Source: Chitinophaga pinensis
GTDB lineage: Bacteria; Bacteroidota; Bacteroidia; 2-12-FULL-35-15
DNA length: 38,748 bases
Assembly (NCBI GenBank): GCA_945885475.1
Contig: CAMCYR010000028.1
Coordinates: 1-38,748, forward strand
Reading direction: 5' to 3'
Positions within the stretch are counted from its first letter, which is position 1, and the number at the start of each line of letters is the position of its first letter. Of the stretch, positions 1 through 38,748 are shown one piece after another. The notes beneath the pieces are model-generated. The model searched no databases and had not been told where the DNA came from. It saw only the letters and a program-made list of their open reading frames with translations. A program made the position numbers and the translations under genes.

Positions 1-87
1 GAAGATACTAAAACTGTATCTCATGGTTTAGAAGTTCAATTTGAATCAGGTATCAAGGAAGCTAAAGCTCCCAAAATTGAAAGCTAA
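1..87 (+). CDS. 3' end of an unrecognised gene (partial)
   Basis: An open frame enters from the left edge and stops with TAA at 85-87. Its last 28 residues end in ...KEAKAPKIES, which is lysine-, alanine- and glutamate-rich like many disordered protein tails. Too little is present to name a family. The downstream gene is broken: an ATG at 112 reads MAIGTFD and then meets TGA at 133-135, immediately before the AlkB remnant. Confidence 0.55.
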   Translation, partial: EDTKTVSHGLEVQFESGIKEAKAPKIES

Positions 88-131
88 AAATTACACCTAA
101 CATAAACAGCTATGGCAATTGGTACTTTTGA

Positions 132-458
132 TTGAATTGGATTAAAAAATTGGACGACAGTATAATAGCACGACCGCATAACACGGGTTTGGCAAAAGTG
201 GCGGTTCAGTTCACCGCAGACGACGAAAAAGAGCTTGGAATGAACCCTGTAATTGCATCCCTTAGCTTTGGCGCTTCTCGCAATTTTCAACTGCAACACC
301 GTTTTCAAAAATCAATTCCTAAGCAGAGCATAGCATTAAATGATGCCTCTTTATTAGTTATGCAGGGCGAAACGCAACATTTTTGGAAACATCAAATACC
401 CAAACAAAAAAACAAAGGCCCACGCATTAATTTAACTTTTAGGCAAATCATTTACTAA
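132..458 (+). pseudogene. AlkB-type 2-oxoglutarate/Fe(II) dioxygenase, 5'-truncated remnant
   Basis: From about base 219 the frame matches the C-terminal half of AlkB-family nucleic-acid dealkylation dioxygenases: DDEKELG, NPVIASLSFGASRNF, SLLVMQGETQHFWKHQIP and GPRINLTFR. These supply the aspartate of HxD, the distal metal histidine (WKH) and the 2-oxoglutarate-binding arginine region. Family members are about 200 residues; only about 80 conserved residues remain here. The preceding 28 residues of the open frame do not resemble AlkB. The metal-binding histidine of WHxDDE is not in frame: a CAC lies at 212-214 in another frame, followed by one extra base before GCAGAC. This fits a 5' deletion plus a frameshift, so the fragment should be catalytically dead. 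A sequencing error at one base could not restore the missing N-terminal half. Confidence 0.8.
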
Positions 459-779
459 TGTATGTCGTCAATGTAATTTGAATTTTTTACTAAGGAGTGT
501 TTTTTATTAATTCAAAGCTAATTCATTTCTTACCATCAACAACGAAAGTATCCGTTCGTTTGTTTAATTATTTAGATTCAGAAGTTTTGTTAACCACCCC
601 AATAATGCAAAGATTTCATTGGCGGAAAAGGTTCTTTGACGAAAATCGAAGACAAAGCGATTAACGAATTTATCAAAGGGAAAAAACTTTTGAGAGCTAA
701 GAAAATAATTTATTTCCTTACCTCTGCCCCCGCTCCCAAACCCAATCTTTCCCTACGTTTCATCTATCTCTTTTTTACT
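459..779. other. Intergenic stretch, no gene seen
   Basis: About 320 nt between the AlkB remnant and the metH promoter. It is A+T-rich and I see no conserved protein, repeat or strong hairpin. A 69-codon open frame starting at 636 runs into the SAM riboswitch and is not credible as a gene. Confidence 0.5.
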
Positions 780-787
780 TATCTTTG
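780..787 (+). promoter_or_regulatory. -7 promoter element of the metH transcript
   Basis: TATCTTTG matches the Bacteroidota -7 consensus TAnnTTTG. It ends 16 nt before the first base of the riboswitch P1 stem, so transcription would start just upstream of the aptamer. The -33 element is weak (TTT at 758-760, 19-nt spacing). Confidence 0.55.
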
Positions 788-803
788 CATTAGTTCTTTA
801 ACA

Positions 804-907
804 CTTATCAAGAAAGGCGGAGGGACAGACCCATTGATGCCTTAGCAACCTTCTGAAAAGAAACGGTGCTAATTCCTGTCTTGCAATTTTTTGCCGGTCC
901 AGATAAG
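804..907 (+). promoter_or_regulatory. SAM-I (S-box) riboswitch upstream of metH
   Basis: The stretch has the S-box signature: CTTATCAAGA at the 5' side of P1, GGCGGAGGGAC, the CCATTGATGCC side of P2, TTAGCAACC, then GGTGCTAATTCC and a closing GATAAG. CTTATC (804-809) pairs with GATAAG (902-907) as P1. SAM-I RNAs bind S-adenosylmethionine and turn off methionine and SAM synthesis genes, which fits the downstream gene, methionine synthase. A terminator-like hairpin at 952-986 suggests control by premature termination. A weak alternative pairing of GAGTT (910-914) with AACTC (944-948) could join the switch, but that is inference. Confidence 0.93.
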
Positions 908-951
908 TTGAGTTTATATTTTTGAAAGCACACAAATCAAAATAACTCCAC

Positions 952-986
952 TCCTCTGACTGTAAAAAGTGAGAGGATTTTTTTTT
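952..986 (+). terminator. Attenuator-like intrinsic terminator between SAM riboswitch and metH
   Basis: TCCTCT (952-957) pairs with AGAGGA (972-977) around a 14-nt loop, and nine T follow directly. It lies 45 nt after the aptamer and about 100 nt before the metH start, the normal position of the expression platform of a transcription-terminating riboswitch. Confidence 0.7.
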
Positions 987-1087
987 GACCTTTGTTAAAG
1001 AATAATTGGCAACAAAAAATGGAAGCCAGATAGTAAAAGCGAAACAATTTTAAAAGACACGATTAAAAATTTAAGAGTCGTTTACGT

Positions 1088-4000
1088 ATGAGTGATATCA
1101 GAAAAGAATTAGAAAAAAGAGTATTGGTGATAGATGGTGCAATGGGTACCATGATCCAGCAGTATAAGCTAGACGAAAAAGACTACCGTGGTAAGCGGTT
1201 TTCCGATTGGCATAAAGATCTGCAGGGAAACAACGATCTGTTGTCGATCACCCAGCCCAGCATTATCAAAACGATTCACAAAGAATATTTAAAAGCGGGT
1301 GCCGATATTATTGAAACCAATACGTTTAGCGCTACAACTATTGCCATGGCGGACTACGACATGCAGGAATTTGCTTATGAACTCAATTATGAATCAGCGA
1401 AAATTGCGAAAGAAGCAATCCTTGAATTTCAAATGGAGTCGGGGGATACAACACCGAAATTTGTTGCCGGTGCATTTGGTCCTACCAACAGAACCTTGTC
1501 TATGTCGCCCAATGTGAACGATCCCGCTTACCGTGCGCTTACATTTGATGAATTGGTAAGCGCCTATTCCGAGCAGGCAAAAGGATTACTTGATGGTGGT
1601 GCCGATTTATTTTTGGTTGAAACGATATTCGATACCTTGAATGCAAAAGCTGCCTTGTTCGCGATACAAAATGTGTGTAAAGAAATAGATAGAATTATGC
1701 CTGTGATGGTTTCGGGAACAATTACCGATGCCAGTGGAAGAACATTATCCGGACAAACTACCGAAGCATTTTTAAATTCTATTTCGCATGTTGATCTATT
1801 GAGTGTAGGATTAAATTGTGCCTTGGGAGCACGTGAGATGCGTCCCTACCTGGAAGAGCTGTCGGACAAAGCACCGTTTTATGTGAGTGCTTATCCCAAT
1901 GCGGGCTTGCCAAATCAGTTTGGAGAATACGATCAGGATGCACATGAGATGGGACATCAGATTGAAGATTTTTTGCAGGCAGGATTTTTAAATATCGTTG
2001 GTGGCTGCTGCGGAACAACTCCGGCACACATCAAGCGCATCGCCGAATTGGCGAAAGTAGCGCAGCCGCGTAAAAAGCCGGTGCCCGATACATTGATGCA
2101 CCTGAGCGGATTGGAGCCCTTAACACTCCGCCCCGAAAGTAACTTTTTGAATGTGGGCGAACGGACAAACGTTACCGGTTCAAAAAAATTCCTTCGCCTC
2201 ATCAAAGAAGAAAATTATGAAGAGGCCTTGTCGATTGCTCGCGAACAGGTGGAAGGCGGTGCACAGGTGATTGATGTAAACATGGATGAAGGGATGTTGG
2301 ACAGTGAAGCGGCCATGACGAAATTTTTAAACCTCATCGCTTCTGAACCGGATATTTGTAAAGTACCCATCATGATCGACTCTTCAAAATGGACCGTGAT
2401 TGAAGCCGGATTAAAATGTGTGCAGGGGAAAGCGATTGTGAATTCTATCTCTTTAAAAGAAGGTGAAGAAAAATTTATTGAGCAGGCGCTTAAAATTAAA
2501 CAATATGGTGCAGCCCTTATTGTGATGGCTTTTGATGAAGTGGGACAAGCGGATACTTTGCAGCGCAGAAAAGATATTTGTAAACGCGCCTATGATGTGT
2601 TGGTTGATAAAGTTCATTTTCCTCCACAGGATATTATTTTTGATCCGAATATTTTTCCTGTTGCTACTGGCATGGAAGAGCACCGCTTGAATGCACTCGA
2701 TTTTTTTAATGCTACAAAATGGATCAAGGAGAATTTGCCGTATGCAAAAGTGAGTGGTGGTGTGAGCAATGTTTCTTTTTCTTTCAGAGGTAACGATCAT
2801 GTGCGCGAAGCGATTCATGGTGCATTTTTATACCATGCCGTTAAAAACGGAATGGATATGGGTATTGTAAATCCGGCACAGCTGCAGGTGTATGATGACA
2901 TCGATAAAACATTGTTGGAACTGGTGGAAGATGTGTTGCTGAACAGAAGAGAGGATGCTACGGAACGCCTGGTGGATCATGCCGAATCGTTAAAAGGTGT
3001 CACAAAGGAAAAGACGGAGAAAGATGAGGCCTGGAGACGAGGAACAGTGGAAGAGCGCTTGAGTCATGCTTTGGTAAAAGGATTGGTTGAATACATTGAT
3101 GTAGATACGGAAGAGGCACGTTTGAAATTAGGCCGCCCTTTGCATGTGATCGAAGGTCCCTTGATGGATGGGATGAATATTGTTGGTGATCTTTTCGGAA
3201 GTGGAAAAATGTTTTTACCGCAGGTGGTAAAGAGCGCACGTGTGATGAAAAAAGCGGTCGCTTATTTGGAACCATTTCTGCAGGCTGAAAAGGAAGCGAA
3301 CAGATTAGCAGGTATTGTCGGTGACGGAAGATCAAATGCGGGTAAGATATTGATGGCTACCGTGAAAGGCGATGTGCACGATATTGGAAAAAATATTGTA
3401 GGCGTTGTATTGGCTTGTAATAATTATGAGATCATCGATCTAGGCGTTATGGTTTCTGCGGATAAAATTTTAGAGGAAGCGAAAAAACAAAATGTGGATA
3501 TCATCGGTTTGAGCGGATTGATAACGCCCTCACTCGATGAGATGGTGCACGTGGCAAAAGAAATGGAGCGCTTAGGATTTAAAATTCCGCTGCTGATCGG
3601 TGGTGCTACTACTTCTAAAGTTCACACCGCGGTGAAGATCGCACAGAATTATTCTGGACCTGTTATTCATGTGAACGATGCGAGTAAGTCGGTGCCCGTT
3701 GCCAGCAGCCTTATCTCAAACGAATTGCGGGATGCTTTTATGGCTGATGTAACAAAGGATTATGACCGTGTGCGTGAACAAAACAAAAATGCGCAGTCGC
3801 AAAATAAATTTATTCCAATCGCGGAAGCACGTGAAAATAAATTTCCGATTGATTGGGAAAAAACTGAAATTACTAAACCTCCTTTTATCGGAAACAAAGT
3901 TTTTGAAAACTATTCCTTGTCAGAAATTGCGGAGTACATCGACTGGACACCCTTTTTTATTTCCTGGGAAATGAAAGGATCGTATCCGAAAATCCTGAAA

Positions 4001-5212
4001 GATCCAACACGCGGTGAGGAAGCACGCAAGCTGTTTGGAGATGCGCAAGCCATGTTGAAAAAGATCATTGATGAAAAATGGTTGCAGGCAAATGCGGTGA
4101 TCGGCATGTATCCGGCAAATGCAGTGGAAGATGATATTGAAGTTTACGAAAATGAAACCGATAAAAAAGTGAAAACTGTTTTTCATTCGCTGCGTCAGCA
4201 AACAAAAAAACCTGCGGGACAATATAATGTTGCACTATCAGATTTTATTAAACCGAAATCCCTCTCTATTTCTTCCCGCAGGGGAGAGGATTTTAAGAGC
4301 TCCGAATTAAACACTACAAATAAAATCGATTGGCATTCGAATATTGATAATGCAAAGCAACACCGATCAGATTTAACTGTTGCAGAAAAAATAGTTTGGG
4401 AGCATTTACGAGCCAAGCAAATCGATTTAAAATTTAGAAGGCAACACTTAATTGATAAATACATCGTTGATTTTGTTTGTCTAGAGAAAAGACTAGTTGT
4501 AGAAATTGATGGAAAATATCACGAACAAAATAAAGAACAAGATGATTTTAGAACTTCTGTTTTAGAATCATTGGGTTATAAAGTAATTCGTTTTACAAAT
4601 GAAGAGGTAATTGCAAATATAGATTCTGTAATTGCTAGCATAAAAGAAACATGCTTAGCACAGTCAGCCCTCTCCCCTGTGGGGAGAGCTGGAGAGAGGT
4701 CCGATTACATCGGTGCATTTGCACTTACAACAGGTATTGGTATTGATGCACGTGTAGCGAAATTTGAAAAAGAATACGATGATTATTCTGCTATTATGTT
4801 AAAAGCATTGGCGGATCGTTTGGCTGAAGCCTTTGCTGAATTGATGCACAAAAAAGTAAGAAAGGAATTTTGGGCTTATGCTTCCAACGAAGAATTACCG
4901 AATGAAGAGCTGATCAAAGAGGAATATGCAGGTATTCGTCCGGCTCCCGGTTATCCTGCACAGCCTGATCATACAGAGAAACCAACGATCTGGAAATTGT
5001 TGGATGTAGAAAAAAATACAGGAATGATCTTAACGGAAAGTATGGCGATGGTGCCTACTGCTGCTGTGAGCGGATTGTATTTTGCGCATCCCGCGTCCCA
5101 TTATTTCGGTATCGGAAAAATTAAAAAAGATCAGGTGGAAGATTACGCAAGCCGAAAAGGGATGACCCTGGAGCTCGCGGAACGTTGGCTCGGACCCAAT
5201 TTAGCCTATTGA
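1088..5212 (+). CDS. metH: Cobalamin-dependent methionine synthase with inserted DUF559 nuclease domain
   Basis: MetH transfers a methyl group from 5-methyltetrahydrofolate through cobalamin to homocysteine. All modules are visible. The homocysteine domain has zinc ligands C244, C307 and C308 (GLNCALG, GGCCGTT). The pterin domain follows ([13 protein letters not shown] onward). The cobalamin domain has DVHDIGKN at 762-769 with axial H764, and GLSGLITPS. The AdoMet-activation domain has [12 protein letters not shown] at 1284-1295; the usual Cys of PACP is Gln here. At 1374 residues the protein is about 147 longer than the 1227-residue E. coli enzyme. The excess is one in-frame insert at residues 1058-1205, inside the activation domain between SDFIKPK and [11 protein letters not shown]. 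The gene is headed by a SAM-I riboswitch. The flanking MetH sequence is intact and in frame, so the enzyme is probably still made; whether reactivation by AdoMet still works is unknown. Confidence 0.97.
4261..4289. repeat. Left terminal inverted repeat of the DUF559 insert
   Basis: This starts CCTCTCT and ends CAGGGGAGAGG, and its reverse complement aligns with 4669-4699 over about 30 bp with small gaps. The outer 7 bp and inner 11 bp are identical between the ends. It also folds on itself: TCTTCCC (4271-4277) and GGGGAGA (4281-4287) around GCA. It is translated as part of MetH. Confidence 0.8.
4669..4699. repeat. Right terminal inverted repeat of the DUF559 insert
   Basis: This is the inverted partner of 4261-4289. 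It contains a perfect 8-bp hairpin, CTCTCCCC (4670-4677) and GGGGAGAG (4681-4688) around TGT, and a second outer pairing CCTCTC with GAGAGG. It resembles REP-type palindromes and is read through as codons for [10 protein letters not shown]. Confidence 0.8.
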
Positions 5213-5232
5213 TAAAAACTATTATTTTTTTG

Positions 5233-5240
5233 TAAATTTG
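5233..5240 (+). promoter_or_regulatory. Promoter of the WG-repeat gene, very close to its start
   Basis: TAAATTTG is a consensus -7 box, with TTG at 5209-5211 21 nt upstream as the -33 element. Only four bases separate the box from the ATG at 5245, so the transcript should begin at or next to the start codon. Confidence 0.65.
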
Positions 5241-5244
5241 AATT

Positions 5245-5640
5245 ATGAAATTACACTTGAAACATTTTTTAGTTGCATTGATCTTGCTTTTTGTTGCAAC
5301 AGGTTCATTCGCTCAAAAAGGGAAATCAAAATCATCAAAATATGATTATCAGGGTCCTTATTGTGATGGCTTGGCAAGAGTAAAAACAAATCAGAAATGG
5401 GGCTTTGTTGATACCACCGGCAATGTTGTGGTGCCTCCCAAATACAACCAGGTAGAAAATTTTGTTGATGGATTAGCTAAAGTGCGCACCGGTCAGCGTT
5501 GGGGATTGGTAGATAAAACTGGAGCGGTGATCATTAAGCCAACGTTTGAATGGATCTACGATTTTAATGATGGAATTGCGAAAGTAAAAATTGATGGTGA
5601 AGAATATTACATGGACCGGAATGGGCAAAGGGTAAAATAA
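5245..5640 (+). CDS. Small secreted WG-repeat protein
   Basis: The 131-residue product begins with a signal peptide ending in GSFAQ, followed by a Lys/Ser-rich stretch. About two and a half WG repeats follow (DGLARVKTNQKWGFVDTTG, then DGLAKVRTGQRWGLVDKTG, then DGIAKVKIDGEEYYMDRNG). WG repeats form small beta-rich modules found in exported or surface proteins of many bacteria; the function of this family is not defined. The third repeat has lost the W-G pair. The gene has its own promoter directly before the ATG and a strong terminator after the stop, so it is a single-gene transcript. The start is supported by the signal peptide and the lack of another Met before the mature part. Confidence 0.85.
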   Translation: MKLHLKHFLVALILLFVATGSFAQKGKSKSSKYDYQGPYCDGLARVKTNQKWGFVDTTGNVVVPPKYNQVENFVDGLAKVRTGQRWGLVDKTGAVIIKPTFEWIYDFNDGIAKVKIDGEEYYMDRNGQRVK

Positions 5641-5649
5641 GGATGGATG

Positions 5650-5686
5650 AAATCCCCGAAGTATACACTCCGGGGATTTTTTTTAG
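5650..5686 (+). terminator. Strong intrinsic terminator after the WG-repeat gene
   Basis: A perfect 9-bp stem AAATCCCCG (5650-5658) and CGGGGATTT (5671-5679) with a 12-nt loop, followed by a T-run on the + strand. The convergent gene ends at 5683 inside the tract, so the same hairpin may help stop minus-strand transcription, although the minus-strand U-tract is short. Confidence 0.9.
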
Positions 5687-6933
5687 ATCTGATTCAATGC
5701 CGCACTTTCTGTAGCGATTATTCCAAGTTCAATTCTGATGATATTAAAGATAATAAGCGCAATCGGTAATTGATCAAAGTTCGATTGCTCCCAGGAAACC
5801 TCTTTTCCATACATCATAAAGTTGCCCGTATTTAATCTGTTCAAATCTGTTGACGGTGCAATTTTTTCAACGACTTGTTTGTATGATTCAATTTTGTTTT
5901 GCAACTGCTTCGCGCTGTAAGGTGATGATGGTTCTCCAAATAAAATATCTGGCAAGCCTCCGCCACCTGCAGTGCGTAATGCGTCTAATTTTATTTTTTC
6001 AGCTTCCGCTTCAGAAATGCCTTCTGTTTTTGAAATCAGAAATGCTTTCATCTTTTTGGTGTAAGTCATTAATTCGTCCGTAGCACTTTTCAATTGAAGA
6101 ATGCTTTCCGATTTTCTGGATGATGAATCGGTACTGAGCTGCTTTGCTACTTTTTCATACCGCTTGTCGTTTTCCTGAATACTGAAGTTTAGCAAGTCGT
6201 TACTTTCAGTAACACCTCTCCAGAAACTATCAGAAGTTGTTCTTGGTATTCCCGATATCCATGTTTCGGTACTAAGCAAACTTACACCGGCAATGATCAG
6301 AATTACAGTAGCAGTAGAATTCAGTTTATTGGTTGTATTCTTATATATACTTATAAAATAAATAGGGAGGTAACCCAATAAAAGTAAAACACCACCGGAG
6401 ATGATCATAAATTGAGCTCCCGGCCAATGCATTATTTTAAAGAATATTCCTATGCAGATAAGAAATGCGGCTACGAATCCTGTAATACTTAGTGCAACAC
6501 TCCTGTTGCTTTCTGCACTTTCTTTAAATTTTAAAATAAACAGTAATGGTAAAAAAAGTACAGTAAGTAAAAATACACCAACAAGCATTAATACGTTTGC
6601 TCCCGGCCAGTGGTTAAATTTAAAGAATGCACCGGATAAGATCATCAATGATGATATGTATCCTGAAATTTTCATGGTTGAGTTCATAATATAATAGTGT
6701 TTAAATGTTAATAGTCGATTTGTCTCGTCCTGTATTTCTTTCAATCCTTTTTCTCCGAAAAGTAAAAGTGTTTCCTGATAGACGGTGTCGAAGTTCCTGT
6801 ATCCATCGAGTTCATTTTCAATTACGCAGCAAATATGATCCAGCAGATCGATACTCAAGTCGGGGGACGTTATTCCCCTGACTTTAATATCGTTTTCAAT
6901 AAAGGCGATTTGTTCCTCGGTTAAACTAAACAT
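5683..6933 (-). CDS. Multi-pass membrane protein with two GldL-like HWPGA motifs
   Basis: The 416-residue protein has a soluble N-terminus of about 85 residues, roughly five membrane segments between 88 and 222, and a soluble C-terminal half rich in charged residues. Two copies of the motif FFKxxHWPGA, at 103-112 and 164-173, follow membrane helices. The same FK-x-x-HWPGA motif is known from GldL, the inner-membrane motor subunit of gliding and type IX secretion, but this protein is not GldL: it has two motif copies and a different C-terminus. The gene overlaps the 3' end of the PadR regulator by 8 nt and is almost certainly co-transcribed and controlled by it. PadR-linked membrane proteins often act in envelope stress or transport. 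I infer an envelope function and cannot name the substrate. Confidence 0.75.
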   Translation of the reverse strand: MFSLTEEQIAFIENDIKVRGITSPDLSIDLLDHICCVIENELDGYRNFDTVYQETLLLFGEKGLKEIQDETNRLLTFKHYYIMNSTMKISGYISSLMILSGAFFKFNHWPGANVLMLVGVFLLTVLFLPLLFILKFKESAESNRSVALSITGFVAAFLICIGIFFKIMHWPGAQFMIISGGVLLLLGYLPIYFISIYKNTTNKLNSTATVILIIAGVSLLSTETWISGIPRTTSDSFWRGVTESNDLLNFSIQENDKRYEKVAKQLSTDSSSRKSESILQLKSATDELMTYTKKMKAFLISKTEGISEAEAEKIKLDALRTAGGGGLPDILFGEPSSPYSAKQLQNKIESYKQVVEKIAPSTDLNRLNTGNFMMYGKEVSWEQSNFDQLPIALIIFNIIRIELGIIATESAALNQI

Positions 6934-7270
6934 ACTTTATGTTTGGCTTGAGATCAAGTAAAATGTTCATTGTATTAATGAAGTCGGCAAATTCATAAAT
7001 CTTTTCTTTCGCACGCTCGTTTCCAGTTTGAGTGAGCGTATAGTATTTCCTTATACGTTTGCCAATGTTAACCGTTTCAGTTGTTACTATTCCTTCTGCT
7101 TCCAGCTGATGAAGCATAGGGTAAAGTGCACCTTCTGTAATAACAATTTTTGAGCCGGTCAACTCTTTTACTTTTTGTGTGATCTCATATCCGTACATTT
7201 TTTCTGTTTCGGACAACAACTTCAAAACGATCGTTTTTAAAGTTCCTTTTATTAGCGCTGATGAATACAT
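6926..7270 (-). CDS. PadR-family transcriptional regulator
   Basis: The 114-residue protein shows the PadR winged-helix signature: LIKGTLKTIVLKLL, MYGYEITQKVKELTG, ITEGALYPMLHQLEAEGIV and the basic wing GKRIRKYYTLTQTG. The start is set at the ATG at 7270 (MYSSALIKG). The frame stays open 12 codons further upstream, but those codons would run through the -7 box and operator. PadR proteins are dimers that repress their own operon and neighbouring membrane-protein genes and respond to small molecules or membrane stress. An inverted repeat covers its promoter (7280-7300), consistent with autorepression. Its 3' end overlaps the HWPGA membrane protein gene by 8 nt, giving translational coupling. 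Confidence 0.92.
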   Translation of the reverse strand: MYSSALIKGTLKTIVLKLLSETEKMYGYEITQKVKELTGSKIVITEGALYPMLHQLEAEGIVTTETVNIGKRIRKYYTLTQTGNERAKEKIYEFADFINTMNILLDLKPNIKYV

Positions 7271-7274
7271 AACA

Positions 7275-7282
7275 CAAAGATA
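7275..7282 (-). promoter_or_regulatory. -7 box of the PadR operon
   Basis: On the minus strand this reads TATCTTTG, with TTG at 7304-7306 as the -33 element (21-nt spacing). Four bases separate the box from the ATG at 7270, so the mRNA is probably leaderless or nearly so. Confidence 0.7.
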
Positions 7283-7300
7283 CATAATAATATTATGTAT
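7280..7300. promoter_or_regulatory. Probable PadR operator palindrome
   Basis: Two perfect 10-bp arms, ATACATAATA and TATTATGTAT, surround one central base. The palindrome fills the spacer between the -33 and -7 elements and enters the -7 box. It has the ACAT/ATGT half-sites seen in known PadR-family operators, so binding would block RNA polymerase. Confidence 0.75.
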
Positions 7301-7422
7301 TGGCAAGTTATGTAGTGCTTTATTTTATAAATACCTGATAATCAAGTAATAAAAAATACACAATTTTCATGAATTTCATTTAATCCGGAGTAAATAGTAT
7401 AATTTTCAACTTATTTTATCTG

Positions 7423-7430
7423 TAAATTTG
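7423..7430 (+). promoter_or_regulatory. Promoter -7 box before the small ORF and helicase
   Basis: TAAATTTG fits the Bacteroidota -7 consensus and lies 16 nt upstream of the ATG at 7447. No good -33 element is seen. Confidence 0.55.
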
Positions 7431-7446
7431 ATTAAAATTGTACTGA

Positions 7447-7608
7447 ATGCAAATGAATCAAATTAATACATTTTTGGCGGCTATTTCGGGCATAGGAATT
7501 ACAGATGATGGAAGGATTCCGATTTCTAAACACATTAAACGTACGAACCGTTTTGCAATTAGTTCTATTTTTTTATCCTTCTTTATGCCCTATTATAATT
7601 TTAACTGA
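7447..7608 (+). CDS. Possible 53-residue protein overlapping the helicase start
   Basis: An ORF with its own promoter-like box encodes 53 residues (starting MQMNQINTFLAAISG, with a basic middle KHIKRTNR and a hydrophobic, aromatic end). Its TGA overlaps the helicase ATG as TGATG, the arrangement of translationally coupled genes. I recognise no family. It could be a real small protein, or a leader peptide that only delivers ribosomes to the helicase start. Absence of a homolog would leave it a leader. Confidence 0.4.
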   Translation: MQMNQINTFLAAISGIGITDDGRIPISKHIKRTNRFAISSIFLSFFMPYYNFN

Positions 7609-9563
7609 TGGAACCGAATGCTGATCGATTGCAACTTTTGCGTAAACTTTTAAAAGTTGAACGTGACGAAGATTTTGCTCAATATAAACTACACTTTTCA
7701 CGGAATAATATCAATCACCGAAGAGAAAACGGTGTTACCTGGTATCCGATCGTAATTTCTAATGTTGAAATTGGTATAGGAGAGTACCTTTCAATAGATA
7801 TAGAACGCACTACCAATCACAATGAGCCCCATAAGTTTTCAGGTGGTAAAATTGCTTCTCTCTTTTCTAATAACAACAATACCGAATCAGGTACCTTGAA
7901 CGGTACTATTAAAGTACTTGCACCGAATAAAATCCGTTTATCGTTGAATGTGGATGAGTTGCCCGATTGGTGCGATGATGGTAAGTTGGGGGTCAATCTG
8001 CTGTTCGATGAAACGAGTTATAAGGAAATGGACATCGCTTTGGAGAAAGTGATCAACGCTTCTCATAACCGCTTAGCTCATTTGCGTGATGTGATGTATA
8101 AAATTAAAGCGCCTGTCTTTGAAAAAATAGATGTCTCTATTCATATTACCGGATTAAATCAATCACAGAATGAAGCTGTCAGAAAAATAATTGCTGCAAA
8201 GGATTTGGCTATCATTCATGGTCCTCCCGGCACTGGAAAAACAACAACACTCGTTCAGGCAATCAGGCAAACGTTGCTAAACGAGAAACAAGTTCTTGTT
8301 TGCAGTTCAAGCAATACGGCTGTGGATCTGCTTACTGAAAAATTACACCGTGAAGGAATTTCTGTTTTACGCCTTGGAAATCCTGCACGTATCTCTGAAG
8401 AAGTGTTGATGAACACGCTGGACGCGAAAGTGGCGGCACATGAATCGTATAAAGATTTAAAAAGTTATCGTAAAACAGCGGAAGAGTATTTTCGTATGGC
8501 CGGAAAATACAAACGTACTTTTGGCAGAGAAGAGCGCGAACAGCGGCAATTGTTTTATCAGGAAGCTAGAAAAATATTGAAAGATGCAAAAATACTCGAG
8601 GATTATATCATCAGCGAACAGTTTAATAAAGCGCAGGTAATTGCCTGCACTCCTGTTGTTTCTTCCGGACGCATGATGCGTGATCGACAGTTTACTACAG
8701 TTTTTATTGATGAAGCAGCGCAAGCCTTGGAGCCAATGTGTTGGATTCCCATCTCACGGAGCAACCGCGTGATTTTTGCCGGTGATCATTTTCAATTGCC
8801 TCCGACCGTAAAATCTAAAAAAGCAGAAACGGAAGGATTAAAAGAAACTTTGTTTGAGAACGGCATGCACATCGAAAATGTTTCGGTCATGTTGAATACA
8901 CAATACCGCATGAACCAACACATCATGAATTTCTCGAACAGGAAATTTTATAAAGGAAATTTAATTGCGGACTCTTCTGTTAAAGAAACGGTTTTGAGTT
9001 TTGACACAAACGAGTTTTTATTAAATACTCCACTCGACTTTATTGATACGGCAGGATGCGGTTACAACGAGATTGTGAATCCCGAAAGTTTGAGTATCGC
9101 CAATCCTGAAGAAGGACAATTGTTGATCAAGCATCTTAAATTAGTGTTGGAGCAACATTCAGGCGCTTCACCGGCACTTCAAATTGCTGAAAAATCTAAA
9201 AAAAGAATCACCATCGGAATTATTTCTCCCTACAAGGAACAAGTGCAGTACCTGACAAATCTGCTTGCTACTGATGAAGAATTTGAAGCGTACCGTTCTC
9301 AAATCGCAATTAAAACTGTGGATGGTTTTCAAGGACAGGAACGTGATATCATCTATATCAGTATGGTAAGGAGCAACGACCAGCGGGAGATCGGATTTTT
9401 AAATGATATCCGGAGGATGAATGTGGCACTTACCCGTGCAAAGAAAAAGTTAGTGGTGATCGGTGATAGCGCCACTATCGGAAATCATCCTTTTTACAAA
9501 GATTTTCTCGATTATGCGGAATCTGTAGGAGCGTATAAATCTGCTTGGGAGTATATCACCTGA
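7608..9563 (+). CDS. UPF1/SMUBP2-like superfamily 1 helicase
   Basis: All SF1B motifs are present in order in this 651-residue protein: Walker A GPPGTGKTTT at 205, the Ia region VLVCSSSNTAVDLL, Walker B FIDEAAQALEP (D368), motif III GDHFQLPPTV, motif IV QYRMNQHIM, motif V TVDGFQGQERDIIYIS and motif VI NVALTRAKKKLVVIGD. The N-terminal 190 residues fit the beta-barrel region of the IGHMBP2/UPF1 group. Such proteins unwind RNA or DNA 5' to 3' using ATP; the bacterial members are not well characterised. The helicase ATG overlaps the stop of a small ORF. Length is normal for bacterial members. Confidence 0.93.
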   Translation: MEPNADRLQLLRKLLKVERDEDFAQYKLHFSRNNINHRRENGVTWYPIVISNVEIGIGEYLSIDIERTTNHNEPHKFSGGKIASLFSNNNNTESGTLNGTIKVLAPNKIRLSLNVDELPDWCDDGKLGVNLLFDETSYKEMDIALEKVINASHNRLAHLRDVMYKIKAPVFEKIDVSIHITGLNQSQNEAVRKIIAAKDLAIIHGPPGTGKTTTLVQAIRQTLLNEKQVLVCSSSNTAVDLLTEKLHREGISVLRLGNPARISEEVLMNTLDAKVAAHESYKDLKSYRKTAEEYFRMAGKYKRTFGREEREQRQLFYQEARKILKDAKILEDYIISEQFNKAQVIACTPVVSSGRMMRDRQFTTVFIDEAAQALEPMCWIPISRSNRVIFAGDHFQLPPTVKSKKAETEGLKETLFENGMHIENVSVMLNTQYRMNQHIMNFSNRKFYKGNLIADSSVKETVLSFDTNEFLLNTPLDFIDTAGCGYNEIVNPESLSIANPEEGQLLIKHLKLVLEQHSGASPALQIAEKSKKRITIGIISPYKEQVQYLTNLLATDEEFEAYRSQIAIKTVDGFQGQERDIIYISMVRSNDQREIGFLNDIRRMNVALTRAKKKLVVIGDSATIGNHPFYKDFLDYAESVGAYKSAWEYIT

Positions 9564-9632
9564 GGAGTTAACCACAATTTTGTCGCTCTATTCTTATTTG
9601 CTGATTTATATCTAAATATCGGATTCTATTTT

Positions 9633-9640
9633 TAAATTTG
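9633..9640 (+). promoter_or_regulatory. -7 box upstream of the TolC-family gene
   Basis: TAAATTTG lies 18 nt before the ATG at 9659. No convincing -33 element is visible at the expected distance. Confidence 0.5.
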
Positions 9641-9658
9641 TAACTCATTTGCCGGGTT

Positions 9659-11113
9659 ATGAAATTTTTGAAATATAAATGTATTGGAACTTTGTTTTTG
9701 TTTATGCTTGCTGCGTTTAATGTAAACGCACAAACTCCTGCTGCAACAAATCAAACAATGACCTTGGAGCAATGTATTGAATATGCATTGAAAAATAATA
9801 TTCAGATTAAACAATCGGAGTTGAATACAGAATTGTCACACATTACTTTGACTCAAAGTAAAGCGAATTTATTACCGTCCCTAAATGCAAATGCTTCTCA
9901 CTCTTATAATATCGGGAGAACGATTGATAGATTCACCAACACGTTTGCGGATGCACAAGTGCTTTCTCAAAACTTTGGTGTTAGTACAGATGTAAATTTG
10001 TTTAGTGGGCTACAAAATATCAATACTATTCAGCAAAATAAATTCGCTTATTTGGCAGGAAAGTACGATATCGAAAAAATGAAAAATGATGTTTCGTTAA
10101 ATATTGCTACAGCTTATTTGCAAGTATTGTTTAGCATGGAAGCTTTAGACAATTCTAAGAACCAAATGGGAATTACAGTGGCACAAGTGGATCGTACAAA
10201 AATATTGGTGGATGCAGGGTCAGTTGCACGCGGAACTTTGTTGGACATTCAATCTCAATTAGCATCAGAAGAATTGAATTTAACAAATACTCAAAATCAA
10301 TTGGACATTTCGTATTTGAATTTGGCTCAACTTTTAAACATGACTTCAGCTGAAGGTTTGGCAATCGTAAAACCAGAATTAAATATCGCAGGTGATGCTT
10401 TGTTAACGGCAACACCAACTCAAATTTATAACTCCGCAGTTAGCAATTTACCAGAAATTAAAAGTGCGGAGTACAGTGTAAAGAGTGCAGAGAAATCTGT
10501 TGATGTTGCATGGGGTGGATTGAGTCCACGCTTATCGTTCAGCGCTTCTTACGGAACAGGTTATTCTGGATTGAGTCAACGTCTTACTGCATTGCCAACC
10601 TTTCAAGGATACAGTCCGAATGGAGATGTTACTTCTTCGGGTGACACCGTTTATTCCCCATTTTTTTCTTCTGGAACATTTGAAAAAACACCTTTTACAG
10701 ATCAGTACAAAGACAACGTGAATAAATCGTTTGGATTCTTTTTAACGGTTCCGATTTTTAATCGTTGGCAAACAAAAACCGCTATCGACAGAGCAAGAGT
10801 TCAAAAGATGAATGCTGATTTAACGGTGGAATCAACAAAATTGCAGATTCAGAAAAATGTGCAGCAGGCTTATGCAGATGCAAGTGCCGGATTAAAAAAA
10901 TACAATGCTTCCATGAAAGCGATTGAAGCAATGCAGGAATCATTTAAATATACCGAGCAGAAATTTAATGTCGGAATGCTGAATACAAACGATTATAATG
11001 ATGCGAAGAATAAGTTGATCAAAGCGCAGAGCGATTTATTGCAGGCGAAATATGAATACGTTTTTAAAACTAAAGTGCTTGACTTCTATCAAGGCAAACC
11101 ATTGAAATTCTAA
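9659..11113 (+). CDS. TolC-family outer-membrane efflux channel
   Basis: A signal peptide ends near FNVNAQ, followed by the start typical of outer membrane efflux proteins, MTLEQCIEYALKNNIQIKQSELN. Long helical stretches repeat the OEP domain (QSKANLLPSLNANASHSYNIG; later KFNVGMLNTNDYNDAKNKLIKAQSDLLQAKYEYVFK). The 484-residue length is typical. TolC proteins form trimeric channels through the outer membrane and periplasm and dock onto adaptor-pump assemblies. A periplasmic adaptor gene follows in the same direction, separated by an inverted-repeat element of about 130 bp. No ABC or RND pump gene is in the cluster. Confidence 0.93.
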   Translation: MKFLKYKCIGTLFLFMLAAFNVNAQTPAATNQTMTLEQCIEYALKNNIQIKQSELNTELSHITLTQSKANLLPSLNANASHSYNIGRTIDRFTNTFADAQVLSQNFGVSTDVNLFSGLQNINTIQQNKFAYLAGKYDIEKMKNDVSLNIATAYLQVLFSMEALDNSKNQMGITVAQVDRTKILVDAGSVARGTLLDIQSQLASEELNLTNTQNQLDISYLNLAQLLNMTSAEGLAIVKPELNIAGDALLTATPTQIYNSAVSNLPEIKSAEYSVKSAEKSVDVAWGGLSPRLSFSASYGTGYSGLSQRLTALPTFQGYSPNGDVTSSGDTVYSPFFSSGTFEKTPFTDQYKDNVNKSFGFFLTVPIFNRWQTKTAIDRARVQKMNADLTVESTKLQIQKNVQQAYADASAGLKKYNASMKAIEAMQESFKYTEQKFNVGMLNTNDYNDAKNKLIKAQSDLLQAKYEYVFKTKVLDFYQGKPLKF

Positions 11114-11121
11114 TACCGTTC

Positions 11122-11254
11122 ACCACAGATTACTCAGATTTACAGAGAAAATTGTAAGATTCTAGTTGCTTGTGGCAAAACAAAAATAAAATGTAATAGA
11201 TTAAAAGATAAGAACAGAAAAAATAATCTGTGGCAATCTGTTTTAATCTGTGGT
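11122..11254. repeat. Inverted-repeat element with ACCACAGATT ends
   Basis: The left arm begins ACCACAGATT (11122-11131), followed by further CAGATT units. The right arm (11225-11254) carries AATCTG three times and ends in the exact reverse complement AATCTGTGGT (11245-11254). About 70 A-rich bases lie between. It fills most of the gap between the channel and adaptor genes. It looks like a small non-autonomous palindromic repeat and could form a large hairpin in the mRNA. Confidence 0.65.
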
Positions 11255-11269
11255 AAAATTGAAATAAGT

Positions 11270-12643
11270 ATGAAAAAAATAATTTGGATCATCGTTGCTG
11301 GAATTGTCTTCCTGGTTTCGATCATGCTGTTGAAAAATTGCTCTGGCAATAAATCTGTAAAAATTGCAACGGAAAAAGCAACAAAAAGAAATATTATCGA
11401 GTCGGTTTCTGCGAACGGAAAAATTCAACCGGAAGTAGAAGTGAAGATTAGTTCGGATGTTTCGGGTGAGATTGTTGAACTTTTTGTGAAAGAGGGTGAT
11501 CAGGTCAAAAAAGGAGATTTACTTTGCCGCATCAATCCCTTGATCTACGAATCCAATTCCAGCAGAATGGTAGCGACTTTAAATGGCGCTAAAGCAAATT
11601 TGTCGAATTCAAAAGCCCGTCTGGAACAAATAAAAGCAGCTTTTGTAAACGCGGAAGCTTCTTTTCTCCGTAACAAAAAATTAATTGATCAAGGTGCAAT
11701 TTCACAATCTGATTTTGATGCCGCTAAAGCAGCTTATGAAGGAGCAAAAGCGGATGTAAAAGGAGCAGAAGACAATGTGGATGCTTCTGCATTCAATGTA
11801 AAAAGTACGGAGGCCTCTCTAAAAGAAGCGAATGATAATTTAGCGAAAACAACGATCTATTCTCCGGTTAATGGAACTGTTTCTAAATTAAACAAAGAGA
11901 AAGGTGAGCGTGTTGTTGGTACCGCACAGATGGAAGGTACTGAAATTATGCGCCTAGCAAATTTGAATGAAATGGAAGTGAGCGTTGAAGTAAACGAGAA
12001 TGATATTGTGCGTGTTCAAAATGGCGATACTTCAAACATTGAGGTGGATGCTTATTTGGGAAGAAAATTCAAAGGGATCGTTACTGAAATTGCAAACTCT
12101 GCAAATACAACTGGTGTGACGGCAGAGCAGGTGACGAACTTTGTTGTGAAGATTCGGATTTTGCAGGAGTCGTATATGGATCTGTTAACAGCGAATAATA
12201 ATATCGCTCCTTTTCGACCAGGTATGAGCGCTACAGTGGATGTTCAAACAAAAAAAATGGAAAACATCATTGCTGTGCCTATTCAATCTGTTACAACCAG
12301 AAGTGATAGTACCGCTTTTAATGAGCAAAATAAACAACGTGGCGGGGAAGAGGAAAACGGTGAAATTGTTGTGAAAAATGAAAACGATAAAACACAAAAT
12401 GATGATGCCCTGATTAAAATTGAAGAATGTGTTTTTGTTTATAATGCCGCTGAAGGGAAAGTGAAAGCGGTAAAGGTGAAAACTGGAATTCAAGATAACA
12501 ATTTTATAGAAATTATTTCGGGACTAAAAGTAGGTGATGAAATAGTATCTGCACCTTACAGTGCAATCGCGAAAGAATTGAAAGATGGCGATGTTGTTTC
12601 GAAGGTTGATAAATCTGAATTGTTTACGATAACTAAAAAATAG
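11270..12643 (+). CDS. Periplasmic adaptor (membrane fusion) protein of a tripartite efflux system
   Basis: An N-terminal membrane anchor (IIWIIVAGIVFLVSIMLL) precedes the lipoyl half-motifs SVSANGKIQPEVEVKISSDVSG and VFVKEGDQV-type sequence. A helical hairpin of about 100 residues (roughly 98-200, rich in Ala, Lys and Asn) and the second lipoyl half TIYSPVNGTVSKLNKEKGERVVG follow, then beta-barrel and membrane-proximal domains. This is the MacA/HlyD architecture. An acidic insert (RGGEEENGE...NENDKTQNDD) near residue 355 is probably a flexible loop. Together with the preceding TolC gene it should bridge an inner-membrane pump to the outer membrane. A MacB-type permease normally follows, but tsaB comes next, so the pump must be encoded elsewhere. 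Confidence 0.92.
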   Translation: MKKIIWIIVAGIVFLVSIMLLKNCSGNKSVKIATEKATKRNIIESVSANGKIQPEVEVKISSDVSGEIVELFVKEGDQVKKGDLLCRINPLIYESNSSRMVATLNGAKANLSNSKARLEQIKAAFVNAEASFLRNKKLIDQGAISQSDFDAAKAAYEGAKADVKGAEDNVDASAFNVKSTEASLKEANDNLAKTTIYSPVNGTVSKLNKEKGERVVGTAQMEGTEIMRLANLNEMEVSVEVNENDIVRVQNGDTSNIEVDAYLGRKFKGIVTEIANSANTTGVTAEQVTNFVVKIRILQESYMDLLTANNNIAPFRPGMSATVDVQTKKMENIIAVPIQSVTTRSDSTAFNEQNKQRGGEEENGEIVVKNENDKTQNDDALIKIEECVFVYNAAEGKVKAVKVKTGIQDNNFIEIISGLKVGDEIVSAPYSAIAKELKDGDVVSKVDKSELFTITKK

Positions 12644-12734
12644 ATTGTTGCTTTTAATTGCGAATGCTGTTCGCAAAATGTACGTGGCAATTTCAGACGG
12701 TTTTACACTTTAAATCAACTGGCTTCATTCTGCT

Positions 12735-12759
12735 GAAGCGTTAACAGCAATAACGCTTC
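12735..12759 (+). terminator. Perfect 9-bp hairpin after the adaptor gene
   Basis: GAAGCGTTA (12735-12743) and TAACGCTTC (12751-12759) enclose a 7-nt loop. The following TTGATTGTTTG is only partly U-rich, so termination strength is uncertain. It separates the efflux genes from tsaB. Confidence 0.5.
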
Positions 12760-12800
12760 TTGATTGTTTGAAGTGTTATTATTGAATCTTTTTTTAAGCA

Positions 12801-13514
12801 ATGGCAGTAATCCTTCATATAGAAACAGCTACTACTGTTTGCAGTGTTGCACTTGCAAAAGACGGTGTGCTGCTTTCTTTAAAAGAACAAAACGGTGATT
12901 ATTCTCATGCCGAAAACCTCACTATATTTATTGAGGATGTTCTTCAACAAGCGAAAATTACTATTTCGGAAATCGATGCCGTTGCTGTGAGTAAAGGTCC
13001 CGGCTCTTATACGGGACTTCGCATTGGTGTCAGCACTGCAAAAGGATTATGCTATTCCTTGGATAAGCCTCTGATTGCTGTGGATACATTGAAATATCTT
13101 TCTCTTGCTGTTGCTTCAAGTAATTTTAATTCGAGTCTGTCGGCAAGCGAAGAGCTTCCAACACTATTTTGCCCGATGCTGGACGCTAGAAGAATGGAAG
13201 TATATTGCGCAATTTACAATGCTGAAGGAAATACCGTACATGGGATTTCTGCAGAAATTATTGATGAACATTCTTTTTCTGATATTTTAAATGCAAATCA
13301 GCTCGTTTTTTTTGGCGATGGTTCAGCCAAATGTAAAGAGGTTTTTTCAACGAATAAGAATGCTTTCTTTATTGATGACATTGTTCCTTCCGCCAAGGAC
13401 ATGATCGGTTTGTCGGAATACGCTTTTAATACGAATCAGTTTGAAGACGTAGCTTACTTTGAACCTTTTTATCTCAAAGATTTTGTAGCGGGTAAAAAGA
13501 AAGCTGAACTTTAA
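12801..13514 (+). CDS. tsaB: tRNA threonylcarbamoyladenosine biosynthesis protein TsaB
   Basis: The product shows the ASKHA-fold signature of TsaB/YeaZ: HIETATTVCSVALAKDG at the start, then the motif SKGPGSYTGLRIGVSTAKGL with a conserved dimer interface. At 237 residues it has normal length. TsaB partners TsaD and TsaE to place the threonylcarbamoyl group on A37 of ANN-decoding tRNAs; it is the non-catalytic scaffold paralog of TsaD. Its stop overlaps the stop region of the convergent gene by 4 nt, leaving no room for a terminator between them, so the two transcripts must overlap at their 3' ends. Confidence 0.95.
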   Translation: MAVILHIETATTVCSVALAKDGVLLSLKEQNGDYSHAENLTIFIEDVLQQAKITISEIDAVAVSKGPGSYTGLRIGVSTAKGLCYSLDKPLIAVDTLKYLSLAVASSNFNSSLSASEELPTLFCPMLDARRMEVYCAIYNAEGNTVHGISAEIIDEHSFSDILNANQLVFFGDGSAKCKEVFSTNKNAFFIDDIVPSAKDMIGLSEYAFNTNQFEDVAYFEPFYLKDFVAGKKKAEL

Positions 13515-14494
13515 TAAAAGCTATATCCAAATTTTACTATTCCAATCGAATTATGAAGATGATCGCGGGTGATTTTTGATTTTAATAAAGTGTTCGTTTC
13601 ATCATACAAATAGTTCATTTCTGAAATAAGACCATCATTTTTAAATTTCTTTTCTTCCAGCACAACTCCATTGGCGTCATATTTATAGGTCATATACTCT
13701 TTTACATTTCCACTTTCATTGCTACTGTATGTCCGCTCAACGAGATTCCCATTTTTATCATATTGATAGACATTCTCTTGCCTCATCCAACTTACGATGA
13801 ACTCATAATTTTCGCTTAGCTTGTTTCCCTTTTCATCATAATTAATGATTGCTTTTTTATATTCCCGGCCTTCATCATTCTTGCATATTTTCTTGATCTG
13901 CGTTGGAGTCATCGGGATGTACTCGAATGTTTCGCTGGATAAAATGTTCTGAACGCCCAATTTAAATTCATTTTTATTTTCGCTGATGTTCGTTTCTCTG
14001 AAGTGTATTTCTTTAATGATCTGCTCTTTTTCGTTGTACTCGTAATAATAGGAGTTGAAGTATGCTCCCATCTTTACTCTTTTGTTAATGATTCTGCTCT
14101 GGTCATCATAATAAATATCAGCGAAAATGGTATCGTTATAATATTTTGTAACGGTTCTCGTGCTTGCTGCTTTAACTATTTTACCATTTTTTCTTATTTC
14201 AGGAACGTCCAGCACTTCATTTTCTGCAAAATTGAGTATGGTATAAAAGTAACGGGTAATTCTTCCCTGGTCGTCAAATTCATATCCCTGACTTGCTCCC
14301 TTATCTATGATCACTTCACCATCCGGTTTATCAACAATAACGACATCAATTTTTTTTATTTTATTTAACTTGATGATCTTTGAATTAAAAGAACTAGGCC
14401 CAATGCCTATTTCCACAGGATTGTTGTTGATGATCTGCGCAAAAGAGGCAAGATTTAAAATGATAACGAGTAGGAGGCTATTGAGTATCTTCAT
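13511..14494 (-). CDS. Secreted YD-repeat-like protein of unknown function
   Basis: A signal peptide ending near ASFAQ is followed by about 300 residues built of short beta units of the form Y-D/N-x-x-G/N, such as [46 protein letters not shown] and [12 protein letters not shown]. These resemble YD/RHS-type repeats and predict an elongated beta structure outside the cytoplasm. There is no RHS core, no toxin domain and no sorting signal, so it is probably periplasmic or outer-membrane associated. Its ATG overlaps the stop of the DUF255 gene as ATGA, so it is translationally coupled to it. The role is unknown. Confidence 0.7.
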
Positions 14495-16536
14495 TTAATT
14501 TGCATTTGTTTCAACGCTGCTTTAACATCTTTCACCGGCTGCAAACAGGTTTTATTCCGACAAACATAAATAAGCGTTTCATCTTTTTTAAACCTGTTGA
14601 TTAATAATGGCAAAGTGCTCGTTTCAGCGCTAATTGCAAATATCTTATTTGGATAGTAATGTTTATTGAGGGATTTCCTTTTTTCATCAACAGATTTACC
14701 AACAATTGCCACTTCATAAAAGGGTTGGCTGAAAAACTGCAGCAACATCGCCCAATTGCTGTATCCGGCTCCGTAATTTTCTATCTCACCCAATACGTTA
14801 TTTATCATTTTTCTGCTAGCAGCAACGTATTCTTCCTTCTCAAAGTGATGTCCTAGTATAAAGAGTGATTTCGCAATACTTGAATTCGATGCCGGTATTA
14901 CATTGTCGGATAGTTCCATTTTACGACTGATCAACGCCTTGTCAATGTCGGATGTGAAGAAGAACATACTCGAATGTTCATCCTGAAAATGTGCTAGCAC
15001 ATACTTCATCAGGTCATCTGCTTTCAATAAATAATTTTCATCGCCGGTTGTTTCATATAAACTGATCAATGCCTCAATTGTAAAAGAATAATCTTCCAAA
15101 AAGCCATTGATGTGCGACTGCTTTTTATCAGTTCTTAAATACGCTAAATGACTTAGTTTATTTCCATTGCTAAGCGTGTTTTCTAAAAGAAAATGAACAT
15201 TTTTTAATGCAATATCTAAAAAGTGCTGTTCTTCAAAAATAGAATACGCATCTGTATATGCCTTTAACATTAATGCATTCCAGGAGGTAATGATTTTATT
15301 GTCCAAGCCTGGGCGAATTCGCTTTTCTCTGAGAGGCAGTAAAATATTTTTACACGCATTGATTATAGTTTTCAATTCCTTTACACTTATCTTATTTCTT
15401 TCTGCGATACTATTATCATCATCATGTCGCAGTAAAATATAATTATCGTGTTCCCATAATCCTCTTTCATTCACATTGTAGTAGTCGGCAAATAAATTAA
15501 ATTTATCGCCTAGTACTGCTGTCAAATCGTTTTTTGTCCATACATAGTATTTCCCTTCAACACCTTCAGAGTCTGCATCCAGTGCGGAATAAAATCCTCC
15601 CTCGGGAGACGTTAGTTCGCGCTCCACAAAAGCAAGTGTTTCATAAACGATCTCTTTGTACAAGGGATCATTTGTTTTTTGGAAGGCTTCGCAATAGAGT
15701 GTCACTAATTGCGCATTGTCGTAAAGCATTTTTTCGAAATGTGGTACTTTCCAAAAGTGATCGACCGAATAGCGAGCAAATCCTCCACCGATCTGGTCGT
15801 AAATGCCTCCATAAGCCATTTTTTTTAATGTAAGCGCCACATGCATTTCTACCTCTTTGTTACTATTGTAATGTGCATAGCGTAGTAGAAATTGATAGTT
15901 GTTTGGCAGTGGGAATTTGGGTGCTTTGTTGGGGCCGCCATCTTCTTCATCAAACCGCTGTTGCCATGCGATTATACTTTTGTCGAGCAGCTCAGTCGTT
16001 AATTCTTGCTCTATAGGATTGACTTTAACCAATTCCGCTAATTTTACTCCTTCGGTTAACTGTTTCGCATAGTCAAACACTTTCTCCGTTTCATGCTGAT
16101 AGGCATCCGCCAAGTTTAATAATATCGTCATCCAGTTTTGTTTCGGAAAATAAGTGCCTCCATATATCGGCCTTCCATCCGGCAAGGTGAAACAATTAAG
16201 CGGCCATCCGCCTTGTCCCGTCATTAGCTGAACAGCCATCATATATACTTGATCAATATCCGGACGCTCTTCACGATCTACTTTAATGCAAATGAAATAA
16301 TCATTCATTAGTTTGGCTACCTGTTCATCCTCAAAACATTCGTGTTCCATTACATGACACCAATGACAAGCCGAATAGCCAACACTAACGAGTATTAATT
16401 TGTTTTCTGCTTTCGCTTTCTCTAATGTTGCATCATTCCATGGATACCAGTTCACCGGATTGTGAGCATGTTGAAGTAAATACGGACTGCTTTCATGAAT
16501 TAAAGCATTGGTGTGTTGAGATGTTGTCTCTTTCAT
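14491..16536 (-). CDS. Thioredoxin-domain protein of the DUF255/YyaL (SPATA20) family
   Basis: The family signature is present: [24 protein letters not shown], then the thioredoxin-like motif [10 protein letters not shown] with C57 and C60, and [23 protein letters not shown]. The rest is an all-helical six-hairpin-like region ([41 protein letters not shown]-type segment). At 681 residues it is full length. The family is widespread from bacteria to animals, and a redox or sugar-related role has been suggested without proof. No signal peptide is seen, so it should be cytoplasmic. It is followed without a gap by the YD-like gene (ATGA overlap). The nearest promoter-like sequence upstream is weak (TTCCTTTG at 16549-16556, minus strand). 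Confidence 0.93.
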
Positions 16537-16872
16537 TCTCTAAAAATACAAAGGAAAATTAGTATAATTTTTTTTATCGGGTATATTCTTTAATTTCATC
16601 TATGCTCAATAATTTATTAAAGCAAAAAAAAATTGGATTTCAAAAACATGTCTCCCAATGCATAGAAAATATATTTGCACGGCGCTAAAAATTTTATGGA
16701 AAACAAAAAGTTTAACTGACAAGAAGGAAGGGTGTGGTTACAGATGAAACAAAAAGTTAAAATTTGAGCTGCTGCAATGCTTTTGGTCAACTACTTTTAT
16801 AAGTGAAGTAAACGGTTTTTATCATGCTTTTAAATTCCGTATTATTGGGATTATTAAAAAGGGAATATGTTC
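16537..16872. other. Intergenic stretch between divergent/tandem minus genes
   Basis: About 336 A+T-rich nt. I see only a weak minus-strand promoter for the DUF255 gene next to its start. A 28-codon frame at 16602 has no support. No repeat or strong hairpin was found. Confidence 0.5.
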
Positions 16873-17343
16873 CTATAAACCTCCTAAATTCAAAGGAACA
16901 CTTTTCACCATATCTACAGGATAACTTTTTTTTACAAATAACTTCCCGACTTTTAAATTTCCTTTTAATCCAACCTTAATACTTTTACTCATCGCTAAGG
17001 AAAATAGGTTCGGTAGTTCACCGGCACTTAACTTTGTAAAATCCGATTTGATATTAAAGGTATATCCTTGTTCTGAGTTTGCTTTAATTTTCACATTTTT
17101 TGTTATAGAAGCTTTTCCCACATTCATTCCGCTAAAACTTGCATCCAGATCAGAACGATAGATCGTGAAAGCTGTATTGTTAGGATTTTTTATTTTTGCA
17201 GTCACATCAATATCAATCCCTTGTTGAGAGACTTTATTTATTTTGATATTTTCGATCCCTATAAAAGTGACTTCTTTAAAATCTCCGCAAGAGGTCAAAA
17301 GGATAGAAGGGAGTACAAAAAGTAAAAGAATGATTTTTTTCAT
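16873..17343 (-). CDS. LEA-14-like (WHy domain) lipoprotein
   Basis: The 156-residue product has a lipoprotein signal peptide with lipobox LLTSC. A single beta-sandwich domain of the LEA type 2/WHy type follows: IENIKINKVSQQGIDIDVTAKIKNPNNTAFTIYRSDLDASFSG, where the K-x-K-N-P-N-x-x-x-F-x-I core is typical, and a second half with KSIKVGLKGNLKVGKLFV. Such proteins are linked to desiccation and membrane stress in plants and archaea; in Bacteroidota the function is unproven. Anchoring is expected in the periplasm-facing membrane. A hairpin terminator lies between it and the upstream M20 gene, so it probably has its own promoter. Confidence 0.85.
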   Translation of the reverse strand: MKKIILLLFVLPSILLTSCGDFKEVTFIGIENIKINKVSQQGIDIDVTAKIKNPNNTAFTIYRSDLDASFSGMNVGKASITKNVKIKANSEQGYTFNIKSDFTKLSAGELPNLFSLAMSKSIKVGLKGNLKVGKLFVKKSYPVDMVKSVPLNLGGL

Positions 17344-17367
17344 AAATGTATTTTATTTTTAAAACGT

Positions 17368-17395
17368 AAAGGCGCAATTTTTATTTTGCGCCTTT
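17368..17395 (-). terminator. Terminator hairpin after the M20 dipeptidase gene
   Basis: A perfect 10-bp stem AAAGGCGCAA and TTGCGCCTTT with an 8-nt A/T loop lies 33 nt after the M20 stop. On the minus strand the following bases are only moderately T-rich (TTTACGTTTT). Confidence 0.7.
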
Positions 17396-17427
17396 AAATC
17401 TAATCACAATATTTTTTTTGAATTTTA

Positions 17428-18804
17428 TTACTTACTTAAATCTGTAAAGTTTTTGTAGAAATAAGGAATTGTTTCAATACCTTTTAAGTAATTGAAAACA
17501 CCATAATGTTCGTTTGGAGAATGAATCGCATCTGAATCTAAACCAAAGCCCATCAATACCGAATCTAATCCCAATTCACTTTTAAACATTGCAACAATAG
17601 GAATACTTCCTCCGCTGCGAACAGGTACCGGTTTTTTACCGAATGTTGTTTCCATTGCCATGCTCGCTGCTTTGTAGGCAACAGATGTACTTGGAGTAAC
17701 AACAGGCTCTCCGCCATGGTGAGGAGTCACTTTTACTTTTACCGATTTAGGAGCGATGCTCTCAAAATAATTTTTGAAAAGTTCGGTTATTTTATCACTG
17801 TTTTGGTGAGGAACTAATCGCATCGAAATTTTAGCATACGCTTTTGAAGCAATGACTGTTTTTGCTCCTTCGCCCTGATAACCGCCCCAGATGCCATTTA
17901 CGTCCAATGTCGGACGGATTGAATTTCTTTCGTTGGTTGTAAATCCCTCTTCACCATGAATATCCGAAAGGTCCAGTGCTTTTTTGTATGCGTCCAAATT
18001 AAATGGTGCTTTCGCCATTTCAGCGCGCTCTTCATCAGTTAAAATTTCTACATCATCATAAAAGCCGGGTATCGTAATGTGGTCTTTATCATCTTTCATT
18101 TTTGCGATCATCTCACATAAAATGTTGATAGGGTTTGCAACTGCTCCTCCATATAATCCGGAATGTAAATCCCGGTTCGGACCTGTTACTTCAACTTCCA
18201 CATAGCTTAATCCACGCAATCCAACAGTAATTGAAGGGATATCGTTTGCAATAATTCCAGTGTCAGAAATCACAATAACATCTGCTTTCAATTTTTCTTT
18301 ATTCGCTTTTACGAAGATTCCAAGGTTTGTTGAGCCAACTTCTTCCTCTCCCTCAATCATGAATTTTACATTACATGGAAGAGAATTGGTTTGCATCATT
18401 AGTTCAAACGCTTTTACATGCATATACATCTGACCTTTATCATCACATGCTCCGCGCGCGTAAATTTTCCCATCTTTAATAACCGGCTCAAATGGGCCTG
18501 AAGTCCATAGTTCAATCGGGTCGGCAGGCTGAACATCATAATGACCGTAAACTAAAACTGTAGGCAATTTAGGATCAATGATTTTCTCTCCATATACGAT
18601 CGGGTATCCTGCAGTTTCACAGATCGCGACATTTTCTGCTCCTGCAGCGATCAGATTTTTCTTTATCGCGTCCGCTGTCTTTATAACATCATTTTTATAA
18701 GCAGCATCAGCGCTTACTGATGGTATGCGCAGCAGTTCAAAAAGTTCGTTTATAAAGCGGTCTTGGTTTTTTTCGATGTAAGCATTAATGTCTGGATTCG
18801 TCAT
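17428..18804 (-). CDS. M20-family dipeptidase / metallopeptidase
   Basis: The 458-residue protein has the M20 metal site: VYGHYDVQP with H88 and D90, the bridging aspartate in ARGACDDKGQ (121-122), catalytic and metal glutamates in EGEEEVGS (152-155), an aspartate in ISDTG and a late histidine in DAIHSPNEHYG. It also has the dimerisation lid domain (GPNRDLHSGLYGGAVANP). The length and the motif order match the dipeptidase/carnosinase-like group that cleaves dipeptides with two zinc ions. There is no signal peptide, so it is cytoplasmic. It is a single-gene transcript, with a long upstream region and a terminator after it. Confidence 0.94.
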   Translation of the reverse strand: MTNPDINAYIEKNQDRFINELFELLRIPSVSADAAYKNDVIKTADAIKKNLIAAGAENVAICETAGYPIVYGEKIIDPKLPTVLVYGHYDVQPADPIELWTSGPFEPVIKDGKIYARGACDDKGQMYMHVKAFELMMQTNSLPCNVKFMIEGEEEVGSTNLGIFVKANKEKLKADVIVISDTGIIANDIPSITVGLRGLSYVEVEVTGPNRDLHSGLYGGAVANPINILCEMIAKMKDDKDHITIPGFYDDVEILTDEERAEMAKAPFNLDAYKKALDLSDIHGEEGFTTNERNSIRPTLDVNGIWGGYQGEGAKTVIASKAYAKISMRLVPHQNSDKITELFKNYFESIAPKSVKVKVTPHHGGEPVVTPSTSVAYKAASMAMETTFGKKPVPVRSGGSIPIVAMFKSELGLDSVLMGFGLDSDAIHSPNEHYGVFNYLKGIETIPYFYKNFTDLSK

Positions 18805-19298
18805 TTTGTATAATTTTTGAAGTGTATGAATGTGATAATGTGCAGCAATTGAATTTTCAAATACAAATTTGCAATTATTATTGATACCAAATTAATTCAG
18901 GCCTTTTTTTGGTAAAAATTATGCCTGAATATTTTAGAGTAAAAGCCAATCTGTTTATCCGGCTATAAGTACTGCTTGTTCCTCCGGCAAAGGATTGTAA
19001 GCGATTAATTGATCTGAAATACTCGTTTTAGCGACTTTTTGGCATTTCAACAGCTAAGAAATTGATCAGTCTCATTTTTAAAAACGACTAAAAAGGAGTT
19101 TTTTCGCTGTAGATTCTGATGTTGCCTTGCAACTATCTGATACGATTACACGTCTGCTTTAAGATGTGAATGAAATCAGTCCTTCTGTATCATTTGATTC
19201 TTTCGATCGATGAACACTTAAAAAAGCAGCTTAAGTAGAACTTTTTTCGATAATTTTTTTGATATATTTGTTTGATTTTCAGTTTGTAATAGATAAAA
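18805..19298. other. 494-nt intergenic region upstream of the type IX-secreted cluster
   Basis: No coding potential is seen. It contains a hairpin with 8-bp arms ATTCAGGC (18895-18902) and GCCTGAAT (18923-18930) whose loop carries the T-run, so it is not a normal terminator. A good -7 box TATATTTG sits at 19263-19270, 28 nt before the ATG of the first secreted protein. The rest shows no recognisable element. Confidence 0.55.
19263..19270 (+). promoter_or_regulatory. -7 box of the type IX-secreted protein operon
   Basis: TATATTTG matches TAnnTTTG and lies 28 nt before the ATG at 19299. The next two genes follow with gaps of 23 and 34 nt, so this promoter may serve all three. Confidence 0.6.
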
Positions 19299-21464
19299 AT
19301 GATTCATTTCATACAGATAAGAAATAGCCTTTTTACAGTAATAGCCTTTTGCTTTTTTTGTGGCAATACAATGGCGCAGCTTACAACTAGCACTGCACTC
19401 ACACCGGCATTGATGGTTCAAAACGTACTTTTGGGTGGTGGAATTTCTGCAGCGGGCATTACTTATGTAGGAAGTACGGCTGCAAGAGGAACCTTCAACG
19501 GTGTTTCATCAAATATCGGCTTTGCCTCCGGAATTCTTCTCAGCAGCGGTGATCTTACGAATGCAATCGGTCCAAATAACATGTCTGGTGCTTCCACAAT
19601 GAATGCACTACCCGGAGATCCCGACTTGAATATCATTATGGCGCCTACATTGAGTTATGACGCCACAATTATTGAATTTGACTTTGTTGCCACCTCAGAC
19701 AGTATCCGTTTTAATTATGTCTTTGGTTCGGAAGAATACATGGAATTTGTGAGTACCACACCCGGTGCTATCAACGATGGTTTTGGCTTTTTTATCAGTG
19801 GGCCCGGTATTGCTGGTCCCTTTAGTGGTGGTGCTCAGAATATCGCACTTGTACCCGGAACAAGTCTGCCTGTTACAATGTTCAATCTGAGCTTAAATAC
19901 CAATTCCGCCTATTATTTTGATAATGGAGATGGATTTGGAACCGGTACGGCTCCCGATGGCTTGACGGTTCAGTACGATGGATTCACGGTCCCTTTAGTT
20001 GCTGTTGCTGCTGTTCAGTGCGGACAAACCTATCATATTAAACTTGCGATAGCGGATGGAGGAGATGATATTTTGGACTCAGGTGTATTTATTGAAGAAG
20101 GTAGTTTTACAAGTACCGGAAATATATTGATGTCTTCCTCAACATCTTTTGGCGGTAGCGTTACCGGAAACGATACAACCATTTATGAAGGCTGTGGTTT
20201 TGCTACTATCTTATTCGATAGAGGGAGTACCAATCTCTCTGTTGCCGACACCTTTGCGTACTCACTTTCCGGATCTGCAACAAATGGAGCGGATTATTCT
20301 TTGATTGCTGACAGTGTCTATTTTGCTGTTGGACAGGATTCAGCATACATCAGCATCAACTCGCTGCCTGACGACTTGACCGAAGGACCCGAAACGGTTA
20401 TTTTAACTGTTTATGCAAATACTCCTTGTGGTAATGATACAGCTACAATTACACTCCTGATCATTAATTCGCCTCCACTAACAATTAATCTGAATAATGA
20501 TACCACATTGGTTTGCCCCTTTGTTAATCTGCCCTTAACGGCAACTGCAGCTGGTGGCGTCGCTATTGGGAATTATACTTATAGTTGGACAAATGCAACA
20601 AGTTCAACTGCATCAGCAGTTGTTAACCCTCTTGTAACAACTACCTATTATCTTACTGTAAATGATAGTTGCGGCAATACGGCTACCGACAGTGTTGTCA
20701 TTAATATAAATCCGTATACGCCTCTGCAATTAACATTAACAAGTGATACAATAATTTGCGGAGGGAACAATGTTCTTCTTGATGCAGATCCTTCTTTTGG
20801 CTTGCCGGATTATATTTACAGCTGGTCGCCTTCCATCTCATTGATTGATTCAGCAGCTGTTTTACCAGGTACTTCCACCAGTTATAGTGTTATCGTTACT
20901 GACAATTGTGGATTAACTATTTCGGATACAGTAACGGTTACAGTATTCCCGATTGCTGCCGATTTTGGCTACCGCTTTATCACGAATCAAAGTGTGCACT
21001 TTCAAAATCAGTCGACTGCTGCTATTTCTTATTTTTGGAATTTTGGTGACGGATCACAGGATTCAACTTCAACGGAGGACAGTCCAATTCATAATTATAT
21101 CAATGACGGAACCTATACCGTTATGTTAATCTCCACAAATAGCGAAGGCTGCAGTGATACTGTTTACCAGAGTGTAATAGTGCTTCCTGATTTTTATTTT
21201 TATTTCCCGAATGCGTTTACTCCGAATGCAAGTGGACGAAACGACCTTTTTATGGGTTACGGTGTGGGAATAAAAAAATACAATATGAAAATTTATAATC
21301 GCTGGGGAGAAAAACTTTTTGAAACAGAAGATCTGTATACCGGTTGGGATGGGACATTTATGGGGCAAAAAGCACCTTCAGCTGTTTATGCTGTCATCTT
21401 CGATCTGGAAGGATATAACTTTGAAGTTGTGAGAAGGTTCGGAAGCATTACCTTAGTTCGTTAA
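19299..21464 (+). CDS. Type IX-secreted choice-of-anchor-L protein with PKD domain (paralog 1)
   Basis: A signal peptide ends near GNTMAQ. The N-terminal 240 residues are a choice-of-anchor L domain (GISAAGITYVGSTAARGTFNG, FNYVFGSEEYMEFV, YHIKLAIADGGDDILDSGVFIE). A Calx-beta-like segment (GSATNGADYSLIADSVYFAVGQDSAYI), two Ig/SprB-like repeats and a PKD domain (FWNFGDGSQDSTS) follow. The last 90 residues are the gliding-motility-associated C-terminal domain: FYFPNAFTPNASGRNDLF, YNRWGEKLFET, GWDGTF and a final ITLVR. This type B domain directs export through the type IX system and surface retention. It is likely a cell-surface adhesin or carbohydrate-binding protein. It is a close paralog of the next gene. 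Confidence 0.92.
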   Translation: MIHFIQIRNSLFTVIAFCFFCGNTMAQLTTSTALTPALMVQNVLLGGGISAAGITYVGSTAARGTFNGVSSNIGFASGILLSSGDLTNAIGPNNMSGASTMNALPGDPDLNIIMAPTLSYDATIIEFDFVATSDSIRFNYVFGSEEYMEFVSTTPGAINDGFGFFISGPGIAGPFSGGAQNIALVPGTSLPVTMFNLSLNTNSAYYFDNGDGFGTGTAPDGLTVQYDGFTVPLVAVAAVQCGQTYHIKLAIADGGDDILDSGVFIEEGSFTSTGNILMSSSTSFGGSVTGNDTTIYEGCGFATILFDRGSTNLSVADTFAYSLSGSATNGADYSLIADSVYFAVGQDSAYISINSLPDDLTEGPETVILTVYANTPCGNDTATITLLIINSPPLTINLNNDTTLVCPFVNLPLTATAAGGVAIGNYTYSWTNATSSTASAVVNPLVTTTYYLTVNDSCGNTATDSVVININPYTPLQLTLTSDTIICGGNNVLLDADPSFGLPDYIYSWSPSISLIDSAAVLPGTSTSYSVIVTDNCGLTISDTVTVTVFPIAADFGYRFITNQSVHFQNQSTAAISYFWNFGDGSQDSTSTEDSPIHNYINDGTYTVMLISTNSEGCSDTVYQSVIVLPDFYFYFPNAFTPNASGRNDLFMGYGVGIKKYNMKIYNRWGEKLFETEDLYTGWDGTFMGQKAPSAVYAVIFDLEGYNFEVVRRFGSITLVR

Positions 21465-21487
21465 TAATTAAAATAATAAAAAAAATC

Positions 21488-23506
21488 ATGAAATTAATTA
21501 TCAAAAAAATCTCAGCAGGTATAATTGCAGTTTTTGTTTTTAACACTGCTGCTGCTCAATTAACTGTATCTATTGCAACACCAATTTTAGCGGTAGATAC
21601 TTTGCTGGGTGATGGTGTTACTGCCAGTGGAATTACTTTTTCAGGAGCTGCTAATTATTGTGGAACTTTTAATGGTGCATTTTCTAATATTGGATTTACC
21701 TCTGGTGCAATGCTAACTACTGGTGATATAAATGTGGCTCCAGGACCTAATGTTGCTGCAGGAAGTACGATGGGAGGAACGGGTGCTGTTTGTGCCGATC
21801 CCGAATTGAATGCTATTTCTTCAACTGTACTTTATGATGCCGCAATTCTTGAATTTGATTTTATTCCAACATCCGATACTGTAAAATTCCGTTATGTTTT
21901 TGCTTCGGAAGAATATCCTGAATTTGTATGTTCAAATTTTAATGATGTATTTGGTTTCTTTATTTCCGGACCAAATCCTGCAGGTGGAAGCTATACAAAT
22001 CAAAATATTGCAATTATTCCTGGTTCAGGAGGATTGCCTGTTGCCATCAATACCGTTAATCCAGGAGTTGCTGGTGGTTTCGGAGCAGCTGGTTGTACGA
22101 GTCTTGCTTATTCTTCACTTTATGTGAACAACGAAACCCCTCCAGGTGCAACGGTTGCTTATGATGGATTTACTGTTCCACTTACTGCGCTTGCTGCTGT
22201 AAATTGCGGACAAACATATCACATTAAACTTGCTATTGCAGATGCTGGTGATGGTAGCTGGGATTCGGGTGTTTTTTTAGAAGCGGGTAGTTTCAGCAGC
22301 CAGGGTGTTACGATTGTCCCTGAAATTTCTTATGGTGGAGCAAACGATTCAACATTATATGAAGGCTGCGGATTGGCTTGTATCTACTTTGTAAGAACAT
22401 CTAATCTTGCAAATGCCGATACAGTGAACTTAACGATCGGAGGATCGGCGGTAAATGGTGTTGATTATAACACAGGTGTCGTAGGTGTTCCTTTGCCTTC
22501 ACAATTATTTTTTGCTGCGGGACAAGATTCGCTTTCTTATTGTATCAATGCTGTATCTGACACATTTTTAGAAGGCTTGGATACCATTCAATTGTCTATT
22601 CTAATTGCAGGCGCTTGCGGAGGTTCGATTACAACTGCAACTATTTATTTGAATGAATATATACCTCTTACCTTAAGCTTGAGTGATACAACATTCTGTA
22701 ACCTTGGTGGAGTTTTTACGCTGAATGCGGAGGTGGAGGGTGGAGTTGAACCATACTCCTATACCTGGAGTGCCGGCTTGCCTTCCATACCAAGTCCAAC
22801 GGTTACAGTATCTTCCACAACAACCTATGTAGTTACTGTGGATGATGCCTGCGATGGTGCGATTGACCCAACGCCTGCAGTAACAGATTCTGCAACCATC
22901 ACGGTTGCTGTATTTGCCCCCATGGTTGTAAATGCCGGAAGCGACATGATTGTTTGTCCGGGTGATCTGCTAAACCTTAATGCACTCATCACTGGTGGCG
23001 GATCGCCTTTTACATACAGCTGGACAACATTAGCGGGATCCGATAACGTTAATTCACCAAATACAGCTGCAACTGTGGTATCTGCAAATGAAAACGGAAC
23101 TTATCAGGTTACCATTACAGATATATGTGGTAACATTCAAAACGACCAAATCTCGATTACTGTTGAAACAAGTTGTGTTCTTAACATTCCGAATATTATT
23201 ACTCCTGATGGAAACGGTCCGTCCGTTAACGAATTTTTCTATGTAGAAAATCTAGATAAGTTCCCTGGAAGTTCTTTAGCGATTTTCAATCGTTGGGGGA
23301 ATAAAGTATTCGAAAGTGATGATTATAAAAACGATTGGAACGGTTCAAAGTATGTGGATGGCGTGTATTATTATGTTTTAACAGTTCCCGTTTCCGGAAT
23401 AGTATCAGCTAAATCAAACCAAGTAGATTATTCTTCTTATAAAACAAGCAGTTTGGAAAGTAACAAAGTATTTGCCGGTTTTTTTCATATCACTCGTTCG
23501 AAATAA
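21488..23506 (+). CDS. Type IX-secreted choice-of-anchor-L protein (paralog 2)
   Basis: The layout matches the previous gene: signal peptide ending near NTAAAQ, choice-of-anchor L domain (GVTASGITFSGAANYCGTFNG, FRYVFASEEYPEFV, YHIKLAIADAGDGSWDSGVFLE), Calx-beta-like segment and Ig/SprB-like repeats. It has no clear PKD domain. The C-terminus is the type B sorting domain (LNIPNIITPDGNGPSVNEFFYVENL, IFNRWGNKVFES, DWNGSKYVDGVYYY). It is unusual because about 25 extra residues (VSAKSNQVDYSSYKTSS...) sit between YVLTVP and the final FAGFFHITRSK. The adjacent copies most likely arose by tandem duplication and then diverged. Both are probably surface-displayed. Confidence 0.9.
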   Translation: MKLIIKKISAGIIAVFVFNTAAAQLTVSIATPILAVDTLLGDGVTASGITFSGAANYCGTFNGAFSNIGFTSGAMLTTGDINVAPGPNVAAGSTMGGTGAVCADPELNAISSTVLYDAAILEFDFIPTSDTVKFRYVFASEEYPEFVCSNFNDVFGFFISGPNPAGGSYTNQNIAIIPGSGGLPVAINTVNPGVAGGFGAAGCTSLAYSSLYVNNETPPGATVAYDGFTVPLTALAAVNCGQTYHIKLAIADAGDGSWDSGVFLEAGSFSSQGVTIVPEISYGGANDSTLYEGCGLACIYFVRTSNLANADTVNLTIGGSAVNGVDYNTGVVGVPLPSQLFFAAGQDSLSYCINAVSDTFLEGLDTIQLSILIAGACGGSITTATIYLNEYIPLTLSLSDTTFCNLGGVFTLNAEVEGGVEPYSYTWSAGLPSIPSPTVTVSSTTTYVVTVDDACDGAIDPTPAVTDSATITVAVFAPMVVNAGSDMIVCPGDLLNLNALITGGGSPFTYSWTTLAGSDNVNSPNTAATVVSANENGTYQVTITDICGNIQNDQISITVETSCVLNIPNIITPDGNGPSVNEFFYVENLDKFPGSSLAIFNRWGNKVFESDDYKNDWNGSKYVDGVYYYVLTVPVSGIVSAKSNQVDYSSYKTSSLESNKVFAGFFHITRSK

Positions 23507-23540
23507 TTAAGAAGAAACCTTTTTTCAATGAGTTTTAACA

Positions 23541-25715
23541 ATGAACTTAAAACGATTTCTCTTATTCTTTTTTATCATAATTCTGTCATCAGAAAATTTC
23601 GCAACCCACATTGTGGGTGGCGAAATTTATTATGATAATCTTGGTGGGAATAATTACCGCATTACTTTAAAAGTATACCGCGATTGTTACAATGGGGTTC
23701 CGCTCCTGGATGATCCTGCCTGCATTTTTATTTTTAACAGTGCAGGAGTATTTATCGATAGTATTGAAATTCCGCGTCCACCAACGGTTATTTTACCTCC
23801 AACAATCAATAATCCTTGTTTTATTCCTCCTACAAATATTTGTGTTGAAGAAGGTATTTATCAGGCCGTAGTTAATTTGCCGAATATACCTGGTGGATAC
23901 AATTTAACTTACCAGCGTTGCTGTCGGAATGGAACGATTTTAAATTTGATTTTACCCGGTGATGTAGGTTCAACGTACATGGCACACATTCCCGATAACT
24001 CCGTTGCCCCCGGAAATAGCAGTCCGCGTTATACAAATTTCCCTCCTATTTTTTTATGTGCCGGTGTACCTTTGTTTTTTGATCATTCCGCCACCGACCC
24101 TGATGGCGACTCCTTGTATTACGAATTGTGTGATCCTTATACAGGCTTAGATCCATCTTGTCCTTCCCTTGGGCCACCTGGTGCCGCCGCAGGTTGTCCC
24201 GGTATCGGAATGCCACCACCATATGCTTTTGTTCCATGGCAGGCACCTTACAATGCAGCGTATCCGATGAGTGCTTTGCCTGTTATTTCTGTGAATCCAA
24301 TTACGGGATTAATGACAGGAACGCCAAATATGGTTGGTCAGTGGGTGGTTGGCGTGTGTGTGAGCGAATACCGTGCTGGTGTTCTGATCGATGTAAACAA
24401 AAGAGATTTTCAGTTCAACGTAGTTACTTGTCCGGGTTTACCAGTTGCCTCCATTCCACAACAAACTACCTATTGCTTTGGCTACACTGTAAATTTTTCT
24501 CAAGCAAGTATTAATGCCTTTTCATACCACTGGGACTTTGGTGATCCATCTACACCATTAGATACGGCAAATATTTTATCGCCTTCTTGGACCTATGCTG
24601 ATTCAGGAACCTACATTGTGACATTGATCATTAATCCGGGTACATCGTGTGCTGATACGAATTCAAATACTTTTTATATTTACCCCTTGCTAGATCCAAC
24701 TTTTTCCCCTCCTCCGGGAGAATGTATTTATGAGAACAGTTTTAATTTTTCCGGCGCAGGTGCATTTTTGGGTAACGGAACTTTTTTATGGAATTTTGGT
24801 TCGCATGCTTCGCCTGTATCGAGCACGAATGTCAATCCGACAAATATTGTATTTGATTCTGTCGGAACATTTCCCATTACCTTTACAGTAACTGAAAATG
24901 GCTGCACAGAAGCATTCACCTCCAGTATAAATGTTTATCCAAAACCTGTTGCAGCTTATACCTTGGGTTCGCCTATTGCTTGTGATCTTCAACCAGTACA
25001 GTTTTTAGATGGCTCTACTGGTGATACGCCGCTCAGTTATTTTTGGACTTTTGGAGATGGCGCATCAACGAGCGAACAAAATCCAAGTCATATTTATCCT
25101 TCTATTGGACTATATCCAACTAGTTTAATCATTTCTACAGCAAATGGTTGTAAAGATACATTCGACTTACCTTCACCTGTTTCTGTTTTCCCCTCCCCTG
25201 ATGCTGGATTAACAGCAGCTCCGACTGATACATCTATTTTCTATCCGGAGGTTACAGTTGCTGATATCAGTTCCGGGGCGACCGATTGCGATATTTATTG
25301 GGGCGATGGAAGCACCAGCAGCAATTGTGATACATCGCATGCATACGCAAATCCGGGAACCTTCACAATTATGCAAGTTGTTACAAACGCAGTTGGATGC
25401 AAGGATACAGCATATATCGAAGTGATCATTCGTCCCGAATTTTTATTTTGGATTCCAAACGCATTCACGCCAAATGGAAACGGCTTGAACGATATTTTTA
25501 AGCCTAAACTTTTAGGCGTTCATGACTATACGTTTTTAATTTTTGATCGCTGGGGAGAAAAAATATTTGAAACAAACAACAAAGAAGTTGGTTGGAATGG
25601 TTATTTTAAAGGTAGATTGTGTACAAACGATGTATTTGTTTACAAGATAAATTTTCGTGACGATGTAGATAATTTAGATCATCAATATATTGGAAGAGTA
25701 ACATTAGTAAGATAA
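23541..25715 (+). CDS. Type IX-secreted multi-PKD surface protein
   Basis: A signal peptide (FLLFFFIIILSSENFA) is followed by THIVGGEIYYDNLGGNNYRI and a Cys-rich first domain (YRDCYNG, YQRCCRNG), an opening common in large Bacteroidota surface proteins. Cadherin/dystroglycan-like sequence (DHSATDPDGDSLYYELCDP, NPITGLMTGTP) leads into several PKD domains (YHWDFGDPS, FLWNFGSHA, YFWTFGDGASTS, IYWGDGSTSS). The end is a type B sorting domain (FLFWIPNAFTPNGNGLNDIF, IFDRWGEKIFET, final GRVTLVR). It probably acts in adhesion or matrix binding on the cell surface. It is the third gene of the secreted cluster, in the same direction, 34 nt after the second. Confidence 0.92.
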   Translation: MNLKRFLLFFFIIILSSENFATHIVGGEIYYDNLGGNNYRITLKVYRDCYNGVPLLDDPACIFIFNSAGVFIDSIEIPRPPTVILPPTINNPCFIPPTNICVEEGIYQAVVNLPNIPGGYNLTYQRCCRNGTILNLILPGDVGSTYMAHIPDNSVAPGNSSPRYTNFPPIFLCAGVPLFFDHSATDPDGDSLYYELCDPYTGLDPSCPSLGPPGAAAGCPGIGMPPPYAFVPWQAPYNAAYPMSALPVISVNPITGLMTGTPNMVGQWVVGVCVSEYRAGVLIDVNKRDFQFNVVTCPGLPVASIPQQTTYCFGYTVNFSQASINAFSYHWDFGDPSTPLDTANILSPSWTYADSGTYIVTLIINPGTSCADTNSNTFYIYPLLDPTFSPPPGECIYENSFNFSGAGAFLGNGTFLWNFGSHASPVSSTNVNPTNIVFDSVGTFPITFTVTENGCTEAFTSSINVYPKPVAAYTLGSPIACDLQPVQFLDGSTGDTPLSYFWTFGDGASTSEQNPSHIYPSIGLYPTSLIISTANGCKDTFDLPSPVSVFPSPDAGLTAAPTDTSIFYPEVTVADISSGATDCDIYWGDGSTSSNCDTSHAYANPGTFTIMQVVTNAVGCKDTAYIEVIIRPEFLFWIPNAFTPNGNGLNDIFKPKLLGVHDYTFLIFDRWGEKIFETNNKEVGWNGYFKGRLCTNDVFVYKINFRDDVDNLDHQYIGRVTLVR

Positions 25716-25840
25716 GTTCAGCTTTAAATTTACACCACTTTTAATTCCCTTCCTAATGCTCAATAGGTTATGAATTCCTTTCTATGATCCATTCATGAAA
25801 GGTTGTTAAATGAAAGAATGTTATTTTTTAAAAAATAAAT

Positions 25841-27355
25841 TTAAACTAAAACGTCACCATTCATTTCATTTGGAATATCAATCCCCATTATTTTTAAGAT
25901 GGTAGGAGCAATGTCCGCTAATTTTCCGGGTTTAACATTTTTGTAATCACTGTCAATTAGAATACAGGGAACAGGATTGGTTGTATGCGCGGTGTTGGGT
26001 GATCCATCCGCGTTGAGCATGAAATCGGAGTTGCCATGGTCGGCAATAATAATAAATGAATATCCTTTTTCAATTCCGGTTTCAACTACTCTTTGAGCAC
26101 AAGCATCCACTGTTTCCACCGCTTTAATTACGGCATTATAGTCTCCTGTATGTCCTACCATATCCGCATTTGCGAAGTTCAAACAAATGAAATCTATTTC
26201 TCCTTTTTGCAGTTCAGGAATAATAGCATCGGTTAATTCTACCGCACTCATTTCCGGTTTTAAATCATAGGTAGCCACTTTTGGTGAGGGAACCATGATT
26301 CTTTTTTCACCATTGAATTCTTTTTCTCTTCCACCTGAAAAGAAGAAGGTAACATGCGGATATTTTTCTGTTTCTGCAATTCGTATTTGCTTCTTTCCCG
26401 CTTTTTCTAAAACTTCCGCAAGCGTATTTACAAGATTATCTTTGTCGTACAGGATGTGAATATTTTTGAACCTTGCGTCATAGGTAGTCATTGTTACATA
26501 ATAAAGTGGTAACACGTTCATTCCGAATTCAGGCATATCACTTTGTGTCAATACCTCAGTGATCTCTCTGCAGCGGTCGGTGCGGAAATTAAAACAAATT
26601 ACAACATCATTTTCTTTGATAACAGCAATCGGATTTCCTATAGCATCGGTACGTATAATCGGCTTAATGAATTCGTCAGTGATATTTTCAGCATATGACT
26701 CTTGGATGGCATCAATAATATTTTGTGTCTTAGAGCCTTCAGCTTTTACTAATAGATTGTAGGCGATTTTAACACGTTCCCAGCGCTTATCTCTGTCCAT
26801 AGCATAATAGCGGCCAATGACACTTGCTATTTTCCCTGTCGATGTTTTTAAATGATTTTCCAGATTAGTCATGAAGCCTAATCCGCTTTTGGGATCTGTA
26901 TCGCGGCCATCTGTGAAGGCATGGATAAATACATTATTTAATCCTTTTTCTTTAGCGAGGTCACACAGGTAGTGCAGATGTCCTTGCGATGAATGAACTC
27001 CACCCTCCGAAACTAATCCGATAAAATGAACTGCTTTGTTGTTTTTTTTCGCGTGTTCGAAGGCTTTTACCAATTCTGTATTGGTATCAATTGTTTTTTC
27101 TCGAACAGCTTTATTAATACGCGCAAAATCCTGATATACGATTCTGCCTGCACCAATATTTAAATGTCCTACTTCACTATTACCCATTTGTCCTGCAGGC
27201 AAACCTACGTCTTCACCGGAGGTTCGTAATGTTGAATGAGGATATTTAGCATACAAGCTATCAACAAAAGGTGTATTTGAATTTGCAATGGCATCGGATT
27301 TAGAGCCATTTCCGATACCCCAACCGTCTAATATTAATAATGCTACCTTTTTCAT
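25841..27355 (-). CDS. gpmI: 2,3-bisphosphoglycerate-independent phosphoglycerate mutase
   Basis: The 504-residue enzyme interconverts 3- and 2-phosphoglycerate in glycolysis and gluconeogenesis. It shows the alkaline-phosphatase-fold metal site LLILDGWG (D10) and the phosphorylated serine S60 in AGQMGNSEVGHLNIGAGR, then FIHAFTDGRDTDP, YYAMDRDKRWER, FFFSGGREKEF, NFANADMVGHTGD and IIADHGNSD. Length is normal for the manganese-dependent GpmI. It starts 22 nt after the stop of the histidine kinase gene on the same strand, so the two are probably co-transcribed. It converges with the secreted-protein cluster. Confidence 0.96.
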   Translation of the reverse strand: MKKVALLILDGWGIGNGSKSDAIANSNTPFVDSLYAKYPHSTLRTSGEDVGLPAGQMGNSEVGHLNIGAGRIVYQDFARINKAVREKTIDTNTELVKAFEHAKKNNKAVHFIGLVSEGGVHSSQGHLHYLCDLAKEKGLNNVFIHAFTDGRDTDPKSGLGFMTNLENHLKTSTGKIASVIGRYYAMDRDKRWERVKIAYNLLVKAEGSKTQNIIDAIQESYAENITDEFIKPIIRTDAIGNPIAVIKENDVVICFNFRTDRCREITEVLTQSDMPEFGMNVLPLYYVTMTTYDARFKNIHILYDKDNLVNTLAEVLEKAGKKQIRIAETEKYPHVTFFFSGGREKEFNGEKRIMVPSPKVATYDLKPEMSAVELTDAIIPELQKGEIDFICLNFANADMVGHTGDYNAVIKAVETVDACAQRVVETGIEKGYSFIIIADHGNSDFMLNADGSPNTAHTTNPVPCILIDSDYKNVKPGKLADIAPTILKIMGIDIPNEMNGDVLV

Positions 27356-27377
27356 TCTAATTTTTATCTGTGATCAA

Positions 27378-28355
27378 CTATCCAAATGTTATTTCAAATA
27401 TACTTCCTCTCGGAGTATTTTCCTTTACTGTGATTATGCCATTGTGGTTTTCTACGATGTGCTTCACAATGAATAAACCCAATCCTGTTCCCTTTGTTTT
27501 TCTTACATCTTCGTTTCCTACACGGTAAAATTTCTGGAAAATAGTAGACTTTTCTGATGCTAAAATACCAACGCCTTCGTCGGCGACAGATAGTAGCACA
27601 TTTTCATTTTGTTTTTTTAATCCAATAGTGATTGTTGAATTTTCAGGAGAATATTTCACAGCATTTTCAAATAAATTTAAAATGATGGAAGGGAAGCTTG
27701 TCCGATCAATATTTAAAGTGATATCAGGATCAATATCTAAAACAACTTTTTGTTTGTAGTTGAATGATTTGATAGTTTGATTCATCCCTTCAGTAATGTA
27801 GTTGGATAAATTGTAGGGCTCCTTATGAAAAGCGAATACACTATTTTCGATTTTAGCGGCAAGTAAAATATTTTCAACTAAATTGTTTAAACGTTCGGTA
27901 TCGCTGATCGCATTGGCAATGATCTCTTTTTGCTTTTCTCTTTCAAGTTCATGTTTTTGCAAGGTTTGCAATTGAAGTTTTGTTGATGCGATAGGTGATT
28001 TTAGTTCGTGTGTAACGGAAAGTAAAAAGTTTTTTTGCTGTTGTGCCAGAGCTGTTTCTTTTTTTAAGGTTTTGCGAATTTGATAACCACCGAGTAATAG
28101 TAGAAATACAAAAACAGCACCTTCACTGGTAATCATAAGCCAGCGTTTATGAAGCTTAGCATTCATTGCATTCCCTTTCGAGATTACTTCTTCGGGATTT
28201 TCACCTTTTAAAAGATTTAATTCTGTTTTTAATCGTGTATTCTCAGAATTTAGCACGAACATTGAATAGGTCCACCACGAAAACTGCAGGAATACGTACG
28301 TTAGCAGTATATAAAACCAAAAAAGGGGTCGCGATTTTTTTGATGCAGCATTCAT
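27378..28355 (-). CDS. Membrane sensor histidine kinase
   Basis: With the start at the ATG at 28355 (MNAASKKSRP) the protein has 325 residues. Two membrane segments (about 11-32 and 77-92) enclose a short periplasmic loop with a helical stretch. The HisKA box is SVTHELKSP (H116), followed by N box LFENAVKYSPEN, G1 VADEGVGI, F box FQKFYRVGNED and G2 KGTGLGLFIVKH. The frame stays open 16 codons upstream, but those codons cross the promoter box (28360-28367), so the shorter start is preferred. It would autophosphorylate and pass the phosphate to a response regulator. None is in the window; an orphan kinase or a distant partner is implied. gpmI follows 22 nt later. Confidence 0.92.
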   Translation of the reverse strand: MNAASKKSRPLFWFYILLTYVFLQFSWWTYSMFVLNSENTRLKTELNLLKGENPEEVISKGNAMNAKLHKRWLMITSEGAVFVFLLLLGGYQIRKTLKKETALAQQQKNFLLSVTHELKSPIASTKLQLQTLQKHELEREKQKEIIANAISDTERLNNLVENILLAAKIENSVFAFHKEPYNLSNYITEGMNQTIKSFNYKQKVVLDIDPDITLNIDRTSFPSIILNLFENAVKYSPENSTITIGLKKQNENVLLSVADEGVGILASEKSTIFQKFYRVGNEDVRKTKGTGLGLFIVKHIVENHNGIITVKENTPRGSIFEITFG

Positions 28356-28384
28356 AGTGTAAAGGTAATAAAAAAGGCTTAATG
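28332..28384. repeat. 53-bp direct repeat, copy A (histidine kinase promoter and first codons)
   Basis: This is identical to 29597-29649 over 53 bp. It contains the start codon of the kinase, its first 8 codons and a -7-like box, TACCTTTA on the minus strand at 28360-28367, 4 nt from the ATG. Confidence 0.95.
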
Positions 28385-28687
28385 CTTTGAGGTAAAAAGT
28401 CATCGCGAAATCGGGTGATTCAAATCACAGCTCGTTTCCTGAAGGGTCAATTTTTTGAGCACGAATTTGTGATTTCTCGGGATAAAAAAAAGATTCAGAT
28501 TTATGATGTTCTTCTTCATAACTCTTTTTCATTTTTCAAATAAGTCATTCAAATTAATATTTATATTTATATTGACCAAACGATTGAACTTCTATAAGCT
28601 CATTAAAATCAATACTAACAACTAGTTAAGTAGAAGTGTTTTATTGTGATGAAGGAATGTCTTTTAACGCGAAATTAAAATTGTACG

Positions 28688-29506
28688 TTATTTATTGTTT
28701 TGCAATCTGTATTCAATACATTTTACACTCGGAATATTCATATAAAATGATGTCGATTTTTTATATGGTTTTTCATATGTTTTATCTCCATTTTCATCAC
28801 TTTCTGTGGATTTCCCTCTGAAGTGTCTGTAATCCATTTCTTTGGCTGAGGATAAATAAAATTCATTATCAACGAAAAATATTTGTGTCGAGTTTTCTTT
28901 AAATGTAAAGGCTAAATAGTTTCTGAAACGTAATGGAGAGTTCGTCATCGTAAAGACTTCACTATAAACTGTCGTTTTCATTTTGGGCTTGTCATTTCTT
29001 GGTAGATTTGTTTTTTTACAATTCAAATCCATATTATAACCGTCACCCGGCATTAAATAAAATTGAGAACGATAATAATTAGATTTTGGCGGAATAAAAG
29101 TAATTCTTTCCAGTTTTATTGAAGAAGAAGTTGTTGTTTCAACTCCTTTATTAATAGTAAAACCAGGTTTAAGTAATGGTCCATTATAATAGTAACCGCT
29201 ATAATAACTTACCATATTTGTTTGAATTTCATCAATCCAATAATTCAGTTTAGAGTCATTATAGATAAAAGATGAGTTTTTCCAGTCAATATAAATTGGC
29301 TTATCAAGTTTGTTGTAAACGGCAAATGACATAATACCATTACTTGCCCAAAAAGAATATGTTATTTTTAATGTATCTGACTCAAAGATAAAGAAGTTAT
29401 CTTTGAATTCAGTGTTTGTAGTTGCAGTGTCAAATATTTGAATAAATGATTTTGCACAACTAACCAAAATAATAGATAATAAAAAGATAATTAGAATTTT
29501 TTTCAT
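28688..29506 (-). CDS. Unrecognised lipoprotein
   Basis: The 272-residue product has a lipoprotein signal peptide with lipobox IILVSC, then a beta-rich globular part with many aromatic residues (SYYSGYYYNGPLLKPGF, NYYRSQFYLMPGDGYNMDLNC). I recognise no family. The pattern resembles small Bacteroidota lipoproteins that are 'exported, unknown function'. It lies between two copies of a 53-bp direct repeat that carries a promoter, with copy B directly upstream, so it may be expressed from the duplicated histidine-kinase promoter. This interval may be an insertion between mutS2 and the kinase gene. Confidence 0.7.
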   Translation of the reverse strand: MKKILIIFLLSIILVSCAKSFIQIFDTATTNTEFKDNFFIFESDTLKITYSFWASNGIMSFAVYNKLDKPIYIDWKNSSFIYNDSKLNYWIDEIQTNMVSYYSGYYYNGPLLKPGFTINKGVETTTSSSIKLERITFIPPKSNYYRSQFYLMPGDGYNMDLNCKKTNLPRNDKPKMKTTVYSEVFTMTNSPLRFRNYLAFTFKENSTQIFFVDNEFYLSSAKEMDYRHFRGKSTESDENGDKTYEKPYKKSTSFYMNIPSVKCIEYRLQNNK

Positions 29507-29566
29507 AGTCTTTGTTAATTAAATTGCAATCTTTTTCGATGTGGTTTTGTAATGCACAATAACTAA

Positions 29567-29620
29567 TTACCTTTTCGAAAAACAAAAGGGTGTTATCGAT
29601 TTTTTTGATGCAGCATTCAT
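29567..29620 (-). pseudogene. Truncated second copy of the histidine kinase 5' end
   Basis: The duplicated start reads MNAASKKS as in the kinase at 28355, then diverges (ITPFCFSKR) and stops after 17 codons. It keeps the -7-like box 4 nt before the ATG. It is a dead relic, or at most a leader peptide upstream of the lipoprotein gene. Confidence 0.75.
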
Positions 29621-29649
29621 AGTGTAAAGGTAATAAAAAAGGCTTAATG
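29597..29649. repeat. 53-bp direct repeat, copy B
   Basis: This is identical to 28332-28384, offset by 1,265 bp and in the same orientation. Weak similarity continues a few bases into the coding side, which suggests that the duplicated unit was originally longer and has decayed. Confidence 0.95.
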
Positions 29650-29785
29650 AATATAGTGAAAAGGGCCATTCTTAAATTAGCTGATTTAGACCAACCTCTG
29701 TTTTCTGGTGGCTTATACTTTTTGAATTATGTTTACAGTAAATTTTCTCAGCCATTTCGAAATGACAGAATAATTCAAATCGCTA

Positions 29786-31867
29786 TTAATCTTTTACTAA
29801 TTCTAGGTTCTCTAGATTAACTATCATTGTTAAATTTCCAAATTTTATATTTACTTTTTCGCCCCTAATTAGCTCTACTAAACCAATTTCTTTCCCATTT
29901 AATACTTTTACTTTGCTGCCCACTTTTAATTCAAGTTTTAAGCGCGAAACTTTTTTCTCTATAAAACTTTTGTTCCTTTTTTGTTTAACTACTTCCTTTT
30001 GTTTGTTATTTTCCGAGGTAATGCCATCAATAAATCGTTTGATTACAACTTTTCTATCTTTGGGGTTATCCCAATGGGTTAATAAGCGTAAATACTTTTG
30101 GCCGTATTCAGCGAGACTAACTAATTCTATTTTTCGTTCGCGTTCACTTTCAATTTTTTCATTAAAATTAGTTAATAGTGTTTCGTATTTTTCTTGTGTT
30201 TTTTTTATTAAAATAGTTTCATTTGCAGTTCTTTCAAATTCTGCATTCAATTTGGTTTTTGTTTGTTGAACTTCCGCCAATAAAACATTTAAATCTACTT
30301 TCTCCTTATCAATTTTTGCTTTCGCCCTTTCTATTAGTTCTTTTGGAAAACCAACTCTTTCTGCAACCTCAAAAGTATAGCTACTTCCTGGTTCACCCAT
30401 AGTTAAAATATATTTTGGTTGCAGGGTTTCTAAATCAAACAACATACTTCCATTTGTAACGCCATCTAATTTGTTTGCTAATAATTTTACATTTGGAAAA
30501 TGTGTGGTGATAATTCCAACTGTTTTTGATTTCACTAATTCCTCTAGCACAACTTCTGCCATTGCTCCGCCTAATTCAGGATCAGTTCCGCTTCCAAATT
30601 CATCCATCAGCACTAAAGTTTTCCGATTAACCTGCTTTAAAATAGTTAACATGTTTTTTAAACGCGCACTGTAAGTACTTAATTCATTTTCTATACTTTG
30701 TGTGTCGCCAATATCAATTAAAATATGCTTAAAGAAACTCATGACCGAATTTTCAGCCATACTTACTAATAAACCCGATTGCAGCATTGTTTGTAATAAG
30801 CCAACTGTTTTTAAGGTAATTGATTTACCACCTGCATTTGGTCCAGATATAATCACTAAATGATTTTCGGAATTTAAATGAATGTTAAGTGGAACCGTTT
30901 GTTTTTTTTGTTCTTTATTTTTTAAAAATAAAATAGGATGAAATGCCTTATTAAGTTTTAATTCTGAATTTGATGAAATAGCCGGCAATGATGCGTTAAT
31001 GAGTGCTGCATATTTTGCTTTTGCTTTCAAAAAATCTAATTCAATCAATAATTCATAATATTGTTTTAATTGATAGGAGAAAGGTCTTATCGTCTCTGTC
31101 AGTTCTCTTAAAATGCGATTAATTTCTCTACGCTCATCAATTTCTAATTCTGAAATATCATTATTGATACTGATTGTTGCTGCTGGCTCTATAAAAATGG
31201 TTTTCTCAGTATGGCTTTTATTATGAACAAATCCACCTACTTCTGATTTATGATCTATCATTACAGCTAAGGTCCTTCTGCCATTAAAAAAACCTTCCTC
31301 GGTGTCTCTAATTATGCCAAGTTTTCGAAGTTCATTCACTTGTTTATTGAATTTACTATCGCTTTCTCTTCTTTTTTCGGATAGTAACTTTCTTATTTTT
31401 TGAAGTTCTTTTGAAGCGGAGCTTTTCACCATAGCGTCGAAATCAATTATTTGTTCAATCTCTGAAACAATAATTTTGTTTTCATTTAATCCATTTGTTA
31501 ATTGGGCTAAATAAGGTAAACTTTGCGCTGTATTTTTTAAAAAACGTATAGCGGTATTGCTAATTTCGGTGGATGCTTTTAGTAACAAAAATTGTTCTTC
31601 AAGTGGCATGCTTCCTTCTAAACTTAATAAGGATACTTCCTTACGGAAATCTGTAAATTGGATATTAGGAAAGAAGGAATCGCTAAGAATAATATTTTTC
31701 AGTTCTGCAACTCGATGTAATTCAGTGGTTAATTGAACATGGTCATCAAATATGTTTATTTGCGAGGCTTTGTTTTTAGCACCTTCACTAAAACAGAAAT
31801 CAGAGACATGTTTTTTGATTTTATAAAACTCTAATAATTCAAGGGATTCAGACGCTATGATTTTCAT
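29786..31867 (-). CDS. mutS2: MutS2-family ATPase lacking the Smr domain
   Basis: The 693-residue protein has the MutS2 order: a helical core/clamp (FDAMVKSSASKELQKIRKLL, then GGFVHNKSHTEKTIFIEP), Walker A SGPNAGGKSITLKT (342-349), the signature STYSARLKN, Walker B LVLMDEFGSGTDPELGG (418-430) and TTHFPNVK. A long coiled coil (about 520-590) is followed by a small KOW-like domain ending VGSKVKVLNGKEIGLV...LELVKD. The mismatch-binding domain I of MutS1 is absent. The C-terminal Smr nuclease domain of canonical MutS2 is also missing; the protein ends after the KOW-like part. MutS2 acts in suppressing recombination and, in some bacteria, in rescue of collided ribosomes. An Smr-less form could not cleave by itself. 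Confidence 0.9.
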   Translation of the reverse strand: MKIIASESLELLEFYKIKKHVSDFCFSEGAKNKASQINIFDDHVQLTTELHRVAELKNIILSDSFFPNIQFTDFRKEVSLLSLEGSMPLEEQFLLLKASTEISNTAIRFLKNTAQSLPYLAQLTNGLNENKIIVSEIEQIIDFDAMVKSSASKELQKIRKLLSEKRRESDSKFNKQVNELRKLGIIRDTEEGFFNGRRTLAVMIDHKSEVGGFVHNKSHTEKTIFIEPAATISINNDISELEIDERREINRILRELTETIRPFSYQLKQYYELLIELDFLKAKAKYAALINASLPAISSNSELKLNKAFHPILFLKNKEQKKQTVPLNIHLNSENHLVIISGPNAGGKSITLKTVGLLQTMLQSGLLVSMAENSVMSFFKHILIDIGDTQSIENELSTYSARLKNMLTILKQVNRKTLVLMDEFGSGTDPELGGAMAEVVLEELVKSKTVGIITTHFPNVKLLANKLDGVTNGSMLFDLETLQPKYILTMGEPGSSYTFEVAERVGFPKELIERAKAKIDKEKVDLNVLLAEVQQTKTKLNAEFERTANETILIKKTQEKYETLLTNFNEKIESERERKIELVSLAEYGQKYLRLLTHWDNPKDRKVVIKRFIDGITSENNKQKEVVKQKRNKSFIEKKVSRLKLELKVGSKVKVLNGKEIGLVELIRGEKVNIKFGNLTMIVNLENLELVKD

Positions 31868-32263
31868 ATAACAATTAAAATTAGGTCTTTATTAAACAAA
31901 CAAATTTGTTTAAAGTTTATAAGGAAAAATAGAAGTTAATATCCTTTAACGATTTTATCACTAGTTTTTGTTTTCCTTTTGTTTTCCGTTGACCCTTATT
32001 CGTACTTTATATAAAAAAATTAAACAGGAATGAATTTTCGCTCAGAATAATAGAGCATGGCTTCGATTCAAAAAGAGTAAGTTCTACAGCGATTACTACT
32101 TTATAAATCCTGTAGCGCTTCAATTTCTTTGTCAGTTCTTTTTAGCATGGAACTTATTTATCAACGATGAGCAAAATGTTTAATTAATTTTTAAGTCAGT
32201 ACTCATAATGATGGTTAGCACATTCTATCTAATTTTCATTACAAATAAGTCTTTCAAGGGGAA

Positions 32264-32303
32264 TAAAAAAAGGGATAAACTCAAAAATATTAGTTTGTCC
32301 CTT
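32264..32303 (-). terminator. Minus-strand terminator
   Basis: A 12-bp stem (AAGGGATAAACT, 32270-32281, with AGTTTGTCCCTT, 32292-32303, one G-U) with a 10-nt loop. On the minus strand it ends in seven T. No gene is recognised between it and the terminator at 32441-32475. Confidence 0.8.
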
Positions 32304-32366
32304 TGGTTTGAGTCGGATGGATTATTCGCTCCGCTCATGATCCCTCCTAACTGAGAGTCAAAATGT

Positions 32367-32395
32367 AAAATCAGCTGCTGCGCATTGATTTTTTA
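32367..32395 (+). terminator. Terminator-like hairpin, plus strand
   Basis: AAAATCA (32367-32373) pairs with TGATTTT (32386-32392) around a GC-rich loop, and T residues continue on the 3' side. No plus-strand gene is known upstream of it. Confidence 0.4.
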
Positions 32396-32440
32396 GTTTA
32401 AACATATTCTTTCGAAAGCACGCTTGCATCGTTTCGATAT

Positions 32441-32475
32441 AAACAAAAAAAATCCCACACTAGGTATGGGATTTT
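32441..32475 (-). terminator. Minus-strand terminator after the Asp-box lipoprotein operon
   Basis: AAAATCCCA (32449-32457) pairs with TGGGATTTT (32467-32475). On the minus strand the stem runs into eight T. It lies about 190 nt downstream of the last gene of the TonB-receptor group and is its most likely end. Confidence 0.8.
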
Positions 32476-32666
32476 GCATTCATCTGTGGACTTCACAGAC
32501 AAAATCTCGAACCAGTTACTAAAGGACATTGAAATACTTTCGGAATTAAAACGATATATTTCAAGCCATTAGTTGCCAAATCTTGACCTTTAACCATTGG
32601 TCTTTTTGTTTTGTATTTTATATGCCTGAACAAAGTCAAAGATGAGACTGACATCTTTTTTTTCTT

Positions 32667-33893
32667 TCACAACGCGACTATTTTATAAATCACATTTATT
32701 TTGTCTTTATTCCTTTGCTTATATGCAACAAATACATTCTTTTCATCAACTGGTTTAATAACTGCAAATTCTGCTAAAGCATCTTCTACGGAAACAAATT
32801 TTGTAGTGATAATTTTTCCTTCGGGGTCTCTTTCTTGCAATCCAATCCGGGCATTAAATTTATCACCTTTCTTTACAGTCTGATCCCAAACAATAACAAT
32901 GTTTCCATTTGGAAGGCTTGTAATCTGTGGATGTTTTGCAGAAGGATTAGTTGATACACTATCCCTTTGGGAAAAAGTTTTTCCTAAATCTTTGGAATTG
33001 CAATAAAACACACCTTCACCGCCTCCCATAGTGTACCATGCAAAGTGCATACCTATTTTGTTTTGTGTTTCAGTTGGTCCGGTATGCGGACAGCCATTAA
33101 TTACCCAATTGTCGGCACTAATTCTTACAGGCGAAGAGAAAGTCTGTCCTCCATCAGTTGAAACAATCTGAACCATATCACGAATAGAGTCATTTATTAT
33201 ATCACGGTAAGAGGCGTGGACGTTCCCTTTATCATCAATAAACAAATCAGTACGACAACATGGGCAGCATGTTTCACCAATGGCTTTCTCATTTTGAAAA
33301 CCATTCTTTCCATTTGTTTCAGCGCAAAATAAAGTTGAGCCTTCTTTGGTTTTATCACCCCGGTTATCAAGCCAAAGAACCATTGCTTCTCCATTGGGAA
33401 GAAGTTCCATATCGAAATAACGCTGATCATAAGCCGAAGTGTCTTTAACAAGAGCAATGGGATCAGCCCATGTTTTACCTTCATCAAAAGATTGGGAATA
33501 ATAAACTAAGCCTGAATATTTACTTTTAGGATTTGAATTACTAACTCCCCACATGGCAATAACTCCACCATCGGGTTTAAAAATAATTTTAGGCAGATTT
33601 TCTCCATGTGGATGAATATCCTTACTTGAAGAAATTTCAATTGGCTTTGCAAAAGTACTTCCCTTATCCTCAGATATGGCATAACACATTATTGCCACGC
33701 TGTCGTTAAGTTCCTTTACCCAACTCATAACTGTATTCCCTTTATTATCTGTTGTAAGATAAGGACATGAAGTTTTAGAAGTTGTATCGGTAGCAACAGT
33801 TTTTTCTGAATACGAATATGTTTGTTCTTTTGGTCTGTCAGTGCATGAATACATTGATGAAATCAGCACACATGCAATAAGTAGTTTTCTCAT
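32667..33893 (-). CDS. Asp-box (BNR) beta-propeller lipoprotein with CCPCC motif
   Basis: With the start at the ATG at 33893 (MRKLLIACVL) the 408-residue product has a lipobox SMYSC (C17), placed 4 nt after the TonB receptor stop; an upstream in-frame start inside the receptor gene is rejected. Four Asp boxes SxDxGxTF/W occur at 74-81, 135-142, 245-252 and 300-307, giving a sialidase-type six-blade propeller. The unusual feature is a Cys cluster ETCCPCCRTD (CCPCC at 209-213), with GCPHTGP at 268 nearby. The sialidase catalytic arginine triad is not evident, so a glycosidase role is doubtful. With a Cys-rich small protein and a TonB receptor in the same operon, binding of a metal or metal complex at the outer membrane is the favoured inference. 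Confidence 0.8.
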   Translation of the reverse strand: MRKLLIACVLISSMYSCTDRPKEQTYSYSEKTVATDTTSKTSCPYLTTDNKGNTVMSWVKELNDSVAIMCYAISEDKGSTFAKPIEISSSKDIHPHGENLPKIIFKPDGGVIAMWGVSNSNPKSKYSGLVYYSQSFDEGKTWADPIALVKDTSAYDQRYFDMELLPNGEAMVLWLDNRGDKTKEGSTLFCAETNGKNGFQNEKAIGETCCPCCRTDLFIDDKGNVHASYRDIINDSIRDMVQIVSTDGGQTFSSPVRISADNWVINGCPHTGPTETQNKIGMHFAWYTMGGGEGVFYCNSKDLGKTFSQRDSVSTNPSAKHPQITSLPNGNIVIVWDQTVKKGDKFNARIGLQERDPEGKIITTKFVSVEDALAEFAVIKPVDEKNVFVAYKQRNKDKINVIYKIVAL

Positions 33894-33897
33894 TTTA

Positions 33898-36264
33898 TTA
33901 TTTTTTTCCTGTGAAATTATACTGCAAACCAAAAACAAAAGTACGTGGAGGAGCAGGTGTAAAATTAGTACGACTGGTTGAAGCGTTACCTCTTGTAGCA
34001 TTAAAAGCGTATAATTCATCAGTAGCGTTCATTACATTACAAAACACTTCAATGCCTTTCCATTGATAACCTATTCTAACGTTAAGCACACTTATTCCTT
34101 TAGCACCAAAGACACCTTTATCATCATATTTTACATTGTTAACCTGATCCTGATACCAAGAGCTCATATGCTGCCATTCTACTCCAACTCTTAATCCTTT
34201 TACATATTTGGGTTTGTAAACGATTTCGCTGTTCGCAATCCATGAGGGAGCGCTTGGCATCATTTTACCATTTACATCTTTAACAAGATCCGTTGATTTT
34301 GTACTTAATATAAATTCATCAAAACGATGCATTGCGTTTGTTCCGCTGAAACGAATCATCCACTCAGAAGTTGGACGAAAGGTTGCACCGTATTCAACAC
34401 CTTGATGAGTGGTTTTTCCGGCACTCTGATAATCCGTAGAGTTATCGGGCTGGCGAATACTAAGCAATTCGTTTCTTCCAAGCAGCTGATAAAAAGTAAT
34501 ATCCAAATCCAGTTTATTTCTGAATAAACTTACCCAACCACCTGCTTCATAATTGGTGAACTGTGCAGGTGTTAAATTATAATAGAATTCGGCAGGATTT
34601 GTATTTGGCTTCTTAACGAAGATGGAAGTAAGTCCCGGAGGCGAAAACCCTTTTGCATAATTCGCATATATTCCTGCATTGGATGTTATTTTATAAGTAA
34701 CACCTACTTTAGGAGAAAACTGCTCAAAGGATTTGATACCGGAGCTTGCATCTAAATAATTGTTGTAATCAAATGACATTACATCGTAACGTCCTCCCAA
34801 AGTTATAGATAACTTTTTTATTGGTTTTATTTCTGCCTGAGCATACGCTGCATAGTTTAAAAGTGTAGCAGAATAATCCGCTAACTTAATATCAGGTCGT
34901 TCCTTACTGATTGTGTATTTCTCAACTGATAATCCGTCCGGACGTAATTGAGCATCAAGGTCGATCTGGTAAGCGTTGTATGTGGTTGGAGAATTATCAA
35001 GACTTACACCTGCTATAATTTTTGTTCTGATTGGTTTAATATCAGCAGCATGTTGTAAAATAAAACCCTTACTTGTTAGACTGTTAACATTTACTTGTCC
35101 TGTTGCAGTTGGCTTTCCTGTTGTCCAACGAATAGAATATGCAGGGTTTTGTCCAATGGAATTATCCCTATAAAACAAATGTAATGTGGTATTATTGTTT
35201 TCATTCCATTTATGTTCAACTGAAAATCGAGTTCGGATTGATTTAACTTTTCTATAAGTAAAATCAGTTGAGCTTACGTAATTTCTTGAATAAAAAGCAA
35301 CACTATCAACACTTCCTCCTGTATGAGAATAATAATCGTTAAATGAACCTGCTAAAATCAATTTTGTTTTTTTTGTTAGATCATAATCGAGACGTCCATT
35401 GATGGAATTTTTATCATAATCAGAATTAGTCATCCACCCATTGCGTTGTTGAGCATAAAAACCACCAACATAAAAACCTAATTTTTTTGTGATCAATCCT
35501 CCTGCTCCATACTGCGCTCGTTTATAACCAAAGTTGTCAACTTGAACACCAATCTTTGCAGTTAATACAGCAGTAGGTTTTTGAGTAATAAAATTGATTG
35601 CTCCTCCTACTGCTTCAGGACCATATAGTGATGAAGCAGGACCTTTAACAACTTCAATATTTGAGATTGCAAAAATATTCATCTCAATTAAAGCGTTGTG
35701 ATTAAAAACTCCCATCGGTCGCATTGGAATTCCATCTTCCATGTACAAATAATAATTACTTGTACCCATCGGTTGCCTGATAGACATTCCATGCTGTTCG
35801 TTGTTCAAGTTAAGCATTGCAACTCCTGATACTTTATTAATTAGCTCTGCTATAAGAGTTGGCTTTGTATCATTTATAGTTGTTGCAGATATTTTACTGA
35901 TTGCAACAGGAATGTCCGACCGTGTTTGAGCATCTCGGCTTGCTGTTACTAAGACTTCCTGCATATTAGTTGTCGAAGGTGCAAGAGCGATGTTGAGATT
36001 TTGCCCCTGCTCTGCTTTGAACCCCTCTGCTTTATAACCGATGTATCGAACCTCGATACTATCAAATGGCTGTTCATTAGAAATTGTGAACTGACCATTG
36101 CCATTAGTAGTAATACCTATTTGAGTGTTGGGAATTACAATTGTTACCCCAGCGAGTGGTTCTTTTGTTACTTTGTCAAATACTTTACCCGAAATTGTAA
36201 TTTGAGCAAAGGCAATATTGATGAACATCAGTAATGATGCCATCAAACAATATATTTTTTTCAT
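33898..36264 (-). CDS. TonB-dependent outer-membrane receptor
   Basis: A signal peptide (LLMFINIAFAQ) precedes a carboxypeptidase-regulatory-like domain (ISGKVFDKVTKEPLAGVTI...VRYIGYKAE). The plug (MQEVLVTASRDAQ, PTLIAELINKVSGVAML, VEVVKGPASSLYGPEAVGGAINFIT-type motif) and a 22-strand barrel follow, including the conserved FSPKVGVTYKI and the terminal VFGLQYNF. At 788 residues it is of normal size for receptors of siderophores, cobalamin or metal complexes. It has no SusD partner, which argues against glycan uptake. The lipoprotein gene starts 4 nt after its stop, and a small Cys-rich protein gene lies 84 nt upstream in the same direction. The substrate is not visible; context suggests a metal or metal chelate. 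Confidence 0.93.
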   Translation of the reverse strand: MKKIYCLMASLLMFINIAFAQITISGKVFDKVTKEPLAGVTIVIPNTQIGITTNGNGQFTISNEQPFDSIEVRYIGYKAEGFKAEQGQNLNIALAPSTTNMQEVLVTASRDAQTRSDIPVAISKISATTINDTKPTLIAELINKVSGVAMLNLNNEQHGMSIRQPMGTSNYYLYMEDGIPMRPMGVFNHNALIEMNIFAISNIEVVKGPASSLYGPEAVGGAINFITQKPTAVLTAKIGVQVDNFGYKRAQYGAGGLITKKLGFYVGGFYAQQRNGWMTNSDYDKNSINGRLDYDLTKKTKLILAGSFNDYYSHTGGSVDSVAFYSRNYVSSTDFTYRKVKSIRTRFSVEHKWNENNNTTLHLFYRDNSIGQNPAYSIRWTTGKPTATGQVNVNSLTSKGFILQHAADIKPIRTKIIAGVSLDNSPTTYNAYQIDLDAQLRPDGLSVEKYTISKERPDIKLADYSATLLNYAAYAQAEIKPIKKLSITLGGRYDVMSFDYNNYLDASSGIKSFEQFSPKVGVTYKITSNAGIYANYAKGFSPPGLTSIFVKKPNTNPAEFYYNLTPAQFTNYEAGGWVSLFRNKLDLDITFYQLLGRNELLSIRQPDNSTDYQSAGKTTHQGVEYGATFRPTSEWMIRFSGTNAMHRFDEFILSTKSTDLVKDVNGKMMPSAPSWIANSEIVYKPKYVKGLRVGVEWQHMSSWYQDQVNNVKYDDKGVFGAKGISVLNVRIGYQWKGIEVFCNVMNATDELYAFNATRGNASTSRTNFTPAPPRTFVFGLQYNFTGKK

Positions 36265-36348
36265 TGTCTTTTGGTTTATCTAAATAATAAATAAGTAAAT
36301 ACTGAAAAGAGAAAATTTCTCAATTCAGATTAAATAAAAATATGAAGC

Positions 36349-36717
36349 TTAAACCTTTGGGGGATGAAAAATGGAGAATGTCGGTGGGGATGTTGTTAAA
36401 CTTTTGAAAGGAGTAAAATCTCTTTCCAATAATAAACTTGGTTGAAATTGAAATGACGATTTGTTCTGACAAAACATTTGAAATTCTTTAATGTCTTTTA
36501 AACTGCTTGCAGGAGATTGCTCTTTTTTTTCTTCTTCTTGCAATTGTTTTTTTAAATGACAACTTCCTTTACAGCAGTTATTTTTAACTTCCTTTTGAAC
36601 GCATAGGTTTTTTGAAATATAGTCTTTGTTGATTTGAAAATTAATAAGAATCATCATCTTACTAAATGACTGGAGTATGATTCCTGTTCCAACTAATATG
36701 ACAAATAGGTATTTCAT
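36349..36717 (-). CDS. Small Cys/His-rich membrane-anchored protein linked to the TonB receptor
   Basis: The 122-residue protein has an N-terminal hydrophobic helix (YLFVILVGTGIILQSF), then C39, a conserved-looking motif NNCCKGSCHLKKQL (C48, C49, C53, H54), a charged Lys/Glu linker and a C-terminal part ending IFHPPKV. A CCKG-x-CH cluster just outside a membrane helix suggests a metal-binding site in the periplasm. From memory, similar proteins with C-x-G-x-CHLKK motifs sit upstream of TonB receptors in other Bacteroidota, but I cannot verify this here. A -7-like box TAGATTTA lies 6 nt before the ATG (36724-36731). Confidence 0.7.
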   Translation of the reverse strand: MKYLFVILVGTGIILQSFSKMMILINFQINKDYISKNLCVQKEVKNNCCKGSCHLKKQLQEEEKKEQSPASSLKDIKEFQMFCQNKSSFQFQPSLLLERDFTPFKSLTTSPPTFSIFHPPKV

Positions 36718-36779
36718 TGAATGTAAATCTACTGTTTTTTTGTCTTAAAATCTTATATTTTTAGTACTTTAGTATCTAA

Positions 36780-37025
36780 ATGCGTGTAAAATTAATACCA
36801 ACTTTTATCCTTCTTGGTCTTGAGAATTATGATGAAAAGATTGATGATTGCCTTGAGTTGCTTTTAAACCTTGATAAATACTACAAAACAAAGAATACGG
36901 AGATAAAACAAAAGATAATTGGTTCGGTCTTCCCTGAAAAGTTGGTTTTTGAAAATAACGAGTATCGAACCACAAAATTGAATGATGTTGTGACTCTAAT
37001 TTGCCCGACAGATAAGGGTTTTTGA
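36780..37025 (+). pseudogene. 3' remnant of a large serine recombinase
   Basis: The 81-codon frame matches the C-terminal end of Bacteroidota site-specific serine recombinases: LLLNLDKYYKTKNTEIKQKIIGSVFPEKLVFENNEYRTTKLNDVVTLI and a final DKGF. The catalytic domain, recombinase domain and zinc ribbon (several hundred residues) are gone. An in-frame TAA sits immediately before the ATG. It marks an old integration event at this locus. Confidence 0.75.
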
Positions 37026-37032
37026 AAAAAAA

Positions 37033-37069
37033 GGAGGGAAGAAAACTGAACTTTCAGTTTCTTCCCTCC
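37033..37069 (-). terminator. Very strong terminator between recombinase remnant and unknown pair
   Basis: A near-perfect 16-bp stem (GGAGGGAAGAAA with one bulged A, continuing ACTGA; partner TCAGTTTCTTCCCTCC) has a short loop. On the minus strand eight T follow. It ends transcripts of the minus-strand genes at 37182-38517; it may also serve the plus strand. Confidence 0.85.
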
Positions 37070-37181
37070 GAGTGGTACTGAATAGGTCAACTTCGAACCA
37101 ATTTGTGATTGATTTTTTTGCAGTGAAAAAGCACATTTTAGGCATTTAGCAAGGGGTTTAACGTATTTTACGGTATAAATG

Positions 37182-38195
37182 TTATCGTATAAATAATGCG
37201 CCTAACCCTTTTTTATTTGAATGAAAATCTTTTTCTAGGTCAAAAGTTTCAACTAATTTAAACTGGGTTTTGTTATTAATTCGAATAATTAGTTTTTCTG
37301 TAAAAGGAATATCCCTATTGTTACCAAACACATAAAGACGATCTACACCATCCTCATAAGCTTTTATGGCTCTATTTAAATGTCCATCTACTTTCATATG
37401 CGTTTGTCTTCTGGAAAGGAGGAATCTGTATGTATGAACTTCATTTTTGTACTGCCATTCACTGTCAGCGATAGCTCCCTTCCCTCCTTTGAGTTTGTCA
37501 GTGAAAAACATCATGTGCGCCATTGTGTTTTTTATTTCTTCCTCGAAAGTATTCCTTGCCTTCTTAATTCTAATTTTGCTTGCTATCGAATCAATTTCCC
37601 GAATCATCGCTCCAGTTAGAAATCCTCTATTATCTAATTCCTGAAATGGTTCGAGAAAATCTAATAACTGATTATCTTTCTGAATTTCCCGTTCCAAAAT
37701 TGTATTGTTAAAAGTGCTTTCTAGAAATTGATAATTCTTACTATTTGTGATACACCTCGAACTTAACCTAAGAGATAAAGCATTTAATACTCTTTCGGGA
37801 ACAACTTCGTACGTTGATGGGAACAAAGTGTGATTAAAATAATTATAAATCCCGTTAATCATATTATAGTCCTGCCTTTCTTCAGGCTCAATTCGTATAA
37901 TACTACCTCCTTTTTTAAGTCGTTTTAAATTACCCTTATCGACCCATTTTAATTCCATTCTCTTAACCCAATTTTTGGGCAATTCTTTCTGCATATCAAA
38001 TACAGTTGCATTAACTCGGTACTCTATTTTAGCTTTAATTGCTGTTTTTGTAAGTGAGTTGGATTTGTATTTTTTGGAAATTTTATCGACAAATCCAGCC
38101 CACCAACCAATTGCACTTGTTGATAATTTAAAAAAATTAAGCACAATTACACAACCACCAATAAATGCTAACAGTCCAATGCCAATTTGATACAT
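37182..38195 (-). CDS. Unrecognised membrane-anchored protein
   Basis: The 337-residue product has one N-terminal membrane helix (IGIGLLAFIGGCVIVLNFF), a basic juxtamembrane stretch (KISKKYKSNSLTKTAIKAK) and a large soluble domain of mixed helix and strand (GGSIIRIEPEERQDYNMINGIYNYFN; later FGNNRDIPFTEKLIIRINN). No known catalytic motif was seen. It starts 10 nt after the 103-codon gene and so forms a two-gene unit ending at the strong terminator. The neighbourhood (recombinase scar, terminator, type IX-secreted gene) suggests an accessory locus. A defence or conflict role is possible but is only inference. Confidence 0.65.
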   Translation of the reverse strand: MYQIGIGLLAFIGGCVIVLNFFKLSTSAIGWWAGFVDKISKKYKSNSLTKTAIKAKIEYRVNATVFDMQKELPKNWVKRMELKWVDKGNLKRLKKGGSIIRIEPEERQDYNMINGIYNYFNHTLFPSTYEVVPERVLNALSLRLSSRCITNSKNYQFLESTFNNTILEREIQKDNQLLDFLEPFQELDNRGFLTGAMIREIDSIASKIRIKKARNTFEEEIKNTMAHMMFFTDKLKGGKGAIADSEWQYKNEVHTYRFLLSRRQTHMKVDGHLNRAIKAYEDGVDRLYVFGNNRDIPFTEKLIIRINNKTQFKLVETFDLEKDFHSNKKGLGALFIR

Positions 38196-38205
38196 TTTTT
38201 ACTTG

Positions 38206-38517
38206 CTATTTTTTAATGTCATTTTTACAACCAGTTGAAATGCAGTAAATTCGTATTGCACCATTTTCATTTTTAACCACGCCCAAGTTTTCTCTTGTTA
38301 TTGTGCAACTACATCCTGCACATTTAAATTTTCCAGCTACAATATCATCATAAAGATTCAATTGATGAAGAAGACCGTCCAAATCATTTTCGTAAACAGC
38401 CAACATTTTTTGAGATCTAAATCTCGTTACTAATAATATTAGCCGTCTTTTTAATGAGCGAATTTGCGAAACTATTCTTGTTCCTATTGAATCTTTTATT
38501 TCAATCTGATTATTCAT
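38206..38517 (-). CDS. Small Cys-rich protein, probable zinc-binding, unknown function
   Basis: The 103-residue protein is basic and helical in its first half (RIVSQIRSLKRRLILLVTRFRSQK). It ends in a compact Cys motif FKCAGCSCTITRENLGVV...IYCISTGC, with C66, C69, C71, C92 and C97, consistent with a small zinc-ribbon-like fold. No signal peptide is seen. It begins 9 nt after the stop of the type IX-secreted gene and precedes the membrane-anchored gene by 10 nt, so all three may be co-transcribed. I recognise no family. Confidence 0.6.
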   Translation of the reverse strand: MNNQIEIKDSIGTRIVSQIRSLKRRLILLVTRFRSQKMLAVYENDLDGLLHQLNLYDDIVAGKFKCAGCSCTITRENLGVVKNENGAIRIYCISTGCKNDIKK

Positions 38518-38526
38518 ATTCTATCC

Positions 38527-38748
38527 TTACTTACTAATAACAAGTTTTTTATGTTCGAGAGTTTCACCATTGATAACAATCTGATACATATACACTCCGT
38601 TAGCAAAGCCGGAAAGATCCATCTCCAGTTTGTTATCTCCGCTGTTTAGTTTATACGATTGCAATAATTTTCCACTCAGATCATACATCATAATGAAGCC
38701 GCTTTGTGCATCGGTTAATGTTGCTTCGTATGTACAAGAACTGTGTGC
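38527..38748 (-). CDS. 3' end of a type IX-secreted protein (type A sorting domain, partial)
   Basis: An open frame enters from the right edge and ends with TAA at 38527-38529. The last 73 residues have the pattern of the type A C-terminal sorting domain: MMYDLSGKLLQSYKLNSGDN, LDLSGFANGVYMYQI-like core (here MDLSGFANGVYMYQIVINGE) and a final KKLVISK. The type IX system exports such proteins and removes this domain at the cell surface. The secreted effector domains lie outside the window. Confidence 0.85.
   Translation of the reverse strand, partial: AHSSCTYEATLTDAQSGFIMMYDLSGKLLQSYKLNSGDNKLEMDLSGFANGVYMYQIVINGETLEHKKLVISK

What the first reader, a model, noticed from the sequence alone, without database searches (positions are those of the whole stretch)
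32667..36717. Cys-rich TonB-receptor operon: CCKGxCH protein, receptor and CCPCC propeller lipoprotein
Three minus-strand genes form a tight unit. The first carries CCKGSCH next to a membrane helix; the last is an Asp-box propeller with CCPCC and without a recognisable sialidase active site. No SusD is present. Two thiol-rich proteins around a TonB receptor suggest uptake or sensing of a soft metal such as copper, or of a metal-binding compound, rather than sugar use.
Basis: inference. Interest (0 to 1): 0.55.

Follow-up and report, generated by a model that had tools for sequence, protein, structure and literature searches.

The report
Bacteroidota copper-uptake operon with cysteine-cluster propeller
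Three neighbouring genes, kept together across many soil and water Bacteroidota, most likely form a machine that brings scarce copper through the bacterial outer membrane, using a receptor type and a cysteine-bearing propeller protein for which no description was found.

Summary
The three-gene minus-strand unit is real: small CxGxC protein (P0002), TonB receptor (P0001), BNR-propeller lipoprotein (P0005, start 33893, not 34019). The order CGC-TBDR-BNR recurs in 70 of 80 named loci. Thiols are conserved: CxCC of the propeller in 81/81, C..CxGxC of the small protein in 66/66; the first Cys of CCPCC and the His of CCKGSCH are not. The receptor has invariant His/Met (H158, M160, H189, H405, H620). 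The copper link is indirect but consistent: in 7 of 35 P0002-family loci without the propeller, an OprC-type receptor with OprC's CxxxM and HxM motifs lies alongside; two triples follow nos genes (L048, L154), others HMA genes. Copper-gene markers lie near 20/35 P0002-only loci and 0/20 controls, but only 5/80 named triples. Best reading: TonB-dependent copper acquisition of a new variant, working like OprC (substrate) and XusAB/BtuBG (architecture) but a member of neither family. Metal, direction and the propeller's side of the membrane are inferred. In the window the neighbouring HMA gene is cut at 36823.

The parts
36349..36717 (-). P0002, small CxGxC protein (122 aa): N-terminal hydrophobic stretch, C39...C49-x-G-x-C53, C-terminal FHPP
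   Evidence: C39/C49/G51/C53/F117/P119/P120 in 66/66; no Pfam or NCBIfam family
33898..36264 (-). P0001, TonB-dependent receptor (788 aa): CarbopepD_reg_2, plug, barrel; plug NEQHxMxIRQ and FNHN
   Evidence: Pfam; M150, H158, M160, H189, H405, H620 in 71/71, H646 and M669 in 70/71
32667..33893 (-). P0005, BNR beta-propeller lipoprotein (408 aa) with CCPCC (conserved core CxCC) and GCPHTGP
   Evidence: C210/C212/C213 in 81/81, C210/C212/C213/C268 invariant in 28 divergent homologues; model pLDDT 89.5
36780..36822 (+). remnant (first 14 codons) of a divergent secreted HMA-domain gene, intact in sister genome G021 (L009:4587-5105)
   Evidence: identity with L009 stops at 36822; gene not found elsewhere in G000 (no positive control)
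36718..36779 (.). 62-base intergenic region between the P0002 gene and the divergent HMA gene remnant, likely holding promoters for both
   Evidence: inference

Best explanation
A TonB-dependent copper acquisition operon. The receptor P0001 imports copper (ionic or weakly chelated) through the outer membrane, selecting it with invariant His and Met in the plug loops (H158xM160, H189) and the barrel (H405, H620, H646, M669). The propeller P0005 binds copper, probably Cu(I), with the thiols C210/C212/C213 and C268, and either hands copper to the receptor from the surface or takes it from the receptor in the periplasm. The small membrane-anchored P0002 binds Cu(I) with C39/C49/C53 and passes it on towards copper enzymes (cytochrome oxidase here; N2O reductase in some relatives). 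Shown here: the genes, their order, the conserved residues, the neighbours. Inferred: the metal, its redox state, direction, location and hand-over.
For: Gene order kept in 70/80 named loci. Residue conservation in all three proteins. The P0002 family lies with OprC-type receptors carrying CxxxM and HxM in 7 of 35 loci without a propeller (L010 receptor vs OprC 6fok E = 2e-16; OprC's ligands from passages of PMC8610252). In a profile alignment, FNHN of P0001 falls in the plug loop that holds CxxxM in the OprC type. Copper markers within the fetched stretches: 20/35 P0002-only, 4/11 both, 8/30 propeller-only, 0/20 control (Fisher p 7e-6, 0.010, 0.015). L154: partial NosL-like ORF, NosD, then nosF- and nosY-like ORFs, CGC, TBDR, BNR on one strand; L048 similar. 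L112 and L179: HMA, barrel, CGC, TBDR, BNR; L108 has MauG upstream. The window's sister genome has the HMA gene divergent from P0002. Own genome has a COX2 match.
Against: Only 5 of 80 named triples have a copper marker nearby (p = 0.58 against control); most lie beside unrelated genes. The marker families were chosen after seeing neighbourhoods, and controls are only 20. P0001 lacks OprC's CxxxM (its only Cys are 6 and 742). In L016 and L028 P0002 homologues lie near other TonB receptors of unknown substrate. Own genome has no NosZ match. Model confidence in the plug stretch 153-158 is under 50, and I had no coordinates to test whether the proposed ligands meet in space.
Confidence: 0.7

Rival explanations
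1. Same machine, but specifically with the propeller as a surface lid over the receptor that captures a copper complex or chalkophore, as XusB and BtuG do for siderophores and B12 (a sub-case of the best explanation, which leaves the side open).
For: Receptor followed by a propeller lipoprotein in one operon, as in BtuBG and XusAB (passages of PMC10404256 and PMC13142918); XusA (9gbc) matches the receptor profile at E = 2.6e-18; lipobox Cys in 75/81.
Against: Two adjacent acidic residues close after the lipid Cys in only 7/75, so no recognisable export signal; 6/81 lack the lipobox Cys, five of them Flavobacterium; propeller paralogues lie with thioredoxin-fold (TlpA-like) genes in 6 of 30 loci (2 of 20 controls also have one), which suits a periplasmic thiol protein.
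Confidence: 0.3
2. Uptake of another soft or borderline metal (zinc, silver-like) or of a metal-free or iron chelate rather than copper.
For: His/Cys sites can bind Zn(II). The receptor profile is nearest to PqqU/YncD and siderophore receptors of known structure. PepSY_TM genes follow the receptor in L092 and L099, a family used in ferrisiderophore and in copper uptake.
Against: OprC-type receptors, MbnP, MauG, HMA, nos, SCO1 and Cu-ATPase neighbours; Met ligands are unusual for Zn(II) (general knowledge).
Confidence: 0.17
3. Copper defence: the thiol proteins sequester or sense excess copper and the receptor is a by-player.
For: Some propeller paralogues lie with Cu-ATPase and multicopper oxidase genes (L053, L054, L055).
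Against: The triple has a TonB receptor, an import device, in 76/80 named loci; P0002 relatives lie with OprC-type importers.
Confidence: 0.08
4. A glycan-use locus: the propeller is a sialidase-like hydrolase feeding a SusC-like receptor.
For: BNR_2 domain; Foldseek matches to sialidases.
Against: No SusD; receptor is closer to siderophore/PQQ receptors than to SusC; Cys are among the most conserved positions; no PDB sialidase better than E = 0.017.
Confidence: 0.03

Closest known systems
OprC / NosA (TonB-dependent copper transporter, Pseudomonas; PMC8610252, abstract and passages read)
   Same: TonB receptor for copper by inference; metal-type residues in the same plug loop; the P0002 family also accompanies OprC-type receptors
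   Different: P0001 lacks CxxxM; its plug has NEQHxM and FNHN; accompanied by a propeller
XusAB and BtuBG (receptor plus seven-bladed propeller surface lipoprotein, Bacteroides; PMC13142918, PMC10404256, passages read)
   Same: receptor and propeller lipoprotein side by side; carboxypeptidase-like N-terminal domain as in XusA
   Different: different propeller family (BNR_2, no DUF4374 match), Cys cluster, no clear export signal, extra CxGxC protein
CrtA (copper receptor of Bordetella; PMC12914433, abstract, two sections and passages read)
   Same: copper TonB receptor by inference; a PepSY_TM neighbour appears in two P0002-family loci here (L092, L099)
   Different: CrtA family has no conserved Cys or Met and only two conserved His; P0001 has conserved Met and four invariant plus one nearly invariant His
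MbnP/MbnH pair (PMC3621798, passages read)
   Same: frequent neighbours of the P0002 family
   Different: not part of this operon

Membership tests
OprC/NosA | CxxxM in the plug | tested here: not met
   P0001 has Cys only at 6 and 742; alignment shows FNHN in that loop
OprC/NosA | HxM in the barrel wall | tested here: not met
   aligned stretch reads HKW; H351 conserved in 50/71
CrtA | no conserved Met, two conserved His | tested here: not met
   M150 and M160 71/71; H158, H189, H405, H620 71/71
XusAB/BtuBG type | TonB receptor next to propeller lipoprotein | tested here: met
   76/80 loci with receptor and propeller; propeller fold predicted; blades not counted
XusAB/BtuBG type | surface export signal on the lipoprotein | tested here: inconclusive
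   7/75 with two adjacent acidic residues in the seven positions after Cys; the signal of Chitinophagia is not known to me
XusB (DUF4374) | Pfam DUF4374 | tested here: not met
   Pfam scans of P0005 and 40 homologues give BNR_2, no DUF4374
Sialidase (GH33) | BNR propeller domain | tested here: met
   PF13088 above cut-off, 40/40 members at E <= 0.01
Sialidase (GH33) | catalytic residues | not tested
   no residue-level comparison was made
SusCD glycan system | SusD lipoprotein next to SusC | tested here: not met
   none among flanking ORFs; third gene is BNR_2
MbnP/MbnH | MbnP or CCP_MauG domain in the unit | tested here: not met
   no hit for the three proteins
HYC_CC_PP small proteins (name recalled) | NCBIfam match | tested here: inconclusive
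   0 NCBIfam families in 24 members, but whether that model is in this release was not checked

The most novel reading that the evidence does not exclude
An undescribed copper import module of Bacteroidota: a receptor subtype defined by NEQHxMxIRQ/FNHN, a propeller that binds Cu(I) through a CxCC + Cys cluster as its capture or acceptor protein, and a CxGxC membrane-anchored chaperone that is shared with OprC-type copper receptors and so marks copper import across the phylum.
Probability: 0.55. Interest if true: 0.72.

Novelty: new variant of a known kind. Interest (0 to 1): 0.58.

Why it matters
Copper import across the outer membrane is known for only a few receptors. If true, this gives a sequence signature for copper import in Bacteroidota, a marker gene (P0002 family, 152 of 392 sampled genomes at E <= 1e-5) whose role can be tested directly, and a copper supply route beside the N2O reductase genes of some bacteria. 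It would also correct BNR_2 proteins of this kind that automatic annotation is likely to call sialidases (expectation, not checked).

Tried and rejected
Rejected: sugar use (no SusD, receptor nearest PqqU/siderophore receptors, Cys among the most conserved positions). Rejected: membership in the OprC, CrtA or XusB families (see tests). NosZ as the client in this genome: no match. HMA gene elsewhere in G000: no match, without a positive control.

Led nowhere: Pfam and NCBIfam for P0002 (stray single weak matches). Whether the Cys or the His/Met meet in space could not be measured, as model coordinates were not at hand. VIA-align gave many propellers (CylK Z 32.5, rmsd 3.5, 348 aligned; PLL lectins Z about 31, rmsd 2.7, 309 aligned; YncE Z about 26), which shows fold only; XusB or BtuG structures were not in the rows shown. 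Paper searches that gave no description of this operon: (PubMed Central open licences only; titles and abstracts listed, few papers opened).

Bias to note: the genome-contig scan used the pattern [GAS]CPH[TSV]GP[STA][MLE][TAV], so invariance of C268, P269, H270, G272, P273 in the 81 is partly by construction; C210, C212, C213 are not in the pattern, and C268 is invariant in the 28 profile-found homologues, where H270 is not. The 80 loci are the best 80 of 205. The first ORF filter hid seven small genes under antisense ORFs (63/80); the unfiltered count is 70/80. Of the ten others four start inside the receptor at a contig end (L114, L115, L130, L171), L109 and L153 have no recognised P0002, L118 and L125 no receptor, L117 and L123 only the propeller. 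Residue counts left out short or split ORFs (receptors under 600 aa, small proteins under 100 aa, propellers under 350 aa); counts include the window protein.
Full report
Observation. The window holds three minus-strand genes in the order P0002 (36349-36717), P0001 (33898-36264), P0005 (32667-33893), with gaps of 84 and 4 bases. P0001 has CarbopepD_reg_2, plug and barrel domains; P0005 has BNR_2; P0002 has no family in Pfam or NCBIfam.

Distribution. In 41 genomes (own and relatives) P0002 has a match in 22 and P0005 in 17, many of the latter weak. In 392 genomes of the phylum the P0005 profile (E <= 1e-15) is found in 104 and the P0002 profile (E <= 1e-5) in 152. So both families are common, and most propellers of the wider family are not in the triple: of 30 fetched propeller loci without P0002, one (L082) has a receptor of the P0001 family. 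Stretches were fetched for 20 places in each, not for all hits.

Gene order. A scan of named genomes with the subtype profile gave 205 relatives, of which the best 80 were kept: Chitinophaga, Niastella, Segetibacter, Flavobacterium, Pontibacter, Rufibacter, Adhaeribacter and others. P0002, receptor and propeller stand in this order on one strand in 70 of 80; receptor plus propeller in 6 (4 cut by the contig start); P0002 plus propeller in 2; propeller alone in 2.

Conserved residues. In 81 propellers C210, C212, C213 are invariant; C209 of CCPCC is not (23/81). In 28 more divergent propellers C210, C212, C213, C268 are among only ten invariant columns. In 71 receptors M150, H158, M160, H189, H405, H620 are invariant and H646 and M669 are in 70. 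In 66 small proteins C39, C49, G51, C53, F117, P119, P120 are invariant; H54 is in 24. The scan pattern contained CPH, so C268 and H270 in the 81 do not count as free evidence.

Copper link. Domains of neighbours were checked with Pfam for representatives: MbnP, CCP_MauG, HMA, NosL, NosD, P-type ATPase with HMBD, multicopper oxidase, SCO1, nos_propeller, PepSY_TM, YtkA. Profiles of such neighbour clusters were then counted: at least one of MbnP, MauG, HMA, Nos, Cu-ATPase, MCO, SCO1 in 20/35 P0002-only loci, 4/11 loci with both, 8/30 propeller-only loci, 5/80 named loci and 0/20 control stretches of the same genomes. The figure of 5/80 is a result against a tight copper context for the triple itself. 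The families were chosen after seeing neighbourhoods, so the p-values are indicative only.

The strongest link is by the partner. Seven P0002-only loci (L010, L023, L027, L086, L088, L089, L100) carry a receptor of one cluster, whose member in L010 is related to OprC (6fok, E = 2e-16; the other six were not searched singly). All seven have CxxxM and an HxM; in the L010 alignment both fall on OprC's. OprC binds copper with C143, M147, H323, M325 (PMC8610252, abstract and passages). No such receptor lies in the 11, 30, 80 or 20 other loci. Thus the same small protein goes either with a known copper receptor type or with the window's receptor type. By profile alignment FNHN of the window receptor lies in the plug loop of CxxxM.

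Two triples follow nos genes on one strand: L048 (NosZ-, NosD-, NosF-, NosY-like upstream) and L154 (NosL fragment, NosD, ABC, NosY-like). L112 and L179 have HMA and barrel genes upstream, L108 has MauG and barrel. In sister genome G021 the HMA gene stands divergent to P0002.

Structure. The propeller model is good (pLDDT 89.5, pTM 0.87) and matches propellers. The receptor model (83.8) matches PqqU best. Ligand geometry was not measured.

Mechanism. I propose copper import by P0001, copper binding by P0005, hand-over by P0002. Whether the propeller is a lid outside (as XusB, BtuG; passages) or an acceptor inside is open: no clear export signal (7/75), no lipobox Cys in six of 81, and thioredoxin-fold neighbours of paralogues favour inside; the operon plan favours outside. 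In L092 and L099 a PepSY_TM gene stands after a receptor with the EQHxM motif where the propeller would be, which is also the CrtA operon plan (PMC12914433, section 4; CrpH abstract PMC13038864).

Novelty. Nothing in the papers found describes it. An OprC-type receptor with CxxxM-HxM has been noted in the flavobacterium Bizionia argentinensis (PMC11213822, passages), without mention of such a small protein in the passages seen. I rate the triple a new variant of TonB-dependent metal uptake.

Noticed in passing
window 36822/36823: Window and sister contig L009 agree at 97.5% over 32485-36822 and then part abruptly inside the HMA gene; the join may be a rearrangement, an insertion or an assembly error. 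The resulting ORF 36780-37025 has no Pfam match.
   Followed up: partly
L045, L050, L154 (receptor N-terminal domain): Receptors of the triple carry a Cys-rich carboxypeptidase-like N-terminal domain, a possible further metal site.
   Followed up: no
L109:3082-3540: In a MAG labelled Fibrobacteres the P0002 place holds another Cys-rich protein not recognised by the P0002 profile.
   Followed up: no
L092, L099: P0002-family gene and EQHxM-type receptor followed by PepSY_TM instead of the propeller.
   Followed up: partly
L016:6302-9693, L028:3339-6287: P0002-family genes beside a different TonB receptor; in L016 a weak DUF2946 match lies next to it.
   Followed up: no
G000:C4:73081-76356 (L216) and G000:C16:11176-11733: The window's own genome has two MbnP genes, one close to another TonB receptor, away from the window.
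   Followed up: no
L053, L054, L055, L056, L058, L078: Propeller paralogues of the CDCCQT type stand with a thioredoxin-fold lipoprotein-like gene.
   Followed up: partly
L009:1705-4071: The receptor gene of the sister contig is split into two ORFs.
   Followed up: no
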